Below, in pieces: positions 1 through 64,000 of a stretch of 64,000 nt of DNA. Both the position numbers and the translations under genes were made by a program. The stretch is from Phyllobacterium bourgognense (GTDB lineage Bacteria; Pseudomonadota; Alphaproteobacteria; Rhizobiales; Rhizobiaceae). How positions within the stretch are numbered: the first letter of the stretch is position 1; the number at the start of each line of letters is the position of its first letter. The notes beneath the pieces were generated by a model, which was not told where the DNA came from, did not search any database, and worked only from the letters and a program-made list of their open reading frames with translations. The stretch is taken from contig NZ_QPJM01000001.1 of assembly GCF_003337575.1 (NCBI RefSeq), forward strand, positions 372,001 to 436,000, read 5' to 3'.

Positions 1-40
1 GCAGTTCTTTCAGGGTGAAACTGGATATATCTTTCGTCAT
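1..40 (-). CDS. start of an unidentified gene running off the left edge
   Basis: An ATG at position 40 on the minus strand is preceded by a good ribosome binding site (GGAG, 6 nt spacing) and opens a frame that leaves the window after 13 codons (MTKDISSFTLKEL). The beginning vaguely recalls H-NS-family proteins, which often start with a short Ser-Leu-Lys-Glu-Leu helix, but 13 residues cannot identify it. It lies 82 bp downstream of the small HTH-like gene on the same strand and may share its transcript. Confidence 0.45.
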   Translation of the reverse strand, partial: MTKDISSFTLKEL

Positions 41-122
41 TTTAATCTCCATAGTTTGCTATTTGAGGGAAACAGCACGCTTGCTGCCTTACAGTGCCAT
101 CGGCGGAGGGGCCCGCCATGGT

Positions 123-437
123 TCAATTCAACGGTTGCTGCTTTCGATGCTTCCCACCAATTTTTTCCCAGCTCGTATGACGATTTGCTGCAGCGGTGTA
201 TGAAATGCCCATCAATTTTGCCACTCCGTAGGGATTCTCGCCCCGGTCGAAAAGTCGGAAACAGACTTCGATTCCTCGTTCGGTAAGAAATTTTCCGTCT
301 TTGTTTTTTGGACTCATTGGGTCCAAATCTCCTGTTTCAATCTCGGCGGCAAAAATCTCACGTAGGCGATCCAAGTTGGCTTGAGCCTCGTTGATGAATT
401 GGAGGATTTTCTTGATTTGCGTATCGGCTAATTGCAT
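123..437 (-). CDS. small protein with a possible helix-turn-helix
   Basis: A 104-residue protein. The start at 437 is chosen because GGAGAAGG lies just upstream with normal spacing; an upstream in-frame start at 464 lacks this. The N-terminal third is amphipathic and probably helical (IKKILQFINEAQANLDRLRE). The C-terminal part, around residues 75-95, contains NPYGVAKLMGISYTAAANRH, which resembles a helix-turn-helix of the kind where a short gap follows a Gly-Ile turn. I do not recognise the family. It could be a small regulator of the element. No confident function. Confidence 0.5.
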   Translation of the reverse strand: MQLADTQIKKILQFINEAQANLDRLREIFAAEIETGDLDPMSPKNKDGKFLTERGIEVCFRLFDRGENPYGVAKLMGISYTAAANRHTSWEKIGGKHRKQQPLN

Positions 438-754
438 CTTGGTTATCCTTCTCCAGATGAACATAGTGATATGTATAACAAAGTTAGCAATAGGAGTAAA
501 GTCAATAAATTTACCAAGGAGGCATTTTCACGAGGCATTCGGGTTTGAGAAGGAAGGTGCGCGTGCGGCCCCGGCTCGCTAGATTTTGTTAAAGGGCGCC
601 AATTTGCATCTGGCTAAACCGTGCTGGGTTCATCGTATGGACGCTGTCTCGGCGACCAGCCGAAAGTTCGATGAGATCAACTGGAGGGTCAATCGAAGAG
701 CCAGTTGCAAAGGTTCGGCTGTTCAGGCAGCTTCCGTGGAAAGTGGGGGCTCAA

Positions 755-1013
755 ATGAAAATAGTTGTGGGGCTTTTCGGCCCTATCTTTAAAGTCCTAT
801 TCGTGGTCATAAAGTGGGCGTTCATAGCTGTTTTGCGATCATTGGTGGGCTCATCACACTTCTTGTTTTGTCTGGCAGCAACGTAAAACCAACCTGGGGG
901 GCAAGGCTGTAAAACTCCGACGCGAGCTGCAGAACGACGAGCTTCGAAAGCCGCGGCTCAAGGCAGCGCGTAGACGAGAGCAGAAATACGACGGCGAGGG
1001 AGACTACGAATAG
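755..1013 (+). pseudogene. possible frameshifted small membrane protein
   Basis: Three reading frames seem to hold successive pieces of one protein. An ATG at 755 with a purine-rich upstream (GTGGGGG) begins a hydrophobic segment (MKIVVGLFGPIFKVLFVVIK). Around 835 a second frame continues with a membrane-like stretch (AIIGGLITLLVLSGSN). Around 870 a third frame gives a highly charged tail ending YDGEGDY before the stop at 1011-1013. Two membrane helices plus a charged cytoplasmic tail would be a sensible small membrane protein, so I read this as a decayed gene with two frame shifts. The rest of the 438-1114 gap shows nothing I can call. Confidence 0.25.
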
Positions 1014-1114
1014 GAGTGCCACATCACGCCGATCTGTGGTGGCGATCTTCCGCGCTCGCTAATCAGGGCCCCGGCCTAGTCCTCCCTTTACATCCATGAT
1101 CGGATCTCTCTGCT

Positions 1115-1894
1115 ATGAATGAATTTAAAAGAATGAGATTTCCCGAGGAAGTTTGTCGAAAGCTTGGAAACTATGTCTACCGGCTGATCGACCCAAGAAA
1201 TGGCGAAACCTTTTATGTAGGAAAAGGCAGAAACAACCGTGTGTTCGAGCATGCAGAAGGCATTCGCGTCGCTCTGGGGGACGAGGAACAACGCTTAAGT
1301 CCCAAATACGATCGGATTCTGGCCATTAAGAATGTTGGCCTTGATGTCATTCACGTCATTCATCGGCACGAGATTCCGGACGAAGCCATTTTTGAGGTCG
1401 AGGCAGCTGTTATTGACGCTTACGCAGGTCTGACCAATATCCAGGGCGGCCATGCGAGCAGTGATAAGGGGCCGATGAACCACCTGGAGCTTATCGATAA
1501 ATATAGCCTTCCTGACATGCCGCAACCAACTCATAGTTTGATTCTCATCAACATCAATAAGCTCGAGGACCGCAGCGATCGCCATGCGATCTACAACACA
1601 GTCCGTTTTTGTTGGCGCATTTCAAAACCACGGGCTGAAAATGCAGAATATGTCCTGGCGGTCGTGAGGGGCGTGGTAGTTGGCGCTTTTCGCGCTTCTA
1701 GGTGGCTAGCTGCTACCAAAGAGAATTTTCCTGATGTTTCCTACGCTGACGATTCTGAAGCTCATCGATTTGGCTTCATTGGCGAGGAAGCAAGCCGTCT
1801 GGTCTGGGAGGAATACGTCGGGCAACGCGGCAAGCGTATCGTTCAGACTGAACTCAGGCACTCCCAGAATCCGATCCGGTATTGGAATTGCTAA
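1115..1894 (+). CDS. GIY-YIG domain protein (LEM-3-like)
   Basis: A 259-residue protein whose N-terminus has a degenerate GIY-YIG nuclease signature: YVYRLIDP at about residues 20-27 takes the GIY position and FYVGKG at about 33-38 the YIG position, followed by an Arg-rich helix (GRNNRVFEHAEG). This arrangement is typical of the LEM-3-like GIY-YIG group found in bacterial accessory regions. The C-terminal half (about 130-259) is not recognised. GIY-YIG enzymes cleave DNA with a single metal ion; activity here is inference. It stands alone on the plus strand in an otherwise mostly minus-strand element, so it may be a separate cargo gene, possibly with a defence or DNA-processing role. Confidence 0.7.
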   Translation: MNEFKRMRFPEEVCRKLGNYVYRLIDPRNGETFYVGKGRNNRVFEHAEGIRVALGDEEQRLSPKYDRILAIKNVGLDVIHVIHRHEIPDEAIFEVEAAVIDAYAGLTNIQGGHASSDKGPMNHLELIDKYSLPDMPQPTHSLILININKLEDRSDRHAIYNTVRFCWRISKPRAENAEYVLAVVRGVVVGAFRASRWLAATKENFPDVSYADDSEAHRFGFIGEEASRLVWEEYVGQRGKRIVQTELRHSQNPIRYWNC

Positions 1895-2035
1895 ATGCGG
1901 GCATGGGTAAAGTAGTAACGTCGCCGAAAGATGGCTCACGACCAGCGCGCTCGCTTGATATGGGCTCATCCGAATCGCTAGGTTGTCCGGCCATGGGAAT
2001 GCGATACATTCTGCCTACTTTTAGGGGTAGATGAT

Positions 2036-2572
2036 ATGGCTAGAAACGGGGAGATCAGCGCGGATTACTTCCAGCGATCTGATGAGGAATTCAGGAACGC
2101 GCGCCAGGAAGCCTTATGGGTGAAGCAGCTTGCGCTGTTCGATGGTGACGAGACCAAGGCCAAATATGCTTACGTAAGGACGCGAGCCGAACAACTGGCC
2201 GGCGAACAGCGAGCCGCGGTTGCAGGGGACGAGGTTCCAGCCTCCATCGCATGGGCTGTTCTCATCCTCGGCTTCTTCGTCGTGTGGGCAATTCGAGCCT
2301 TTCTGTTCTTGCACCTTAGCCGACAGCCGACCTACACGGCCAATGATATCGCCGCTGCCGTAGGGTCTAGTGGGGTTGGCATTGGCCCAACGGCGATGTT
2401 CTATCAGATGTTGGTGCTGCATGTGGCGTATCTCTACCTTGCGCTGCGGCTCGTGTTCAAGACCGATTCACGAGCGGTCAGAATTGCGGCAGCCTGTGTT
2501 TTGGGCTGGTTTGCTATCATGGCTTTCGGCGCTTACGGAAATTACCTTCAAGCCATCGGTTATCTGGACTGA
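2036..2572 (+). CDS. membrane protein of unknown function
   Basis: A 178-residue protein. The first 65 residues are charged and probably cytoplasmic. Three hydrophobic segments follow: about 70-95 (WAVLILGFFVVWAIRAFLF), about 120-142, and about 150-170 (AACVLGWFAIMAFGAYG). The start at 2036 follows the purine-rich TAGGGGTAGAT. No family is recognised. It follows the GIY-YIG gene in the same direction with a 141 bp gap, so co-transcription is possible but not shown. Confidence 0.6.
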   Translation: MARNGEISADYFQRSDEEFRNARQEALWVKQLALFDGDETKAKYAYVRTRAEQLAGEQRAAVAGDEVPASIAWAVLILGFFVVWAIRAFLFLHLSRQPTYTANDIAAAVGSSGVGIGPTAMFYQMLVLHVAYLYLALRLVFKTDSRAVRIAAACVLGWFAIMAFGAYGNYLQAIGYLD

Positions 2573-2602
2573 GTTACGGAGCCTTGTGAGACGCGCCGTG
2601 GG

Positions 2603-2749
2603 TTAGCTTGTGCGGAAGTGCATCATGACTGCAAAGACGGCTGCAGCTGCGACCAGCTCCAGCCTCTTCGTTTCGGCTTCGCCGTAGAGCGGGTATTCGC
2701 CGATCAGATCGCCAGGCCAATTCGGCTCCGGTTCGGGCGGACGTGTCGA
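2603..2749 (-). pseudogene. possible gene remnant, C-terminal fragment only
   Basis: On the minus strand a protein-like reading (ending GEAETKRLELVAAAAVFAVM and then MHFRTS before a stop at 2603-2605) is preceded by an in-frame stop at 2750-2752 and has no ATG, GTG or TTG start with a ribosome binding site. It may be the truncated end of a small membrane protein. The rest of the 2573-2923 gap shows nothing else I can support. Confidence 0.2.
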
Positions 2750-2923
2750 TCAGATAAATGGCTTGTCATCAGACTGCCATGTCTCCATGCGTTGAGTTTC
2801 AATACGGAGATAGCTTATCGTTCACGATTGCTTACGGAAAAATAGCCCGACAGACTACCTTGACTGCATCTACGCCACTTGCTCGCTGGCAGTTAGTCTC
2901 TGTAAATGCAATGTCTTACCAGG

Positions 2924-5900
2924 TTACGGTAGACTCTTAGCCAATTCCTGAAATCTACAAAATGCATTGGCCAACTGCATGCGCCCCGGGGTTTTGCATT
3001 CCGCCTCAAATATGGCGGGCGAAGCTACAAGTATAGCAAGGCACTTAGCGCGAGAAATAGCCACATTGAGACGATTGGCGCTGTAGAGAAATTCCATGCC
3101 TCTCGGAGCGTCAGCGTGGCTCGATGTCGCCATAGAATAGATAGCAATGGGGGCTTCCTGACCCTGAAACTTGTCAACTGTCCCAACTCTAGCAGCAGGC
3201 AGCCGCTGCTGAATTTCGAAAACCTGCGCATTGTAGGGCGTAATGATGACGATGTCCTGAATTGTGATCGGATTGTCATTGCCACCTCTGTCAATCCATC
3301 GCGTATTGGAACTTAGGATCGAGAGAACCAGCTGCTGGACAGCATCCGCTTCCTCTATCGAGAAACTTTTGTTACCAGTGTGTTGAACAGGCACATAGCG
3401 CAGTCCTGATCCCTTTATGGGTCCTTGAGAATGGATGGTTTGATTTTGACATCCATCAACGGGATGAAGTTTCCCTCCGTAAAATAGCTCAGAGTCATAT
3501 GAGCAGATATCAGGATTCATTCGCCAAGTTTGTTCAAGGAACAGACCTTGATCTGGTTCGATTGTCTGCTTTCCATTCAGGATGTGCGCCAATCCTGACA
3601 CGTCAGTTCCATCAGGGTGCGTGCCTTGACTAGGCTGATCGAGCTGCTGCGGATCTCCAAGAAGAATCAGTCGCTTTGCTGCCTGGGAGAGCGCAAGCAC
3701 ATTAGCCAGAGAGATTTGGGCAGCCTCGTCAACGACAAGGACATCAATCGATTCGAACGCATCTTCTCTCGCCCATAAAAATCCTGTCGCGCCCGCGACC
3801 TGACATTGACCAGTGGCCAGGGCTCCTAACAACGATCCATTATTTTTCGCAAAGAAGAGTTTGTCAGTGTCTTCCTCTTTTTCTTTTGCTTTGTGTATGC
3901 AACGGAGGTCAATGTTAACTTCGTCAGCAGCTTCGATGACTTTATCAAGCAAGTTGCGGATCACCTTATGGCTGTTGGCAGCGATGCCAACTTTCATTCC
4001 CAATTGAACGAACTGACAGATCATCCTCGCGCCCGTATATGACTTGCCTGTCCCCGGGGGGCCCTGAATGGGTAATACGCCGCTTTGCATGCACTTCGCT
4101 AAGCGAATAGCAGCTTCCAACGTATCTTCGCCGACGATGCTAATGGGCTGGCCCCCGAGTTGTGGAGGGCTCCTCAACAAAAGGTCTCTTGCCGCCAGAT
4201 ATGGGCCTTCACCGTTCACACCGTGGTCCGCAACATAGTCTCCGATCCGTAACAAACACGCGGCCTGTTCGTCGGCCGTGATTATCTCATGGGTAAACAC
4301 AGCGGCTGGGTGAAGGTCGACCGTTTTTCCTTGTTTTTTGATATCGATTGTGCGGTCAGCTGTGGAGATATCAACGACTTTACCAAACGGCTCACCTCCC
4401 ATGGACCGAAGCTCTTTTCCCGCACGGATATCGGTATCTTGCTGCGGGAAATGATATCGATGTGTAGGGGTGCGGCCCTGGCCGGCGACCTCTCCGGCGA
4501 AGGTAAGCCCAGACAGTCCTGCACGTTCGTCAAGAAGTTCTTCAGAGCTGAGCGCTTGTAGCCGAAACTTCTCCCAATATACCGCTTTTTCTTCGCGGCG
4601 ATGCCAGTCCAAAATGTTGGCGAGTATCCACACTGCCTGCTGCTCGTCTGTCCGCGCCGCTGAATCAACTGGAATGTTTTCGACTATGCGATCAGCCAGC
4701 TGTTTCACTCGCGCTTGACGCGCAGTCAGTTTTTCATTGGGTTCTTCCGCGATCGCGTTGGGTCGAAGCACTTCAGCGCCCATCTCTATCGATTGCAAGC
4801 GCAGGCGCTCTAACCACGACCGTAACGCCTCGGTCGAAACGCAATCATCCTTGTTGTAGTTTTGGACTATGGTTTTGACGTCATCTTTGATGGATGGCAC
4901 ATCGCCCAGTTCGAGAGCCGCCCCAAGGCTTGCCAGTGCAACATTGGCCTCCTTAAGGGGCACCAATCTCTCGTAGCCGTAGAAGATCTCCAGCCGTTTG
5001 ATCGAGTAGCTTTCAACACTCGCCCTCACGGAGTTTCGAACCACGCTGTAAAGATCAACAAATCGATGACCACGAAGAAGATTGTCTATTTCGGCTTCTC
5101 GCGTCGCGTAACGGCCCATTAGTCGTTTCAATGCGGTGGGTTCATACGGGGCGAAATGGTAAATATGCAGATCTGGATACGTCCTCAGCCGCTCGATAAC
5201 AAAATCAATAAATGCTTCAAATGCCGACTTCTCTTCTTGGCGGTTTAAGGACCAATCGGCCTTATAAAGCGGCTGACAATCGCTATCACGATGGTGATAG
5301 CCGAATAGATATTCGAGCCCGTGTTCTCCGATAAAGGGATCGCCTTCAAGATCGAAAAAAATGTCTCCTTCGCTCGGCTTGGGAAGAAGGCACAGCCCAT
5401 AGCCCGGTATGACTGGCAATAGTTCATGTTTGACCACGCCACTTTCTCTCGCGTCTGCCTGGATACGGGCCTGGGCTCGGATCTTTTCATAGGACTGCGC
5501 CGTCCCGCGTTTGGGTTTCCAGCGTAATGGCGTGTCTAAAGCGCCCAGTTCAGCCAAAGTGGTAACCCCGTTCTCTCGAAGTTCCGCGATTTGGGTGCGT
5601 GAGATACCGGCAACAAAGGACAAATGATCGTCGTGGCGTCGTCGCTTGTCGCACCTCTCAAACCAACGGCAGATTTCGCAGTGGTCGTTAGGTTCAGGAT
5701 ATGTTTCGTGTCCTGCTAGGCCTGACGTAGCGATCTCAGCTGCTACCTTCGCTTTGCGAAAATAGGCTGCATAGTCTGCGATGCGGAATACCTGGGGGAT
5801 AAAATCAGACCAAGGCGCCACGACATAGGTATTTGCTGGTTGGAGCTGTTGAGTATGGCCCAACAAATCTGAATAGAGACAAAGCTGCAGGACCGTGCCG

Positions 5901-6325
5901 CCTTTTGTTTCTCGCGCAAGTTTGGTGTCCATTACCTCGTAAGACCAACCGCCAAAAGCGCTTGGAATTTCCACCCGGCGCAACACATCGGTTCGGCCTG
6001 ACCATCGACCGTGGCGAAGCGCACCTTGTATAATGACGTCGCGCCCCGATTGCATGGCTCTTATAGTGGCGGCGACGCTTTCATCCGAAATTTCGACAAA
6101 ATCAATCGGCTCTGATGTCAAACCCGTGGACAACAAATGTTCCACAAACGCTTGCTCATGTAAAAAGCCGCGCTCTCGCAGGATCTCGAGCATTGGGTCA
6201 TATCGTTTTGGTTTGGCAAGCGAGCCGTTGGCGACCAGAACGTCCAAGGCCGTCAAGTGATGGCAATTCAAATGGCCGACCAAATCGGTGGCACTTAGCT
6301 GGATTTGATCGTCGATTTTTTTCAT
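2924..6325 (-). CDS. TM0106-family RecB-like nuclease fused to DNA2-type helicase
   Basis: A 1133-residue protein. The N-terminal part is a RecB-like (PD-(D/E)XK) nuclease of the TM0106 type: Cys21 near the start and a Cys216-x2-Cys219-x5-Cys225 cluster match the four-cysteine iron-sulfur pattern of AddB/Cas4-like nucleases. A ribonuclease-H-like region follows (FFDLEGDPF, about residue 320). The C-terminal part is a superfamily 1 helicase: Walker A GPPGTGK at 755-761, Walker B VVDEAA at about 864-869, then late motifs (GTVDKFQGQEA and NVAISRAK) typical of the DNA2/UPF1 group. Such fusions occur in mobile elements and near defence genes; a role in degrading or processing DNA is plausible. Full length with no visible damage. 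Confidence 0.85.
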   Translation of the reverse strand: MKKIDDQIQLSATDLVGHLNCHHLTALDVLVANGSLAKPKRYDPMLEILRERGFLHEQAFVEHLLSTGLTSEPIDFVEISDESVAATIRAMQSGRDVIIQGALRHGRWSGRTDVLRRVEIPSAFGGWSYEVMDTKLARETKGGTVLQLCLYSDLLGHTQQLQPANTYVVAPWSDFIPQVFRIADYAAYFRKAKVAAEIATSGLAGHETYPEPNDHCEICRWFERCDKRRRHDDHLSFVAGISRTQIAELRENGVTTLAELGALDTPLRWKPKRGTAQSYEKIRAQARIQADARESGVVKHELLPVIPGYGLCLLPKPSEGDIFFDLEGDPFIGEHGLEYLFGYHHRDSDCQPLYKADWSLNRQEEKSAFEAFIDFVIERLRTYPDLHIYHFAPYEPTALKRLMGRYATREAEIDNLLRGHRFVDLYSVVRNSVRASVESYSIKRLEIFYGYERLVPLKEANVALASLGAALELGDVPSIKDDVKTIVQNYNKDDCVSTEALRSWLERLRLQSIEMGAEVLRPNAIAEEPNEKLTARQARVKQLADRIVENIPVDSAARTDEQQAVWILANILDWHRREEKAVYWEKFRLQALSSEELLDERAGLSGLTFAGEVAGQGRTPTHRYHFPQQDTDIRAGKELRSMGGEPFGKVVDISTADRTIDIKKQGKTVDLHPAAVFTHEIITADEQAACLLRIGDYVADHGVNGEGPYLAARDLLLRSPPQLGGQPISIVGEDTLEAAIRLAKCMQSGVLPIQGPPGTGKSYTGARMICQFVQLGMKVGIAANSHKVIRNLLDKVIEAADEVNIDLRCIHKAKEKEEDTDKLFFAKNNGSLLGALATGQCQVAGATGFLWAREDAFESIDVLVVDEAAQISLANVLALSQAAKRLILLGDPQQLDQPSQGTHPDGTDVSGLAHILNGKQTIEPDQGLFLEQTWRMNPDICSYDSELFYGGKLHPVDGCQNQTIHSQGPIKGSGLRYVPVQHTGNKSFSIEEADAVQQLVLSILSSNTRWIDRGGNDNPITIQDIVIITPYNAQVFEIQQRLPAARVGTVDKFQGQEAPIAIYSMATSSHADAPRGMEFLYSANRLNVAISRAKCLAILVASPAIFEAECKTPGRMQLANAFCRFQELAKSLP

Positions 6326-6440
6326 CGTGGAAAAATGTTATCAACAAAGTGGAGAGTGTTCTATCGCGAAAGAGACGCGACCACACGGTCGTCCGAATGG
6401 TCACGTCGCCGAGTGCAAGATCAGGAAGATCCAGCGCAGG

Positions 6441-6557
6441 CTAACGTTGTGTTTTGCGTGCGTGTTCATGCTGCAGGACTAAAAGATACGCAGCCACAAT
6501 AACGCCTATGGGCAATCCCAAAGAGAGAATCCAAAATTCGATGGAAGATGGCGTCAT
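6441..6557 (-). CDS. 38-residue single-span membrane protein
   Basis: A very short gene (MTPSSIEFWILSLGLPIGV, then a hydrophobic run and a basic end HARKTQR). Its ATG overlaps the stop codon of the upstream 76-residue gene in the ATGA arrangement, so translational coupling is likely. One membrane helix covers about residues 8-28. No family is recognised. The coupling is the main evidence that it is real. Other roles cannot be judged from sequence. Confidence 0.5.
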   Translation of the reverse strand: MTPSSIEFWILSLGLPIGVIVAAYLLVLQHEHARKTQR

Positions 6558-6784
6558 CCCCATGCACCTCTCAACACACGTAGTCCCAAAAAATGCAATA
6601 CCGCGCCCGCTATGAGCCAACCGGCGGTAGAGATAGTTAAAAACAGCGCAGAGTATTCACCTGCGATTGTGATTGGCCACGATATCGCCATCAGGGGCAG
6701 CGCCATCGCAATCACGAAACAGACCGTTGAGAGTCTCCCTAGCGAATAAGCAAACATGATCGTTGGTTTATCTTCTGATTTCAT
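6554..6784 (-). CDS. small two-span membrane protein
   Basis: A 76-residue protein with two hydrophobic segments (about 18-36 and 44-66, the second containing STAGWLIAGAVLHFLGL). GGCGGA lies about 5 nt upstream of the start. It is coupled by an ATGA overlap to a 38-residue membrane protein downstream. The pair might form a small membrane complex. No family is recognised. Confidence 0.45.
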   Translation of the reverse strand: MKSEDKPTIMFAYSLGRLSTVCFVIAMALPLMAISWPITIAGEYSALFLTISTAGWLIAGAVLHFLGLRVLRGAWG

Positions 6785-6845
6785 AGTTTCCGCCTACCAG
6801 GATTGTTATAGAAATGGTTGGTTAGCTTGTGCGGACCATTGCTGC

Positions 6846-7259
6846 TCATTCTCGGAGGAATGCCTTTCTAACCTGCCGTGCCACCGGCATAGTAACTGGC
6901 GGATCAGTATGGGTTGAGGCCTGCCTGATAAGCTGGATCCAATCCCACTCATTTGAGGATATGTTCTGGGGTCGCGCAAAAAGTTCTCGCAATTCAGCAA
7001 ACATTGCGGGTTCGAAGATCTGCTCTAACGCAAGTATGAAAAGGTGACCTGCATCGACGCCCAATGCCTGGGCTAGTGCTGTTACCCGGTCGAGAGGGAC
7101 TTTAGCGCGACCATCGATGAACATGTAGATCATGTCGGAGGTCTGAAAGCCCGACATGACGGCAATATCTCGATGGCTGATATTGTCAGGAAGTGCATTA
7201 ACCGTCTCTTCTAAGAAGACAGAGATTGATGAGCGCGGCGGATTGGATAGGCTCTTCAT
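6846..7259 (-). CDS. XRE-like transcriptional regulator
   Basis: A 137-residue protein. Residues about 30-75 fit a Cro/C1-type helix-turn-helix: SHRDIAVMSGFQTSDMIYMF followed by DGRAKVPLDRVTALAQALGV, the usual 'rules for a helix-turn-helix then choose active genes' pattern in which the last helix carries LAxALGVD. The C-terminal 60 residues are not recognised. AAAGAGA precedes the start. It lies beside the recombinase on the same strand, 95 bp away, and may control excision or other element genes. That role is inference. Confidence 0.7.
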   Translation of the reverse strand: MKSLSNPPRSSISVFLEETVNALPDNISHRDIAVMSGFQTSDMIYMFIDGRAKVPLDRVTALAQALGVDAGHLFILALEQIFEPAMFAELRELFARPQNISSNEWDWIQLIRQASTHTDPPVTMPVARQVRKAFLRE

Positions 7260-7354
7260 TTTGATAATCTCTTTTTTTCGATAACGCGAGAGAATGTATC
7301 AAAATTATTACGGATTACTAGTAGATTACTTACGGATAAGTCAGCGCTGACTGA

Positions 7355-8935
7355 CTATACCTTATCAAAACTATATGCTGGCAGACTGTCGATCGCGTTT
7401 TTCATCGTTTTTAAAGTGACGTCTCCGTATTTTTCACCAACAGATCTGGGAGCATGACCGCAAATTGCATCTATTGTCGCGCTGTCTATATTCGCCTCCC
7501 TGCAAAAGGTTTTAAATGAATGGCGCCACCCGTGGTTGGGGCTTACGCCGGCCGGAATCAATTGATTTCGTTGAAGCCATTGCGCCAGCCGCGAGGAAAC
7601 GATCGCTGCCGGATTGCTGCCAGGCTTACGTGCACCTGAAGGATAAAAAAGAGGTCCTTCTGCAGATCCGCTAACAAAGCCGAGGAAACCAAGGTCCAGT
7701 AGCTGTTGGTGGAGGGGAACGTCTCGGAACTTATTGTTTTTTACCGCGCCGGCGTCCGGAGAAATTCTAATATAGGTTACTTCCCCCGCAGTCTGGATAT
7801 CGGATTTTCGCAATTGCGTGATTTCTGTAATGCGAGAGCCCGTCAACGCACAGAGTATTGGCGCCCATCTTTTTGCGGCAGTGGTTTGTGATGCCTCTCT
7901 GATTTTCGTCCCATAAGGAGCCGGAACATAACGCAAGCTTGCTCTTAGAACTTTTGCAGCTTCCTCACGTGTGAAGCCCTTCGGCCGGTTAAGGACCTTC
8001 TCCTTAACCCTGATTTTAACCTTGTCTGCTGGGCTGGTGTCGAGAATATCGTTGGCGACAGCCCAGTTAAAAGTTGCCTTCAGTGCGGTAAGATAAACGT
8101 CTTTGACTGTCTTTGGTGCTAGATAGTTTAGTTTTACATCCTTCCACTGAATCACATGTTTCCTGGTAATGCGTCGAGCATCATCTGTTTTCGCAAAGGC
8201 AATGAAGTCCTCGACAATAGGCGTCCAACGTTGCTCAGCTTCAGTTCCTCGGCCATTCGCTTTCAACTCCTTCAAGTATCTCTGAAAAAGGTCTCTAATT
8301 GATACCGGATCGCTCGTGAGTTGTTCCACGTCCATCGGTTCAAAGAGCGGATGCGACGGTGCGCCGGAATACACGCCCTCATCACGTTCCACGATGCGTG
8401 AAAGAACCTCGAATTCGGCCGCGCACAAGGCCATGGCAAGTTCACGCCACTCGTGGCTTCCGAACTTGGCAGTCGTGTTGCCCAGCTGCTGGAAGTGAGC
8501 CGTCGCCGGACCAACAGCATCCAGCAAAGCGTTGTCGCCAAGCTTACCCGCCATGCCGTCACGGAGCTGCGCGACGACTAGATCGTCAATGGATATCGAG
8601 GCCCAGTTATTGTTTGATAACCTCAGCTTTCTATCCAGTTCTAGTCGTCTCAAATAATGGCGATGGGCAATTTCATTTATTGAAATAGGCTCAGGTGTAA
8701 AACGCTTCTGACCGTGGAGACCTGAGGCATTTGCTTTTTGTTTGGCAATGTCGATTTGAGCACGGATACGAGCAACCGCGCCGGAGTGGAGGTTGCGAGC
8801 GGAGCGTAGATCGGGACCAAGCGGTTCGGTAAGCTGAGATTTGCCGCCCATGAATGGACGCAGGGGAAGGGGGATGACCACGCGAGCATAATATCTGCCA
8901 TTGCGTTCCAGCCAGTTCCGTGTCTTCGCAGCCAT
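7355..8935 (-). CDS. tyrosine-type site-specific recombinase (integrase)
   Basis: About 526 residues from the chosen start; upstream in-frame starts at 8950 and 9001 (TTG) are possible, and none has a strong ribosome binding site. The N-terminus (RNWLERNGRYYARVVIP) matches the arm-binding-like domain of DUF6538-type phage integrases. A SAM-like core-binding domain follows. The catalytic domain shows the expected residues: Arg in ALTGSRITEI, the His-x-x-Arg box in NHGWRHSFK, a further His in ICGHAPR, and the Tyr nucleophile in GEKYGDV. Its place against the tRNA-Thr 3' end indicates that it integrates this element there. Apparently intact. Confidence 0.88.
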   Translation of the reverse strand: MAAKTRNWLERNGRYYARVVIPLPLRPFMGGKSQLTEPLGPDLRSARNLHSGAVARIRAQIDIAKQKANASGLHGQKRFTPEPISINEIAHRHYLRRLELDRKLRLSNNNWASISIDDLVVAQLRDGMAGKLGDNALLDAVGPATAHFQQLGNTTAKFGSHEWRELAMALCAAEFEVLSRIVERDEGVYSGAPSHPLFEPMDVEQLTSDPVSIRDLFQRYLKELKANGRGTEAEQRWTPIVEDFIAFAKTDDARRITRKHVIQWKDVKLNYLAPKTVKDVYLTALKATFNWAVANDILDTSPADKVKIRVKEKVLNRPKGFTREEAAKVLRASLRYVPAPYGTKIREASQTTAAKRWAPILCALTGSRITEITQLRKSDIQTAGEVTYIRISPDAGAVKNNKFRDVPLHQQLLDLGFLGFVSGSAEGPLFYPSGARKPGSNPAAIVSSRLAQWLQRNQLIPAGVSPNHGWRHSFKTFCREANIDSATIDAICGHAPRSVGEKYGDVTLKTMKNAIDSLPAYSFDKV

Positions 8936-9030
8936 AACCAAATCACCCATTTTGTTACCAATTTTGTAACAAGAAAATGGGAAAAACCTGTTAGATGTCA
9001 ATAGGTTCTAATGAATTCAATGGGTTGGAA

Positions 9031-9075
9031 TGGTGCTGCTGGGGAGGATTGAACTCCCGACCTCGTCATTACCAA
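9031..9075. other. probable attachment site in the tRNA-Thr 3' half
   Basis: The 3' half of the tRNA-Thr gene (anticodon arm through CCA) faces the integrase. Tyrosine recombinases of this type normally recombine in this part of a tRNA gene and restore it on insertion, which explains the intact tRNA. The exact crossover and the partner repeat are not visible in the window. Confidence 0.4.
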
Positions 9076-9105
9076 TGACGCGCTCTACCACTGAGCTACA
9101 ACAGC
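9031..9105 (-). tRNA. tRNA-Thr (GGT anticodon)
   Basis: Read on the minus strand: acceptor arm GCTGTTG pairs with CAGCAGC (one wobble), D arm with TAGCTCAGTGGTAGAGC, anticodon stem CGTCA/TGACG with loop TTGGTAA giving anticodon GGT, T arm GGGAGTTCAATCCTCCC, discriminator A, and encoded CCA at 9033-9031. All arms fold normally, so the gene is intact despite the neighbouring integration. Confidence 0.95.
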
Positions 9106-9343
9106 GTTTCCATATCGCGTGCGGATCGCAACCATGGCCTCGTTTCCCGTATACCACCTCGTAACGAAGTGCTCTACATGAGTTGCAGCCGATTTGCGAA
9201 CGCGGCGGACTTCTGCCATATCATTGCTTAAATCGCAAGCAAGCAATCGTAATCTCTGTGCCAAATTATGTATACGCGGCAAAAGCGATGACTTGTTGGG
9301 TATAAAATGGCATGAAACCCATTTGGAATATATGTGACACGAC

Positions 9344-9538
9344 ATGACTTCGCCGTCGAAAAACCCGAATTCCCAACAAACTGACCGCGAGAAGCGACGG
9401 TCCGAACAATTGCGGGCGAATCTGGCACGGCGAAAACAGCAATCACGTTCGCGTCGGGCGGGTAGCGCCGATGAACGCGACGAGGGCATTGTCGCCGCAA
9501 CCGAAAAGCCTTCCGATTCCTCCCAAGAGGAATCATGA
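9344..9538 (+). CDS. small basic conserved protein upstream of murA
   Basis: A 64-residue, very hydrophilic protein rich in Arg, Gln and Ser, with a central LRANLARRKQQSRSRR segment. Small proteins with a similar ANLxRRKxQ motif are common directly upstream of murA in Hyphomicrobiales, which is the main support. No strong ribosome binding site is visible. Probably disordered or nucleic-acid binding by composition; function unknown. Confidence 0.6.
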   Translation: MTSPSKNPNSQQTDREKRRSEQLRANLARRKQQSRSRRAGSADERDEGIVAATEKPSDSSQEES

Positions 9539-9656
9539 ATGGCCCAAACAGGGTCATAAGCCTTTCTTGAACCATTTCGTGTGATGGTTTACAGCAACCG
9601 GCTCTGCAAAGAGTCTCAACGACAGGACGGGTACTTTCCCGCGAAAGTGACACAAT

Positions 9657-10946
9657 ATGGATCGCATCAAGATTGTTGGCGGTAACAAGCTCAATGGCGT
9701 CATTCCGATTTCGGGTGCCAAGAATGCGGCCCTGCCGTTGATGATCGCATCGCTCCTGACGGACGATACACTGACGCTGGAAAACGTTCCTCATCTCGCC
9801 GACGTTGAACAACTAATCCGTATTCTCGGCAATCATGGTGTCGATTATTCCGTCAATGGACGTCGCGAACGTCAGGACGGTGCCTATTCACGCACCATCC
9901 ATTTCACCGCACGCAATATCGTCGATACGATGGCGCCGTATGAGCTGGTTTCCAAGATGCGTGCAAGCTTCTGGGTTATTGGCCCGCTACTTGCGCGGAT
10001 GGGGGTGGCTACGGTCTCGCTGCCAGGCGGCTGTGCCATAGGCACGCGTCCTGTGGATCAGTTCATCGATGGCCTGCGCGCGCTCGGCGCCGATATCGAG
10101 ATCGAGAATGGTTATGTCAAGGCCAGTGCTAAGGGCGGCCTTGTCGGTACCCGCTACGTGTTCCCGAAAGTTTCGGTGGGCGCGACCCATGTATTGATGA
10201 TGGCCGCGACTCTGGCTAAGGGCGAGACGGTCCTCGAAAACGCCGCACAGGAACCCGAAGTTGTCAACTTGGCTGACTGTCTTAATGCCATGGGGGCGAA
10301 GGTCAGCGGTGCAGGTACGCCGACAATCACGATCGAAGGTGTCGTGAGCCTTTCCGGAGCCCGCATTCGCGTCATTCCAGATCGAATCGAGACCGGCACC
10401 TATGCCATGGCTGTCGCCATGACTGGTGGTGATGTCATACTCGAAGGCGCCGATGCCAGTTTGCTCAGCGCGGCCTTGACCACGCTCGGTCAGGCTGGAG
10501 CGGAAATCTCCGAAACCAATTCAGGCTTGCGTGTTGTCCGTAACGGCCACGGCATCATGCCTGTCGACGTGACGACTCAGCCGTTCCCCGGGTTCCCGAC
10601 GGATCTTCAAGCGCAGTTCATGGGCTTGATGACCAAGGCGAAAGGCACCTCCCACATTACGGAGACGATCTTCGAAAATCGCTTCATGCACGTGCAGGAG
10701 CTGGCGCGGCTTGGCGCCAAGATTTCACTATCGGGCCAGACGGCTAAGATCGAAGGTGTCGAACGGCTGAAGGGCGCGCCCGTGATGGCGACCGATTTGC
10801 GGGCCTCGGTTTCGCTGGTCATTGCTGGACTTGCCGCTGAGGGCGAGACAGTCGTCAATCGCGTCTACCATCTCGATCGCGGTTTTGAACGTCTCGAGGA
10901 AAAGCTGACGCGCTGCGGCGCGGTTGTCGAACGTATCAGTGACTGA
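9657..10946 (+). CDS. murA: UDP-N-acetylglucosamine 1-carboxyvinyltransferase
   Basis: Cytoplasmic enzyme that transfers enolpyruvate from phosphoenolpyruvate to UDP-GlcNAc, the first committed step of peptidoglycan synthesis. The 429-residue length is normal. The substrate-binding SGAKNAALP motif is at residues 19-27, with Lys22 and Asn23. The catalytic cysteine, target of fosfomycin, is Cys126 in [13 protein letters not shown]. The C-terminal GFERLEEKL segment is also typical. It heads a conserved run (DUF2948, hisD, UPF0262, phosphatase, infA). Confidence 0.97.
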
Positions 10947-11078
10947 TCCTACTTTCGTAGCTTCAACACAGATTCTACGCAGCGCATAATTCCATTTCCC
11001 TACACTTTCCTCTAACAGGAAAGATGTCGTGGTGCCGGATCGGCATCGCGATCTCGCTCAATTTTGCAAAGGGAAGAC

Positions 11079-11516
11079 ATGGACACTCTCAAACTCATCG
11101 CGCTTGATGAGGAAGATCTGCAGATCCTGTCCGCGCATCTGCAGGATTCTGTGTTGAAAGTTAGCGACATTGAATATCTGGCCGCTGAAAAGAAACTTGT
11201 TCTTGGCGTTAACCGGTTTGTCTGGGAACAGGCTGCCGATGGCAAACGCCGCCGTAGCTTTGAACGTCGCCGCGCAGCATTGCTTTTTGATCGGGTATAT
11301 AGCGTCAAGGCGACCGGCATTGATCACCAGCGCAAGGACGATGTCCTGTCGCTTCTTGCAATCCATTTCATCGTGTCGGACGCACCTTCGGGTATTGTCG
11401 AGTTGACCTTCGCCGCCAACAAGGCGCTGAGGCTGGAAGTGGAAGCCATCGAGGCCCAGTTGACAGATCTCGGTCCTGCTTGGGAAACAGCGTTCAAACC
11501 GGAACACGAAGTCTGA
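11079..11516 (+). CDS. DUF2948 family protein
   Basis: A 145-residue protein starting MDTLKLIALDEEDLQILSAH, the typical beginning of this alphaproteobacterial family. The ATG at 11079 follows AGGGAAG at a good distance; a TTG at 11064 is in frame but less likely. Central basic segment RRRSFERRRAALLFD and the acidic C-terminal part are as in the family. It normally lies between murA and hisD in this order of bacteria. Biochemical function is unknown. Confidence 0.85.
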   Translation: MDTLKLIALDEEDLQILSAHLQDSVLKVSDIEYLAAEKKLVLGVNRFVWEQAADGKRRRSFERRRAALLFDRVYSVKATGIDHQRKDDVLSLLAIHFIVSDAPSGIVELTFAANKALRLEVEAIEAQLTDLGPAWETAFKPEHEV

Positions 11517-11528
11517 GGAGTGATTAGC

Positions 11529-12821
11529 GTGGCATTTGTGCTGAGACAGTCCGAACCAGATTTTGAATCGCGGTTTTCTGCGTTTCTGGCTACCAAGCGT
11601 GAGGTTTCTGAGGACGTGGACCGCGCTGTTGCCGATATAATTCATCGCGTTCGCACCGAGGGCGATGCCGCACTGATTGATTATTCGCAACGCTTCGACC
11701 GGATCGATCTTGTGCAACACGGCATCGCGATCACCTCGGCCGAGATCGACGCAGCCGTAGCGTCCGCGCCTATACAAACGGTGGAAGCGCTGAAATTGGC
11801 GCGCAATCGCATTCATTCGCACCACGCGCGGCAGATGCCACAGGACGATCGTTACACGGACGCGCTGGGTGTAGAACTCGGTTCGCGTTGGACGGCAGTC
11901 GAGTCGGTAGGGCTTTATGTCCCGGGCGGCACGGCGAGCTATCCGAGTTCCGTGCTTATGAATGCTGTTCCGGCTCAGGTCGCTGGCGTCGAGCGTATCG
12001 TCATGGTCGTGCCGTCGCCAGAGGGCAAGCTCAATCCGCTCGTGCTGGTTGCAGCCCGGCTTGCCGGCGTCTCGGAAATCTACCGCGTTGGCGGCGCACA
12101 GGCCATTGCGGCGCTCGCTTATGGCACGGAAACAATTGAGCCGGTCGCCAAGATCATAGGTCCCGGCAATGCCTATGTGGCAGCCGCCAAGCGCCGCGTG
12201 TTCGGCAAGGTCGGCATCGACATGATTGCGGGTCCGTCGGAAGTTTTGATCCTGGCGGACAGCGACAATGATCCCGACTGGATCGCGGCCGATCTTTTGG
12301 CGCAGGCCGAGCATGACAGCGCCGCGCAGTCGATCCTGATCACGGACGACGAGGCCTTGGGCAACGCAGTTATCGCCGCCGTAGAACGCCAGCTACTGAC
12401 ATTGCCACGAGCGGAAGCCGCAAGCGCCAGCTGGCGCGATTATGGTGCCGTTATTCTGGTATCCGACCTGTTGTCGGCGCTACCGCTCGTTAACCGGATC
12501 GCTGCCGAGCATCTCGAGATCGCGACTGCTGATCCCGAAATACTGCTGGCAGGCGTTCGCAACGCCGGGGCGATCTTCCTTGGACGTTACACACCGGAGG
12601 TGATCGGCGACTATGTGGGTGGCTCAAATCACGTTTTGCCCACCGCACGGTCGGCGCGATTTTCTTCCGGCCTTTCGGTGCTCGACTATGTGAAGCGGAC
12701 CTCCATCCTGAAATTGGGTGTGGAGCAGTTGCGCGCCTTGGGTCCGGCAGCGATCGAACTTGCGCGTGCAGAGGGCCTTGATGCCCACGGCAATTCCGTT
12801 GCAATCCGGTTGAACCTGTAG
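11529..12821 (+). CDS. hisD: histidinol dehydrogenase
   Basis: Catalyses the last two oxidations of histidine synthesis, histidinol to histidine, using NAD and zinc. From the GTG at 11529 it has 430 residues, the usual length; GAGGAG lies 9 nt upstream. An in-frame GTG at 11520 directly abuts that site and is less likely. Family motifs: [45 protein letters not shown] with zinc ligands, GGSNHVLPT and the C-terminal [11 protein letters not shown]. The gene lies tightly between DUF2948 and UPF0262. Confidence 0.96.
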
Positions 12822-12828
12822 GGAAATA

Positions 12829-13308
12829 ATGACAGCGACGGACATGGCGCGACTGATTGACGTGGAGCTGGACGAGACGATCGGCCGTTCTACGCCGGAT
12901 GTCGAGCACGAGCGTGCTGTCGCCATTTTCGATTTGATTGAAGAAAACAGTTTTCGGCCCGTCGGGGATGAGGGGCACGGTCCCTACCGGCTCAAGATAT
13001 CGCTGGCGGAATCCCGGTTGATATTCGCCATCGCCCGCGAAAATGGTGATGAAGTCGTCACGCATATCCTGTCGCTGACACCGTTGCGCAAGGTCGTGAA
13101 GGATTATTTCATGATCTGCGAAAGCTATTATGAGGCCATCCGCGCTTCCAGCCCAAGCAAGATCGAAGCTATCGATATGGGTCGGCGCGGATTGCATAAC
13201 GAGGGTTCGCAGGCATTGATGGATCGTTTGAATGGCAAGATCGAGGTGGATTTCGACACCGCCCGCCGCCTGTTCACGTTGGTATGTGTGCTGCATTGGC
13301 GGGGTTAG
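12829..13308 (+). CDS. UPF0262 family protein
   Basis: A 159-residue conserved alphaproteobacterial protein of unknown function. Recognisable segments are [15 protein letters not shown] near residue 28, [11 protein letters not shown] near 50, [20 protein letters not shown] near 85 and the C-terminal [15 protein letters not shown]. It starts 7 bp after hisD and overlaps the start of the next gene, so the three are very likely one transcript. Confidence 0.9.
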
Positions 13309-13793
13309 ACGAACCAGTGACTATCGGAACGGAAAAGCTGCCTGACGACCAGGAACCCGCAAAAGCGGTGGTGCCGAGTGCAGTCTTGTTCATTTGTGGT
13401 CTGAATTCGATCCGATCGCCGATAGCGGAGGCTCTAGCCCGCAGTCTCCTGCCATCGAGGATCTATATCGCCTCGGCAGGTGTTGAGAAAGGCGAGCCCG
13501 ACCCTTTTGTCGACGCCGTTCTTGAAGAGGTCGGATTAAAACGAATCTCTGTCCAGCCGCGCACTTTCAAAGAGCTGGAAGATGATTATTTCGATTTGAT
13601 CATTACATTGTCGCCCAAGGCCCACCATATGGCACTTGAATTGACCAGAACGACGTCTGTACATGTGGAATATTGGCCGACACCCGATCCGACCTTGGTG
13701 CAGGGCCGTCGCAATCAGATAATGGACGCCTATCGGGATGTTCGGGAAAACCTGAAACGACATATTCTGGAGCGTTTCGGCAGAACAGGCTGA
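13284..13793 (+). CDS. low-molecular-weight phosphatase family protein
   Basis: A 169-residue protein of the low-molecular-weight tyrosine phosphatase/arsenate reductase fold. The P-loop C-x5-R is seen as CGLNSIRSP at about residues 38-46, followed by [10 protein letters not shown]. The general acid is probably Asp in PTPDPTL near residue 133. The start overlaps UPF0262 by 25 bp; a later start is possible since the first 28 residues look unstructured. In Hyphomicrobiales this gene sits between UPF0262 and infA. The substrate is unknown; it could in principle act on a polysaccharide kinase, but nothing here shows that. Confidence 0.82.
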
Positions 13794-13920
13794 ACGCCTG
13801 TGCAACCCTTATAATTGTATCGAACTCCCTTGTTCACAAATGGTGCGCAATACTATAGGTTCCGCGCAAAATTGCGGTCGAGCATGACCTCAAATTCCCT
13901 TATCGGAGATAGCACTACGC

Positions 13921-14139
13921 ATGGCGAAAGAAGAAGTATTGGAGTTTCCTGGTCTCGTGACGGAGCTGTTGCCCAACGCGATGTTTCGGGTAAAGCTCGA
14001 AAATGATCATGAAATCATCGCACACACAGCTGGCCGCATGCGCAAGAACCGCATCCGCGTTCTCGCCGGCGACAAAGTTCTCGTTGAAATGACCCCTTAC
14101 GATTTGACGAAGGGTCGCATCACCTATCGCTTCAAATAA
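13921..14139 (+). CDS. infA: translation initiation factor IF-1
   Basis: A 72-residue S1-type OB-fold protein that binds the 30S ribosomal A site during initiation. Motifs: [36 protein letters not shown] and the C-terminal [12 protein letters not shown] are characteristic. The length is exact for the family. It has its own 127 bp upstream gap, so a separate promoter is likely. Confidence 0.98.
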
Positions 14140-14172
14140 TCAGCTCCGCGCTACGCAGGATATTCGACGTCA

Positions 14173-14799
14173 ATGAGCGATCAGCACAAATTCGTTCTTG
14201 CATCCGGCTCGCCGCGCCGTCTGGCGCTCCTGAGTCAGATCGGTATCGAGCCGGATCGGTTGCTGCCTGCGGATGTCGACGAATCCCCGCTGCGGGCCGA
14301 ACATCCGCGTTCGCTTGCTCGTCGTCTGAGCCGCCTGAAAGCAGAGAAAATCGCAGGCGAGCTGAGGAATGATCCGGAGTTCAGCGATGCCTATATCATG
14401 GCCGCTGATACGGTTGTCGCGGTTGGCCGGCGGATTCTGCCAAAAGCGGAAATCCTCGACGATGCGACTGCGTGTCTCCGATTACTCTCAGGCCGTTCCC
14501 ATCGCGTCTATACCGGGCTGTGTCTCATCACACCCCAAGGCAAGCAGCGTCAAGATCTGATTGAAACTCGCGTGCGCTTTAAGCGTCTTTCGCGAGAGGA
14601 GCTGGAGAGCTATCTTGCTTCTGGGGAATGGCGCGGCAAGGCCGGCGGCTATGCGATCCAGGGACTTGCAGGCGGCTTTGTCGTCAAGCTGGTTGGCTCC
14701 TATAGCAATGTCGTCGGACTGCCGCTCTACGAGACTGCCAGCCTCCTGCATGGCGAAGGTTATCCGGTCTATGCCAACTGGCAATCTTCGGGACGTTAA
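14173..14799 (+). CDS. maf: Maf-like nucleoside triphosphate pyrophosphatase
   Basis: A 208-residue protein of the Maf family, which hydrolyses non-canonical or excess nucleoside triphosphates to monophosphates. The N-terminal [16 protein letters not shown] motif and the central [15 protein letters not shown] motif with the catalytic acid are clear, as is [13 protein letters not shown] near residue 157 and the C-terminal [10 protein letters not shown]. It follows infA closely (33 bp) as in relatives. Confidence 0.93.
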
Positions 14800-14813
14800 A
14801 CGGAACTGATCCA

Positions 14814-15020
14814 TTGACTGAGACCAAGAAAAGCACGGCAAACGTGACGCCCTTGCGGCCAACGCGACCTTGCCCGGAATGCAAGCGCCCTTCGCAACGG
14901 GAACATTACCCCTTTTGTTCGGCACGCTGCCGCAACATCGATCTCAATCGCTGGCTGACTGGAGCCTATGTGTTACCAGCCGTGGAAAGTGCGGACGACA
15001 GCGACGACGAGCAGGAATAG
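14814..15020 (+). CDS. yacG: DNA gyrase inhibitor YacG (zinc-binding)
   Basis: A 68-residue protein with a Cys4 zinc site (CPECKRP ... [13 protein letters not shown]), the hallmark of YacG, a small zinc protein that binds GyrB. The start is a TTG at 14814. The C-terminus is acidic ([11 protein letters not shown]). It lies 14 bp behind maf, the usual order in alphaproteobacteria. Confidence 0.93.
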
Positions 15021-15089
15021 CTGGAGCCGCTTCACGTTCTTTTCATTTGATGCCTGTAATTTCTGCCCTGGTCAGGACAGGAACGCTCC

Positions 15090-16229
15090 ATGAAGATTGC
15101 GATCATCGGCACCGGCTTTGTTGCCGATTATTATATGACGACGCTCGTCAACCATCCGCAACTTGTGCTGGGCGGCGTCTATGACCGTGATCCAGCGCGC
15201 CTGAAACAGTTTGCCGAATACTATAAGGTCGCGACCTATCCCGACTTCGAAGCAATCCTCGCCGACGACGAGGTCAGGATTGTTGTCAATCTGACGGCAC
15301 CAGAAAATCATTACTTGCTCTCGAAACAGGCGTTGGAGGCCGGCAAACATGTCTATTGCGAAAAGCCACTTGCAATGTGCTACGAAGAAGCGGCAGAACT
15401 GGTAGCGCTCGCCGAACGCCTTGATCTTATCCTGGCATCAGCCCCAGCCAACGCCATGAGCGATGCATACAAGCTCGTCGCCATGTCGCTGGACGACATC
15501 GGTCAACCGCGACTGGTCTATGCCCAGATGGAGGACGGTCCGGTTTTCCGCGCCAATTGGCAGGGATGGCGTTCCGTTTCGGGCGCGCGGTGGCCCGGTC
15601 TGCATGAGTTCGAAATAGGCTGCACGCTCGAGCACGCCGGTTATGCGCTGTCTTGGCTGGTTTCTTTGTTTGGGCCCGTCGAAAGCCTGGCTGCTTTCTC
15701 GACGCTCACATTTCCGGACAAGGGACCGGGAACCGTAGCAATCAACATGGCGCCCGATTTTTCCGTTGGTTGCCTGCAGTTTCATTCCGGTGTCATCGCT
15801 CGTCTCACCTGCGGTCTTGCTGCGCCGCGCGACCGGTCGTTGATGATTCTCGGTGATAGGGGAACACTGACGGCGGAGGATCTTTGGGATCACCGATCAG
15901 CAATCTATCTTGAAACTGCCGCAGAAGGCCGGACGCTACGCACCAAGGTTGTCGATCTTATGGAAGTGCATCTCAAGCGCTTCCTGCACTGGAAGCCATT
16001 GCCGGGACGCAAACTCGCTTATGACAATTCCGCAAGACGTGCGAAGCTCCCGGCTTATCCATCGCAAATCGATTTTGCCGGGGGCATTGCCGCGCAGGCT
16101 GATGCCATTGAACAGGGCAGGCCGCTGTTTTCGTCGGGCAAGGTTGGGCTTCACATCACCGAGTTGGCGCTCGCGTTGAACAATGCCGGTTCGCTGCCCC
16201 AGCCCTACAAGATGCGAAGCACTTTTTAG
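15090..16229 (+). CDS. Gfo/Idh/MocA-family oxidoreductase
   Basis: A 379-residue NAD(P)-dependent sugar or inositol dehydrogenase type protein. The Rossmann motif IIGTGFVADYYM (GxGxxA) is at the N-terminus, NLTAPENHY around residue 72, and the family's CEKPLAM motif with the conserved Lys around residue 92. The C-terminal part is the usual alpha/beta substrate domain. The substrate cannot be told from sequence. It converges tail to tail with another member of the same family, their stop codons overlapping by 4 bp. Confidence 0.85.
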   Translation: MKIAIIGTGFVADYYMTTLVNHPQLVLGGVYDRDPARLKQFAEYYKVATYPDFEAILADDEVRIVVNLTAPENHYLLSKQALEAGKHVYCEKPLAMCYEEAAELVALAERLDLILASAPANAMSDAYKLVAMSLDDIGQPRLVYAQMEDGPVFRANWQGWRSVSGARWPGLHEFEIGCTLEHAGYALSWLVSLFGPVESLAAFSTLTFPDKGPGTVAINMAPDFSVGCLQFHSGVIARLTCGLAAPRDRSLMILGDRGTLTAEDLWDHRSAIYLETAAEGRTLRTKVVDLMEVHLKRFLHWKPLPGRKLAYDNSARRAKLPAYPSQIDFAGGIAAQADAIEQGRPLFSSGKVGLHITELALALNNAGSLPQPYKMRSTF

Positions 16230-17308
16230 AGCTTGATGATGTGCGTTGTCGCCGGTTGCGCCAAGACGATGTTGATTGCGCGCAGGGCGTTGATGCTGTC
16301 TGAAAGCGGCATGACTGTCGACGTTTTTTCGTTTTTACGCATCGCGTCCATCATAGCCATCGCTTCGAATTGTAAGCCATTGCCCTCGAACGGATAGTCT
16401 TCCACCCTTCGTCCGGGTAGTGGAAGTCGATCGAGTATTTTGCTGGCAAGCCCGGATGGTCGTGACAGCGGGCCAAAGGGCGCGCGCTGCGCGAAGCCTT
16501 GATAGACTGTCAACCGCTGCGCCTTCAGGAAGGGGGAATTCAACCGAAGCATACCTTTTGTGCCTTCTATGACGAAATGGTTCGCACCATCCCGGTCGAA
16601 CCCGCTCGTAAGCTGCGCTTCCGCCTCGTTGTAATGCAGCGTTATTTCCGAACTCATGTCGACGCCATTTGGCGCAGGGTACCAGAGGCCTGAAACCTTC
16701 TCTGGCTGGCCTAGAAAGTACATAGCGAGAGATACACAATAGATACCGAGGTCGAGGCTGGCCCCACCGCCAAGCGATCGGCTGAAATAGCGACTCTTTG
16801 GATCATATTCGTGTGCATAGGCAAGTTCGGCCGTTATCTTGCGAATAGTGCCGATCTCGCCCGCATCGACATTTGCTTTGGCCGCAACTATGGCAGGCAG
16901 GAACCGCGTCCACATCGCTTCCATGGCAAAGACATTGACCCTGGCTGCTTCCCGCTGGATGACAGAGGCCTCCGTATGCGAGGGGGCAAGGGGTTTTTCC
17001 GCGAGGATTGCCTTGCCGGCTCGCATTGCTTTCAGTGACTGGGCCAAATGTAGGGAATTTGGCGTCGCAACATAGACTGCGTCGATGGACGGGTCGCTCA
17101 AAAACGAATCGAGGTCCGAATAAGCCCTGCGGCTGCTAAAAGCACTGCGGAACTCCTCTGCGTTGGTCGCACTCCGAGAGTGATTAGCAACAAGCGCGGC
17201 GTCCGGCACGAGCATCAGGTCCGACGCAAATCGCCGGGCAATTTCGCCGCTGCCAATAATCCCCCAACCAAAAACCCGGTCTTTGGTTGTCTCCCCCGTT
17301 TCATCCAT
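16226..17308 (-). CDS. Gfo/Idh/MocA-family oxidoreductase
   Basis: About 360 residues from the ATG at 17308, chosen because the Rossmann motif WGIIGSGEIARRFA then falls near residue 13; the frame is open further upstream but that extension is unlike the family. It has YVATPNSLH near residue 75 and AEKPLAPS near residue 98 with the conserved Lys. Probably an NAD(P)-dependent dehydrogenase of a polyol or sugar. Substrate unknown. It faces the other family member, from which it is too different to be a recent duplicate. Confidence 0.85.
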   Translation of the reverse strand: MDETGETTKDRVFGWGIIGSGEIARRFASDLMLVPDAALVANHSRSATNAEEFRSAFSSRRAYSDLDSFLSDPSIDAVYVATPNSLHLAQSLKAMRAGKAILAEKPLAPSHTEASVIQREAARVNVFAMEAMWTRFLPAIVAAKANVDAGEIGTIRKITAELAYAHEYDPKSRYFSRSLGGGASLDLGIYCVSLAMYFLGQPEKVSGLWYPAPNGVDMSSEITLHYNEAEAQLTSGFDRDGANHFVIEGTKGMLRLNSPFLKAQRLTVYQGFAQRAPFGPLSRPSGLASKILDRLPLPGRRVEDYPFEGNGLQFEAMAMMDAMRKNEKTSTVMPLSDSINALRAINIVLAQPATTHIIKL

Positions 17309-17497
17309 GCAATACGAATCCCGTCTATAAGCCTCAACAAATGCACCAATGCATGCCCTTTGCAAGAGGCAAAAAAACGGCAAAAAATTCACGAGTTGAT
17401 GCTGGACAGCACGATTTTTAGTGTTATAACCCACGCGCTTCTGACGGAAAACCAACCCGTCGACAAGGCTTGCCGGATAACGGAAACGCCACGAAGT

Positions 17498-17573
17498 GCC
17501 CAGATAGCTCAGTTGGTAGAGCAGCGGATTGAAAATCCGCGTGTCCGTGGTTCGAATCCGCGTCTGGGCACCA
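17498..17573 (+). tRNA. tRNA-Phe (GAA anticodon)
   Basis: 76 nt with encoded CCA. Acceptor GCCCAGA pairs with TCTGGGC; D arm TAGCTCAGTTGGTAGAGC; anticodon stem CGGAT/ATCCG with loop TGAAAA giving anticodon GAA; T arm CCGTGGTTCGAATCCGCG. All arms are intact. Confidence 0.96.
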
Positions 17574-18140
17574 CTCTTTCTCTCAGTAAAAAAGAAATTA
17601 TGTTAACCCTCGTGACCGGGTGCGGCACATTTTCGTTGCGCTTGCACGCGCTCCGCTGTCCCCAGTCTGGTCCCTTCGCAGCGTCGCATCTTGTGCGGCA
17701 TCGGATATGTCGGGTTGTAGACCGACGTCATGGGCCGTTCGGGCTGCAGCCGCGATGGCAAGTATATTTCCTTGTACCTTAGTTTTAAGAGTCAAGTACA
17801 AACAAATATATAAGCAATTACACTTTCATATCCTGCGTAAGAAAACAGCTCTTCTTCTATGATTTAACCGAATTGAACAATTATTACGAAATTCTAAAAT
17901 GATAAAGGTTGGCACGATTAAGCGACTTTTAAAGAATCACAAAGATTCACACAAATAATGATTCATTTTCAATATCTTATGGGAAAGGACTCACAATGAT
18001 CTCACGTTTTCGTGATAAAACGGCAACACTGTAACCCCAAGTTGCATAAGATAGGCCGTTCTGGCCATAAGTTCTTTGACCCCGTCGCTAAAGTTAAGTT
18101 AGATCGCCGGGTCAACAAGACACATATGGAGAGATCAACA
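17574..18140 (+). promoter_or_regulatory. long upstream region of the porin gene
   Basis: 567 bp between tRNA-Phe and the porin start. The first 220 bp show nothing I can call. From about 17780 to 18010 the sequence becomes strongly AT-rich, which suits a strong promoter and a long leader for an abundant outer-membrane protein. GGAGAG at 18128-18133 is the ribosome binding site. No exact promoter hexamers are claimed. Confidence 0.4.
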
Positions 18141-19208
18141 ATGAACATTAAGAGCCTTCTTATCGGCTCCGCTGCAGCCCTGGTTGCAGTTTCGGGGGCA
18201 CGCGCTGCAGATGCAGTCGTTGTTGCTGAACCAGAGCCCGTCGAATACGTTCGCGTTTGCGATGCATACGGCGCTGGCTTCTTCTATATTCCGGGGACCG
18301 AAACCTGCCTGAAGATCAGCGGCTACGTCCGTTATGATGCCCAGGCTGGCGACGACGTTTATACCGGTGGGAACGTTGGTGCCAATGGTGACGAGACCTG
18401 GCATAAGCGTACTCGTGCAGAAGTTCGTTTCGACGCTCGTTCGGAAACCGAACTCGGCACTCTGCGTTCCTACATCCAGGGCCGTTTCCAGTATGACGAT
18501 GGTGAATCCAGCGAGGGTTCGCTGCCGCAGGCATGGATCGAACTCGGTGGTTTCCGCATCGGTACTGCTGACGAACTCTTCGGTTCATGGACAGATTATG
18601 CTGGTGGCGTCATCAACGACGACGTGATCAACTACCAGTCCGGCCAGAGCAACCAGGTCAGCTACACTTTCAAGGGTGGCAACGGTTTCTCCGCTATCAT
18701 CGGTGCTGAACAGGGTCAGGACGACTATGTCATCGAAGACTACATGCCTCACGTTCTCGCTGGTGCGAAGTTCGAACAGGCTTGGGGTGGCGTTTCCGGT
18801 GTTGTCGGCTACGACTCCAACGTTGAAGAATTCGGTGGCAAGCTGCGCTTGGACGTGAAGTTCAACGAAATGTTCTCTGCATTCATCATGGGTGGCTATC
18901 AGTCCAACTACGACGAAAGCTTGGTCGAACGTAACTGGTTCGGTACATGGGAAGGCGATTGGGCAGCTTGGGGCGGGTTCTCCGTCAAGGCTACCGACAA
19001 GGCAACCATCAACGCACAGGCTGCTTACGAAGAAGAAGGCACATATGCCCTCGCTCTTAACGTAGCTTACGAGCTGGTTCCTGGCTTCATGATTACGCCA
19101 GAAATCAACTACACCAAGTTCGACGGCGCACGTGCTGACGTTTCTGATGCCCTTGGCGGCAGCGACGACGCATTCGGCGGCATCATCCGCTTCCAGCGCA
19201 ACTTCTAA
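18141..19208 (+). CDS. outer-membrane porin, Omp2b type
   Basis: A 355-residue precursor. The ATG at 18141 follows GGAGAG by 7 nt and begins a clear Sec signal peptide (MNIKSLLIGSAAALVAVSG, cleavage after ARA near residue 22). The mature part has the family's EYVRVCDAYGAGFFYIPGTE and CLKISGYVRYD segments, then alternating beta-strands with loops rich in Asp and Gly, and ends in the C-terminal aromatic GGIIRFQRNF recognised by the outer-membrane assembly machinery. Trimeric 16-strand porins of this type carry small hydrophilic solutes. Followed by a terminator. Confidence 0.92.
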   Translation: MNIKSLLIGSAAALVAVSGARAADAVVVAEPEPVEYVRVCDAYGAGFFYIPGTETCLKISGYVRYDAQAGDDVYTGGNVGANGDETWHKRTRAEVRFDARSETELGTLRSYIQGRFQYDDGESSEGSLPQAWIELGGFRIGTADELFGSWTDYAGGVINDDVINYQSGQSNQVSYTFKGGNGFSAIIGAEQGQDDYVIEDYMPHVLAGAKFEQAWGGVSGVVGYDSNVEEFGGKLRLDVKFNEMFSAFIMGGYQSNYDESLVERNWFGTWEGDWAAWGGFSVKATDKATINAQAAYEEEGTYALALNVAYELVPGFMITPEINYTKFDGARADVSDALGGSDDAFGGIIRFQRNF

Positions 19209-19223
19209 GCGCCGGTATCAACT

Positions 19224-19251
19224 ATCCGGGGGCTCATTGTCCCCGGATTTT
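19224..19251 (+). terminator. rho-independent terminator behind the porin gene
   Basis: ATCCGGGG at 19224-19231 pairs with CCCCGGAT at 19241-19248 around a 9-nt loop, with TTTT at 19248-19251, 16 bp after the porin stop. Confidence 0.85.
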
Positions 19252-19388
19252 ATCCGATTTGGCGCTGTAGAAGGACTGCAACGCCAGAGTGTGATGATGT
19301 GATCTCCAGTCGCCTCATTCTCACGAGACGGTGGGCCCCGCGGCTCACCGTTTTCGTTTTATCCCACCATCTCGCTTGCAGTGTTACG

Positions 19389-20495
19389 TCACACCATGTT
19401 CGATACATGGTTTGCGATCGCAAGACAGGATGTGAGGCCCGGACTTTCAATACCAAAAAGATTCACCAAACCTTTGACATCGTGTGTGGCAGGACCTTCG
19501 ATGACGAAATCCGTTGTTGGTTCGCCGCTGATAGTCAGCTTTGGCCTGATGCCGCTATAAGCGGGCTGCAATGAACCGTCGACGAGATTGGGCCAGTATT
19601 TACGTATTTCGTCGTAGAATCGGTCTGCCCGTTTAGGATCGACACTGTATTCGATCGATTCCACCCATTCGACGTCGGGACCGAACCGCATCCGGCCGTC
19701 CAGATCAAGCGTGAGATGAACGCCTAACCCCCCTTCTTCCGGGACTGGATAGATCAGGTGCTTGAACGGCGTCCTGCCTGTCGCTGAAAAATAGTTGCCC
19801 TTGGCAAATCGCCTGTCGGGTATGAATTTTCGCGGTAGTCCGGTAATGGATGAAGCGATGGCCGGTGCCTGAAGGCCGCACGCATTGATGAATGTGGATG
19901 CCTGAAGCTCAAACGTGCGTCCATTGGAGGCATCAATTGTCTCTACCCGCAAACCATCGGCATTCGTTTCAGCGGAAACTATCCTGGTCTGAAATGAAAT
20001 TGCTGCGCCGTGATCTTGCGCGTCGCCGAGCAGCGCCAACATCAGGCTGTGGCTGTCTATGATGCCCGTCGACGGTGAAAATAATGCTGCCGTACACGTA
20101 AGTTCCGGCTCGCGTCTGCAGGCTTCCAGCTCCGACAAATGCTGTAGATCAGAAACACCGCATGCTTCCGCTCCTGTCGCTATGGTATTTAATATCGGAA
20201 TTTGAGTTTCGTTTGTAGCTACGATCAGCTTGCCGCAGCGGGAATGCGGAACTCCGTGCCTTTCCGCAAAGGCATAAAGGGCATTTCGACCCTCAATGCA
20301 TAACCTGCTTTTCAGGCTGTTTTGCGGATAATAGATGCCGGCGTGGATAACCTCGGAGTTGCGCGAACTGGTGCCCGTTCCGATAGTTTCGGCCTCTTCG
20401 ACAATCAGGGTCTCGATGCCGCGACGGGCAAACGCGCGAGCGATTGCCAGCCCGATAACACCTCCGCCCGCGATGAGGCACTCCACACGTTCCAA
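19389..20495 (-). CDS. FAD-dependent oxidoreductase, L-2-hydroxyglutarate oxidase-like
   Basis: A 368-residue DAO-fold flavoprotein. The FAD-binding GGGVIGLAIARAFARRG is at residues about 10-26. SSRNSEVIHAGIYYPQNSLK near residue 44 is strongly typical of the LhgO/L2HGDH group, as are GKLIVAT and the C-terminal RPKLTISG and FGIESPGLTSCLAI. LhgO-type enzymes oxidise L-2-hydroxyglutarate to 2-oxoglutarate; the actual substrate here is inferred. A 98-residue gene lies just upstream on the same strand, 3 bp away. Confidence 0.85.
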   Translation of the reverse strand: MERVECLIAGGGVIGLAIARAFARRGIETLIVEEAETIGTGTSSRNSEVIHAGIYYPQNSLKSRLCIEGRNALYAFAERHGVPHSRCGKLIVATNETQIPILNTIATGAEACGVSDLQHLSELEACRREPELTCTAALFSPSTGIIDSHSLMLALLGDAQDHGAAISFQTRIVSAETNADGLRVETIDASNGRTFELQASTFINACGLQAPAIASSITGLPRKFIPDRRFAKGNYFSATGRTPFKHLIYPVPEEGGLGVHLTLDLDGRMRFGPDVEWVESIEYSVDPKRADRFYDEIRKYWPNLVDGSLQPAYSGIRPKLTISGEPTTDFVIEGPATHDVKGLVNLFGIESPGLTSCLAIANHVSNMV

Positions 20496-20498
20496 TTG

Positions 20499-20795
20499 TC
20501 AGTGCCCTCCATGCACGGCAAAAGGTGCGAGCTTCCTTTCCAGGCTTTGAAGGGTTTCGATAATCTGAAGCCCGACCCGCTCATAACAAGGATAGTGCAA
20601 GAGATGTTCCTTGTCCCAATCCGCAGGAGAAAGGCTGCTGCCATAATCCTGGGGCGCCGAATTTTTGAGTTCCGTCAGATACTCCTGAACGGAAATGGAA
20701 GTGGGGGGCGTCCCCGTCGCCATATGCATGAACAGAGCGCGTAGCCAAAATTGTGTGGCCATGAGTTCAATCCGGATTTGTTCGTCTTCGATCAT
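20499..20795 (-). CDS. small protein of unknown function
   Basis: A 98-residue soluble-looking protein beginning MIEDEQIRIELMATQFWLRA, mostly helical by composition, with HYPCYERVGLQIIETLQSLE near the end. No family is recognised. It ends 3 bp before the start of the FAD oxidoreductase and almost certainly shares its transcript. It may be an accessory subunit, but that is only context. Confidence 0.6.
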   Translation of the reverse strand: MIEDEQIRIELMATQFWLRALFMHMATGTPPTSISVQEYLTELKNSAPQDYGSSLSPADWDKEHLLHYPCYERVGLQIIETLQSLERKLAPFAVHGGH

Positions 20796-21203
20796 GGGTT
20801 CTCTGATCCGATGCAGTCAGTACAGCCGTCTAACTAAAGACGCTCACAAGAAAAATTGACAATTGGCTTCAGAGACATCGGGCACATCCAAAAGCGGATC
20901 ATATCTCCTCGCTCAACAACGAGTATGTTGATGCGTTCCACATTTGAGCGATGTAAGGATGAAGCTGGCTACCTCGGATTGATTCGGGCATGCTCGGTTG
21001 TCTCCCGCGATTACGTCGAATGGCTATGTTACCATTCATCTCATTGGTCAGCTTAAAGGAAGTGACAGCAACAGTTATCGTCGTGATGAAATCGACGTTC
21101 TGTGCGATTCTGTGCGTTTGAAGAATAGTTTCAAAACCCAAGTTTTTTGCACTCATCAAGCGTTGGTTAGGTAGACTTTGACCAATACACGCGAGGTATC
21201 TAG
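20796..21203. other. non-coding stretch before the polysaccharide locus
   Basis: 408 bp between a minus-strand gene and the plus-strand flippase gene, so it should hold two divergent promoters. GAGG at 21193-21196 is the ribosome binding site for the flippase. I see no repeat, hairpin or small gene here that I can support. Confidence 0.4.
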
Positions 21204-22676
21204 GTGGGGAACGTTCGCCGGGCATATTTTATGGCGGCCCTGGAACAATATTCACAGGTGATTGTCAGCATATCGATGATTGCCGTTCTGTCCCGTCTGT
21301 TAGACAGCACGGCGATCGGGCTTGCGGTCATTGGCTTGGGGATAGGAACCATTGCGTTCAATTTCCGAGAGTTCGTGACGTCGGAGTATCTCATTCAACG
21401 CGAAGATGTTTCGGAAGAAGACGTTCGTACTGGCTTTACTCTTATATTCGGCTTTTCGGTTGCAATCGGCTCGCTTCTTATTCTTTTGGCCCACTGGTTT
21501 GCGGGTTTTTATTCCGAAGCGGGCCTTAGCGCATTCGTCTGTGTTCTGGCAATTTCCGGTGTGATCGATGCACCAGTCAGTACCATCGCTGCATTGCTGC
21601 GCCGGGATATGGAGTTTGGCAACCTCACACGCATCAACGCACTCGGGAGTATAGTCAACGCCTTGGTTACCATAGCGTTTGCATGGTTTGGCTTTGGCTT
21701 TATGAGTTTTGCGTGGGGAACACTTGCATCTGCATTGGTCAGAATCGTTCTTGCATTCCATGCACGACCGATTTTCTGGATGTTCAGGCCACGACTGAAA
21801 GGCTGGTACGAGTTCTTCATTTTCGGTGGCTACAAGGGTGCTTCGACCGTTCTTGACAGAACATATGAGGCACTGCCCCAGCTGGTATTGGGGCGCATTA
21901 TGCCTTTGACTGCCGTGGGCCTTTTTAACCGAGCGAATGTTGTCTGCGGACTCCCCGACAAGATATTGCTGTCGGCGATTTTTTCAGTTGCGTTTCCTGC
22001 ATTTGCCGCCGAAGCGAGAGCGCAACGAAGCGTCAAGGACGCCTATCTCAAAATCATCAGTTATATCACAGCACTCTATTGGCCCGCTGTTCTCGTCGTT
22101 GCTATTCTTGCCCACCCGATCGTGCACGTCGCGCTTGGCCAGGCTTGGGATGCCACAGTTCCGCTTGTGCAAATCCTGTCAGTCGCGGCCATCTTCTGGT
22201 TTCCCAACATATTGACGTTCCCGGTATTGGTTGCTCTCGGTGCGAACCGGGAAGCGTTCCGGGCAAATTTTATCGGTCGGGGCATGTCGATAATTGTCAT
22301 CTGTACTGCGAGCTTCTTTGGATTGTATGCGCTGGTGCTAAGCCAATTCATCGCCCTGCCGTTCCAAATGCTTATTTCGCTCATCTATGTTCGCCGGCAT
22401 GCGCCATTCCACTGGCAGGAGTTGTTCGCTATACTTGCGAAAAGTGCGGTAGTAACCTTCGGGGGAATTTTGGGACCGCTCGGTGTTCTTGCTGCGAATG
22501 GTTTTGCGTTCGATCTTTCCATTCTGCAGGCACTTGCTGCTGGCCTATTTTCAGCTATCGGGTGGGTGACGGCTCTGGTCATCACCAAGCATCCATTCCT
22601 CGAAGAGCTTATCCGAATCGTCGGCCTGTTTCTGCCGCGGCTTCTGCCGAGCAAGCAGGGAGTGCCGGCCGAATGA
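21204..22676 (+). CDS. polysaccharide flippase (Wzx-like)
   Basis: A 490-residue integral membrane protein with about 12-14 hydrophobic helices and no large soluble domain, of the MOP/PST family that flips lipid-linked oligosaccharide repeat units to the periplasm. Typical features: an N-terminal AxxxxxxLSRLL segment, a central FGGYKGASTVLDRTYEALPQ with AVGLFNRA (family pattern 'lGxyxxA'), and AAIFWFPN later. A GTG at 21204 with GAGG 7 nt upstream is taken as start; an ATG at 21231 is possible. It opens the polysaccharide locus and is followed by a glycosyltransferase. Confidence 0.85.
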   Translation: MGNVRRAYFMAALEQYSQVIVSISMIAVLSRLLDSTAIGLAVIGLGIGTIAFNFREFVTSEYLIQREDVSEEDVRTGFTLIFGFSVAIGSLLILLAHWFAGFYSEAGLSAFVCVLAISGVIDAPVSTIAALLRRDMEFGNLTRINALGSIVNALVTIAFAWFGFGFMSFAWGTLASALVRIVLAFHARPIFWMFRPRLKGWYEFFIFGGYKGASTVLDRTYEALPQLVLGRIMPLTAVGLFNRANVVCGLPDKILLSAIFSVAFPAFAAEARAQRSVKDAYLKIISYITALYWPAVLVVAILAHPIVHVALGQAWDATVPLVQILSVAAIFWFPNILTFPVLVALGANREAFRANFIGRGMSIIVICTASFFGLYALVLSQFIALPFQMLISLIYVRRHAPFHWQELFAILAKSAVVTFGGILGPLGVLAANGFAFDLSILQALAAGLFSAIGWVTALVITKHPFLEELIRIVGLFLPRLLPSKQGVPAE

Positions 22677-22710
22677 TTAAATCTCGCTCTAAAGCGTGGG
22701 GATATATGCT

Positions 22711-23724
22711 GTGAAGTCCGTTGATGTGGTCATACCAAACTATAATTACGGCCGCTATTTGCGGGCATGTGTTGACAGCGTGCTATCGCAAGATGTCGAG
22801 AAGTTGCGCGTCCTGATTGTCGACAACGCCTCAACCGATGACAGTTCCGAAGTTGCGCGAGAGCTTGCAGCAATGGATCCGCGGGTCGAGTTGCGGCTGC
22901 ACGAAACAAATCTTGGCCCGCACGCGTCGTTTAACGAGGGAATCGACTGGGCGGAATCGAATTATTTCCTTATATTATGCTCCGATGATTTCCTGGTACC
23001 AGGCGCGCTCAATCGTGCCATCACCATCATGGAAGAAAATCCCGACATTGCTTATACCTATGGTCGTGATGTGGATATCCAGGGCGACTCCCCGATTCCC
23101 AGCATAGCGGGACAGCAGTCACGACCTCAGTATCGGCTGGACAGCAGTCGTTCCTTCATCGAACGCTTCTGTCGTTTAGGGGTTTTCCAGATACCTGGAC
23201 CATCGATTGTCATCAGGACAAGCGTGCAAAAAAGCACGGGTTATTATCGCACGGAACTTCCGCACAGCGATGACTACGATGTGTGGCTGCGCTTGGCGCT
23301 GCACGGCAGCGTAGCGGAGCTCGATTGCATTCAGGCGGGCATTCGCACGCACGGGACAAATCGCTCCAGCGATTTGTGGGCCCGTCAGATATTGCACATA
23401 TTGCACACTGCCGATGCTGCCGAATGCTTCTTTGCCCACGAGGGTGGCGAAATGCCCGACGCCAAATATCTGCACCGTCTCGCGCGCCGTGGTTTGGCGG
23501 AGCGTGCTTACTGGTCGGCGATCTCGCACCTCCTTCGTGGGGAAAAGGGTGTGGGAGAGCTGTTGAAGCTGGCTTTCCGCTGGCGTCCTGTAACAGCGTT
23601 TCTGCCACCTGTCGGATATCTGCTCCAGAGGCCAGACACGCTGCGCCGCCTCCAGCGACTTGTTGATATGTGGGCGCGTGGAACCAAGCGTTTCAGGATT
23701 GGGGAAGCTGGCTCACGTCCTTGA
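22711..23724 (+). CDS. glycosyltransferase family 2
   Basis: About 337 residues from the GTG at 22711, which has GGGGA 8 nt upstream; a GTG at 22696 is also in frame. GT-A fold: VVIPNYNYGRYLRACVDSVL at the N-terminus, LIVDNASTDDSS near residue 40, and the metal-binding LCSDDFL near residue 90. NYNYGRYL is typical of transferases in polysaccharide clusters. A cytoplasmic enzyme that probably adds one sugar to the lipid-linked unit. Converges with the pyruvyltransferase gene, overlapping it by about 30 bp. Confidence 0.85.
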   Translation: MKSVDVVIPNYNYGRYLRACVDSVLSQDVEKLRVLIVDNASTDDSSEVARELAAMDPRVELRLHETNLGPHASFNEGIDWAESNYFLILCSDDFLVPGALNRAITIMEENPDIAYTYGRDVDIQGDSPIPSIAGQQSRPQYRLDSSRSFIERFCRLGVFQIPGPSIVIRTSVQKSTGYYRTELPHSDDYDVWLRLALHGSVAELDCIQAGIRTHGTNRSSDLWARQILHILHTADAAECFFAHEGGEMPDAKYLHRLARRGLAERAYWSAISHLLRGEKGVGELLKLAFRWRPVTAFLPPVGYLLQRPDTLRRLQRLVDMWARGTKRFRIGEAGSRP

Positions 23725-24937
23725 TTTCTCCGCGCTGTTCAACAGGATCGACCAGGATTGAGTGGATATAAGCTTCTTGCTCTGCCAGTTGCGTCTGGAA
23801 GGCAGCGACGCCTTTTTTCACTTCCAATACAAGGCGTGCACGCTCGGCCAGCATTTTCTCGACTTGGGATTTCAAAACTTCGACATCGAATGTCTCGACA
23901 TAGTGGCAATATTCTTCAAGGCCGGTTGCATTGAGCAGCGCATCGTTTTTTGTCGAGTAGGCCAGCGAGATCACCGGGCGGCCCATTCGCAGCGCGCAGA
24001 TGACATTATGATAGCGCGTAGCGACAACGATATCGGTGTGCGCAATTTGCGCCATCACGTCATGCAGGGAGGTCATCTCCTCCGCCACAATATGCATGCT
24101 GCCGCTATTGGTTTCATTCCGGGGAAACATATTCATGATGTCGGCAATTGCCCGACGATCGACGATATCTCCCGTCAACAATCTTACGTTTAGTCTGCGC
24201 TCCTGCAGCCAGGAAATGAACTCGGCTATCTTGTCCAGATATGTGCGATAAATGGACTCGCCGTCTTCGTCGGCTTTCTTCCAGCCGGAATAGGCCATTA
24301 TGCCCACCCCAACGCATACTGTATCCGGGTTGTCACGACTGGATTCCGCCGCAGCAGGAAGACCAAAAGCGAGATCAGCGCTCACGGGATCACGACTAAC
24401 ATCGAAACCGATGCTCTTCATGAAATCTCGCGATAGTTTGTCGCGATAGGAACGATAGTGTGCCATCCGCGCGCCGGTTTTCAAGAACAGGCGGCTCAGA
24501 GGCAGTCGGATTGGTCCGGCACCGATGCTGACAAAGGCAATGCGCATACCGTTCAATCTGGCGGCCAAACACCATCTGAGGATCACGAAAGGCCAGCCAA
24601 ATGCGGTCTCCTGAAAATCGTCCAGTATCCCTGTTCCTGGGATAATCATCAGATCCAGCCCATTGAGTTGAGCGAAGATTGTATAGAATCCGATCACTTG
24701 TCGAGGAATATCACCGAGTATTCGATTAATGCGATTGAACCAGCGGCCTCTTGAGACAAGTACACGGATGCTTATTGTCTCAATATTATACTTTTTCGCA
24801 ATAGCTTCCGGATTGGAACAGATGCAGAGCAGCTCCGCGTCGATCTTTGATGAACGCAGAAAGTCCAGCATGGCTTCAAGTGAGCCGTCATTGCCCGTAT
24901 TTCCGCTGCCGAACTGACCCAGCAAGGCGATTTTCAT
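23693..24937 (-). CDS. polysaccharide pyruvyl transferase family protein
   Basis: About 414 residues from the ATG at 24937, where the family's beginning MKIALLGQFGSGNTGNDGSL is found; the open frame further upstream is unlike the family. LMIIPGTGILDDFQ near residue 95 and the C-terminal VATRYHNVICALRMGRPVIS and LAYSTKNDALL are diagnostic of the WcaK/CsaB group. These enzymes transfer pyruvate from phosphoenolpyruvate as a ketal onto sugars, giving the polymer negative charge. It is the only minus-strand gene in this part of the locus. Confidence 0.85.
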   Translation of the reverse strand: MKIALLGQFGSGNTGNDGSLEAMLDFLRSSKIDAELLCICSNPEAIAKKYNIETISIRVLVSRGRWFNRINRILGDIPRQVIGFYTIFAQLNGLDLMIIPGTGILDDFQETAFGWPFVILRWCLAARLNGMRIAFVSIGAGPIRLPLSRLFLKTGARMAHYRSYRDKLSRDFMKSIGFDVSRDPVSADLAFGLPAAAESSRDNPDTVCVGVGIMAYSGWKKADEDGESIYRTYLDKIAEFISWLQERRLNVRLLTGDIVDRRAIADIMNMFPRNETNSGSMHIVAEEMTSLHDVMAQIAHTDIVVATRYHNVICALRMGRPVISLAYSTKNDALLNATGLEEYCHYVETFDVEVLKSQVEKMLAERARLVLEVKKGVAAFQTQLAEQEAYIHSILVDPVEQRGEIKDVSQLPQS

Positions 24938-25248
24938 CCAAGGCCTCTCAATCGACCTGTTCGAATCTGCTACAGGACAACGCTTCATTTCAACGACTCG
25001 ACTCATGCTATCGGACACCCCCGCAGACGCGAACCAATACACTTTCGTCATTCTGATCTTGCTGCCATCTGCCGACAAACGACACATGGCCATTGGAGTA
25101 TCAGCAGCAACCGAACGACTGGGGTTCTCCTCCAAAAGGCTGCACCTGTTACCCTTCACGGCGCATTCTGCTCTGTAGGTCTCTGGCTCTATGATGGTTC
25201 AATTGGGTTTCGGCGGCGGGCGCCGGGAAAGTTTGAGGGTCAATGCCC
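24938..25248. other. divergent intergenic region
   Basis: 311 bp between the minus-strand pyruvyltransferase and the plus-strand glycosyltransferase; should contain two promoters. An open minus-strand frame covers part of it as an extension of the pyruvyltransferase frame. GAGGG at 25235-25239 serves the downstream gene. Nothing else is visible. Confidence 0.4.
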
Positions 25249-26463
25249 ATGAAGTTCGCGTACTTCGTTCGACCGCACCTCGGTGGCACCTACACCGTGT
25301 TCAAGCAATTGCGCAAAGGTCTGGCAATGCACGGGATAGACGTGCATTGGCTCGGGTTCGGCGATCCTCTATTGGCGGAATGGCAGTCCGAGGCGGCCTT
25401 TGGTACCATGGTGGAAGCGCCAGAAGCAGCAGATGAACAGGAACAGGCGAGATTGGTCGCTGCTGCTGTACAGAATAGCGGATTCGATGGCGTATTCGTC
25501 AACGTTCTGACTGACCGCATCCAGATGAACATCGCGCGCTACCTGCCTGCCGATGTCATGCGTATCATGATCGTTCATAATATCACTCCGGGAACCTATG
25601 CGGCGGCTGTAGCTATCAAGGATCACGTCCACGCTACCATTGGAGTATCGGAGCGCTGTCGCCGGGATCTGGTAGAGAAATACAAATTTGACAAGGAGCG
25701 AACGTTTGTAATCGCCAATGCCATCGATATCGAGCCATTCACGACCTTGAAACGGGTTTCTCGCTTGGCACACGGCCTTCGAATGCTCTCTCTTGGCCGC
25801 GTTGAGGACACGTCCAAGGGTGTATTCTGGCTACCCGGTATCCTGGATAACTCGCCCGCATCGGTGAAGCTGACGGTTGCTGGCAATGGGCCGGACCTTG
25901 AGCAACTGAAAAGAAAGCTGGCCCATCATAAAGACAGGGTAACCTTTCTAGGGGCAATTCAACCTGATCGTATTCCACAACTCCTGTTCGAACACGATGT
26001 TCTGATCATGCCGTCCCGATTCGAGGGCTACCCGATGACCCTTATCGAGGCGATGGCTTCAGGGTGCGTGCCAATCGCTTCGCATATACAAGGTGTAACG
26101 GATACTATTGTCGCTGATAAGAAAAGCGGCTTTCTCTTTCCGGTAGGTGACTATGCCGAGGCAGCTCGGATAATTTCCAAGCTCAATGCCGATCCAGCCA
26201 AACTCGCCAGTGCTTCGTTTGCGGCAAGAGAGGCAGCCGAACATGCATTCACTTTCGAGGGAATGGCCACCCGGTATTACCACGTCATTGATAGTGTCGT
26301 CGCTACCAGACCAGCTATAGCCGCTCCACTTGATCTGAACGACTGGGCTTTCCCGCGGGGGCTTCGTTCCGGCTTGCGCACATACGTGCCACGGCCAGTC
26401 AAGAACTGGTTGCGTGTTATGAGAGAGCGGTACGCCCATACGCCTTTTGGCTCTTTCTCGTAA
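25249..26463 (+). CDS. glycosyltransferase family 4
   Basis: About 404 residues; the ATG at 25249 is preferred to 25243 because GAGGG is 9 nt upstream of it. GT-B fold with MKFAYFVRPHLGGTYTVFKQ at the N-terminus. The C-terminal donor domain has SLGRVEDTSKG, VAGNGPDLE and the EX7E motif in SRFEGYPMTLIEAMASG near residue 255. A retaining transferase of unknown sugar specificity. Start of a rightward run of seven genes to 35.5 kb, broken only by one minus-strand epimerase gene. Confidence 0.87.
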   Translation: MKFAYFVRPHLGGTYTVFKQLRKGLAMHGIDVHWLGFGDPLLAEWQSEAAFGTMVEAPEAADEQEQARLVAAAVQNSGFDGVFVNVLTDRIQMNIARYLPADVMRIMIVHNITPGTYAAAVAIKDHVHATIGVSERCRRDLVEKYKFDKERTFVIANAIDIEPFTTLKRVSRLAHGLRMLSLGRVEDTSKGVFWLPGILDNSPASVKLTVAGNGPDLEQLKRKLAHHKDRVTFLGAIQPDRIPQLLFEHDVLIMPSRFEGYPMTLIEAMASGCVPIASHIQGVTDTIVADKKSGFLFPVGDYAEAARIISKLNADPAKLASASFAAREAAEHAFTFEGMATRYYHVIDSVVATRPAIAAPLDLNDWAFPRGLRSGLRTYVPRPVKNWLRVMRERYAHTPFGSFS

Positions 26464-26562
26464 CTGAATTGCCGAAGTGAAAATGTGGCCTGAAACGCCC
26501 ATAGTTCTCTCAGCAGTTTTGTCGCCAGCTGTGCTGGCCAAGATTTCCACAAGGTTTGGCAG

Positions 26563-27933
26563 ATGACACAGTTGATTAACAATTTCGAAGAATCAAGCCG
26601 CCTCCGCACCCTTGCCCACCATGTAATTCCCGGAGGGGCACATACCTATGCCAAGGGCGACGATCAATATCCGCAGCTATCGCCAGGCTTCATAGCCAAA
26701 GGTTTGGGTAGCCACGTATGGGATGTCGATGGCAATCAATACATAGAATACGGAATGGGAAACCGTGCCGTTGGACTGGGCCACGCATATGCTCCCGTCC
26801 TGGATGCAGCGACACGTCAGTTGCAGCTCGGGTGCAATTTTACCCGACCCGCCGACATAGAAGTGCACTGTGCAGAAACCTTCCTCGAAACCATCTCTAG
26901 TGCCGAAATGGTGAAGTTTTGCAAAGATGGATCGGATGCAACATCCGGCGCGGTCCGGTTGGCAAGAGCGGTGACGGGACGGGATATGATCGCGCGCTGC
27001 GGTGATCATCCATTTTTTTCCACCGACGACTGGTTTATCGGTGACACCGAGATGAACGCAGGGATCCCTGATGCCGTGCAGAAACTCACCGTTACTTTCA
27101 AATACGATGACCTTGATAGCATACGTGCGCTATTCAACAGGTACCCGGGGAAAATCGCGGCGCTAATCCTTGAGCCGTCACGTGGTGATGATCCGAAGAA
27201 TAATTTCCTTCATGCAGCGCGTGACCTTTGCCACAGTAACGGAGCCCTGTTTATTCTGGACGAAATGATCACAGGCTTTCGTTGGCACAAAGGTGGCGCT
27301 CAGCAGCTCTATCGCATTGAGCCTGATTTGTCCTGCTTCGGCAAAGCACTGGGCAACGGATTCTCCGTCTCTGCTCTTGCTGGCAAACGCGAATATATGA
27401 AACTTGGCGGACTTGAACAAACGGGTAGTCCGCGCGTATTCCTGCTTTCCACAACTCACGGCGCAGAAACGCATGCTTTGGCAGCAGCGATCGCAACAAT
27501 GCGCATCTATCAGGATGAGCCCGTCATTGAACACCTGTACCATCAAGGTGAAGCTCTGCGAACCGGTATAGATCAAGTTATCGCCCGTCACGGTCTTGGC
27601 GAATATTTCCGGGTCACCGGCCGAACCTGCTGCCTCGCCTATGCGACGCTGGATCAAGCCAAGACGCCGTCTCAAGCATTCCGGACACTGTTCCTGCAGG
27701 AAACCATCAAACGCGGTGTTCTCATGCCGTCCCTGGTGGTCAGCTATACGCACAGCGATGAAGACGTTGCGCGCACGGTCGACGCCGTCGATGGTGCGCT
27801 TGGTATCTACAAGCAGGCTCTCGAGAACGGTGTTGACAACTATCTCGTAGGCAAGCCATCGCAAGTCGTATTCCGGCGTTTTAACAGACCGCCGGTCGCC
27901 GAACGCGCGCTGGAACTAGCGGGCAATGCCTGA
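26563..27933 (+). CDS. class III aminotransferase (glutamate-1-semialdehyde aminomutase-like)
   Basis: A 456-residue PLP enzyme. VIPGGAHTYAKGDDQYPQ near the start and YGMGNRAVGLGHAYAPV are typical of the glutamate-1-semialdehyde aminomutase-like subgroup. FILDEMITGFRW near residue 230 holds the PLP-nitrogen Asp, and CFGKALGNGF near residue 260 holds the Schiff-base Lys. Members in polysaccharide clusters are thought to act on nucleotide sugars or small precursors rather than in haem synthesis. Overlaps the next gene by 8 bp. Confidence 0.82.
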   Translation: MTQLINNFEESSRLRTLAHHVIPGGAHTYAKGDDQYPQLSPGFIAKGLGSHVWDVDGNQYIEYGMGNRAVGLGHAYAPVLDAATRQLQLGCNFTRPADIEVHCAETFLETISSAEMVKFCKDGSDATSGAVRLARAVTGRDMIARCGDHPFFSTDDWFIGDTEMNAGIPDAVQKLTVTFKYDDLDSIRALFNRYPGKIAALILEPSRGDDPKNNFLHAARDLCHSNGALFILDEMITGFRWHKGGAQQLYRIEPDLSCFGKALGNGFSVSALAGKREYMKLGGLEQTGSPRVFLLSTTHGAETHALAAAIATMRIYQDEPVIEHLYHQGEALRTGIDQVIARHGLGEYFRVTGRTCCLAYATLDQAKTPSQAFRTLFLQETIKRGVLMPSLVVSYTHSDEDVARTVDAVDGALGIYKQALENGVDNYLVGKPSQVVFRRFNRPPVAERALELAGNA

Positions 27934-29263
27934 CTGGGCCGAAAAAAGATTCTTCTGGCTGTTTCTTCTATCGGCGATGTGTTGCTCATTCGCCGCCCAG
28001 GCACAGCAGCCGGTTTTTCCGCTGCAGATATCGGAAAACCATCGCTACCTCCAGGATACATCAGGTCGCCCCTTTCTCCTGACAGGCGACTCGGCGTGGT
28101 CGTTGATTGGAGATTTGTCGCGCGAGGACGCGGACATGTATCTCGCCGATCGTCAGAGTCGGGGTTTTAATACGATATTGGTCTCTCTGATCGAGCATCG
28201 CTTCAGCAGAAATGCTCCGAATAATTATTACAAACATGCTCCCTTTGCTTCCGGCGGAAACTTCACAAAGCCGAACGAGGCCTATTTTGCTGATGCGGAC
28301 TGGATTCTGGAGCGCGCTCGAGAACGGGGATTTCTGGTTCTTTTGACACCAGCGTACCTTGGAACCAATGGCGGTGACGAGGGCTGGTATCAGGAGATGC
28401 ACGATGCGGGTGCGGATGCACTCAGATCATACGGGCGTTATCTCGGCCAGCGCTACCGCCACTTCGATAATATTATCTGGGTCCAGGGGGGCGATTGGGA
28501 CCCGCCCACAAAAACCTTGGTGGATGCTCTTGCACAGGGAATCAAGGAGACAAATCCTGAAGCCCTCCAAACGGTGCATGCGGGGCGCGACACGGATGTC
28601 CTTCACAGTTGGGAAGAAGAATGGCTCGGCCTTGATACGGTTTACACCTACGGCGATGTTCGCACTGCCAACCTTAAACGTTATCTCTCGGGACGAGTGC
28701 GCCCGTTCTTTTTCATCGAAGGCATGTATGAAGGAGAGCACAACACAACCGAGCAAACCATTCGGGAGATCGCGTATGGCTCAATTCTTTCAGGAGCCGC
28801 CGGCCAGGTGTTTGGCAATAATCCGGTCTGGCACTTTGCGGGTCCGGCTCTTTTCCCACGCCCGGTAACCTGGCAGAAAGCCCTTTCCAGCCGCGGTGCT
28901 GAAAGCATGAGTCTCCTCAAGGCGTTCTTCGACGCTATCGCCTGGTGGACACTCGAACCAGAGCAGGGGAAACTTCTCGTCGTGCCGCAACCACCACTTG
29001 CTGGGTATGCCATTGGTAGTCGCTCTGCAGCGGGCAACCTTGCTGTGATCTATCTCTCGGACCGGAGCAGTGTCACCCTCGACAAAGCAGCGCTAGCGCC
29101 AACAACGCGACACGCTCGCTGGTTTGATCCTTCATCCGGGCAATTCAGTGAAGCGGTCGCGAAAAGTGGCTCCAAAGCAAACACCCTGGCATTCGACGCT
29201 CCACAGGCGCAAAATTCATCGGGTTTTTCGGACTGGCTCCTTCTGCTGACCGATACCGACTGA
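27926..29263 (+). CDS. secreted DUF4038 / GH140-type glycoside hydrolase
   Basis: A 445-residue protein with a Sec signal ([21 protein letters not shown], split by charge; cleavage likely after AQA near residue 26). The mature part begins [20 protein letters not shown] and [20 protein letters not shown], the classic opening of the DUF4038 TIM-barrel family that includes the GH140 apiosidases. NNIIWVQ-type strand ([13 protein letters not shown]) and [11 protein letters not shown] probably carry the catalytic acids. A C-terminal beta domain (about 360-445) follows. Overlaps the aminotransferase gene. Probably trims or modifies the polysaccharide in the periplasm; substrate unknown. Confidence 0.78.
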
Positions 29264-29426
29264 GCGCGTCAGCGTTCAGGCGATCGTATCGGACAAAAGG
29301 CGTAGCACATTTGCCGAAAGTGTAGTTCGCATCGGCGATGATCCTCCGAACTCCTCTCTCGCCGTTCCGCCCACCCGCAAGTACCGTTTACCAGAAAAAC
29401 ATCTATGTGCAGAAGGACGACACACA

Positions 29427-30497
29427 ATGAAAGTACTTGTGACAGGGCATCGCGGTTATATTGGAACGGTCATGGCGCCTTTCCTGATGAAAGCTGGCCA
29501 TGAGGTTCACGGCTACGACGCCGAGCTTTATCGTAGTTGTTCCTACGCCCCAGGAGGTCCCATCGCCGACATTCCCGCGGTCTGCAAGGATGTACGTGAC
29601 GTGACGGTAAGCGACCTCAAAGGCTTCGACGCGATTATTCATCTTGCGGCATTGTCTAATGATCCGCTCAGCAACCTCAATCCGGATATCACGTATGAAA
29701 TCAACCATCGCGGCAGTGTGAAGTTTGCTGAAACGGCAAAGAAGGCTGGTGTTTCCCGATTTCTCTTTGCTTCGTCCTGTAGCAACTACGGCAAGTCGGG
29801 CGAGGGGATGATAGACGAGACTGGACAGCTCAATCCCGTTACGGCCTATGGCTCGTCCAAAGTGCTCGCCGAGAAAGACATTGCAAAGCTCGCCGACGAT
29901 AATTTTACACCTGTCTATTTAAGGCCTGCGACCGCCTATGGTCTGTCTCCAATGCTGCGATTTGATATTGTCCTGAATAATCTCGTCGCTTGGGCGGTCA
30001 CTGAAGGTGTCATCCTGCTGAAATCCGATGGGTCGCCCTGGCGTCCGATCGTCCACATCGAAGATATTTCGCGCGCTTTCCTCGCTGCTATGGAAGCTCC
30101 GAAGGACAAGGTACACAACGAAGCATTTAATGTCGGTCAGTCGGCGCATAATTACCGCATTCGGGAAATTGCAGAGATCGTGGCGCAGGTCGTGCCTGGT
30201 TGCCGGCTTGAATTTGCAGATGATGCGGGCCCCGACACGCGTTCCTACCGTGTAAGTTTCGAAAAGATCGCCCGGGTTCTGCCTGCATTCAAGCCCGTCT
30301 GGGACGCAAAGGCCGGTGCAGAACAATTGCATGCAGCTTACATGAGTGCCGGATTGACCCTCCAGGAGTTCGAGGGCCCTCGTTATCAACGCATCAGCAA
30401 CATCCGGAAGTCGCTGGACGAAGGCACATTGAACCAGAGCCTACGCCGTATTCCGTCGTCATCTCGGCATCCGGCTTTGGCCGATGCCGTCATATGA
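29427..30497 (+). CDS. NAD-dependent epimerase/dehydratase (extended SDR)
   Basis: A 356-residue extended short-chain dehydrogenase. [16 protein letters not shown] gives the GxxGxxG nucleotide-binding motif at residues 7-13, [10 protein letters not shown] near 71, and the catalytic pair in [10 protein letters not shown] near residue 140 (Tyr-x3-Lys). Such enzymes act on nucleotide sugars (epimerase, 4,6-dehydratase or 4-reductase). It does not have the WxGxxVxxTGHTGFKG opening of CDP-glucose 4,6-dehydratase. Its neighbours (cytidylyltransferase, C-methyltransferase, 3,5-epimerase) suggest one step in a CDP-linked branched sugar. Confidence 0.8.
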
Positions 30498-30512
30498 CCA
30501 CCCGTGTCTGCC

Positions 30513-31886
30513 ATGAACAGCTTTATGGTATCGTTTGATACGATCAGGGCCACGGGCGACGTCGAGGTTGATGTGGGGATCCGAATCTACGCGCTCGCCG
30601 CCCGACTTTTTCCGATCTGCCGGAGCATAACCGGGGACGGCGTGCGTGAAACACTGCAAGTCCTCGGCCAGCACATCGATCTGACACAATACGAGATCCC
30701 GACCGGAACGCAGGTGCTTGATTGGACGGTGCCGCAGGAATGGAATATCCGCGACGCCTATATAAAAGGCCCATCTGGGCGCAAGGTTCTCGACTTCGCT
30801 GACAATAACCTGCACGTCCTGGGATATAGCGCGGCTGTCCGACAGACGATGCCCCTCAGCGAACTGAAATCCCATATCCATACCTTGCCCGAACAGCCAG
30901 ACCTTATTCCCTACAGAACGTCTTACTACAGCGAGCAATGGGGCCTGTGTATGGCGCACAAGGAGCTCCTGCAACTGGAGGAGGGAGAGTATGAAGTTCT
31001 GATTGATTCCGAGAAGCGCGACGGACATTTGACGTACGGCGAATATGTCCACAAGGGTCAGTCAGAAAGAGATGTGCTGCTTTCCGCCCATATCTGTCAT
31101 CCATCACTGGCCAATGATAATTGTTCCGGCCTGGCACTATTGGCCTGTCTGGCCAAAGCGCTGCGTACACGCAAAACACGCTACAATTATCGCTTCCTTT
31201 TCGCGCCCGGAACGATCGGTGCGCTGACGTGGCTTGCCGGCAATGAAGACAAGATCTCACGGATCGACCATGGACTGATCGTCTCTTGCGTCGGTGACGG
31301 CGGCGGGCCCAACTACAAGCGGAGCCGCCGTGGCAATTCCATGATCGATCAAGCGATGCAGTACGTACTGAACTCGGACGGCAGGCAGGGAAAGATTAGC
31401 GATTTCAGCCCTTATGGCTACGACGAACGCCAGTATTGTTCGCCCGGATTCAATCTTCCGGTTGGGCTGTTCCAACGGAGCGCCTTTGGAACATTTTCAG
31501 AATATCACACCTCTGCCGACAATCTGGAGTTCATCTCACCCGAGCATCTGGGCTCGTCCTATTGGATGATCATGGATGCGATCGATATATTGGAGATGAA
31601 CTGGACGCCGATCAATCTTTTCCCGAAAGGCGAACCTCAGCTTGGCAGGCGTGGTCTTTATTCAGCATTAGGCGGCGACAAGTCTGCCGGGGAAACCGCC
31701 ATGGGATACCTTTGGGTGCTCAATCTGGCGGATGGCAATCACACTCTGCTCGATATCGCACAGAAATCGCACATGTCCTTCCGCGATATCGCCCGGGCCG
31801 CGCAGTTGCTGCTCGCAAACGGCCTGCTTGCCGAAGCGCCGGAACAAGATCAGGCGGGTGAGGCGTCCTGCAGCGGCCAAGCCTGA
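30513..31886 (+). CDS. DUF4910 aminopeptidase-like protein
   Basis: About 457 residues; a GTG at 30504 is an alternative start and neither has a clear ribosome binding site. The family opening LAARLFPICRSITGDGVRET and TGTQVLDWTVPQEWNIRDAY is unmistakable. SAHICHPSLANDNCSGLALL near residue 190 carries putative zinc ligands of an M28-like aminopeptidase fold. The C-terminal 80 residues look like a winged-helix-type domain (YLWVLNLADGNHTLLDIAQK). These proteins recur in sugar-modification clusters next to PIG-L deacetylases and aminotransferases; the reaction is not known. Confidence 0.78.
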   Translation: MNSFMVSFDTIRATGDVEVDVGIRIYALAARLFPICRSITGDGVRETLQVLGQHIDLTQYEIPTGTQVLDWTVPQEWNIRDAYIKGPSGRKVLDFADNNLHVLGYSAAVRQTMPLSELKSHIHTLPEQPDLIPYRTSYYSEQWGLCMAHKELLQLEEGEYEVLIDSEKRDGHLTYGEYVHKGQSERDVLLSAHICHPSLANDNCSGLALLACLAKALRTRKTRYNYRFLFAPGTIGALTWLAGNEDKISRIDHGLIVSCVGDGGGPNYKRSRRGNSMIDQAMQYVLNSDGRQGKISDFSPYGYDERQYCSPGFNLPVGLFQRSAFGTFSEYHTSADNLEFISPEHLGSSYWMIMDAIDILEMNWTPINLFPKGEPQLGRRGLYSALGGDKSAGETAMGYLWVLNLADGNHTLLDIAQKSHMSFRDIARAAQLLLANGLLAEAPEQDQAGEASCSGQA

Positions 31887-32389
31887 TCTTTGTCAGACAG
31901 GACGGTCGGTTTCGCTGGCCAGTCGATTGCAAATGCTGGATCGTTCCACCTCACGCCAGTCGAGGCCTGCGGATTGTAAAACTCCGATATGAGATAGGAG
32001 ACAGTCGCGTTATCGCGTAGCGTCTGGAAACCGTGGGCGAATCCCTTTGGGATATAGAGCTGGCGGCAATTGCTGTCGGAAAGTTCGTAGGCCGCCCAGC
32101 GCCGGTAGTTGGGCGAGTGAGGACGAAGATCGATTATCACGTCCAGGATGGCGCCCCTTACGCAGGAAACGACCTTCACCTCGGCGTGCGGTGCCGTCTG
32201 AAAGTGCATACCTCGCAGCGTATATTTGGTTACCGAATGTGACATGCTGTGCTGAACAAACGTTATTTCGAGGCCATGTTCTCTGAACTCGTCTACGCAA
32301 AACGTTCGAGCGAATGATCCACGCGCATCCGAGAGCGGAACCGTCTCGATAAGCCATGCTCCGTTCAGTTCTGTCTCGGTAAATCTCAT
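31850..32389 (-). CDS. dTDP-4-dehydrorhamnose 3,5-epimerase family protein
   Basis: A 179-residue cupin of the RmlC family from the ATG at 32389 (MRFTETELNGAWLIETVPLS); the frame is open upstream but that part is unlike the family. The catalytic His lies in RGMHFQTAPHAEVKVVSC near residue 58 and FAHGFQTL near 115 is also typical. Members epimerise 4-keto-6-deoxy sugars at C3 and/or C5. It is on the opposite strand and overlaps the end of the DUF4910 gene by 37 bp. Confidence 0.85.
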   Translation of the reverse strand: MRFTETELNGAWLIETVPLSDARGSFARTFCVDEFREHGLEITFVQHSMSHSVTKYTLRGMHFQTAPHAEVKVVSCVRGAILDVIIDLRPHSPNYRRWAAYELSDSNCRQLYIPKGFAHGFQTLRDNATVSYLISEFYNPQASTGVRWNDPAFAIDWPAKPTVLSDKDQAWPLQDASPA

Positions 32390-32703
32390 TCTATCCACCC
32401 CTGATTTCAGCCAGTCCAACACTGTAGTTTTGTCAAACTCTGCGCATGCGCGAAACTCACAATAAGGGGTAGGCCAGCAATCGCCAATATTCATGCCACG
32501 CGGATTGAATGCCCGCGGGACAGCCGCAGCCGCACTCCGTTTGACGGACACCGTATGGGGACGTTCCACCGTTCGGATGAGCCCACTGATCGCATTGTCA
32601 TATCGCCCGCGCGTGCTGAAGGCCGTAACTTCGGAGCCTGAGGATGGCGCTTGCCCGACGAACCTTATGGGGCAGGTGACTACACGCGACCAGGAGCCGA
32701 GGC
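32390..32703. other. divergent intergenic region
   Basis: 314 bp between the minus-strand epimerase and the plus-strand methyltransferase, expected to hold promoters for both. No repeat, hairpin or small gene stands out. Confidence 0.4.
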
Positions 32704-33999
32704 ATGAACATTCAAACCAGTACTCTTTTGTTGGCGAACCGCCCCAGCGACAAAATACATTCCTGTCGCCTGTGCGGCACCGGTTTGAAGTACTCTTTCA
32801 TTGATCTCGGAATGTCGCCTCCCTGTGAGAGCTTTGTTCCGCGCGAACTGATCGATTCGATGGAAGCATACTATCCGCTCCACGCTTACGTTTGCGAAGA
32901 GTGCCTGCTGGTGCAATTAAGCGAATATGTCAGCCCACAGGCCATTTTTGAAGAGTACGCGTATTTCTCTTCCTATTCCACCAGCTGGGTCGCGCATGCG
33001 AAGAAATACTGCCATCAGATGGCTGAGCAACTCCAGCTTGGTAGCGATAGCCTTGTCGTCGAGCTCGCCAGCAACGACGGTTACCTGCTTCAGCACTTCC
33101 TTCCGTTGAACATTCCCGTGCTCGGCGTCGAGCCGGCGGCCAATGTTGCCAAGGTCGCTATTGAGAAGGGTATCCCGACACGCGTTGAATTTTTCGGTGA
33201 AAAATATGCTCAGGCGCTGGTGAATGAAGGACTGCGCGCAGACCTCATCGCCGGCAATAACGTATTGGCGCAGGTTCCGGACCTCAACGATTTCGTCGCC
33301 GGCATGAAAATCCTGTTGAAGCCCGAAGGTGTTATCACCCTGGAGTTTCCTCATATCGAGAAACTGATCGCCGAAAACCAGTTCGACACGATCTATCACG
33401 AGCACTTTTCCTATTTCTCACTCCTCACAATCGAACTCATGGCCGAACGGCACGAGTTGAAAGTCATCGATGTAGAAGAACTCGGTACGCATGGTGGCTC
33501 GTTGCGCGTTCACCTCGCGCATGCGGCTAGTGAGCGTCCGACTCAGCCAAGTGTGGCCCGAGTTGTGAAGAATGAGATCGATGCAGGCCTCGACAGGATC
33601 GAGATATATACCTCGTTCGTAGAGAATGCCCGCCAGGTAAAGCGTGAGCTGCTATCGTTCCTGATTGAAGCAAAAAAGGCCGGCAAGACCATCTGCGGAT
33701 ATGGCGCACCTGGTAAAGGCAATACGCTGCTCAACTATTGCGGTATCGGGACCGATTTCCTCGATTTCACCGTGGACCGGAATCCTTACAAGCACGGCCG
33801 CTATACACCAGGCATGCATATCCCGATCGAACCCGTTGAAGCCATCGATCTGGTGAAACCCGACTACATCCTGATCCTGCCCTGGAATCTCAAGGACGAG
33901 ATCGTTGCCCAGATGCGGCATGTCCAGGAATGGGGCGCAAAATTCGTTGTTCCCATTCCAGGTGTCGCCGTCATCGACCCGAAGGAGCTCAAGTCATGA
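32704..33999 (+). CDS. SAM-dependent sugar C-methyltransferase
   Basis: A 431-residue protein of the TylC3/NovU-like nucleotide-sugar C-methyltransferase family. Domain 1 is a zinc-binding module (CRLCGTGL near residue 22 and CEECLLVQL near 64). Domain 2 is a class I SAM-binding fold with VVELASNDGYLLQHF near residue 119. Domain 3 contains GYGAPGKGNTLLNYCGIG near residue 335, as in the family. These enzymes add a methyl branch to C3 of a keto-deoxy sugar. The stop overlaps the ATG of the cytidylyltransferase gene (ATGA), so the two are translationally coupled. Confidence 0.88.
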   Translation: MNIQTSTLLLANRPSDKIHSCRLCGTGLKYSFIDLGMSPPCESFVPRELIDSMEAYYPLHAYVCEECLLVQLSEYVSPQAIFEEYAYFSSYSTSWVAHAKKYCHQMAEQLQLGSDSLVVELASNDGYLLQHFLPLNIPVLGVEPAANVAKVAIEKGIPTRVEFFGEKYAQALVNEGLRADLIAGNNVLAQVPDLNDFVAGMKILLKPEGVITLEFPHIEKLIAENQFDTIYHEHFSYFSLLTIELMAERHELKVIDVEELGTHGGSLRVHLAHAASERPTQPSVARVVKNEIDAGLDRIEIYTSFVENARQVKRELLSFLIEAKKAGKTICGYGAPGKGNTLLNYCGIGTDFLDFTVDRNPYKHGRYTPGMHIPIEPVEAIDLVKPDYILILPWNLKDEIVAQMRHVQEWGAKFVVPIPGVAVIDPKELKS

Positions 34000-34808
34000 A
34001 GGTTGTTCTGTTCTGTGGTGGTATGGGCACCCGCATTCGCGAATATTCGGAAAACGTTCCAAAACCCATGATCCCGCTTGGCTCTCAACCGATCCTGCGG
34101 CATGTCATGCAGTACTATGCCGACTACGGACATGATGATTTCATCCTTTGCCTTGGCTACAAAGCCAACGTCGTCAAGGACTTTTTTCTCAATTGCCGCC
34201 CGCAGACATTCTCCGACTGTGTGGTGACGGGTGATGGCAACGTCGAGGTGCTGGGTGAGTCGCAAAAAGATTGGCGGATTTCCCTGATCGACACGGGCAT
34301 CTGGCGCAACATCGGCGAGCGCCTCTGGGCAGTGCGTGATCAAGTCAGAAACGAAAAGATATTTCTCGCCAACTATAGTGACGGTCTGAGCAATGTCGAT
34401 CTGGACGACATGATAGCAAAGTTTGAAGCCAGTGGAAAAATCGCATGCTTCCTCGCCGTTCGCCCGCCGCTTACCTATCATCTGGCGGACATAGCCGAAG
34501 ACGGACGTGTGCGTGAATTCCGATCGTCCGACCGTTCTGACATCTGGATCAATGGCGGCTACTTTCTATTCCGTGGCGAGATATTCGACTATATGCGCGA
34601 ATCCGAGGAACTCGTACTCGAACCCTTCAGCCGGCTCATCGCAGACGACATGCTGATGGCCTACAAGCACGAAGGCTTCTGGCGTTCAATGGATACGCTG
34701 CGCGATTGGCAGGCCCTCCAGGAAATGGTTGAGCGCGGTGAGATGCCCTGGACAGCCCACGGCGCACTGAAAGATGGCTCCAACATCCGGTTGGTCAAGG
34801 CGCTATGA
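33996..34808 (+). CDS. rfbF: glucose-1-phosphate cytidylyltransferase
   Basis: A 270-residue nucleotidyltransferase making CDP-glucose from CTP and glucose-1-phosphate. The signature FCGGMGTRIREYSENVPKPM is at residues 6-25, LGSQPILRHVM follows, and DTGIWRNIGERL and IWINGGYFLFRGEIFDYM fit the CDP-specific branch. It is coupled to the methyltransferase upstream and the PIG-L gene downstream by ATGA overlaps. No obvious CDP-glucose 4,6-dehydratase is encoded in the window, so the pathway is incomplete here unless the SDR at 29.4-30.5 kb takes that step. Confidence 0.92.
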   Translation: MKVVLFCGGMGTRIREYSENVPKPMIPLGSQPILRHVMQYYADYGHDDFILCLGYKANVVKDFFLNCRPQTFSDCVVTGDGNVEVLGESQKDWRISLIDTGIWRNIGERLWAVRDQVRNEKIFLANYSDGLSNVDLDDMIAKFEASGKIACFLAVRPPLTYHLADIAEDGRVREFRSSDRSDIWINGGYFLFRGEIFDYMRESEELVLEPFSRLIADDMLMAYKHEGFWRSMDTLRDWQALQEMVERGEMPWTAHGALKDGSNIRLVKAL

Positions 34809-35464
34809 GGCAGTTGCCATTGGCGAGACGCGGAGAGCGTCTTTCTGTCCTTTGTCTCGGAGCGCATTCAGATGATATCGAAATAGGCGCAGGGGGAACA
34901 ATCCTGCGCCTTATTGCCGATGGCGTTCTGGTCGACATCCACTGGTGCGTGTTGAGCGCACCCGGTATCCGTGCGGATGAAGCAAATGCTTCAGCTATTG
35001 CTTTCCTTCAAGGCGCTGCCGTGACGAATATCGAACTCGCCGAGTTCGAAGACAGCTATTTTCCCAGTCAATCGCGAGAGATCAAGCAGTGGCTCAGTGC
35101 TGTACGCGAACGCGTCTCGCCCGACGTGATTTTCACCCATGCCCGCGACGACGCGCACCAGGATCACAGGGAAGTAAACCGTCTGACAACCAATGTCTTC
35201 CGCGACCATCTTGTGCTCGAATATGAAATTCCAAAATGGGACGGAGACCTCATGCAGCACAACACGTATATGCCGTTGCCGTCCACAATCATGGACCGGA
35301 AGACCGAACTACTTCTCGAGCACTTCGGTACGCAACGCTCGAAAGACTGGTTCGATGAATTGACTTTCAAAGGCTTGGCCCGCCTACGGGGTATGGAATG
35401 CCGCGCTGAAGAGCGTTTCGCCGAAGCGTTCACAAATCGCAAATTGGCATTGACTATAGGATAA
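34805..35464 (+). CDS. PIG-L (LmbE) family deacetylase
   Basis: A 219-residue zinc-dependent N-deacetylase. The metal site is seen in LGAHSDDIEIGAGGT (His-x-Asp-Asp, residues about 19-33) and HQDHREVNRL (near residue 118). Such enzymes remove acetyl groups from N-acetylated sugars or related substrates. Coupled to rfbF by ATGA. Together with the DUF4910 protein and the aminotransferase it forms a set often found in clusters for unusual sugars. Confidence 0.86.
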   Translation: MRQLPLARRGERLSVLCLGAHSDDIEIGAGGTILRLIADGVLVDIHWCVLSAPGIRADEANASAIAFLQGAAVTNIELAEFEDSYFPSQSREIKQWLSAVRERVSPDVIFTHARDDAHQDHREVNRLTTNVFRDHLVLEYEIPKWDGDLMQHNTYMPLPSTIMDRKTELLLEHFGTQRSKDWFDELTFKGLARLRGMECRAEERFAEAFTNRKLALTIG

Positions 35465-35886
35465 CGCCCGGTCGGTGCAGCAGCTCTGCGTCCAAAAACC
35501 CGGTCAGTTCTACTATCCTTGACGACATCTCAGAATCTAACGAATCACGTGTTTAAAGCGATGCGAATCACTGCATTCGCGTGATTTCGCTGCTCGACGC
35601 AGCGTCAATCTCAAGTATAAGCCTTTCTTTATATGTTTAGTTTGGAGGCAATTGCGGGGTCAACGAACTAATAAACATCCCAGACGAATTAATCCAGCTT
35701 ATGGCATCGGGCTATAGCTGGCTAGACCGTCAAATTTTCCACCATCGAAGGAATTATAAGAGGATTAAAGACACTAACAAATAAAGAGCGTAAATTAATA
35801 TTCGTGAAAAAGAAGTGCGGCTGGACGTGTTTAGGTGCGTTCAATAGATCAACTCGCAACAAAAGATAAAAATTGGGGTTAATACA
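35465..35886 (+). promoter_or_regulatory. upstream region of LuxR-type gene with repeated AATCAC elements
   Basis: 422 bp without a gene. CGAATCACG at 35541-35549 and CGAATCACT at 35564-35572 are direct repeats 23 bp apart (about two helical turns), and CGTGATTTCG at 35580-35589 is an inverted copy. Such spacing suggests a regulator-binding region for the downstream LuxR-type gene. The rest, from about 35600 on, is AT-rich. Confidence 0.4.
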
Positions 35887-36678
35887 ATGGAGAATATTCA
35901 TCCATCCCGCTTGGGCAACAATGAACAAGAGCCATATGATCGTGAGATCATTGTAAATAACAGCCAACAATCCAACGAAAAATACAACGGTAATCGCCAA
36001 TTCCAGAAATACAGCGCGGAAGATTACTTGGCCATTGTCGACAAGCGCGCTTTGGAACGCGAATGTCTCGCGCAGGCTTTGATCAACCATCACATAGGCC
36101 TCAAAGTATTTACATTCGGTAGCTTGGAAGAATGGCAAGCCTCTAAAAAAGAACTATCCAATTTGCGCGCAGTGTTAATCAACACTGGCAACCGCACGTT
36201 GGACGATGCCAACCTCACCGCTGAAATCAGCGAACTTGTCGCGACATTCCAGACGGCGGCTGTCGTTGTGGTTGCCGACAATGATGATCTGACCTTTATT
36301 CTGAAGGCATTGGAACTCGGCGTTCGTGGGTACATCCCCACAACGGTTGGTATTGAAATCTGCATGCAGGCAATTGAACTGGCAATCGCCGGCGGTAAGT
36401 TCGTGCCGGCAAGTAGCGTTCTGACTTTGCGTAAACTCCTGGGCGGTCGAAGCGATGAGTTTCGTCACATCACCACTTCGTTTACTGCGCGGCAGTCCGC
36501 CGTTGCTGAAGGTCTTCGTCGTGGCAAGGCAAACAAGATTATCGCTTACGAGCTGAACCTCTGCGAAAGCACGGTAAAGGTCCATATTCGCAATATCATG
36601 AAGAAACTGGGTGCGACCAATCGGACGGAAGTTGCGTACAAAATCAGCGACATGATTCCGCATGAATCCAGATTCTGA
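35887..36678 (+). CDS. LuxR-family transcriptional regulator with pseudo-receiver
   Basis: A 263-residue protein. Residues about 45-175 have a receiver-like alpha/beta pattern (YLAIVDKRALERE, AVVVVADND), but the position of the phosphate-accepting Asp is occupied by Asn in RAVLINTGN, so classical phosphorylation is unlikely. The C-terminal LuxR/GerE helix-turn-helix is clear: FTARQSAVAEGLRRGKANKI and then CESTVKVHIRNIMKKLGATN. It lies directly before the Wzc- and Wza-type genes and probably controls exopolysaccharide synthesis; that is inference from position. Confidence 0.85.
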   Translation: MENIHPSRLGNNEQEPYDREIIVNNSQQSNEKYNGNRQFQKYSAEDYLAIVDKRALERECLAQALINHHIGLKVFTFGSLEEWQASKKELSNLRAVLINTGNRTLDDANLTAEISELVATFQTAAVVVVADNDDLTFILKALELGVRGYIPTTVGIEICMQAIELAIAGGKFVPASSVLTLRKLLGGRSDEFRHITTSFTARQSAVAEGLRRGKANKIIAYELNLCESTVKVHIRNIMKKLGATNRTEVAYKISDMIPHESRF

Positions 36679-36723
36679 ACGGGTTACCCGCTAACCGATA
36701 TCTGATTTTCAGAGGTATTGATC

Positions 36724-38892
36724 ATGATCGTTTCTGAAGTTTTGCCTCCTCAGGGCGGAATGCCACTATCGCGTATTCTTTCGCTCCTGTTGAACAGATG
36801 GCTTACAGTTCTGTCAGCCATTGTTCTGTGCTTGGGGTTGGCGATAGTGGGCTATATGACCGCCCCAGCCAAGTACAGTTCCGAAGCGATCTTGGCTCTC
36901 AACGTTCGCAAACTGCAGGCACTTCCAAATGAGTCGGTCGTCTCACCGCTTCCGCAGGAAAGTCCGGTTTTGAGGACGGAACTCGACATTATCAGTTCGC
37001 GCTCCATGGCCGAGAAGGTACTCGCCGACCTGGATCGTCAAGGTTTTGACTCCAATGGCAAAATCATTGTGCCTGGGCAAAAAAATCTTGTCGCGACAGA
37101 TGAAGAAATGCCGTCCGATCGGGCAAGAATTGATGAACTTCTGTCGAATCTTAGCGTTCTCAATGACGGTCGATCATACACGATTTACATCAGTTACCGC
37201 GCGAACAATCCGGAATATTCTGCTGCTGTCGCGAATGCGTTTGGTGAAGCGTACCTTAACTATCAAATCGATTTGCAGACCACGGCCACGCGCCGTGTCA
37301 GTGATTGGCTGGGCGGAAAGCTAACCAGCCTGCGGGCAACACTCGAACATTCTGAACGCGCCGCCGCCGATTTTCGTGAACAATCGGGGCTCGTGAAGGC
37401 AAATGGCATGACGCTGCAGTCGCAGCAGATTGCTGCACTGAATGCGGAGCTCGCGACGTTGCGGGGAAAGCTCGCAGGTGCTGAAGCCCGGCTCTCAACC
37501 GCAATCGAGGCGTCAAAGAACAACTCTGGCGTGGCTTTGTCCGAAATTCTCAATTCGCCGGCCATCTTGGCACTACGGACGGAACAATCCCGAATCGAGA
37601 GGAATATTCAGCAGATCAAAGAGAGCGGGGCAACTCAAAGCGTCCAGCTCCCACAGCTTAACTCGCAACTTGAATCGCTGAAAGGCCAGATCGGTGCAGA
37701 GGTTCAACAGATTCTGGATAGTCTACGGAACGAGATAAATGTCACGCACCTCCAGCAAGCGTCGGTTGAGGCAAATCTCAAAGAGCTGCAGGACAGCATG
37801 TCGACTGCCAACAAAGCCACTGTCCAGGCTGATCAGCTGGATCGCGAAGCTTCGGCAAACCGCGCGATTTATGAAAGCTATCTCACACGTTACAAACAAA
37901 CGATAGAGCAGGACGGTATCGCGACGGCCGAAGCACGTATGATTTCGCGTGCAGTTCCGGCAAGGTCGAAGGTAAGTCCGCGTCTCTCATCATGGCTTGC
38001 GTTGGGTGGAATTGGCGGCATCTGTTTCGGGATGGCCGGCGCTTTCCTCATGGAATTGCGTGATAAATCGATCCGATCGAGCGTGGCTCTCGAAACAGCA
38101 GCACGGTTGCCCATCATCGGCCGGATACCGCAATTGTCGGTCCGCGAGCGGAAAGAAGCCGCACGTATGGTTACCGATGGTAATTCGGGCTTTGGCCGTG
38201 CGATCGCCGACCTTCAGGCGCAGCTATTACTGTCGGCATCGACGAAGGCTGCGCGGGCAATTGCCATCACTTCAGCTGGCGACCAGGAGGGCAAGACGCT
38301 GATCGTAGCGGGCCTCGCAAGATCGCTATCGGCTACGGGGATACGCACTGTCGTCGTCGACGCCAATTTCCGGAATCCGATGGTTGCGCATGAATTCGGC
38401 GATCAGTTCGGACCCTACCTGGAAGAGGTGATCCGTGGCCGACACACGCTCGAAGCGGCGGTACAGCACGATGCGGAATCCTCGATCGACTTTGTCGCGA
38501 CGCAGACCTGTCAGGTTCCGGCAGAGTTCCTGCTTGGCCATGAGCAATTCGGCAAAATGATCGCAGAGCTCAAGCGACAGTACGACATCGTTCTTATTGA
38601 TACGCCCGCTATCTCCAACAGCGCGGATGCTATACGCGCGGCGTCGCTTGCCGACACGACGGTGTTGGTCGTTCGCCGTGACGTCGCCAGAATGGAGGAC
38701 GTCGTGGCTGCCGTTACCAAACTACGCGCTGACGGCCGGAAAGTCAGCGGTATCGTTCTCAACAGCGATCACGAGAGTCGGAGTCCGGTCGCCTTGAGCG
38801 CTCCACTTGCTCCCGCCAAACTCGTCTCCGGACGTGTCGTCAAGGAGCTTGCCGACTACGCAAAAAAACGCTCTTCCACTGCAAAGGCTTGA
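36724..38892 (+). CDS. Wzc/GumC-type polysaccharide co-polymerase with kinase-like domain
   Basis: A 722-residue inner-membrane protein; the ATG at 36724 has AGAGG 9 nt upstream, and a TTG at 36718 is a weaker option. N-terminal Wzz domain with a first membrane helix near residue 22-45, a long periplasmic coiled-coil region (about 170-400), and a second helix near 425 (LALGGIGGICFGMAGAFLM). The cytoplasmic P-loop domain has Walker A in SAGDQEGKT (Lys524), Walker A' VVDANFRNP and Walker B IVLIDTP. The C-terminus has only one tyrosine (ADYAKKRSSTAKA), so the usual tyrosine cluster is reduced. Controls chain length and export with the Wza-type protein 4 bp downstream. Confidence 0.9.
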   Translation: MIVSEVLPPQGGMPLSRILSLLLNRWLTVLSAIVLCLGLAIVGYMTAPAKYSSEAILALNVRKLQALPNESVVSPLPQESPVLRTELDIISSRSMAEKVLADLDRQGFDSNGKIIVPGQKNLVATDEEMPSDRARIDELLSNLSVLNDGRSYTIYISYRANNPEYSAAVANAFGEAYLNYQIDLQTTATRRVSDWLGGKLTSLRATLEHSERAAADFREQSGLVKANGMTLQSQQIAALNAELATLRGKLAGAEARLSTAIEASKNNSGVALSEILNSPAILALRTEQSRIERNIQQIKESGATQSVQLPQLNSQLESLKGQIGAEVQQILDSLRNEINVTHLQQASVEANLKELQDSMSTANKATVQADQLDREASANRAIYESYLTRYKQTIEQDGIATAEARMISRAVPARSKVSPRLSSWLALGGIGGICFGMAGAFLMELRDKSIRSSVALETAARLPIIGRIPQLSVRERKEAARMVTDGNSGFGRAIADLQAQLLLSASTKAARAIAITSAGDQEGKTLIVAGLARSLSATGIRTVVVDANFRNPMVAHEFGDQFGPYLEEVIRGRHTLEAAVQHDAESSIDFVATQTCQVPAEFLLGHEQFGKMIAELKRQYDIVLIDTPAISNSADAIRAASLADTTVLVVRRDVARMEDVVAAVTKLRADGRKVSGIVLNSDHESRSPVALSAPLAPAKLVSGRVVKELADYAKKRSSTAKA

Positions 38893-38896
38893 GGCA

Positions 38897-40159
38897 ATGT
38901 TGATCAAACAAAAAAATAACCGCCCGGGATTTGCTCACCGCATCAACAAGCTGATGACCGCTTGTGCATTTTCCTCGCTCCTCTTGTTGTCGCCGGCATG
39001 GGGCGAAGAGCCATACAAAGTGGCATCGGGCGATGTCCTCCTGATCACTGTTTATGGCGATACAGGATTGTCCGGGACTTTTCCCGTCAGCGTGGAAGGG
39101 ACGATAGGATATCCCATTCTCGGCAATATCCCCGTTGCAAATCAAACCATTGCAGAGATCAGCAGCACTATCAATCAGAAGCTGCTGCAACACATTCCGG
39201 GCCTTTCCGTTTCGGTGGCAATGAAGGAATACGCGCCAGTATTTGTCATTGGCGATGTCCAGAGGCCCGGCAAGTACGAGTTTCGCCCTGGCATGATTGC
39301 GCTTGAACTTTTCGCACTTAGCGGTGGTCTGAAAGAGGCGTCGGACAAGATGGACACAGCAGGGACCCAGCTGGTTACTGCGCGTCAGGACTATTCGGAG
39401 ACGTCTCTGCAACTGTTTGCCCAAGACGTGAGACGTGCGCGTCTCCAGGCGGAGCTCGACGAAAAGCCGTTTGAATACGTTCTGGACAAGGAAACCATCA
39501 CCGATGATTTGCCCGCTCGCCAACAAGTAGTCGACTCCGAGCGTCGGGTTTTTGATTTGCGCCTGGCAGCTTTGCACAGCGAAGAAAAAGCTCTCCAGGA
39601 CCAGAAGCAGAATTATCGGGAAGAGATCGATACGCTGGAAAAAAGTACCAAGCTTCGCAACGAGGAAATTTCTCTTTTGGAACAGAATGTAGGATCCTCG
39701 GAGAAGCTTGTATCGCAAGGGCTCACGGCGCAGTCGACGTTGAGAGACAGCCAAAGGCAACTTTCCGCCATGCGCCGCGATGCCCTTGAATTCGGTTCGT
39801 TTCTCGCACGCGCCCGGCAAAATGAAAACGCTATCGGGCAGCGGCTACTCGCGTTGAAGGAGCAACGAGCAAATGACGCCGCCAATCAACTGCGGGACAT
39901 TGAGCTGGATCTCATTCGCTTGAAAAAGCGACTGGCCTTCATTGTCCAGACAATGGCAGAGATTGGCGCCACAGCGCAGCGGGCAACCACGCGCGATCAG
40001 TCTGTGAGGCTGACTTTCTCCGTTGCCCGCATCGTAAATGGCGAGTATCAGGAGTCGGAGTTGACTGAACACGATCCGATCAAGGCGGGCGATATTCTGC
40101 GGGCCCAATTGGCGGTTCCGAAGGACGTTGCAGCCAACAGTATCAACCCGCCCGGTTAG
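38897..40159 (+). CDS. polysaccharide export protein (Wza/ExoF-like)
   Basis: A 420-residue protein. The ATG at 38897 follows TTGAGGC and begins an N-terminus with a hydrophobic signal (ACAFSSLLLLSPAWG, cleavage near residue 35). The Poly_export domain starts with YKVASGDVLLITVYGDTGLS and continues VEGTIGYPILGNIPVANQT; a SLBB-type segment contains VFVIGDVQRPGKYEFRPGM. Residues about 200-350 form a long coiled coil (LRNEEISLLEQNVGSSEKLV), as in rhizobial ExoF. There is no lipobox cysteine. It partners the Wzc-type protein in export across the envelope and is followed by a terminator. Confidence 0.87.
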   Translation: MLIKQKNNRPGFAHRINKLMTACAFSSLLLLSPAWGEEPYKVASGDVLLITVYGDTGLSGTFPVSVEGTIGYPILGNIPVANQTIAEISSTINQKLLQHIPGLSVSVAMKEYAPVFVIGDVQRPGKYEFRPGMIALELFALSGGLKEASDKMDTAGTQLVTARQDYSETSLQLFAQDVRRARLQAELDEKPFEYVLDKETITDDLPARQQVVDSERRVFDLRLAALHSEEKALQDQKQNYREEIDTLEKSTKLRNEEISLLEQNVGSSEKLVSQGLTAQSTLRDSQRQLSAMRRDALEFGSFLARARQNENAIGQRLLALKEQRANDAANQLRDIELDLIRLKKRLAFIVQTMAEIGATAQRATTRDQSVRLTFSVARIVNGEYQESELTEHDPIKAGDILRAQLAVPKDVAANSINPPG

Positions 40160-40184
40160 ACCGCTCCGCGAGGGATCCTTATGC

Positions 40185-40220
40185 AAAAAAGCAGCCAGGT
40201 GTTGACCTGGCTGCTTTTTT
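40185..40220 (+). terminator. bidirectional rho-independent terminator
   Basis: A perfect hairpin: AAAAAAGCAGCCAGGT pairs with ACCTGGCTGCTTTTTT around a GTTG loop. With A-run and T-run on both sides it can end transcription from both the Wza-type gene (plus) and the fcl gene (minus), which converge here. Confidence 0.93.
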
Positions 40221-40237
40221 TATCCTGGGCATAGAGC

Positions 40238-41230
40238 CTATCGCGCTGCCGTAGCAGTCGGCGCAATATTGTTTGGCGTGAGCATCGACTGTTGCCACCG
40301 CATATATAGATCGCTTAGTCCGGTCTCGAGATCTATGCTCGGCCGCCACCCCATGCTTTGCAGACGTGTAGGATCGACCAGCTTTCGCGGAGTTCCATCG
40401 GGCCTCGATGCATCGAAGATGATGGAGCCGTCGTAGTCGACAATCTTTGCAATCAGGATTGCGGCGTCGTGGATCGAGATTTCGTGTCCCGACCCGATGT
40501 TGATAAATTCAGGACCGACATATTTCTCCATCACGAACACGCAGGCGTCGGCCAAATCGTCGACATGCAGGAATTCCCGTTTTGGCGTCCCGGTGCCCCA
40601 GACAACGACTGTGGGGCTCCCTGATACCTTGGCTTCATGCATCTTTCTGATGAGAGCCGGAAGGACATGAGAATTCTGCGGATCGAAATTGTCGTTGGGC
40701 CCGTAGAGACTTGTCGGCATCGCCGTCAGGAAATTCTGCCCGTATTCCCGCGCATAGGCTTCGGCAAGCTTGAGGCCCGCGATTTTTGCAACTGCGTAAG
40801 CTTCGTTAGTCGGCTCCAGTGCGCCTGTCAGCAAGGAGCTCTCCTGAATCGGCTGATCGGCAAACTTGGGGAAAATACAGCTCGATCCCAGCCACAACAA
40901 TTTCTGTACACCCAGCCTGTGGGCCGAATGTATGATATTCATGGCGATCATCGTATTGTCATAAAGAAACTCAGCGGGATAGGTTGAATTCGCGATAATT
41001 CCGCCAACCTTGGCGGCTGCAATGAAAATGGCATCAGGACGCGCGCTAGCCATCCATTCTTCGGTTTCCAGCTGGCGCGTCAGATCAAGTTCCTCGTGGG
41101 TAACTTCGAGCAGCTCGCAGCCTTCACTCTGGAGGCGGCGTGTCAATGCTGAACCGACCATGCCCGAGTGGCCTGCCACCCAGACGCGTTTACCTTGCAG
41201 ATCGAAGTGGTGATTATCTGACTCAGCCAT
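40238..41230 (-). CDS. fcl: GDP-L-fucose synthase
   Basis: A 330-residue extended SDR that converts GDP-4-keto-6-deoxymannose to GDP-L-fucose by epimerisation and NADPH reduction. [16 protein letters not shown] holds the nucleotide-binding motif; [20 protein letters not shown] and [15 protein letters not shown] (Tyr-x3-Lys) hold the catalytic residues. The ATG at 41230 overlaps the end of gmd by 8 bp. It works directly after Gmd. Confidence 0.94.
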
Positions 41231-42293
41231 AAAGGTCGTTCCGCCCTTCCTCACGCATGATATTACTCATATCGGAAGCGACCATTTCCGCGACCAGCTC
41301 GTCAAACGAAACGGTATGCGTCCAACCCAATGCCTTTCGTGCTTTGGTCGAATCTCCTAGCAAAAGTTCAACTTCGGTCGGCCGGAAATAGCGCGGGTCG
41401 ATTTCTATCAGCTCTTTGCCGGATTTCCGGTCGTAGCCGACTTCGTCTACGCCAGTGCCAGTCCATTCGATTTCTTTGCCGACGTGGCCGAAGGCTTTCT
41501 CGACAAATTCACGCACGGTATGGGTTTCGCCGGTTGCGAGAACAAAGTCATCAGGCGTTTCATGCTGCACGATGCGCCACATACCTTCGACATAATCACG
41601 AGCGTGGCCCCAGTCGCGCTTGGCGTCGAGATTGCCGAGCCGCAACTTGTCCTGCAAGCCGCGTTCAATTGCTGCAACTGCGCGGGTAATTTTGCGCGTC
41701 ACGAAGGTTTCACCGCGCATCGGACTCTCGTGATTGAACAGGATACCGTTCGATGCATGAAACCCGTATGCTTCCCGGTAATTAACAGTAATCCAGTAGG
41801 CATAGAGTTTGGCAGCTGCATAAGGACTACGCGGATAAAACGCCGTCTTTTCACTCTGAGGCGCTTCGATGCTCTTGCCGAACAATTCAGATGTTGACGC
41901 CTGGTAGAAGCGGCAAGTCTTCTCGATTTTCATGATGCGCATGGCTTCGAGCAGGCGAAGCGTGCCAAGAGCGTCCGAATTGGCGGTATACTCCGGGGTC
42001 TCGAAACTGACCTGCACGTGGCTTTGAGCGCCGAGGTTGTATATCTCGTCGGGCTGAACCTCCTGCACAACGCGGCAGAGGTTGGTTGCATCGGTGAGAT
42101 CGCCGAAATGCAGCCGGAAGCGAACGTCGTCGTCGTGTGGATCCTGATAGAGATGATCGATGCGCGCCGTGTTGAATGACGATGACCGCCTTTTCAGGCC
42201 ATGAACGATATAACCCTTGTTGAGAAGCAGTTCGCTGAGGTAGGCGCCGTCCTGTCCCGTAACGCCAATGATCAGTGCAGTTTTCGCGGCCAT
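41223..42293 (-). CDS. gmd: GDP-mannose 4,6-dehydratase
   Basis: A 356-residue extended SDR that makes GDP-4-keto-6-deoxymannose. [15 protein letters not shown] near residue 10, FHLGDLTD-type strand ([13 protein letters not shown]), [10 protein letters not shown] near 132 and [15 protein letters not shown] with Tyr-x3-Lys are diagnostic; [17 protein letters not shown] is also typical. With fcl it supplies GDP-L-fucose, so the polysaccharide probably contains fucose. Confidence 0.96.
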
Positions 42294-42662
42294 CCGTTAT
42301 TCCCCGGTCTCGCTCTTGAGAGCTTCTTGTTGCTTTAGCCTCGTGACCATTTTTCCCAATTCAAACGGCAGCCGAAGACAATGAAACATTTCAACTTCAC
42401 TATAGATGGCGCGCGGCGCGATACACTTCGGCAATAGGGATAAGATCGGCTCCCAACCTGAGGGAATACAAGGCATGTCGGGCGCAATGGGGCGTCTAAA
42501 AGGGGTGGAAACCAACCGCAACTTCTCCGGAAGGAGTAGGCGGGGTGATCGGTCGCGGAAAATCGTAGTGCCTTTGTTGAACTTGTTCGCCAACTGCGAA
42601 CTGCGACAATCAAGACCAAGAATCTGTGTCTGACAGACGGCCCGGGCTTGAGGCATCCACAA
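42294..42662. other. divergent intergenic region between gmd and a glycosyltransferase gene
   Basis: 369 bp that should hold the promoters of the gmd-fcl pair (minus) and of the three-glycosyltransferase operon (plus). A 121-codon minus frame spans it but has no ribosome binding site or recognisable content. No clear repeat or hairpin was found. Confidence 0.4.
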
Positions 42663-43922
42663 ATGAAAATCGTATTTGCAAACCGCTATTTCTCACCTGA
42701 TCAGTCAGCAACCAGCCGTATGGTATCGGGGTTGGCGTTCGCATTGGCGCGCCGCGGTTTTGAAGTCGCGGCAATCGCTAGCCGCACACCGCACGATCAA
42801 CCTGACGTGACATTGCCGGCGGAAGAAATGGTGTCAGGGGTTAAGGTAAGCCGTCTATGGGCTACACGGTTCGGACGGAGCAATGTTCTCGGCCGGGCCA
42901 TCGATTATCTCACATTTCACGTCTCTGCATTCCTCTGGTGTTTGTGGAACCTCAAAAGCGGCGACGTCTGCATCGTGTGTACTGATCCACCCTTGCTCTC
43001 CGTCACCACTTCTTTGCCCATTCGCTGGCGGCGGGCCCGAATGGTCAACTGGATTATGGATCTTTTCCCCGAGGTCGCCATGGAGCTTGGCATGCTGTCG
43101 GATAAAAGCTTGTCTGGCACGATCAGCCGATCGATGCGCAATTGGTCTATGCGCAAATCGGCGATGATCGTTTGCCCGACCGCGAGGATGGCCGCTTATC
43201 TCGCCGACCGCGGTTTCTCCGAGGAACAGGTTTTTGTCATGCACCATTGGTCCGATGGTGACGAGATCTATCCCGTGGAACCGGCATCCAACACACTGCG
43301 GGCGAGCTGGGGTTTGCAGGACAAGTTTGTGGTCGGCTACTCGGGTAACTTTGGTCGAGCGCACGACTTTTCGACGCTGTTGGAAGCGGCTGTGCTTCTG
43401 AGCGGGCATGACGATATTCAGTTTCTGATGATTGGTGGCGGTCAGCAGCGAAGCCACGTCGAAGAAATCGTACGGAATCGCGATTTGAAGAACGTCGTTT
43501 TCAAGCCACTTCAGCCGGCTGAACATATCGCAGAAAGCTTGAGCACGGCCGATGCTCACATCGTGTCGCTTTTGCCCCGACTCGAACATTGCATCGTCCC
43601 GAGCAAGTTCTATGGAATCCTGGCGGCTGGCCGGCCAACTCTCTTCATCGGCGATCCAAATGGCGAGGTAGCACGCGTGGTAGCTGCTGAAGACTGCGGC
43701 GCGGCCGTGGAAATTGGCGAGGGAAGAAAACTCGCGGATTTCATCATGGAGATGAAAAATTCTTCCGAACGTCGTTGCCAGATGGGTCAAAACGCAAGAC
43801 GTGTCCTGGAAACTCTGTTTTCCCGGGAGAACGCCGTAGTTGCGTGGTCGGACGTGATGCTCAGATTTGATAGGCAGACCGGGCTTCCATCAGAATCTTC
43901 TGTTTATGAGCCTGCAGAATGA
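42663..43922 (+). CDS. glycosyltransferase family 4 (WcaI-like)
   Basis: About 419 residues from the ATG at 42663. N-terminal MKIVFANRYFSPDQSATSRM is typical of WcaI-like transferases of colanic-acid-type clusters. LFPEVAMELG near 140 and MHHWSDGDEIYPV near 193 are also typical of that group, as is GYSGNFGRAHDFSTLLEAA and VPSKFYGILAAGRPT in the donor domain. Likely adds a sugar such as fucose in the cytoplasm; the donor is not certain. First of three transferase genes coupled by ATGA overlaps. Confidence 0.86.
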   Translation: MKIVFANRYFSPDQSATSRMVSGLAFALARRGFEVAAIASRTPHDQPDVTLPAEEMVSGVKVSRLWATRFGRSNVLGRAIDYLTFHVSAFLWCLWNLKSGDVCIVCTDPPLLSVTTSLPIRWRRARMVNWIMDLFPEVAMELGMLSDKSLSGTISRSMRNWSMRKSAMIVCPTARMAAYLADRGFSEEQVFVMHHWSDGDEIYPVEPASNTLRASWGLQDKFVVGYSGNFGRAHDFSTLLEAAVLLSGHDDIQFLMIGGGQQRSHVEEIVRNRDLKNVVFKPLQPAEHIAESLSTADAHIVSLLPRLEHCIVPSKFYGILAAGRPTLFIGDPNGEVARVVAAEDCGAAVEIGEGRKLADFIMEMKNSSERRCQMGQNARRVLETLFSRENAVVAWSDVMLRFDRQTGLPSESSVYEPAE

Positions 43923-45166
43923 CTGGTACCGTTGTTGTTAGCCAGCTGGGCGCTCGCATGCATTACGCCGTTCCCCGCATCTTTGCATCCGAAAACCAGC
44001 TGGCGCATTTTTACACTGACATCTGCGCCACCAAGAGTTGGCCGCGCCTTGTCAATAGTCTTCCAAAAAACCTCCTTCCTTCGTCAGTTAAACGCCTGGT
44101 TGGGCGCGTTCCAAAAGGTGTAGCACCGGAATTGATCTCCACCTTTCCAGGTTTCGGACTCCGCTCAGCGGTCCGCAGGCTCCGCCTTGCGAACGTTGTC
44201 GAGGAAACAGAACACGCCGTGTGGGCCGGATCCGAATTTTCGCGTTTGGTGGTTTCCAGCGGCTTTCACGGTGCAGCTGGCCTTTACGCTTTTGCCGGCG
44301 ATGCGCTGGAGCAAATGGTTGCAGCAAAACAACAAGGCATGTGGACTGCAGTCGAACAGATGATTGCCCCGCGTGAGGTCGTTGAAGAACTGGTCGGGAG
44401 CGAGCAGCGAAGTTTTCCTGATTGGGCCGGACCACATACTGACAATGCACATGCCAAAGTTTTTGCTGAGCGCGAGAAAGCCGAATGGGAGCTCGCGGAC
44501 ATTATCGTATGTCCTTCTGAATTCGTCAGACGCAATGTCATTGCACGCGGAGGCAACGCTGAACGATGTGTGGTCGTGCCATATGGTATAGATCCCCAAT
44601 TTCCTCCTCAGGAAATAATTCGCATCGGTGGGCCGCTAAGGGTATTGACCGTAGGGCAAGTCGGACTGCGAAAAGGTTCTCCTTACGTTGCCGAAGCAGC
44701 GCGTTTGCTCGGCCCATCGGCGATCTTTCGCATGGCAGGTCCGAGTAGCCTTTCTGACCGTGTTACGGCTCATCTTTCGAAGCATGTTGAACTTCGCGGG
44801 ATCGTCCCGCGTGCGGAGATGGCTGCCGAATATGAGTGGGCCGATGTCTTTCTTCTACCGTCAATTTGCGAAGGATCGGCAACTGCTGTTTATGAAGCAC
44901 TAGCCGCCGGACTCCCCGTCGTCTGCACGGAAAATGCGGGCAGCGTAGTCCGCGACGGGATCGATGGCTTCATTGTCCCCATTCGTGACGGCACGGCAAT
45001 AGCCAAAGCGATCACTACGTTGGCAGACAATGTCGGGATGCGCGCGGCAATGTCGGAAAGCGCTGTGGCACGCGCCGCGGACTTCACTGTTGACCGTTAC
45101 GGCAAACGTTTGCTTTCCGCACTATCGGGCCTTACTGAGCAGCGCGCGCCCGTGTGTGTCGCATGA
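43919..45166 (+). CDS. glycosyltransferase family 4
   Basis: A 415-residue GT-B protein. The donor domain has LTVGQVGLRKGSPYVAEAAR, FRMAGPSSL and the EX7E motif in SICEGSATAVYEALAAG near residue 325. The N-terminal half (VVVSQLGARMHYAVPRIFAS) is less standard. Its ATG overlaps the stop of the upstream transferase gene, and its own stop overlaps the next start, giving strict translational coupling. Sugar specificity unknown. Confidence 0.85.
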   Translation: MTGTVVVSQLGARMHYAVPRIFASENQLAHFYTDICATKSWPRLVNSLPKNLLPSSVKRLVGRVPKGVAPELISTFPGFGLRSAVRRLRLANVVEETEHAVWAGSEFSRLVVSSGFHGAAGLYAFAGDALEQMVAAKQQGMWTAVEQMIAPREVVEELVGSEQRSFPDWAGPHTDNAHAKVFAEREKAEWELADIIVCPSEFVRRNVIARGGNAERCVVVPYGIDPQFPPQEIIRIGGPLRVLTVGQVGLRKGSPYVAEAARLLGPSAIFRMAGPSSLSDRVTAHLSKHVELRGIVPRAEMAAEYEWADVFLLPSICEGSATAVYEALAAGLPVVCTENAGSVVRDGIDGFIVPIRDGTAIAKAITTLADNVGMRAAMSESAVARAADFTVDRYGKRLLSALSGLTEQRAPVCVA

Positions 45167-46371
45167 AAATAGTCCATGTCATATCTTCGATCGATCCTGC
45201 CCAAGGAGGCCCGCAGAGTGCCTGTGTGCGATTGGCAGCTGCCCAGTCTGCACTGGGCCACGACGTTCACATCATTAGCTATGGCGGCGCGGAAGTTGAA
45301 AAGCGAGCACTCAAATCGGCTCAAGACGTTCCATTCGTTGCGCTTGTTCACTGGCACTTGCTGGATGATCCGGACCGGCTGGAACAGATATTGTGCGTCG
45401 AAGGTTCCCGCCAGTTGCGCCAGGTGTTCAAGGGCGCGTCGTTCGTCCACATTCACGGCGTGTGGGAGCCTATTCTCAGAAAGGCTGCAAACACGGCAAG
45501 ATTGAACCGCATCCCGTACTGCGTTCAGCCACATGGTATGCTCGATGCCTGGAGCATGAAGCAAAAACAATTGAAGAAGCGTATCGCGTTGCTTCTTGGC
45601 TATCGCAAGATGCTTGATCAGGCAAAATTCTTGGTGACGCTCAACAACGACGAATCCCGGCTGCTTGAGCCACTTCGCCTTAAGGCACCGACTCTCACGA
45701 TACCGAACGGCATATTCCTGGAAGAGTTTGCTGATCTTCCAGGGGCAGGTTTCTTTCACAAGCGGCTTTCTCTTGCCCGTGAAAAGCGTGTCATTCTCTT
45801 CCTGTCCAGACTTCATACCAAGAAGGGCTTGGACATTCTTGGGGATGCTTTCAAGCTGATCGCTGGGTCTCACCCAAACGTCGATCTTGTTGTCGCTGGC
45901 CCGGATGGCGGAGCCCGGGAAGGCTTCGTAGCCCAGATCGATCGACTGCATATCGCGGATCGGGTTCATTTGATCGGCCCCATCTATGGCGGAGACAAAC
46001 TGTGCGCCTTGGTCGATGCCAGCTGCTTTTGTCTTCCGAGCCGCCAAGAAGGTTTCAGCGTCGCCATTACCGAGGCTCTGGCCTGCGGCCTGCCAGCAGT
46101 CATCAGCGATGCGTGTCACTTTCCAGAAGTTGGAACGGCAAATGCCGGCGTGGTGGTTTCTCTCAACCCGGCCGACGTTGCTTCAGCACTCGCAAGTGTC
46201 TTGGACAATCCGGAAATGGCATCGACCATGGGGCAGAATGGTCAACGGCTTGTTCGCGAGAACTACACATGGCCGCGAATCGCCGAATCGACTATCCAGG
46301 GATATGGTCCCAACCACAATCCAAAGCCTCTAACTAGTACAAGTAAACTTGTGGCTGCTGCGGATCATTGA
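45163..46371 (+). CDS. glycosyltransferase family 4
   Basis: A 402-residue GT-B protein from the ATG at 45163, which overlaps the preceding stop (ATGA). N-terminal MKIVHVISSIDPAQGGPQSA is classic; HIHGVWEPILR and CVQPHGMLDAWSMKQKQ mark the acceptor domain of a group often found in rhizobial clusters. The donor domain has FLSRLHTKKGLDILGDAF and the EX7E motif in SRQEGFSVAITEALACG. Converges with the acetyltransferase gene, overlapping by 7 bp. Confidence 0.87.
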   Translation: MKIVHVISSIDPAQGGPQSACVRLAAAQSALGHDVHIISYGGAEVEKRALKSAQDVPFVALVHWHLLDDPDRLEQILCVEGSRQLRQVFKGASFVHIHGVWEPILRKAANTARLNRIPYCVQPHGMLDAWSMKQKQLKKRIALLLGYRKMLDQAKFLVTLNNDESRLLEPLRLKAPTLTIPNGIFLEEFADLPGAGFFHKRLSLAREKRVILFLSRLHTKKGLDILGDAFKLIAGSHPNVDLVVAGPDGGAREGFVAQIDRLHIADRVHLIGPIYGGDKLCALVDASCFCLPSRQEGFSVAITEALACGLPAVISDACHFPEVGTANAGVVVSLNPADVASALASVLDNPEMASTMGQNGQRLVRENYTWPRIAESTIQGYGPNHNPKPLTSTSKLVAAADH

Positions 46372-46958
46372 GCTGCAGCATCCCGGTTGCGCCCTTTGAC
46401 AGCTTTTGCCGGATTTCCGACGTAAATCGTCCATGGATCGAGCTTGCTGAAGGCAACTCCCCTGGCACCGAGCACGGCTCCCTCGCCAACGAAAACCCCG
46501 GGTCCCACAAACGCTTCGGCTGCGATCCAGGCATTGGATCCAATTGAAATGGGCCTGCTCTTCAACGGAAATCCTGGATCATTGACGTCGTGGGTGCCCG
46601 TGCACAGATGAGAACGCTGTGACACGATGGCGAAGTCCTCAAGCGCGATTTCCGCGACGTTGTAACAGATAACACCCGGTCCCATGGAGGCGTGCCGTCC
46701 CATGATGAGATTTCCAGGCCACCATATCTTCACGCTGCTGCGCACGATTGCGGTAGAATGAATGCGCGCGCCGAACCGCCGGAGGAGCCAGCTTCTCCAG
46801 GGATATAAAAATGATGGCGTCCAGGCTGCCAGCAATATCCAGCAGATCGTCCAGAGTAGTCTCATCAGCCGGAAGCGAAATGCAAACGTGGCACCGCCCA
46901 AGCGTGGCAGGGGTTGCGCCGTGCTGTCGAATGTTGGATCGCTGTAGCGTGATCGCAT
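46365..46958 (-). CDS. acetyltransferase of the left-handed beta-helix type (WcaF-like)
   Basis: A 197-residue protein. The ATG at 46958 with GGAAAG 7 nt upstream is preferred to 46994, which would overlap the polymerase gene. A hydrophobic helix near residues 25-45 is followed by hexapeptide-repeat coils (STAIVRSSVKIWWPGNLIMG, ALEDFAIVSQRSHL) and the CoA-binding segment SIGSNAWIAAEAFVGPGV. Closest by memory to WcaF-type colanic acid acetyltransferases. Adds O-acetyl groups to the repeat unit. Confidence 0.85.
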   Translation of the reverse strand: MRSRYSDPTFDSTAQPLPRLGGATFAFRFRLMRLLWTICWILLAAWTPSFLYPWRSWLLRRFGARIHSTAIVRSSVKIWWPGNLIMGRHASMGPGVICYNVAEIALEDFAIVSQRSHLCTGTHDVNDPGFPLKSRPISIGSNAWIAAEAFVGPGVFVGEGAVLGARGVAFSKLDPWTIYVGNPAKAVKGRNRDAAAQ

Positions 46959-46971
46959 GATATGACTTTCC

Positions 46972-48264
46972 TTATCGGGCTGTTGCCACGCCAAAGTTAG
47001 CAGGAAGCGACATTCCGCTCGAATAATATGGATGGAGATCTGGTGAACGACTCCGGCACCACGCCAATGTTGGTAGCAAGAATATCAGCATGTGAACCCA
47101 GACCGTCAGGACCCAGTCTGTCTGGTGTGATATGGCATGAATGGCGGGTACAATCGAAAATATGTAGACGAGTTGAGCCGACATCTCTCCGCTCTTTGCC
47201 GAGGCCCACAAGCGGCTCATCAGATAAGCGAGGAGAAGAAACTTCAGGGCGCCAAAATACCAGAAGGACTGAAACGCATCGGCCATACCCGTTTCAGTCG
47301 TACCTGTCAGCGGATCGTAATCGCGTGCGGCGACAGGCATTGTCATCATGAGTGACTCTTTGAACTTCGCTCCGACGAGCTGTGCTGGTACATAATTGAA
47401 GACCAGCCTGTTCCAGTGGAACTTGCCATAATCGAAGTCCATCGTCTCTTCTGTATGATGGAGGCGCCAGATGGCATTCCGCATTTCCGGACCACCATTT
47501 TTCAGCAAATCATCGAAATTGGCGGCGACGTTGATTTGAGCGATGTCCTGCCACACGGGTGCCGAATTGGCCCTCGTAATCGTGCGATAGTCACCCATGC
47601 TGTTGAGCAGGACCGTACCGATAAGAACGCCCGCCAGCATGATGGTTCGCGGTATGACCCACCCCTTATAATACCAGAATGCCAGCGCAAAAATGATGAT
47701 TAGCTCGACTGCTTCTGCGCGCTTTCCGGTAACGACAATCCGGTCGAAATAAAACATCAGATCGACGCCTATGATGAACGCAGCGGTCCACGAATAGCGG
47801 CGGGCAAAACAGAGGACGGCGATGGCCATGCCATAACTCATGAATCGCGCAAAAAAGAGCCACGCGACCGGCGCGCCACTGATCTGCACTCCAACCATCA
47901 TCTCACCCGGCAACCGGCTGAGCTTGAAGTAGAAGTACGCGCCTGTGAGAGAAAGAAAAAAAGCCGCGATCAGCAGGCGTTTTTCATCGAAATCCCAGCG
48001 AAAAAAGGCAAAGGGCCTGGCGTTTGAAGACCACCCCAACCAGCACATCGAAAGACAAAGGATCGTGAAAGCGATTGTCTTCGCATATCCGCCTTCTGGA
48101 AGAAAACGATCGTCTGCCAGTGCCGGAATTTGCGGCAGAATAAAAGCGAAGGTGATCACGCCCACCAGAAAAGGAAACTGATAGATGCGCTCTGGCTTCA
48201 GCATACCCCACAGGAGCAGCATGAGCACCGTTCCCAGCATTAGCCATGTCAGAAGCCAGTTCAT
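46972..48264 (-). CDS. polysaccharide polymerase-like membrane protein (Wzy candidate)
   Basis: A 430-residue protein with about ten hydrophobic segments and a large extracytoplasmic region (about 250-340, containing DDLLKNGGPEMRNAIWRLHH). Its topology and place among polysaccharide genes fit a Wzy-type polymerase, for which sequence conservation is low. It is the only such candidate in the locus that also has a flippase. Its ATG overlaps the stop of the upstream YdcF-type gene. Function is inferred from topology and context. Confidence 0.7.
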   Translation of the reverse strand: MNWLLTWLMLGTVLMLLLWGMLKPERIYQFPFLVGVITFAFILPQIPALADDRFLPEGGYAKTIAFTILCLSMCWLGWSSNARPFAFFRWDFDEKRLLIAAFFLSLTGAYFYFKLSRLPGEMMVGVQISGAPVAWLFFARFMSYGMAIAVLCFARRYSWTAAFIIGVDLMFYFDRIVVTGKRAEAVELIIIFALAFWYYKGWVIPRTIMLAGVLIGTVLLNSMGDYRTITRANSAPVWQDIAQINVAANFDDLLKNGGPEMRNAIWRLHHTEETMDFDYGKFHWNRLVFNYVPAQLVGAKFKESLMMTMPVAARDYDPLTGTTETGMADAFQSFWYFGALKFLLLAYLMSRLWASAKSGEMSAQLVYIFSIVPAIHAISHQTDWVLTVWVHMLIFLLPTLAWCRSRSPDLHPYYSSGMSLPANFGVATAR

Positions 48265-48929
48265 GTTCTCGCCTCCCGCGAAGGAAATGGGGCAGGGATG
48301 CGGGTGGATTCCAAGCCGAGAAAATGGCGAATGGCATACCAGACCGTCTTTGGATACTCTTTCATGATCTGAATTCCATCGGGGCCAAATGCGATCTTCT
48401 CGAGTGACTGACGTGGCTCCACTGGAACCGACATCCAGCGAATATCTGCGGACGCGGCCTCAAAACTCGCCATGGCTCGGCGCGAGTGATACCAGCTCGT
48501 CACGAGAACGGCGCTGCGCACATTCATCTGCTTGAGGATCGGTGATGTGAAAAGCGCATTCTCCCAAGTCGTTCCCGACTGGCACTCGACGGAAACGGCA
48601 CTTCTGTCGACCCCTTGGTCGACCATTGCTTCGCGTATCCAGTAACAATCGCCGTCGCCGCTGACCAAGACCCTTGGCGCGACACCCGTTTGCCACAAGC
48701 CTGCAGCTCGGTTGGCTCGCGAGGGACCATCTCCCCCAAGAACGACGATCACGTCGACCTTGCCGATTGGATCACGAATCGTCAGCAGCGGATCGGCCAG
48801 GAAAAGCGCCAAGGGGGCGGCGGATATCGCCAGCATCGCAGCAAGACCACAACCGGCGAAGAACCACTTGCGCGATCGTTTGCGAGCGCGCCGGATGGTC
48901 CAGCCGGGATGGGTTTGGGCGCGCGTCAT
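48261..48929 (-). CDS. YdcF-family (DUF218) protein
   Basis: A 222-residue protein with one N-terminal membrane helix (residues about 22-45, FAGCGLAAMLAISAAPLALF) and a DUF218 domain: VDVIVVLGGDGPSRANRAAG, VLVSGDGDC, SGTTWENALF and VTSWYHSRRAMASF. The family is common near polysaccharide and cell-wall genes; its biochemical role is not known. It is coupled on both sides by ATGA overlaps. Confidence 0.85.
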   Translation of the reverse strand: MTRAQTHPGWTIRRARKRSRKWFFAGCGLAAMLAISAAPLALFLADPLLTIRDPIGKVDVIVVLGGDGPSRANRAAGLWQTGVAPRVLVSGDGDCYWIREAMVDQGVDRSAVSVECQSGTTWENALFTSPILKQMNVRSAVLVTSWYHSRRAMASFEAASADIRWMSVPVEPRQSLEKIAFGPDGIQIMKEYPKTVWYAIRHFLGLESTRIPAPFPSREART

Positions 48930-49759
48930 ACGGAAAGGCCAAGTTCTCGCCGCTGCAACTCTCTCATCTTGATAACGATCATGTATTCATATGACGCGAT
49001 GAGACGGCAGTAATGATAGCCTTGCCAGCCGTCGAGGAAACCGCCGCGGAGAAAATACATATAGGCGAATCTGGCCGCGGGACGAAATGGCAGGCGGTAC
49101 GAGAATTCCTTGAGTGCACGCCGTCTGGCTTCTGGTGTGGCACTGAAGAAAGAAGTCCATGGAATCTTCTTGCTGCGAAGGATCTGCAGCGACTCGCGTG
49201 CTTCGAAACCCGAATAGCGGTTATGCTTGTCGAACCAGGCGGTCATTCCCTTATTGAAGCTGTAGTGAACGAAATGCGATTGCAGACGCCCGGTCGGACC
49301 ATCGCCGACGGGACGCGAATGACATTCGCGCTCGTACTGAATACGTTCCGGTCGGGCGAGGCGCGTAATCCACGTGGGATAAAGGCTGCTATGCTTGATC
49401 CAGCGACCCATGAACATGTTCTTGTAGCGGGCGCTGAACATTGCTTCGGGTCTGTCCGGATCGGCAGCGATCGCCAGCATTTCATCGCGCAGGTCCTCGG
49501 GAGTGATCTCGTCTGCGTCGGGCATGTAGACCCATTTGTGCTTGAATTCGATTTCCTTCAGGCCATACATGCGCTGTTTTGTTTCGGTCTCATACTTGTG
49601 TTGATAGACGCGCGCGCCGGCGGCCTTGGCGATCTCGATGGTTTTGTCGGTACTATAGGAATCCAGCACAACGATATCGTCGCACCATGTCAGCGATGCC
49701 AAACATGCCGGCAAGCTCTCTTCTTCATTCAAGGTCATGATCAGGACGGATATTGACAA
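48926..49759 (-). CDS. glycosyltransferase family 2 (WaaE-like)
   Basis: About 277 residues. A TTG at 49759 with GGAG 7 nt upstream is the best start (SISVLIMTLNEEESLPACLA); a GTG at 49774 is in frame but has no such site. VVLDSYSTDKTIEIAKAAGA and the metal-binding YMPDADEITPE are typical of the WaaE/KdtX-type GT2 branch, as is the later FLRGGFLDGWQGYHYC. Cytoplasmic, membrane-associated enzyme of unknown acceptor. Coupled to the YdcF-type gene. Confidence 0.86.
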   Translation of the reverse strand: MSISVLIMTLNEEESLPACLASLTWCDDIVVLDSYSTDKTIEIAKAAGARVYQHKYETETKQRMYGLKEIEFKHKWVYMPDADEITPEDLRDEMLAIAADPDRPEAMFSARYKNMFMGRWIKHSSLYPTWITRLARPERIQYERECHSRPVGDGPTGRLQSHFVHYSFNKGMTAWFDKHNRYSGFEARESLQILRSKKIPWTSFFSATPEARRRALKEFSYRLPFRPAARFAYMYFLRGGFLDGWQGYHYCRLIASYEYMIVIKMRELQRRELGLSV

Positions 49760-49783
49760 GGGATTACTCCACACTTCGCTGGC

Positions 49784-50959
49784 TTAAACGGCGTCTGAAA
49801 ACATGCCGGTGTTGTTGTTGGCACTAGGGGGCTGAGGCGTATGGGCCATGCCTATTTCTGCACGTATTGGAGTCGGGGGGATCGGGTTCAATTGGGCGAC
49901 CGCCACTGAACGAGACTGCTGAACCCAATCTGTTCCCTCCTCGCTCGCGAGAAACACAAAGGCTGAATGCACTGCCAGCGGTAACAGCAAGGCCACCGTC
50001 ATCAGATAGTTCGAAGCTTCGATGATGATGCCGAAACACCCTATCGCACCGCAGAGCGCCGACGCTGCAAGAATGATATTCGTCGTCGTCCGTGGCGAAA
50101 TCGACCTGTCAAGCAAGAGATGATGAAGGTGCGAGCGATCGGCCGCCAACGGGCTGCGGCCCGCGTAAAGCCGCCGGACAATCAGGCTGAGCGTATCGAT
50201 CACGGGTATTGCGACGATCCACAGGAGTACGGAAAACGCGATATGGGTATGGGTCGACAAGCGGATCACAAGATAGGCGATTGCCGCACCTAGCGTCGTG
50301 CTGCCGGCATCTCCCAGAAATATCTTGGCACGCGCGACCCAGGGGCTGCGCATATTGAATGCAAGGAAACCGCTGACTGCGGCCAACAGCACGACGATCG
50401 GCAACACCAGCTCGCCAGCGCCTTTCCATCCGGCCACGACCGCGAGCCAGAAAAGAGCCACGGCCGCACTCCCGCCTGCCAAACCATCTATGCCATCGAT
50501 CATGTTCCAGGAATTGATCAGGCCTACTACGAACAAAATGGCCACGACCGTAAGGAGCAGGAAGGATATGTCGAGAAGGGCAGGCGGAAGTGCGATTCCG
50601 GTCACAATGGTCGACCCTGACAGCGGATTGACCAGTATAATTGCTGCAACAAATTGCGCGGCCAGACGCTTCGTTGCCGAGAGTTCATGACGATCGTCGA
50701 TCACGCCCACAATAATCGTGATGAGGAGGCCGACCCAAAAGTTCAGGGCTAGCAGTGGCTCGTTCCCCTGAACGAGCATGACCATTGCGAAGGCGGCGAA
50801 TATCGCGATACCGCCACAAAGCGGCACGACGCCATCATGCAGTTTTCTCCTGTCGGGATAATCGACGAGAGAACACGCGTGCGATACCTTCTTCAAAACA
50901 ACGATCAGCAAGGCACTGACTGCCATAGCTGCTAGACAATTGGTGATCCAAACAAACAA
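49784..50959 (-). CDS. WecA-type polyprenyl-phosphate sugar-phosphate transferase
   Basis: A 391-residue membrane protein with about 11 helices of the MraY/WecA family. VGVIDDRHEL, SWNMIDGIDGLAGG, KIFLGDAGS and the RSHLHH variant of the His motif are all present, so it should be active. It transfers a sugar-1-phosphate (usually N-acetylhexosamine) to undecaprenyl phosphate and probably primes the repeat unit. The start is a TTG at 50959, decided by GGAGG 6 nt upstream. The C-terminal 60 residues are polar and extra. It diverges from a LuxR-type gene. Confidence 0.9.
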   Translation of the reverse strand: MFVWITNCLAAMAVSALLIVVLKKVSHACSLVDYPDRRKLHDGVVPLCGGIAIFAAFAMVMLVQGNEPLLALNFWVGLLITIIVGVIDDRHELSATKRLAAQFVAAIILVNPLSGSTIVTGIALPPALLDISFLLLTVVAILFVVGLINSWNMIDGIDGLAGGSAAVALFWLAVVAGWKGAGELVLPIVVLLAAVSGFLAFNMRSPWVARAKIFLGDAGSTTLGAAIAYLVIRLSTHTHIAFSVLLWIVAIPVIDTLSLIVRRLYAGRSPLAADRSHLHHLLLDRSISPRTTTNIILAASALCGAIGCFGIIIEASNYLMTVALLLPLAVHSAFVFLASEEGTDWVQQSRSVAVAQLNPIPPTPIRAEIGMAHTPQPPSANNNTGMFSDAV

Positions 50960-51351
50960 GACACACCTCCAGCTGATTGTGCATCCCTTGTGCGAGATGT
51001 GTTCACCTCGTCACGGCCGTACGGAATGCTTTTCATGGAGAATACCGCTGCCATTCACGCGGCACCATTTAGGAGAAGTGAGAAGTAGTTCCTCCTGAAG
51101 GATGAGCCCCGCTGTGTCCCTTTGGACTAATGGAATCGCGCGTATAAAGGGCTATTCTGGGTAAATTGGGTACTGTCAGGCCGCAGTTGTTACTCTGTGT
51201 CACGGTCGCGTCACGTTTGGTTACATAGCCTTGCTGATCCGCAAGTATTTGCAGCATAAAACAGAATTGAAGTGGCCTTTCAGAAACTCCTTTCGAAATA
51301 AGACAAGTACAAGGGGAATACTTCTTTCACCAGGTGGCGTAGGGTATGAAC
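50960..51351. promoter_or_regulatory. divergent promoter region with a SARP-type direct-repeat box
   Basis: About 390 bp between the WecA-type gene (minus) and a LuxR-type gene (plus). It holds the 18-bp box at 51198-51215 and a conserved leader at 51317-51344 shared with the paralogous LuxR-type gene at 60.6 kb (21 of 28 bases identical, ending GGCGTAGGG). Nothing else is called. Confidence 0.5.
51198..51229 (+). promoter_or_regulatory. 7+4+7 direct-repeat box and -10-like hexamer
   Basis: TGTCACG, spacer GTCG, CGTCACG (51198-51215), then exactly 8 bp, then CATAGC (51224-51229) as a weak -10. Two similar boxes are at 60785-60768 (minus) and 58076-58093. SARP-type activators bind heptamer direct repeats with a 4-bp spacer that end 8 bp before the -10 element; that is family knowledge. 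The link to the BTAD regulator at 52.9 kb is inference. Confidence 0.5.
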
Positions 51352-52134
51352 ATGAGTGTAACAGTTGCGCGTATGGGAACTGACCTTATTCAGCAAGGAT
51401 CCGCGGTTGACGGCGGATCGAAATTCCGTGGCGGCATATTTATTCATGCCGAAGCCGGAGTTGTTTTCCAGGGGTTGATGCAATCTCTCGAAAGAACATT
51501 CCCGGATATTCAGGTCAGCCTCTCGAATAACGTTGGGGACACGGGCACACCCGATCCCAATGTAGGCCTTGTGCTGCTTCATGCGGACTTTGCTTCCGAC
51601 GTGGTCGATTGCATTGCACGTTGCAGGATGCGCTTCCCGAACGCATCGGTTACGCTGATGATTGATGAGAATAGTCCTTCCACGCAGGAACTCACCGGTC
51701 TTTTTGACAGCAAGACCATCCAGGGCCTTCTGCCCTTCAGCTTGAAACTTGATGTTTGGCTCGCGGTAGTCTGGCTATTACTTAACGGGGGCGATTATTA
51801 TCCCTCCGCCATCATCCGTTCGATGGAAAAGTCACCCAGCGTGTCTGGTAAGGTACCGCAGCTTTATACTCAGTCAGATAATGCTTCCAACCGGGCATGG
51901 CCTGTCAAAACACTGACGCTACGTGAACACGAGATTCTGCAGCTCTTATCGGAAGGCCTGCAGAACAAAATCATTGCAGATCGCCTGACACTCTCGATCC
52001 ACACGGTCAAGGTTCATGTACACAATCTGATCCGCAAGTTGCGGGCGCATAATCGCACACAGGCGACAGCAATCTATCGCAACAGCATGAACCATCATGG
52101 AATGAAACCGTTCGACACCACAGTTGTGCACTGA
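51352..52134 (+). CDS. LuxR-family transcriptional regulator
   Basis: About 260 residues. The ATG at 51352 is preferred to 51346 because TAGGG is then 7 nt upstream, as in its paralogue. Residues 20-150 look receiver-like, but the phosphate-accepting Asp position is His (VGLVLLHADF). The LuxR/GerE helix-turn-helix is clear: LREHEILQLLSEGLQNKIIA and then SIHTVKVHVHNLIRKLRAHN. Very similar over its whole length to the protein at 59.8-60.6 kb (for example GLLPFSLKLD, WLLLNGG and YYPSAIIRS are shared), so the two are duplicates. Lies between the polysaccharide locus and the peptide cluster; target genes unknown. Confidence 0.87.
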   Translation: MSVTVARMGTDLIQQGSAVDGGSKFRGGIFIHAEAGVVFQGLMQSLERTFPDIQVSLSNNVGDTGTPDPNVGLVLLHADFASDVVDCIARCRMRFPNASVTLMIDENSPSTQELTGLFDSKTIQGLLPFSLKLDVWLAVVWLLLNGGDYYPSAIIRSMEKSPSVSGKVPQLYTQSDNASNRAWPVKTLTLREHEILQLLSEGLQNKIIADRLTLSIHTVKVHVHNLIRKLRAHNRTQATAIYRNSMNHHGMKPFDTTVVH

Positions 52135-52233
52135 CCCAAGGATCACCTACGGTCAGTCCAGCTACCCCTAATGCAGGTCTTCTACCTCAAATTGGCGGCT
52201 TGTACGGTCTCATACCAAATGTAAGATCGTGGC

Positions 52234-52482
52234 ATGATGCTATCACAACCACAAAGATTCGATGATCAATCGAACAGAACCAACGAATGCAGGAACGCCC
52301 TCCGGGCGGCATTCGAGGAACTGGTGGATGAGGCGTTGACCGCCGGTTGGGACAGGTATGAGGTCTCCCTCGCGTTGTCCGAACTTGGTGAGCAACTGGT
52401 CCAGGCAACAGCTGAGGGTGCCGGCTCCGAAGCCGACATCGCGATCGCCAAGGCGATATTCGAAATCAAGCGCGCATTCTGA
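52234..52482 (+). CDS. small conserved-type protein of unknown function
   Basis: An 82-residue protein, helical by composition, with FEELVDEALTAGWDRYEVSL and ALSELGEQLVQ. This resembles a widespread small rhizobial protein type with an 'AGWxxxEVxxAL' core, which supports it as real; I cannot name the family. An ATG at 52237 is an alternative start. It lies 99 bp after the LuxR-type gene in the same direction. Confidence 0.55.
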   Translation: MMLSQPQRFDDQSNRTNECRNALRAAFEELVDEALTAGWDRYEVSLALSELGEQLVQATAEGAGSEADIAIAKAIFEIKRAF

Positions 52483-52897
52483 CCATCCATTCAAAATGGA
52501 TAAGGGCTGTCATGAATGCTAAATGACAGTTCTGGCGTTTTCTCATGTTTCTCCACTTGAATTTCTCTTGTGTATAGTTTTTTGAATATTCTGCACTGTA
52601 GTATTTCTGTGACTCAATCGAATTTATTATTTACTAGCCGATCCCTGCAAAAAGACCGCGACCATGGCCGCGGTGAAGAAGGAAATTGACGCCAAAGTCT
52701 CGAATTTCAGCGTCTTATCAGGCGATTGCGCTTGCCATCAGGAATACCTTAATTCATAGTTATTAGACTTTATGCTAATACTCCCTCTAGTGAACTATTT
52801 GAAGCTATAGTAGAGTTAATGGCAAGGCAGAATGGCATTTATCGATTGACAGGGTTACGTATTCAGAAAATCAAATAAAATCCGGGGTTTAGGCGGA
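52483..52897 (+). promoter_or_regulatory. AT-rich upstream region of the BTAD regulator gene
   Basis: 415 bp without a gene, AT-rich, especially 52540-52640 and 52740-52880. It must hold the promoter of the peptide operon. I do not see the 18-bp direct-repeat box here. A near-palindrome CCGCGACCATGGCCGCGG lies at about 52660-52677. No exact promoter is claimed. Confidence 0.35.
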
Positions 52898-54922
52898 ATG
52901 AAGCTGGCGGTTTTTGGAGAGGCAACTGTTAGTCTGGGCGGGCAACTCGTCCCGCGCGTACCCGCGAACTTTCTTCGCATAATAGTCTATCTGCTTCTCG
53001 AGAGTCCCAACCATTCTGTTTCCCGCGGAAAGCTTGCTCAGGTTTTCTGGTCCGATACGGATCAGGCCCACGCTTCCATGAATCTGCGCCAGAGCCTGGC
53101 GCGCATCCGTAAATTTCAGGAACAGTACGGCCTCAACCTTGTCCAGGGTGACGCCACATATGTCTATCTTAACCTGTCGCAGGTGAGGGCAGAACTGCTC
53201 AGCATCGATCTCCTTGAATATCTGGAGTTTGCGCAGTTGGGCGACATAGAGTCTGTCCTTAGCCTTGCCGGTCTTTATTCAGGCGACCTGCTCGCACATA
53301 ACGAACCGCAGAACTCCGATTTCGATGAATGGCTGGATGTCCAGCGCGTCAAGCTGCGCGATGATCTGATCACGACGCTCTTGAGGATGGTCAACCAGCC
53401 GGTTGGCGTCAGCATCGACGAAAAGCGCCAATGCGCCCGCAAGCTGATCGAAATCGATCCCTATCAGGAGGTCGGCTATCGCACTTTGATGCAGACCGCG
53501 TCGCAACTGGGTTTGATCGCGAAGGTGGAACGCACATTCCGTGAATGCGCCAAGAAGCTCCGTGACGATCTCGATGTCGATCCGGAAGAAGAGACGATCG
53601 AGCTCTATCAGCAGCTGCTGCCCAAGCTTTCACCGGCAACGACACGCTCTCTGATCCTGCCGCAGCCGGCTCCTCCGCTCGTTGCTAATGGCGTCGAAAT
53701 CCAGACCCCGCAATCGATCCTGGCGACGACCCAGCTCGAGCAGAACAAAAAGGCTGGCCTGCCGCGAGTCATGGTCCTTTATATGCCGCACAATGCAGCG
53801 GATCCGATGGAGCAGCTTGCAGCCTCGCTCGTAGACGATATTACCATCGGGCTTTGCCGCCTGCGTACACTGTCGGTTGTTGCGCCCTATACATCGAAGA
53901 GGGTCGTCTCCGAATCTCCCATTGACAGTTTCGAAGGGCTGAATGCGCAATTCGGAGTCAACTATGCCGTCGACAGCAAGATCGTACGCCGCGACGGTTT
54001 CTGTTTTCTGTCGGTGAAATTGGTCGATGTTGCTACGCAGGAAATCGTCTGGGCCGAAAAACAGAAGTTCGATTATGTCCTGCCCGAGCAGCAATACCGC
54101 CAGCTGTCGATCCGCATCATCCTCTCCGTCGTTTCGGTCATCGAGAAGTCCGAACTCGACCGCTACAACAAGCTTTACCAGGATCCGAACGCTTACTACT
54201 GGTACCTTGTAGGCAAGAGAGAATTTGAAAAACTCGACGTTGCCAAACTCCGTCAGGCGCGGCAATCGTTCAAGAACGCCTTGACGGCGGCTCCTGACTT
54301 TGTGCCTGCACTGAGCGGTATCGCGCGAACAATGCAGCGAGAGTGGTTGGTATTGGCGCGGAAGGACAAAGACATCCTGCTTGAGGGCGAACAAATCGCT
54401 AGGCATGCTGCACCGGCCGATCCGGATGATGAGCGGCCGTTGCGCGAACTTGGCACCATCAGTATGTATCTCGGCAAATTCGACGATAGCCTGGAATATT
54501 TCGACCAGGGCGAGTCAATTAATCCGCAGCATGCCGATCTCCTTGCAGACTACGCGGACGCGCTCAATCATTACGGATACCTTGATCTTTCGCTCGAAAA
54601 AATTGAACAGGCGATAGCGCTCAACCCTCTGGCTCCGGACTATTATTACTGGGTCGGTGCTGGGACGCTTCACGATCTTGATCGTTATGAAGAAGCGATT
54701 GCCTTCATCCAGCGGATGCAAAACCCGCGTGCTGCAGCCCGGCCCATGGCCGCCTGTTGGGCCATGCTCGGTGAGCGGGAAAAGGCGAGTGAATGGAGAC
54801 AACGATCGTTGGAAGACAATCCAGATTTCCGAGTCGGGGATTGGATCAAAAATATGTCTCTCAGAATTCCCGAACAACGTCAAAAATATGAGGCGTCTCT
54901 GCGCGAAGCAGGATTCCAATAG
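52898..54922 (+). CDS. SARP/AfsR-like regulator: winged helix, BTAD and TPR
   Basis: A 674-residue protein. Residues about 1-95 are an OmpR-type winged helix (FGEATVSLGGQLVPRVPANF, then ASMNLRQSLARIRKF). Residues about 100-235 fit the bacterial transcriptional activator domain (BTAD), including WLDVQRVKLRDDLITTLLRM, IDPYQEVGYRTLMQTASQLG and DLDVDPEEETIELYQQLLP. Residues about 290-420 look like the periplasmic-type domain seen in CadC/cyclase-linked regulators (LAASLVDDITIGLCRLRTLS). TPR repeats fill about 440-650. SARP-like activators control peptide and secondary-metabolite genes by binding direct repeats. It ends 35 bp before the first precursor gene and is probably co-transcribed with it. 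Confidence 0.87.
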   Translation: MKLAVFGEATVSLGGQLVPRVPANFLRIIVYLLLESPNHSVSRGKLAQVFWSDTDQAHASMNLRQSLARIRKFQEQYGLNLVQGDATYVYLNLSQVRAELLSIDLLEYLEFAQLGDIESVLSLAGLYSGDLLAHNEPQNSDFDEWLDVQRVKLRDDLITTLLRMVNQPVGVSIDEKRQCARKLIEIDPYQEVGYRTLMQTASQLGLIAKVERTFRECAKKLRDDLDVDPEEETIELYQQLLPKLSPATTRSLILPQPAPPLVANGVEIQTPQSILATTQLEQNKKAGLPRVMVLYMPHNAADPMEQLAASLVDDITIGLCRLRTLSVVAPYTSKRVVSESPIDSFEGLNAQFGVNYAVDSKIVRRDGFCFLSVKLVDVATQEIVWAEKQKFDYVLPEQQYRQLSIRIILSVVSVIEKSELDRYNKLYQDPNAYYWYLVGKREFEKLDVAKLRQARQSFKNALTAAPDFVPALSGIARTMQREWLVLARKDKDILLEGEQIARHAAPADPDDERPLRELGTISMYLGKFDDSLEYFDQGESINPQHADLLADYADALNHYGYLDLSLEKIEQAIALNPLAPDYYYWVGAGTLHDLDRYEEAIAFIQRMQNPRAAARPMAACWAMLGEREKASEWRQRSLEDNPDFRVGDWIKNMSLRIPEQRQKYEASLREAGFQ

Positions 54923-54957
54923 TTCTCAGTTCCAATCTCATCAAAGGACCCATCTGC

Positions 54958-55200
54958 ATGGCGAAGTATTTCATTGTCGGCGAAGCCGGAAAAGACGAAC
55001 TGTGGTTGGTTGATGTACAGAGTAAGAGTGTCGAACAACTGACGGATGCCGATCTCCAGGGTTCCGATTTTTTTAAGGACGTCAAAGAGGCGCGAAAAAA
55101 TGGGGTGTCGGTAGTTAAGGGAATAAATATTGCTGTTGCTACGGACAGTCGGTCGGCGGCTGATACTAAAATGCACTCTAACGGACCTGACAAAAAATAA
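54958..55200 (+). CDS. precursor peptide A (single core-like tail)
   Basis: An 80-residue, cysteine-free protein with AAAGGA about 10 nt upstream. Its N-terminus (MAKYFIVGEAGKDELWLVDV) matches that of precursor B (MATFYIMNDPETNALWLVDS), with a shared LWLVD at residues 15-19 and Glu-x-Leu soon after. The C-terminal SRSAADTKMHSNGP (64-77) lines up without gaps with the repeat YRSNPSERAHSAGP of precursor B, sharing Arg, Ser, a basic residue, His, Ser, Gly and Pro. I infer a leader (about 1-50) and one core. Not similar to any named precursor I know. Confidence 0.75.
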   Translation: MAKYFIVGEAGKDELWLVDVQSKSVEQLTDADLQGSDFFKDVKEARKNGVSVVKGINIAVATDSRSAADTKMHSNGPDKK

Positions 55201-55312
55201 AAACAAACTAAAATACGAGCGGAAAACAAGATGAGACAATTCTTTTCTTGATCTAAAATAGAATCGTCATACGTTCGCCATGTGGGCTCTCCTTCATAGA
55301 AAGGTTATTCGC

Positions 55313-55909
55313 ATGGCAACGTTTTACATCATGAATGATCCAGAGACGAACGCGCTTTGGCTCGTCGACTCTGAAACTCAAACGATCGAGCCTCTCGATC
55401 GTGATTTAATCGCCTCTTCCGGACTGGCTGGCAGTGAATTCATTGATTCGATTGCCAATCGGCCCGGAAATATCTTTGCTGCCGATGGAAACCGGAGTGA
55501 CGCTACTGGTCGCGCTCATTCTAGCGGTATGGTAATGACTGCGGGCAGGCGGAATGATCCGTCGGACCGTGCGCATTTCTTTGGCCCTGCGTCGAAAGAA
55601 GCAGATATCGTCGTAACAGTGAACGCACGGGATGAAACATCTGATCGTGCTCACTCGAGCAGTCCGGTTGTGGACAGCGTGTACCGCAGCAATCCGTCAG
55701 AGCGTGCGCATTCCGCTGGCCCGGTTGTGGACAGCGTGTATCGCAGCAATCCATCGGAGCGTGCGCATTCCGCTGGTCCGGTTGTGGACAGCGTGTATCG
55801 CAGCAATCCATCGGAACGGGCGCATTCTGCCGGTCCGGTTGTGGCCAGTGGGTACCGCAGCAATCCGTCGGAACGGGCGCATTCCGCTGGTCCCGCGGCA
55901 CTAAACTAA
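55313..55909 (+). CDS. precursor peptide B (multi-core, repeated RAHSAGP motif)
   Basis: A 198-residue, cysteine-free protein. The ATG at 55313 has GAAAGG 8 nt upstream and makes the start match precursor A; an ATG at 55280 is in frame but not supported. Residues 1-50 are the leader, with LWLVD at 15-19. Seven core-like segments centre on Arg-Ala-His at 67-69, 86-88, 112-114, 131-133, 150-152, 169-171 and 188-190. The first three are degenerate; the last four are units of 19 residues, PVVDSVYRSNPSERAHSAG, the fourth with two or three changes (VVASGY). The YcaO gene follows 76 bp later. Multi-core precursors are known with YcaO-TfuA systems (thiovarsolins). Confidence 0.8.
   Translation: MATFYIMNDPETNALWLVDSETQTIEPLDRDLIASSGLAGSEFIDSIANRPGNIFAADGNRSDATGRAHSSGMVMTAGRRNDPSDRAHFFGPASKEADIVVTVNARDETSDRAHSSSPVVDSVYRSNPSERAHSAGPVVDSVYRSNPSERAHSAGPVVDSVYRSNPSERAHSAGPVVASGYRSNPSERAHSAGPAALN
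55664..55891 (+). repeat. four tandem 57-bp coding repeats
   Basis: Units at 55664-55720, 55721-55777, 55778-55834 and 55835-55891, each 19 codons in the precursor B frame. Differences are mostly synonymous third-position changes (for example CCGTCA against CCATCG), except in unit 4. The array ends with codons for PAALN and the stop. This pattern suggests recent duplication with selection to keep the peptide. Confidence 0.95.
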
Positions 55910-55985
55910 ATACTGTTGCAAGCGGCTATCCAGCATTTGGATAGTTTGCAAATAAATGCGTGTTTTGCGGCCTGATGGAGTGGCA

Positions 55986-57242
55986 ATGAAACCATTGGCC
56001 GAGCTTCCGGTTCTTGACCGGCTGGCGGCAGACGAAGCGAACCTTCGTTCTGCTTTCCGCCCAGGAGAACCGTCATCGACAAGACTGATTGATGCGGACG
56101 AAACCGTGAGCCGGTTGCGGCCGCACTTTCCGCGTTTGGGCATCGTCCGGATGGCCGAGGTGACCGGCCTCGACCGGATCGGCATCCCCGTGTGGATGGC
56201 CGTACGCCCCAACAGCCGGACATTGGCCGTCAGCCAGGGCAAAGGCATCAGCGCCGCCCATGCCCGCGCTTCCGCTGTGATGGAAGCCGCCGAAATCGCC
56301 ATTGCCGAAGATGTTCCGCTTGCTTCCTTTGCCGCCTGCCGCCGCGAGTTACGCGACGCCGGCCACGATGTATTTGATGGGCGCATGCTGTTGATGCGCG
56401 GCGCGGACGAGGCCGGAGCCGATGAGAACGATTATTGGCTCGAAGGCTTCGACCTTTTGAAACAGAAGCCGGTTTTTGTGCCGCGCGAACTCGTCTCGCT
56501 CGATTTCACCTCGGCGCGGCAATCCTGGCACTATTGCCAGTCGACCGATGGTCTCGCCTCGGGCAATTGCCTGCTGGAAGCAGTCATTCACGGATTGTGC
56601 GAGCGTGTCGAACGCGATGCGACCGAGTTATGGCGCTTTCAACGCGACGCCGGTGTGCAGGCACATTGTGTCGATCCGGCGGTTTTCGGCGATAGCGGCA
56701 TTGACTGGCTGGCCGAGCGGATCGCCGCTGCAAACTTTGTCTTGCGGCTGTTCAATGTGACGTCGGACATCGGCCTGCCCGTTTTCATGGCGACGATCAG
56801 CCCGGCGACACAGCATGGCACTTATCTGCATTTCGATCTCGCCGCTGGTTACGGCTGTCATTTGTCGCCCTGCGTTGCGGCAATGCGAGCCATTACCGAG
56901 GCCGCACAGACACGAATCACCAATATTTCCGGCGCGCGCGATGATTTCGACCCCTCCGAATATGCACAGCGCCTTGCGCCGGATCTCGGCGTCTACATCC
57001 ACGCCGAACCAACTGATCATTGGCGGTTCGACGAGCCAGAACCTGCGGATCGAGCCAGCCTCGAAACCTATCTCGAACCTTTGCGCCGGCGCGGTATTGG
57101 CAGCGTCGTTGTCGTTCCCATGGGCGGCGAGGACTACGGGATGTCAGTCTGCCGTGTTTTGGTCAACGAGCTGGAAAGTCCGGCCGGTATCCGCAAGCAT
57201 CGCTTTGGCGGGCGCGCGCTCAACGTCATGCTTCGGCAATAG
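55986..57242 (+). CDS. YcaO-domain enzyme (TfuA-associated type)
   Basis: A 418-residue YcaO protein. The ATG at 55986 has GGAG 5 nt upstream; an ATG at 55956 has no such site. The three ATP/magnesium-binding boxes are intact: Ser96-x3-Glu100-x2-Glu103 (HARASAVMEAAE), Glu198 with Glu206-x2-Glu209-Arg-Asp (ERVERD), and Glu305-x2-Gln308-x-Arg310 (EAAQTR). YcaO enzymes use ATP to activate a backbone amide, giving azolines or, with TfuA, thioamides. It lacks the C-terminal PxPxP of azoline-forming cyclodehydratases, and there is no partner E1-like protein. Ten bp before tfuA, so probably one operon. Confidence 0.9.
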   Translation: MKPLAELPVLDRLAADEANLRSAFRPGEPSSTRLIDADETVSRLRPHFPRLGIVRMAEVTGLDRIGIPVWMAVRPNSRTLAVSQGKGISAAHARASAVMEAAEIAIAEDVPLASFAACRRELRDAGHDVFDGRMLLMRGADEAGADENDYWLEGFDLLKQKPVFVPRELVSLDFTSARQSWHYCQSTDGLASGNCLLEAVIHGLCERVERDATELWRFQRDAGVQAHCVDPAVFGDSGIDWLAERIAAANFVLRLFNVTSDIGLPVFMATISPATQHGTYLHFDLAAGYGCHLSPCVAAMRAITEAAQTRITNISGARDDFDPSEYAQRLAPDLGVYIHAEPTDHWRFDEPEPADRASLETYLEPLRRRGIGSVVVVPMGGEDYGMSVCRVLVNELESPAGIRKHRFGGRALNVMLRQ

Positions 57243-57251
57243 GAGAGGGCG

Positions 57252-57992
57252 ATGAGGATCCTGTTTGCGGGGCCAAGCCTTTCCGGAACGGAATTTGTAC
57301 CTGTGCGAGGCGGTGAAGACCGCGTGCTGCCTGAATATGGGTTGACCTGCCGCGGCCCCGCCAAATGCGGTGATATCACCCATGCGATAGATCAAGGCTT
57401 CGGCGTCATCGCATTGGTCGACGGGCGGTTCGAAGACGTTGCTGCTGTCTGGCACAAGGAAATTCTCTATGCGCTGTCGCGAGGCGCCATTGTCTACGGC
57501 GCGGCCAGCATGGGCGCCTTGCGCGCTGCCGAGTGCCATCCGTTTGGGATGATCGGCATCGGCGAAGTGTTCGAACGTTATGCCTTTGGCGGCCTGGAAG
57601 ACGATGCCGCCGTCGCGCAGGTTCATGCGCCGGCCGAATTCGGTTATGTCGCCTTCAGCGAAGCCATGGTAACCATCGACGCAACGCTCGATGCGGCGCT
57701 TGCCGCCGGAACAATCGATGCCGGGGAATACGCTCTGATTCGCACGCGTGCGGATGCCGTGTTTTTCAAGGATCGGACTTGGCGGCGGATATTTGAGGTT
57801 GTCGCGCCCGAGATGGATCGCGCGGCCGAACGATTGAAACCGCATATCCGCAATATCAAGCGTGAAGACGCCGCGATGCTGCTCGACGTTCTTCTGGAGC
57901 GCAAAAGCGCTACCCCGGTCACAGAGCTGCGGCCTGATTTCGCCGGATGGCAATTCAACGAAACCACGCAGTGGAGCAAGCTTCGGGTCTGA
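57252..57992 (+). CDS. TfuA-like protein
   Basis: A 246-residue TfuA-family protein, preceded by GGAGAGG. Family features: FAGPSLSG near the start, PPAKCGDIT-like GPAKCGDITHAIDQGF near 35, ALVDGRFEDVAAVWHKEILY and then ALSRGAIVYGAASMGALRAA, and GIGEVFERYAFGGLEDDAAV followed by HAP. TfuA proteins are obligate partners of a subset of YcaO enzymes, first known from the trifolitoxin cluster of Rhizobium, and are needed for thioamide formation, probably by supplying sulfide. Here it directly follows YcaO, which makes thioamidation the best prediction. Confidence 0.92.
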   Translation: MRILFAGPSLSGTEFVPVRGGEDRVLPEYGLTCRGPAKCGDITHAIDQGFGVIALVDGRFEDVAAVWHKEILYALSRGAIVYGAASMGALRAAECHPFGMIGIGEVFERYAFGGLEDDAAVAQVHAPAEFGYVAFSEAMVTIDATLDAALAAGTIDAGEYALIRTRADAVFFKDRTWRRIFEVVAPEMDRAAERLKPHIRNIKREDAAMLLDVLLERKSATPVTELRPDFAGWQFNETTQWSKLRV

Positions 57993-58075
57993 ACGTACCG
58001 ATAATTTCGTCCTGATTGCGCCTAACCCATATTAATTACGTGACATCTTGAAAAAACACGAGAAAAAGGCATTTG

Positions 58076-58107
58076 AGTCACGCTTGCGTAACGCTGTGAA
58101 ACATAAT
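58076..58107 (+). promoter_or_regulatory. 7+4+7 direct-repeat box and -10 of a short transcript
   Basis: AGTCACG, spacer CTTG, CGTAACG (58076-58093), then 8 bp, then CATAAT (58102-58107), five of six bases of the consensus -10. It matches the box at 51198-51215 in 14 of 18 positions. It lies 84 bp after tfuA and upstream of a terminator at 58318-58342, so a transcript of about 230 nt is predicted. Confidence 0.45.
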
Positions 58108-58196
58108 CTCATCACGTGGTCGCAAGTTTAGCGCATGAAAACAAACAAAAAAGCATTCAAGCGTGTGTGGGAGCAAGCGGGCAGTCAGTGGGGGAC

Positions 58197-58250
58197 CTAC
58201 GCCGGAATTCTAAATATTCTATAAACAGTAAACTCAGAATTTCGGCGTAG
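58197..58250 (+). repeat. 15-bp inverted repeat with 24-nt loop
   Basis: CTACGCCGGAATTCT (58197-58211) and AGAATTTCGGCGTAG (58236-58250) pair at all 15 positions with one G-T wobble, around a 24-nt AT-rich loop. No T-run follows, so it is not itself a simple terminator. Confidence 0.75.
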
Positions 58251-58317
58251 CACTGGTCTAGTAGGGGATTAGTTACAAAATAAAGTTCAGAAAACGACAG
58301 GTGAAAGCCATGCATTG

Positions 58318-58342
58318 CGCGCCCTTCCCAGGGCGCGTTTTT
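58318..58342 (+). terminator. rho-independent terminator
   Basis: CGCGCCC (58318-58324), loop TTCCCA, GGGCGCG (58331-58337), then TTTTT. It would end the short transcript, and also any read-through from the precursor-YcaO-TfuA operon. Confidence 0.75.
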
Positions 58343-58377
58343 CTTTCTCGTATCTTGCTAAAATTTCCGGAAGAGAG

Positions 58378-58638
58378 CTACTCCGCGCCGCCCGTCCGCT
58401 CTGTACCCTCATCGCTTTCGTCATCGTCGTCGGCGGCAAGCCATTGATCGAGAATTGCGACGGACATCGGGCCGAGATTGGGAATCAGTGTCAGATCAAG
58501 CTGTCGCGCCCACGCACGCTCGGGCTCCCAATCTGGCGGCATATTCCATGGGGTTCCGCCAAACTCTATCCACAGTGCATTCACGATGCGCGAATGCACT
58601 GTCTTTGAGGGGCAGAATGTCTGCAGGCGATTTCGCAT
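58378..58638 (-). CDS. possible small protein with alpha-CTD-like helix-hairpin-helix
   Basis: An 86-residue frame from an ATG at 58638, with AAGGG about 6 nt upstream. IPNLGPMSVAILDQWLAADD (about residues 52-71) resembles the helix-hairpin-helix of the RNA polymerase alpha C-terminal domain, where 'IxNLGxKSLxEIxxWL' is the rule. The end is very acidic. Real or a shadow cannot be settled by eye; the HHH-like segment is the main support. Confidence 0.35.
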   Translation of the reverse strand: MRNRLQTFCPSKTVHSRIVNALWIEFGGTPWNMPPDWEPERAWARQLDLTLIPNLGPMSVAILDQWLAADDDDESDEGTERTGGAE

Positions 58639-58639
58639 G

Positions 58640-59698
58640 AGTACCCTTGGCAAATGTTGCGTGAGATTGCATTTCCCGTTCCTTTGGCCTGGGGCAGGGC
58701 CGGCGCTATGCTCGGCAACTGCCTTCTGCCTTGGATCGGGATGTGCAACGGAGAAACTCTTTGCCACGCGTGGCCAGGAAAGTTCTGGCCGATGCCGGGA
58801 ACTGGACGGTGAGCCCGGCAATCGCAGGGATATAAGACGCCATCTCATGGAGAAGGCGGACCGTTCCCATTGTGTTTTTTCTCCGCTGTTCGTTCAGCGG
58901 TTTTTCTCTATACGGCATAATTCGGGCCCCCCAACGACCCAATTCATTTCTCTATTTGCCTTTGTAGTTCAGGAAAAACCAAGGCATTACTACAAAGATC
59001 ATGGTTATATGCCATATAACCTGCGCTCCCTATGCCCCATCAAGAAGTACCTATAGGGTCAACTCAGTACAAATATGGATATCCGGAAAAACTACTTCAT
59101 TTGTATTTATAGTTCTTCTTTGTTTTGCAGTTTTTTTGATTCGCTTTTGACAAATAAGTTATAGTATATTGCTCTTTCGTCAATAATTAAAATTGATTAA
59201 CAGTACTAGTGAAACCGTAGTAATAATTGTTATAGCTCCGAAACAAGGCCTTCCGCGCTTGGAAGTGAGCGGTGGGTTGCAAGATATTACTTGTGGCGCT
59301 AGTGCGCCTGGAGCGTCAGACCTGGATTGTTTTTGAGCTTTAGGTCGATTTGTTCACGCGATGAAGGCGTCGATTGTAGCTTGAATTGGCTTTTTCTGGG
59401 CATCGTCCAGCGCGCTTCGACTTTTGCCATAGTTCAGCTTGTCGTCCGTATCGAAGATGCACATCAGTCAGCTCGATGCAAAGCTCCCTGTGTTGCCAAA
59501 AGAATAAATACAATGGTTGTATTTGTTGCGCAGGCGCTACTCGCGGCGTCATTCTGCTGGTTATCGTTAGTACGGCACTTTTGGTTTCCGGACCTGTCGA
59601 GCGAATCTTTGCCAGAGCGCTCCAGCAGATCGATGCGGGTTCTTGTCGTGTTCAACGTCAGGAAGATGACGTTGCAGCTTCCTTGTTGGTGTTGAGCA
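58640..59698. other. stretch with no supported gene
   Basis: About 1.06 kb. Several open frames occur on both strands (for example 58478-59056 plus and 59327-59695 plus) but none has a ribosome binding site together with recognisable content. A hydrophobic run (GVILLVIVSTALLVSG, plus strand near 59545) hints at a small or decayed membrane protein. 59090-59230 is very AT-rich. Confidence 0.4.
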
Positions 59699-59763
59699 GG
59701 TGGGCAATAAGGTAGACGAACAGGCTTTCGGTGTTCGTCTACGTATAGTTGAGTTTGCCCACC
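59699..59763. repeat. nested inverted repeat (long hairpin)
   Basis: Outer arms GGTGGGCAA (59699-59707) and TTGCCCACC (59755-59763); inner arms GTAGACGAAC (59712-59721) and GTTCGTCTAC (59733-59742), all perfect. It lies 38 bp beyond the stop of the minus-strand LuxR-type gene. There is no T-run, so it may be a 3' RNA structure or a binding site rather than a standard terminator. Confidence 0.7.
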
Positions 59764-59800
59764 AGCATCAATACGTCATTAGTGCGGGACATTTTTTGAT

Positions 59801-60613
59801 TTATACGGCCCGGGCCATCTCAAGCGAGCCGTCAACGCGACCCATCCCCGTACCGTACGCTTTAAAAGGGGGCTGGTACGCCTCCTGGTCCATGCTGTTC
59901 CGGTATACCGCTGCAGCTTGGGTGCGATTGTGAACCCGAAGCTTGCGAATAAGATTGTGCACATGAACCTTGACGGTGTGTTCGGAGAGCGACAACCGAT
60001 CCGCAATGATCTTGTTCTGCAGACCTTCCGACAGAAGCTCCAGGATCTGAGTTTCGCGGAGTGTCAGTGTCTTGATCTGCTTGACGACACCCGAACTGTT
60101 TTTTCCCTGGTTGCCGAAAGCATTCGCGTGACCGCCGGCCGAGTTCTTCTCGATTGAACGTATGATCGCCGAAGGATAATATTCACCACCATTCAGCAGC
60201 AGCCAGATCACCGCCAGCCAGATATCGAGTTTGAGACTGAAAGGAAGAAGTCCCTGGACCTGCCGATTGTCGAACAGGCTGTTCAACTCTTGTAAACCGG
60301 CGCTGTTTTCATCGATCATCATTGTGATCGATGCGCTGGGAAAGCGCTTTTTGAAGCGTGCGATGGACTCGGTTACATCGGCGACAAAGCCGCTGTGAAT
60401 AAGCACGAGGCCAACATCTTCATCAAACTTTTCGTATTCGACGAATTTGCTGGACAGGTGAACATCGATGTCGGGAAATGTTCTCTCCAGGGATTGAACC
60501 AGGCCCTGAAATACCACTCCCGATTCGGCATAGATGAATATGCCGCTTTTGAACTTTGAGTCGCCTTCAAGCTTCGATGCATAATGAATATGATCAGGTG
60601 TTGTTCCGCTCAT
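59801..60613 (-). CDS. LuxR-family transcriptional regulator (paralogue)
   Basis: A 270-residue protein with TAGGG 7 nt before the ATG. It is a close paralogue of the protein at 51.35-52.13 kb: KSGIFIYAESGVVFQGLVQS, GLLPFSLKLD and LSEGLQNKIIADRL are nearly identical. The receiver-like part again has His at the phosphate-acceptor position (VGLVLIHSGF). The LuxR/GerE helix-turn-helix is SEHTVKVHVHNLIRKLRVHN. The C-terminus has a 25-residue extension absent from its relative. Its promoter carries the same 18-bp box. Targets unknown. Confidence 0.87.
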   Translation of the reverse strand: MSGTTPDHIHYASKLEGDSKFKSGIFIYAESGVVFQGLVQSLERTFPDIDVHLSSKFVEYEKFDEDVGLVLIHSGFVADVTESIARFKKRFPSASITMMIDENSAGLQELNSLFDNRQVQGLLPFSLKLDIWLAVIWLLLNGGEYYPSAIIRSIEKNSAGGHANAFGNQGKNSSGVVKQIKTLTLRETQILELLSEGLQNKIIADRLSLSEHTVKVHVHNLIRKLRVHNRTQAAAVYRNSMDQEAYQPPFKAYGTGMGRVDGSLEMARAV

Positions 60614-60753
60614 AATAGTTCCCTACGCCCTTTGATGAGAAGAGTATTTCTCTTCAGGATTTATTTGCGTTTTCGCTTAGCCCAATAAGTTCTTTTATTC
60701 ATTTGCCTCAACCTGACAGTAAGCCCCCCGCTACCCGTGTTGATTAATAGAGG

Positions 60754-60785
60754 ATTAATAAATGCCGCGTGACGCGGTCGTGACA
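60754..60785 (-). promoter_or_regulatory. 7+4+7 direct-repeat box and -10-like hexamer
   Basis: On the minus strand: TGTCACG, spacer ACCG, CGTCACG (60785-60768), 8 bp, then ATTAAT (60759-60754). Sixteen of 18 bases match the box in front of the paralogous LuxR-type gene, at a similar distance from the start codon (155 and 136 bp). Confidence 0.5.
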
Positions 60786-61331
60786 TAAGCAAGTGTGATT
60801 TAGCCTGCAAAGACGGTGGGTTGTCCGGGCCTTGGCCAGTCCACTATTGTTCGTGTTGAACCCACGGTCGCGCATTCTTGGCGTCTATTGTGGCGCCCGA
60901 GCGTCGAAGAAACCACCGTAAGGCGCCGATAACTAGGGCGCCGGCCAGAGGGCGACTCGCGCAGTCGGGTGCAGCCAAAAGGTCTAAGCAATATTGGTAG
61001 CTTTGGATCGGGCCCTCGCGGCACGACGTCCGCCGGTTTGGATTTTATATTAGCTGTCTGGAGTTGCACCAAGTATCAACGCGTGAACATAAGTAGCGGA
61101 TATCGATGTGATGTATTTTTTTTCCATCGCATTCCGTGGCTGATGCGACGGGCGAACAGAAGCACGAAATCTAGCTTGCGCGGATCAGCATCTCCTGCAA
61201 CGAACTCGCCCGCATTCGTGGTCTAATCCACCACCCGGGAATGATATTCTTATTCAAACGCATGAGAGCACGTTCTTCGAATACTGGCCAAGCCGCGATC
61301 GTTCCGGCAATCTGAACCTTTAAACGAGAAC
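60786..61331. other. stretch with no supported gene
   Basis: About 545 bp. Short open frames on both strands have no recognisable content or ribosome binding site. No hairpin or repeat was found that I would report. Confidence 0.4.
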
Positions 61332-61359
61332 AGCGCCGGCAGCTTTGGGCTGCGGCGCT
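61332..61359 (-). terminator. hairpin behind the DUF1127 gene
   Basis: AGCGCCGGCAGC and GCTGCGGCGCT form a GC-rich hairpin around a short TTTGG loop, 25 bp beyond the DUF1127 stop. On the minus strand it is followed by a moderately T-rich tail, so termination is likely but not ideal. Confidence 0.55.
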
Positions 61360-61384
61360 ATCAATTCAACGGCACGATTGTCTA

Positions 61385-61528
61385 TTAGATGCAGGCCATC
61401 CAGGCAATACGGCGAATGTCGGTGCGTGCGATGCCGAGATCAGCAAGATTGCGATCGGTGCACGAACGCAGTTCGTGGAGATTCTGCCGGTACTGACGAT
61501 ATTTATGAATACGGTTGCGAAGGCTCAT
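61385..61528 (-). CDS. DUF1127 small protein
   Basis: A 47-residue protein beginning MSLRNRIHKYRQYRQNLHEL, with DRNLADLGIARTDI in the middle and IRRIAWMACI at the end: the typical 'L-x-Dl-Gi-R-xdI' pattern of DUF1127 (YjiS-like) proteins. AGGGG is just upstream of the ATG. Members of about 47 residues in alphaproteobacteria have been linked to RNA turnover and to phosphate or carbon responses; the role here is not shown. Confidence 0.87.
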   Translation of the reverse strand: MSLRNRIHKYRQYRQNLHELRSCTDRNLADLGIARTDIRRIAWMACI

Positions 61529-61744
61529 TGGTCTTACCCCTTTTATTGCCCTCCCTGGAAACAACTATGCTTCGATTTGTATCGATTTAAAATTGCAAAT
61601 GTTGCACGGCAGCATTGCTTTTGGTGCATACCGGTATGAGGCAATTTGATCGCTTGCCGCCAGCTTTCGACGCGAGGCTTTTCATGAACGGATACTTGCA
61701 GCTATAAGGGCCAGCAACACCCTTCTATCTCTCCAGGATAAACC

Positions 61745-63052
61745 ATGTCACAGCCAGTTACGACCGCTCGAGACAGGCTTGAGGAAAGACTGGCACGACT
61801 GACGGCACGCGACAAAGATGAGCGCGTCTTCGTCAAACTCTATCCCGAAACGGCGCAGCGCGAGGCTGATGCTGCCGATCGTCGCCGGCGCGAGGGGGCC
61901 GGTTTCGGACCGCTCGACGGGCGGATCGTGTCGATCAAGGATCTCTTCGACGTCGCAGGCGAACCTACGCTGGCCGGTTCGACTATCCGGCGTACCGCCA
62001 ATCCGGCAATTGCCGACGCTCTCATTGTTGAAAGACTACGTGCTGCTGGGGCGGTGATCATCGGCAAGACGATCATGACCGAATTTGCGTTCACCGCTGT
62101 CGGGCTGAACCCGCATTATCCAGTAGCACCGAACGCCGTCGATCCGGATCGCGTCGCCGGTGGATCGTCCATTGGCGCTGGCATATCGGTGGTGGAGGAC
62201 ACCAGCGAAATCGCCATAGGCTCGGATACTGGAGGGTCCGTGCGTATTCCTGCAGCGCTGAACGGAGTCGTTGGATTTAAACCGACAGCCAAGCGTGTAC
62301 CGCTGCAAGGTGCGTTCCCGTTGTCGCCAAGCCTCGATTCCATTGGGCCATTGGCGCGGTCCGTTACCGATTGCGCGATCACCGATGCTGTTATGGCGGG
62401 GGAGACGGTCCCGGTCCCCGAGCCGATTTCCCTGAATGGACTGCGGATAGGTGTGCCGCGAGGGCAACTGCTTGCGGAGACGGAAAAGCCGATTGCCGAT
62501 GCCTTCGAACGCTGCCTGCAGGTTTGCGCAAAAGCGGGGGCAATCATTATCGATTGTTTGGTTGATGATCTGATCGATGCGTTGGCCCAGGCAACGTCGA
62601 TCGGGTCTATCGCCGGCATTGAAGCCAGCCGGATCCACGCTGAATGGCTGCATGATGAGACGCTCGACGTTGATCAGCGCGTCCAGCGTCCGCTGTTGCG
62701 TCGTCTTGGTGTTTCCGAATCCGATTATATCAAGCTGATGCAGAAGCGACGGGCGCTCGTGCGGCAGATGGATCAACGAATTTCCGACTTTGACCTGTTC
62801 GCCTTGCCGACGACACCTGTCGCCGCGCCCACGATCGCCTCGGTGAGGGACGACGCCGTTTACAAGCAGGTTGAAACGCTGCTCCTGCGCAATACGCAGC
62901 TTGCCAATCAGTTCGATCTGACGGCGATAAGTCTGCCAATGCCGGGCCTGACTTTGCCGGGCGGGCTGATGCTTGTCGCTCAACATGGTGCGGACAGACG
63001 GCTGCTGGCCATGGCTCTGTCCGTGGAACAGCTTCTATCCTCAGCTATATAG
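61745..63052 (+). CDS. amidase (amidase-signature family)
   Basis: A 435-residue enzyme with the Ser-cisSer-Lys triad: Lys65 in VSIKDLFDVAGEPT, Ser141 in AGGSSIGAG and Ser165 in GSDTGGSVRIPAA, at the family spacing (24 between the serines). It hydrolyses amides to acids and ammonia; the substrate is not clear (AtzF/GatA-like proteins share the fold, but no gatC or gatB is near). The second Gly-Ser-rich segment is shorter than in GatA. Followed by a Dabb protein and a glycerate kinase gene, perhaps one catabolic group. Confidence 0.88.
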   Translation: MSQPVTTARDRLEERLARLTARDKDERVFVKLYPETAQREADAADRRRREGAGFGPLDGRIVSIKDLFDVAGEPTLAGSTIRRTANPAIADALIVERLRAAGAVIIGKTIMTEFAFTAVGLNPHYPVAPNAVDPDRVAGGSSIGAGISVVEDTSEIAIGSDTGGSVRIPAALNGVVGFKPTAKRVPLQGAFPLSPSLDSIGPLARSVTDCAITDAVMAGETVPVPEPISLNGLRIGVPRGQLLAETEKPIADAFERCLQVCAKAGAIIIDCLVDDLIDALAQATSIGSIAGIEASRIHAEWLHDETLDVDQRVQRPLLRRLGVSESDYIKLMQKRRALVRQMDQRISDFDLFALPTTPVAAPTIASVRDDAVYKQVETLLLRNTQLANQFDLTAISLPMPGLTLPGGLMLVAQHGADRRLLAMALSVEQLLSSAI

Positions 63053-63158
63053 TCGCCGGCTCATTTGAAATGATAATCATGAAACAACTCGAAATAGCAC
63101 TCGCAATTTCCGGGAATCTCGTCAGGATGCGCCACGCCTTTTAAGGAAAGTTACTTCT

Positions 63159-63470
63159 ATGATCCGTCATTGTGTGTTTATGCGTTTTCGTGACGACGTG
63201 CCGTCGTTGGACCGCCAATCCATCTACCGCGATCTTGAAACTTTGTGCGCAAAGCTGCCGGCTGCGCTGACCATCACGTCCGGAGGAAATGTCAGCCCTG
63301 AGGAGGGCATGGACAAGGGATTTTCTGAAGGCTTTATCCTCGATTTTGCCGATGCGGCGGCGCGTAACGCCTATCTTGTTCATCCGGAACACCAGGAAAT
63401 CGCCCGGCGGATCGTTGCTTCGACCGCCGGTGGCACTGACGGTGTTTTCGTTTTTGATATGGAAGTTTGA
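63159..63470 (+). CDS. Dabb (stress-responsive A/B barrel) family protein
   Basis: A 103-residue ferredoxin-like dimeric alpha/beta-barrel protein. MIRHCVFMRFRDDVPSLDRQ at the start, GGNVSPEEGMDKGFSEGFIL in the middle and AYLVHPEHQEIARRI near the end follow the family pattern (HxVxxxf, then YlxHPxHxxv). Function is usually unknown. It is 5 bp upstream of the glycerate kinase gene. Confidence 0.88.
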   Translation: MIRHCVFMRFRDDVPSLDRQSIYRDLETLCAKLPAALTITSGGNVSPEEGMDKGFSEGFILDFADAAARNAYLVHPEHQEIARRIVASTAGGTDGVFVFDMEV

Positions 63471-63475
63471 GACCG

Positions 63476-64000
63476 ATGCAGGACAAGGAATTCTTCACGA
63501 AGCTGTTTCAGGCTGCAGTCGAAGCGGCGGATCCGGAGCGGACCATTACGGCGCATCTCCCTCCGAAGCCAAAAGGACGGACCATCGTCATTGGCGCGGG
63601 CAAAGGCTCGGCGCAAATGGCCAGCGCTTTCGAGAAAGCGTGGGCAGCGAAACACGGAGATTCTCCGCTCGAAGGTCTTGTCGTCACACGCTATGGATTC
63701 GGTGCGCCTTGCAAACATATCGAGATCATCGAAGCATCGCACCCGGTTCCGGACGCCGCAGGTCTGGTGGCTTCAAAGCGCCTGCTTGAAATAGTCTCGG
63801 GGCTGAAAGAAGATGATCTTGTGGTCGCGTTGATCTCGGGCGGTGGTTCTGCGCTGTTGCCGTCTCCGCCGCTAGGCATGACCCTTGAGGATGAAATCAT
63901 CGTCAACAAGATGCTACTTGCATCCGGCGCGCCAATTGCGGCGATGAATGCTGTACGCAAGCATCTGTCGACTATAAAGGGCGGGCGTCTGGCTGCGGCA
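63476..64000 (+). CDS. glycerate 2-kinase (DUF4147/MOFRL family), 3' end outside the window
   Basis: The first 175 residues of a longer protein (family about 420). VIGAGKGSAQMASAFEKAW near residue 38, EASHPVPDAAGLVAS near 87, ALISGGGSALLPSPPLGMTL near 118 and NAVRKHLSTIKGGRLA at the end are characteristic of the N-terminal domain of glycerate 2-kinases (often annotated hydroxypyruvate reductase TtuD). It phosphorylates glycerate to 2-phosphoglycerate. The start at 63476 directly follows the Dabb stop. Confidence 0.9.
   Translation, partial: MQDKEFFTKLFQAAVEAADPERTITAHLPPKPKGRTIVIGAGKGSAQMASAFEKAWAAKHGDSPLEGLVVTRYGFGAPCKHIEIIEASHPVPDAAGLVASKRLLEIVSGLKEDDLVVALISGGGSALLPSPPLGMTLEDEIIVNKMLLASGAPIAAMNAVRKHLSTIKGGRLAAA

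What the first reader, a model, noticed from the sequence alone, without database searches (positions are those of the whole stretch)
52898..57992. Probable new RiPP system: YcaO-TfuA pair with a cysteine-free multi-core precursor
A YcaO enzyme with all three ATP boxes and a TfuA partner follow two small proteins with related leaders. One of these carries seven segments built on Arg-Ala-His-Ser-x-Gly-Pro, the last four as near-identical 19-residue units. Neither precursor has cysteine, so thiazole formation is excluded; YcaO-TfuA is known for backbone thioamides (thiovarsolins, and thioamidation of methyl-coenzyme M reductase). I know of no described product with this core. Predicted: several short thioamidated, histidine-containing peptides per precursor.
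Basis: partly seen in the sequence, partly recalled or inferred. Interest (0 to 1): 0.93.

Follow-up and report, generated by a model that had tools for sequence, protein, structure and literature searches.

The report
Modified-peptide cassette with matching peptide sensor
A plant-associated bacterium carries a small gene cassette that probably makes sulfur-modified peptides in several copies per precursor, and the sequence evidence suggests that its own regulator recognises one key residue of those peptides, like a lock matched to a key.

Summary
In detail: a BTAD/TPR regulator, two precursors with related leaders (80 and 198 aa, no Cys), YcaO and TfuA in a row. The genome is a Phyllobacterium. 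Precursors and YcaO occur in the same 18 of 20 genomes of the genus. Leader relatives (E <= 1e-9) occur in 33 of 397 genomes of the order, 29 beside a YcaO. Repeat units are under purifying selection in frame (pN/pS 0.25; 1.65 and 1.67 in the other frames). Thioamidation is the likeliest chemistry but is only inferred. Multi-core YcaO-TfuA RiPPs are known (thiovarsolins, PMC6511847), so that part is a new member. New here: core residue 9 (His here; F, Y, S or L elsewhere) agrees between the single-core and the multi-core precursor of each genome (17 of 18 automatically, 18 of 18 after re-anchoring one), and covaries perfectly with regulator residue 593 in the TPR array (H-D, F-N, S-Y, Y-A, L-S), the only such column of 708. 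The window strain shares regulator TPR half plus precursor 1 with P. endophyticum as one exchanged block. Best reading: the regulator senses the cassette's own core peptide.

The parts
52898..54922 (+). BTAD (SARP-like) transcriptional regulator: DNA-binding/BTAD N-terminal half, low-confidence linker 243-277, alpha/beta part about 281-390, helical TPR array about 397-670
   Evidence: Pfam BTAD 2e-10 and TPR hits; AlphaFold model, mean pLDDT 83.5; Foldseek/VIA matches to TPR arrays
54674..54676 (+). codon of regulator residue D593, end of a helix in the TPR array; covaries perfectly with core residue 9
54958..55200 (+). precursor 1 (A1, 80 aa): leader plus one C-terminal core
   Evidence: leader profile 8.1e-30 (the row is itself in the profile); model with three strands and two helices in the leader and a low-confidence core, mean pLDDT 60.5
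55150..55188 (+). single core of A1, residues R65-P77; position 9 = H73 (55174-55176)
55313..55909 (+). precursor 2 (A2, 198 aa): leader about 1-55, then seven cores
55493..55894 (+). seven core units of A2 starting at R61, R80, R106, R125, R144, R163, R182; His at position 9 in each
55986..57242 (+). YcaO (418 aa from the likely start; 55956 is the longest ORF start)
   Evidence: PF02624, closest solved sequence MJ1094 6pe3 8e-24, motif survey
57252..57992 (+). TfuA (246 aa)
   Evidence: PF07812, solved TfuA 6xp8 5.7e-24, S86 and K203 in 45 of 45
54190..55244 (+). exchanged block: TPR half of the regulator plus A1 (switches lie at 54133-54190 and 55244-55369)

Best explanation
It is a compact RiPP cassette in which YcaO with TfuA modifies, most likely by backbone thioamidation, cores carried by two precursors with related leaders: A1 with one core and A2 with seven. 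The cassette's own BTAD/TPR regulator then recognises the core, with core residue 9 read by TPR residue 593, so the regulator acts as the sensor of the peptide that its operon makes. SHOWN by sequence: the gene set, its conservation, in-frame selection on the repeats, concerted change of residue 9 in A1 and A2, its perfect covariation with residue 593, and one exchange of the TPR half plus A1 as a block. INFERRED: that YcaO-TfuA modify these cores, that the product is a thioamide, which residue carries it, that general peptidases release the peptides (no dedicated one was recognised), that binding is direct, and whether the bound form is the precursor or the mature peptide. Whether the peptide leaves the cell and acts as a pheromone is open.
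For: Enzyme side: YcaO and TfuA are nearest by sequence to thioamidation proteins among solved structures. The residues reported as preferred in TfuA-associated YcaOs (PMC8120280 section 15: Met, His and Ala in boxes 1-3) are conserved (M99 44 of 45, H202 42 of 45, A306 41 of 45; my mapping of that paper's numbering). Two ThiS-family proteins, the reported kind of sulfur carrier, are encoded (the family also holds MoaD, recalled). Precursor and YcaO agree in presence and absence in 20 of 20 genus genomes. Units show pN/pS 0.25 in frame against 1.65 and 1.67. Sensor side: residue 9 agrees between A1 and A2 in 17 of 18 genomes automatically (shuffle mean 4.1, p 5e-5), 18 of 18 after anchoring G149 on its second Arg; none of the other twelve core positions matches beyond shuffles (p >= 0.16). 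It changes 6 times on the YcaO+TfuA tree in both. Residue 593 is the only one of 708 variable regulator, YcaO or TfuA columns with the same partition; the next best has ARI 0.67. Simulated characters found any identical column in 2 of 20000 and 0 of 20000 runs on the YcaO+TfuA tree, 0 of 10000 on the regulator N-half tree, 10 of 10000 on the TPR tree, and 48 of 8123 on the local 560-625 tree, where only 4 changes are needed (1 of 8123 if the column must be in the TPR array). Site 593 is the lone five-state position in a stretch (576-594) with otherwise only three two-state sites. At codon level 560-625 is no closer to residue 9 than other parts (mean ARI 0.17), and nine codons encode the five residues, which speaks against mere hitchhiking. 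Two degraded second copies, not used in the scan, have residue 9 = L and 593 = S as in G1066, although their TPR parts are only 81-83% identical to it. Volumes (recalled) of the paired residues run opposite (r = -0.90, five pairs), and His pairs with Asp. Window and P. endophyticum agree at 299 of 303 informative sites in 54100-55300, against 34 of 409 left and 67 of 713 right of it.
Against: No experiment shows a thioamide, a released peptide or binding. Recombination blurs the trees: the count of joint changes is 6 on the YcaO+TfuA tree, 7 on the regulator N-half tree, 5 on the TPR tree and 4 (the minimum for five states) on the local tree, the last two poorly resolved; the independent-pairs test had 1-3 pairs per state and could not reach significance. 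The code does not carry over as such to other genera: L050 (core IFY) and L051 (ILY) both have Leu at the site (alignment there is loose), and L048/L049 (Tyr at position 9) have His, not Ala. A1 leader covaries with the TPR part (partial r 0.46, p 0.0005) but the genes are adjacent, it also follows the regulator N-part weakly (0.27, p 0.02), and the A1 core follows the A2 leader (0.47, p 0.001) more than the TPR part (0.22, p 0.05). The block exchange is one event. Fold searches find TPR arrays in general, not peptide receptors in particular. No cassette-linked transporter was recognised.
Confidence: 0.62

Rival explanations
1. The peptides are a secreted antibiotic or bacteriocin, and the regulator merely feels the product to adjust its own production.
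For: Thioamidated RiPPs with antibiotic and cytotoxic activity are known (PMC8120280 abstract), and a rhizobial RiPP antibiotic, phazolicin, exists (search listing). The residue 9 to 593 link fits product-sensing as well.
Against: No immunity gene, peptidase or exporter linked to the cassette was recognised in the neighbourhood survey of 46 loci (by eye, no family scan of all neighbours). Presence in 18 of 20 genus genomes would be unusual for a narrow-spectrum weapon (inference).
Confidence: 0.25
2. The regulator binds the unmodified precursor inside the cell as a feedback switch; no peptide signal is ever released.
For: The regulator gene ends 35 bases before A1; no cassette-linked exporter was recognised; every core-to-593 fact fits binding of the precursor itself.
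Against: It leaves the multi-core build-up of A2 (1-8 copies) and the YcaO-TfuA pair without a clear role.
Confidence: 0.3
3. Residue 9 is matched in A1 and A2 because it is the site read by YcaO, and the link to 593 is a by-product.
For: A2 leader distances follow YcaO (partial r 0.60, p 0.0005); both precursors should be substrates.
Against: No YcaO or TfuA column matches residue 9; the best are TfuA 223 (ARI 0.60) and YcaO 158 (0.56), alignment numbering, against 1.00 for the regulator site.
Confidence: 0.12
4. The YcaO-TfuA pair makes something other than a thioamide (for example an oxazoline or amidine) on Ser-rich cores.
For: Ser is frequent in the cores; other YcaO chemistry exists (amidine peptide PMC8442711, search listing).
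Against: TfuA-type signature residues and closest solved relatives are thioamidation proteins.
Confidence: 0.12
5. The products are His-thioamide metal chelators.
For: Each window core holds a His.
Against: The position is F, Y, S or L in 12 of 18 genus genomes; none of the cassette proteins matches a metal-uptake family.
Confidence: 0.04

Closest known systems
Thiovarsolins (varAYT, Streptomyces; PMC6511847, passages read)
   Same: Repeating multi-core precursor (up to five repeats), YcaO plus TfuA, no specific protease in the cluster; precursor, YcaO and TfuA suffice for a thioamide tripeptide
   Different: APR/GPR core; that cluster adds heme oxygenase-like and other genes; no regulator was named in the passages read; here two precursors, a BTAD/TPR regulator and a residue code
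TfuA-related clusters of Proteobacteria (PMC8120280; abstract, passages, sections 11-13 and 15 read)
   Same: More than a thousand predicted clusters in Proteobacteria and over 500 in Rhizobium; this family very likely lies among them (inference)
   Different: The main text does not hold the words Phyllobacterium, repeat or SARP, and the sections read describe no such precursor or regulator link; supplements could not be opened
McrA-glycine thioamidation YcaO/TfuA of methanogens (TIGR03266, NF033432)
   Same: Best NCBIfam matches (2.4e-56 and 3.7e-45) and closest solved sequences
   Different: Both fall below the NCBIfam cut-offs (191.3 of 365 and 153.9 of 235.2 bits); substrates here are small precursors
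RRNPPA peptide quorum-sensing systems (Rap-Phr, PlcR-PapR; PMC9765709 passages, PMC11343458 outline and abstract)
   Different: Those are described from Firmicutes; here a BTAD-type DNA-binding half, an alphaproteobacterium, and a probably modified peptide; unrelated TPR proteins score as high or higher

Membership tests
YcaO-TfuA thioamidated RiPPs | Adjacent YcaO and TfuA genes | tested here: met
   55986-57242 and 57252-57992; PF02624, PF07812 above cut-off
YcaO-TfuA thioamidated RiPPs | Three ATP boxes and TfuA-type preferred residues in YcaO | tested here: met
   (M99, H202, A306 conserved); criterion from PMC8120280 section 15, numbering mapped by me; its motifs 1-3 outside the boxes were not tested
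YcaO-TfuA thioamidated RiPPs | TfuA Ser-Lys pair (PMC13185837 passage) | tested here: inconclusive
   S86, K69 and K203 in 45 of 45; S86 aligns with Ser in 6xp8, K69 with Arg; which Lys is catalytic was not established
YcaO-TfuA thioamidated RiPPs | Precursor with leader and core encoded next to the enzymes | tested here: met
YcaO-TfuA thioamidated RiPPs | Thioamide in the product | not testable with these tools
   Needs mass spectrometry
Thiovarsolin family | Repeating core with APR or GPR motif | tested here: not met
   No APR or GPR in A1 or A2
Azole-forming YcaO peptides (LAPs) | Heterocyclisable Cys (or Ser/Thr) core with E1-like partner and dehydrogenase (recalled) | tested here: not met
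   No Cys in the window precursors, Ser is present; no E1-like or dehydrogenase match among 5 cassette and 8 flanking proteins scanned with Pfam
RRNPPA peptide quorum sensing | TPR receptor with adjacent peptide gene | tested here: met
   Regulator and A1 35 bases apart; TPR array 397-670
RRNPPA peptide quorum sensing | Homology to a known RRNPPA subfamily | tested here: inconclusive
   Fold lists dominated by general TPR proteins; 4gyo among them; subfamily profiles were not at hand
RRNPPA peptide quorum sensing | Peptide exported, re-imported and bound | not testable with these tools
   No cassette-linked exporter recognised; binding inferred from covariation only

The most novel reading that the evidence does not exclude
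A Gram-negative peptide pheromone system in which the signal is a thioamidated RiPP: core residue 9 is the strain's signal identity, the regulator's TPR residue 593 is the matching lock (H-D, F-N, S-Y, Y-A, L-S), A1 and A2 are two sources of the same signal type, and lock and key move between strains as one recombination block. Variants of the same regulator-precursor-YcaO-TfuA cassette in other Hyphomicrobiales would then be one large, unrecognised signalling family.
Probability: 0.42. Interest if true: 0.93.

Novelty: new variant of a known kind. Interest (0 to 1): 0.83.

Why it matters
Predicted YcaO-TfuA clusters abound in Proteobacteria, and PMC8120280 (2021) found only nine clusters in its whole set similar to known thioamidated RiPPs; what these peptides do is open. 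Here the sequences themselves point to a role, regulator recognition of the core, and name the two residues to swap, so the question becomes directly testable in plant-associated strains. If the peptide is released, it would be a peptide signalling system with a modified peptide in a group where such systems are, to my knowledge, not described (recalled; the listings showed none).

Tried and rejected
Looked for a curated precursor family: NCBIfam and Pfam gave no convincing match for the two window precursors or six relatives (weak hits only, one to DUF3993 at 1.5e-5 just over its cut-off in L050, rejected as driven by repeats). PADLOC gave none for the five cassette proteins. Looked for the leader outside the order: 1 of 385 genomes of the class, the window's own (only part of the first-look candidates are scored). 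Looked for a recurrent peptidase or exporter in 46 loci: several top groups were antisense ORFs; ABC-type ATPases of different kinds, 2.3-6.5 kb from YcaO and mostly on the other strand, link 10 loci and look unconnected with the cassette. Promoter and terminator scan: no more sites than in shuffles. Fold search of the regulator: generic TPR proteins, not decisive; among the 50 VIA rows shown 4gyo is the only RRNPP receptor that I recognised.

Controls against my own reading: some other core positions also find identical columns, when they change once or twice (position 2: one; 5: 22; 11: one YcaO column), so a match alone is weak evidence for slow positions; position 9 is the one with 5 states and 4-7 changes. 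Leader-TPR covariation was not counted as proof because of linkage. L050/L051 and L048/L049 do not follow the Phyllobacterium code. In genus g204 the site is Cys with EAS cores (2 genomes) and Phe with EAF cores (7 genomes) (several loci there are duplicates of one genome, more than one core residue differs, perhaps a single change).

Dropped or adjusted rows: G149 re-anchored by hand on its second Arg; G1069 precursor 2 missed by the pattern, read and added; majority residue used where units of one gene differ (G212, G1061, G1066, G1067). Columns with more than two gaps were left out. One search kept simulations with at least 4 states, with 5. Regulator numbering is shifted by 16 (609 there is residue 593; the TPR part 421-674 there is 405-658); one search gives the true number.
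Full report
WHAT IS THERE. The window belongs to a Phyllobacterium genome (named relatives; G000, 5.6 Mb in 61 contigs). Five genes lie in a row on the + strand: a 674-aa BTAD/TPR regulator, precursor A1 (80 aa), precursor A2 (198 aa), YcaO and TfuA. The gap from regulator to A1 is 35 bases. A2 most likely starts at 55313 and YcaO at 55986, judged by ribosome-binding-like sites and by shorter relatives. The only other YcaO piece that the searches found in the genome is a remnant in a broken second copy.

THE REPEATS ARE REAL AND SELECTED. In 17 genus genomes A2 carries 1-8 units of the form R-S-[DN]-P-S-[ED]-R-A-X-S; tallies 80 units (units that miss the search pattern are left out). X (position 9) is H in 42, F in 16, S in 10, Y in 10 and L in 2. 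Comparing units within genes, pN/pS is 0.25 in the reading frame and 1.65 and 1.67 in the other two frames. The four RSNPSERAHSAGP units in the window are identical in protein over 13 residues and differ there only at silent sites. A1 ends in one core that aligns with the A2 units.

HOW WIDESPREAD. The leader profile (25 typed rows, 18 of them from genomes in the sample, so partly circular) finds 38 of 397 genomes of the order at E <= 0.01, 33 of them at 1e-9 or better. Of those 33, 29 have the leader beside a YcaO, 2 are cut by contig ends and 2 have the regulator but no YcaO within 1.5 kb. In the class, 1 of 385. In the genus, 18 of 20, and the same 18 of 20 have the YcaO. Among 40 order loci fetched around YcaO hits (a few from one genome), 32 have the regulator just upstream and 25 have a precursor with this leader type, counted by eye. 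Cores there differ widely, for example RSEAASHYYYPSR, RSDAASHIFYG and SASGLFERSE.

CHEMISTRY. YcaO is closest among solved sequences to MJ1094 (8e-24) and TfuA to 6xp8 (5.7e-24). The box residues reported as preferred in TfuA-associated YcaOs (PMC8120280 section 15) are kept. PMC13063428 and PMC13185837 (passages) describe TfuA as acting on a thiocarboxylated ThiS-type carrier; the genome encodes two ThiS-family proteins. The PMC13174530 passages list few characterised YcaO-TfuA classes, and none has this core in what I read. Thioamidation is therefore likely but not shown, and the modified residue is unknown.

CORE AND REGULATOR CHANGE TOGETHER. Position 9 of the core is the same in A1 and A2 of one genome in 17 of 18 cases by an automatic rule and in 18 of 18 after anchoring G149 on its second Arg. 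None of the other twelve positions matches beyond shuffles. The trait changes 6 times on the YcaO+TfuA tree. A scan of 708 variable columns of regulator, YcaO and TfuA found one with the identical partition: regulator residue 593 (printed as 609 there), pairing H-D, F-N, S-Y, Y-A and L-S. Among its neighbours 576-594 only three sites vary, with two states each. It is the last residue of helix 581-593 in the model. By aligning the repeat with the TPR consensus I place it at position 13 of the repeat, a usual ligand-facing position (recalled, from no call).

IS THE LINK CHANCE? Characters simulated on the YcaO+TfuA tree with 6 changes matched any of the 708 columns in 2 of 20000 (length-weighted) and 0 of 20000 (equal) runs. 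On the TPR tree with 5 changes it was 10 of 10000, on the regulator N-half tree with 7 changes 0 of 10000, and on the local 560-625 tree with 4 changes 48 of 8123, or 1 of 8123 within the TPR columns. The local trees are poorly resolved, so the honest number of joint changes is 4 to 7. Hitchhiking predicts that nearby codons follow too; they do not (mean ARI 0.17, maximum 0.53 for 560-625 without 593). Two degraded second copies (G000:C21 and G1072:C4) have Leu at core position 9 and Ser at 593, as G1066 has; their TPR parts are closest to G1067 and G1071, not G1066. These two copies may share one origin.

THE EXCHANGED BLOCK. Against P. onerii, KW56 and P. trifolii (L002-L004) the window is about 87-99% identical over the cassette outside the block but 46-83% over the TPR half and A1. 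Against P. endophyticum (L005) it is 99-100% there and 66-97% elsewhere in the cassette. Informative sites like L005: 34 of 409 left, 299 of 303 in the block, 67 of 713 right; the switches lie at 54133-54190 and 55244-55369. The left switch (residues about 412-431) falls near the start of the TPR array in the model. This is one event, but it moved lock and key together. Over 18 genomes A1 leader distances follow the TPR part (partial r 0.46, p 0.0005) and not the A2 leader (-0.04, 17 genomes), while A2 leader distances follow YcaO (0.60, p 0.0005); adjacency of the genes can also produce this. Against a simple picture, the A1 core follows the A2 leader (0.47, p 0.001) more than the TPR part (0.22, p 0.05) (all).

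LIMITS. In other genera the site does not follow the same pairs (L048-L051). No binding, product or release was measured. No cassette-linked exporter or peptidase was recognised; scattered ABC ATPases occur farther off.

VERDICT. What lifts the finding is the evidence that the adjacent regulator recognises the core through one residue pair. In the listings of nine paper searches and the passages opened I saw no description of this precursor family or of such a code; subscription papers and supplements were out of reach.

Noticed in passing
G000:C21 about 20.9-23.9 kb (L017) and G1072:C4 about 946-950 kb (L167): Degraded second copy of the cassette in two genomes: in L017 the regulator frame is open and an A2-type frame with core RSDPSERALSFDG is open, A1 is broken and YcaO reduced to a remnant, with transposase-like ORFs nearby (L011); in L167 the regulator matches in two overlapping pieces.
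   Followed up: partly
window 51346-52134 (+) and 59801-60613 (-): Two LuxR-type (GerE) regulators, 64% identical to each other, flank the cassette in opposite orientation.
   Followed up: partly
window 46972-50959 (-): Polysaccharide-type genes left of the cassette: glycosyltransferase families 2 and 4, a DUF218 protein and a 430-aa protein without Pfam match.
   Followed up: no
window about 57600-57990: The last part of TfuA is only 66-73% identical to P. endophyticum at DNA level while the first part and YcaO are 83-97%; perhaps another exchange.
   Followed up: no
L053, L059, L060, L067, L071, L072, L074, L091: A small XRE-type HTH protein family recurs in eight loci; in seven it lies upstream of the regulator or YcaO on the same strand, the eighth was not placed. 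It looks like PraR/PhrR regulators of rhizobia (name recalled).
   Followed up: partly
L079, L081, L090: In Rhizobium leguminosarum and relatives the same regulator-YcaO-TfuA frame holds a different 47-aa candidate precursor ending in L-T-H-A-L-[KR]-F-R.
   Followed up: no
L102, L114: Regulator plus leader-type precursor without a YcaO within 1.5 kb; a transposase-like ORF (by eye) follows in L102. Possible receivers or decayed cassettes.
   Followed up: partly
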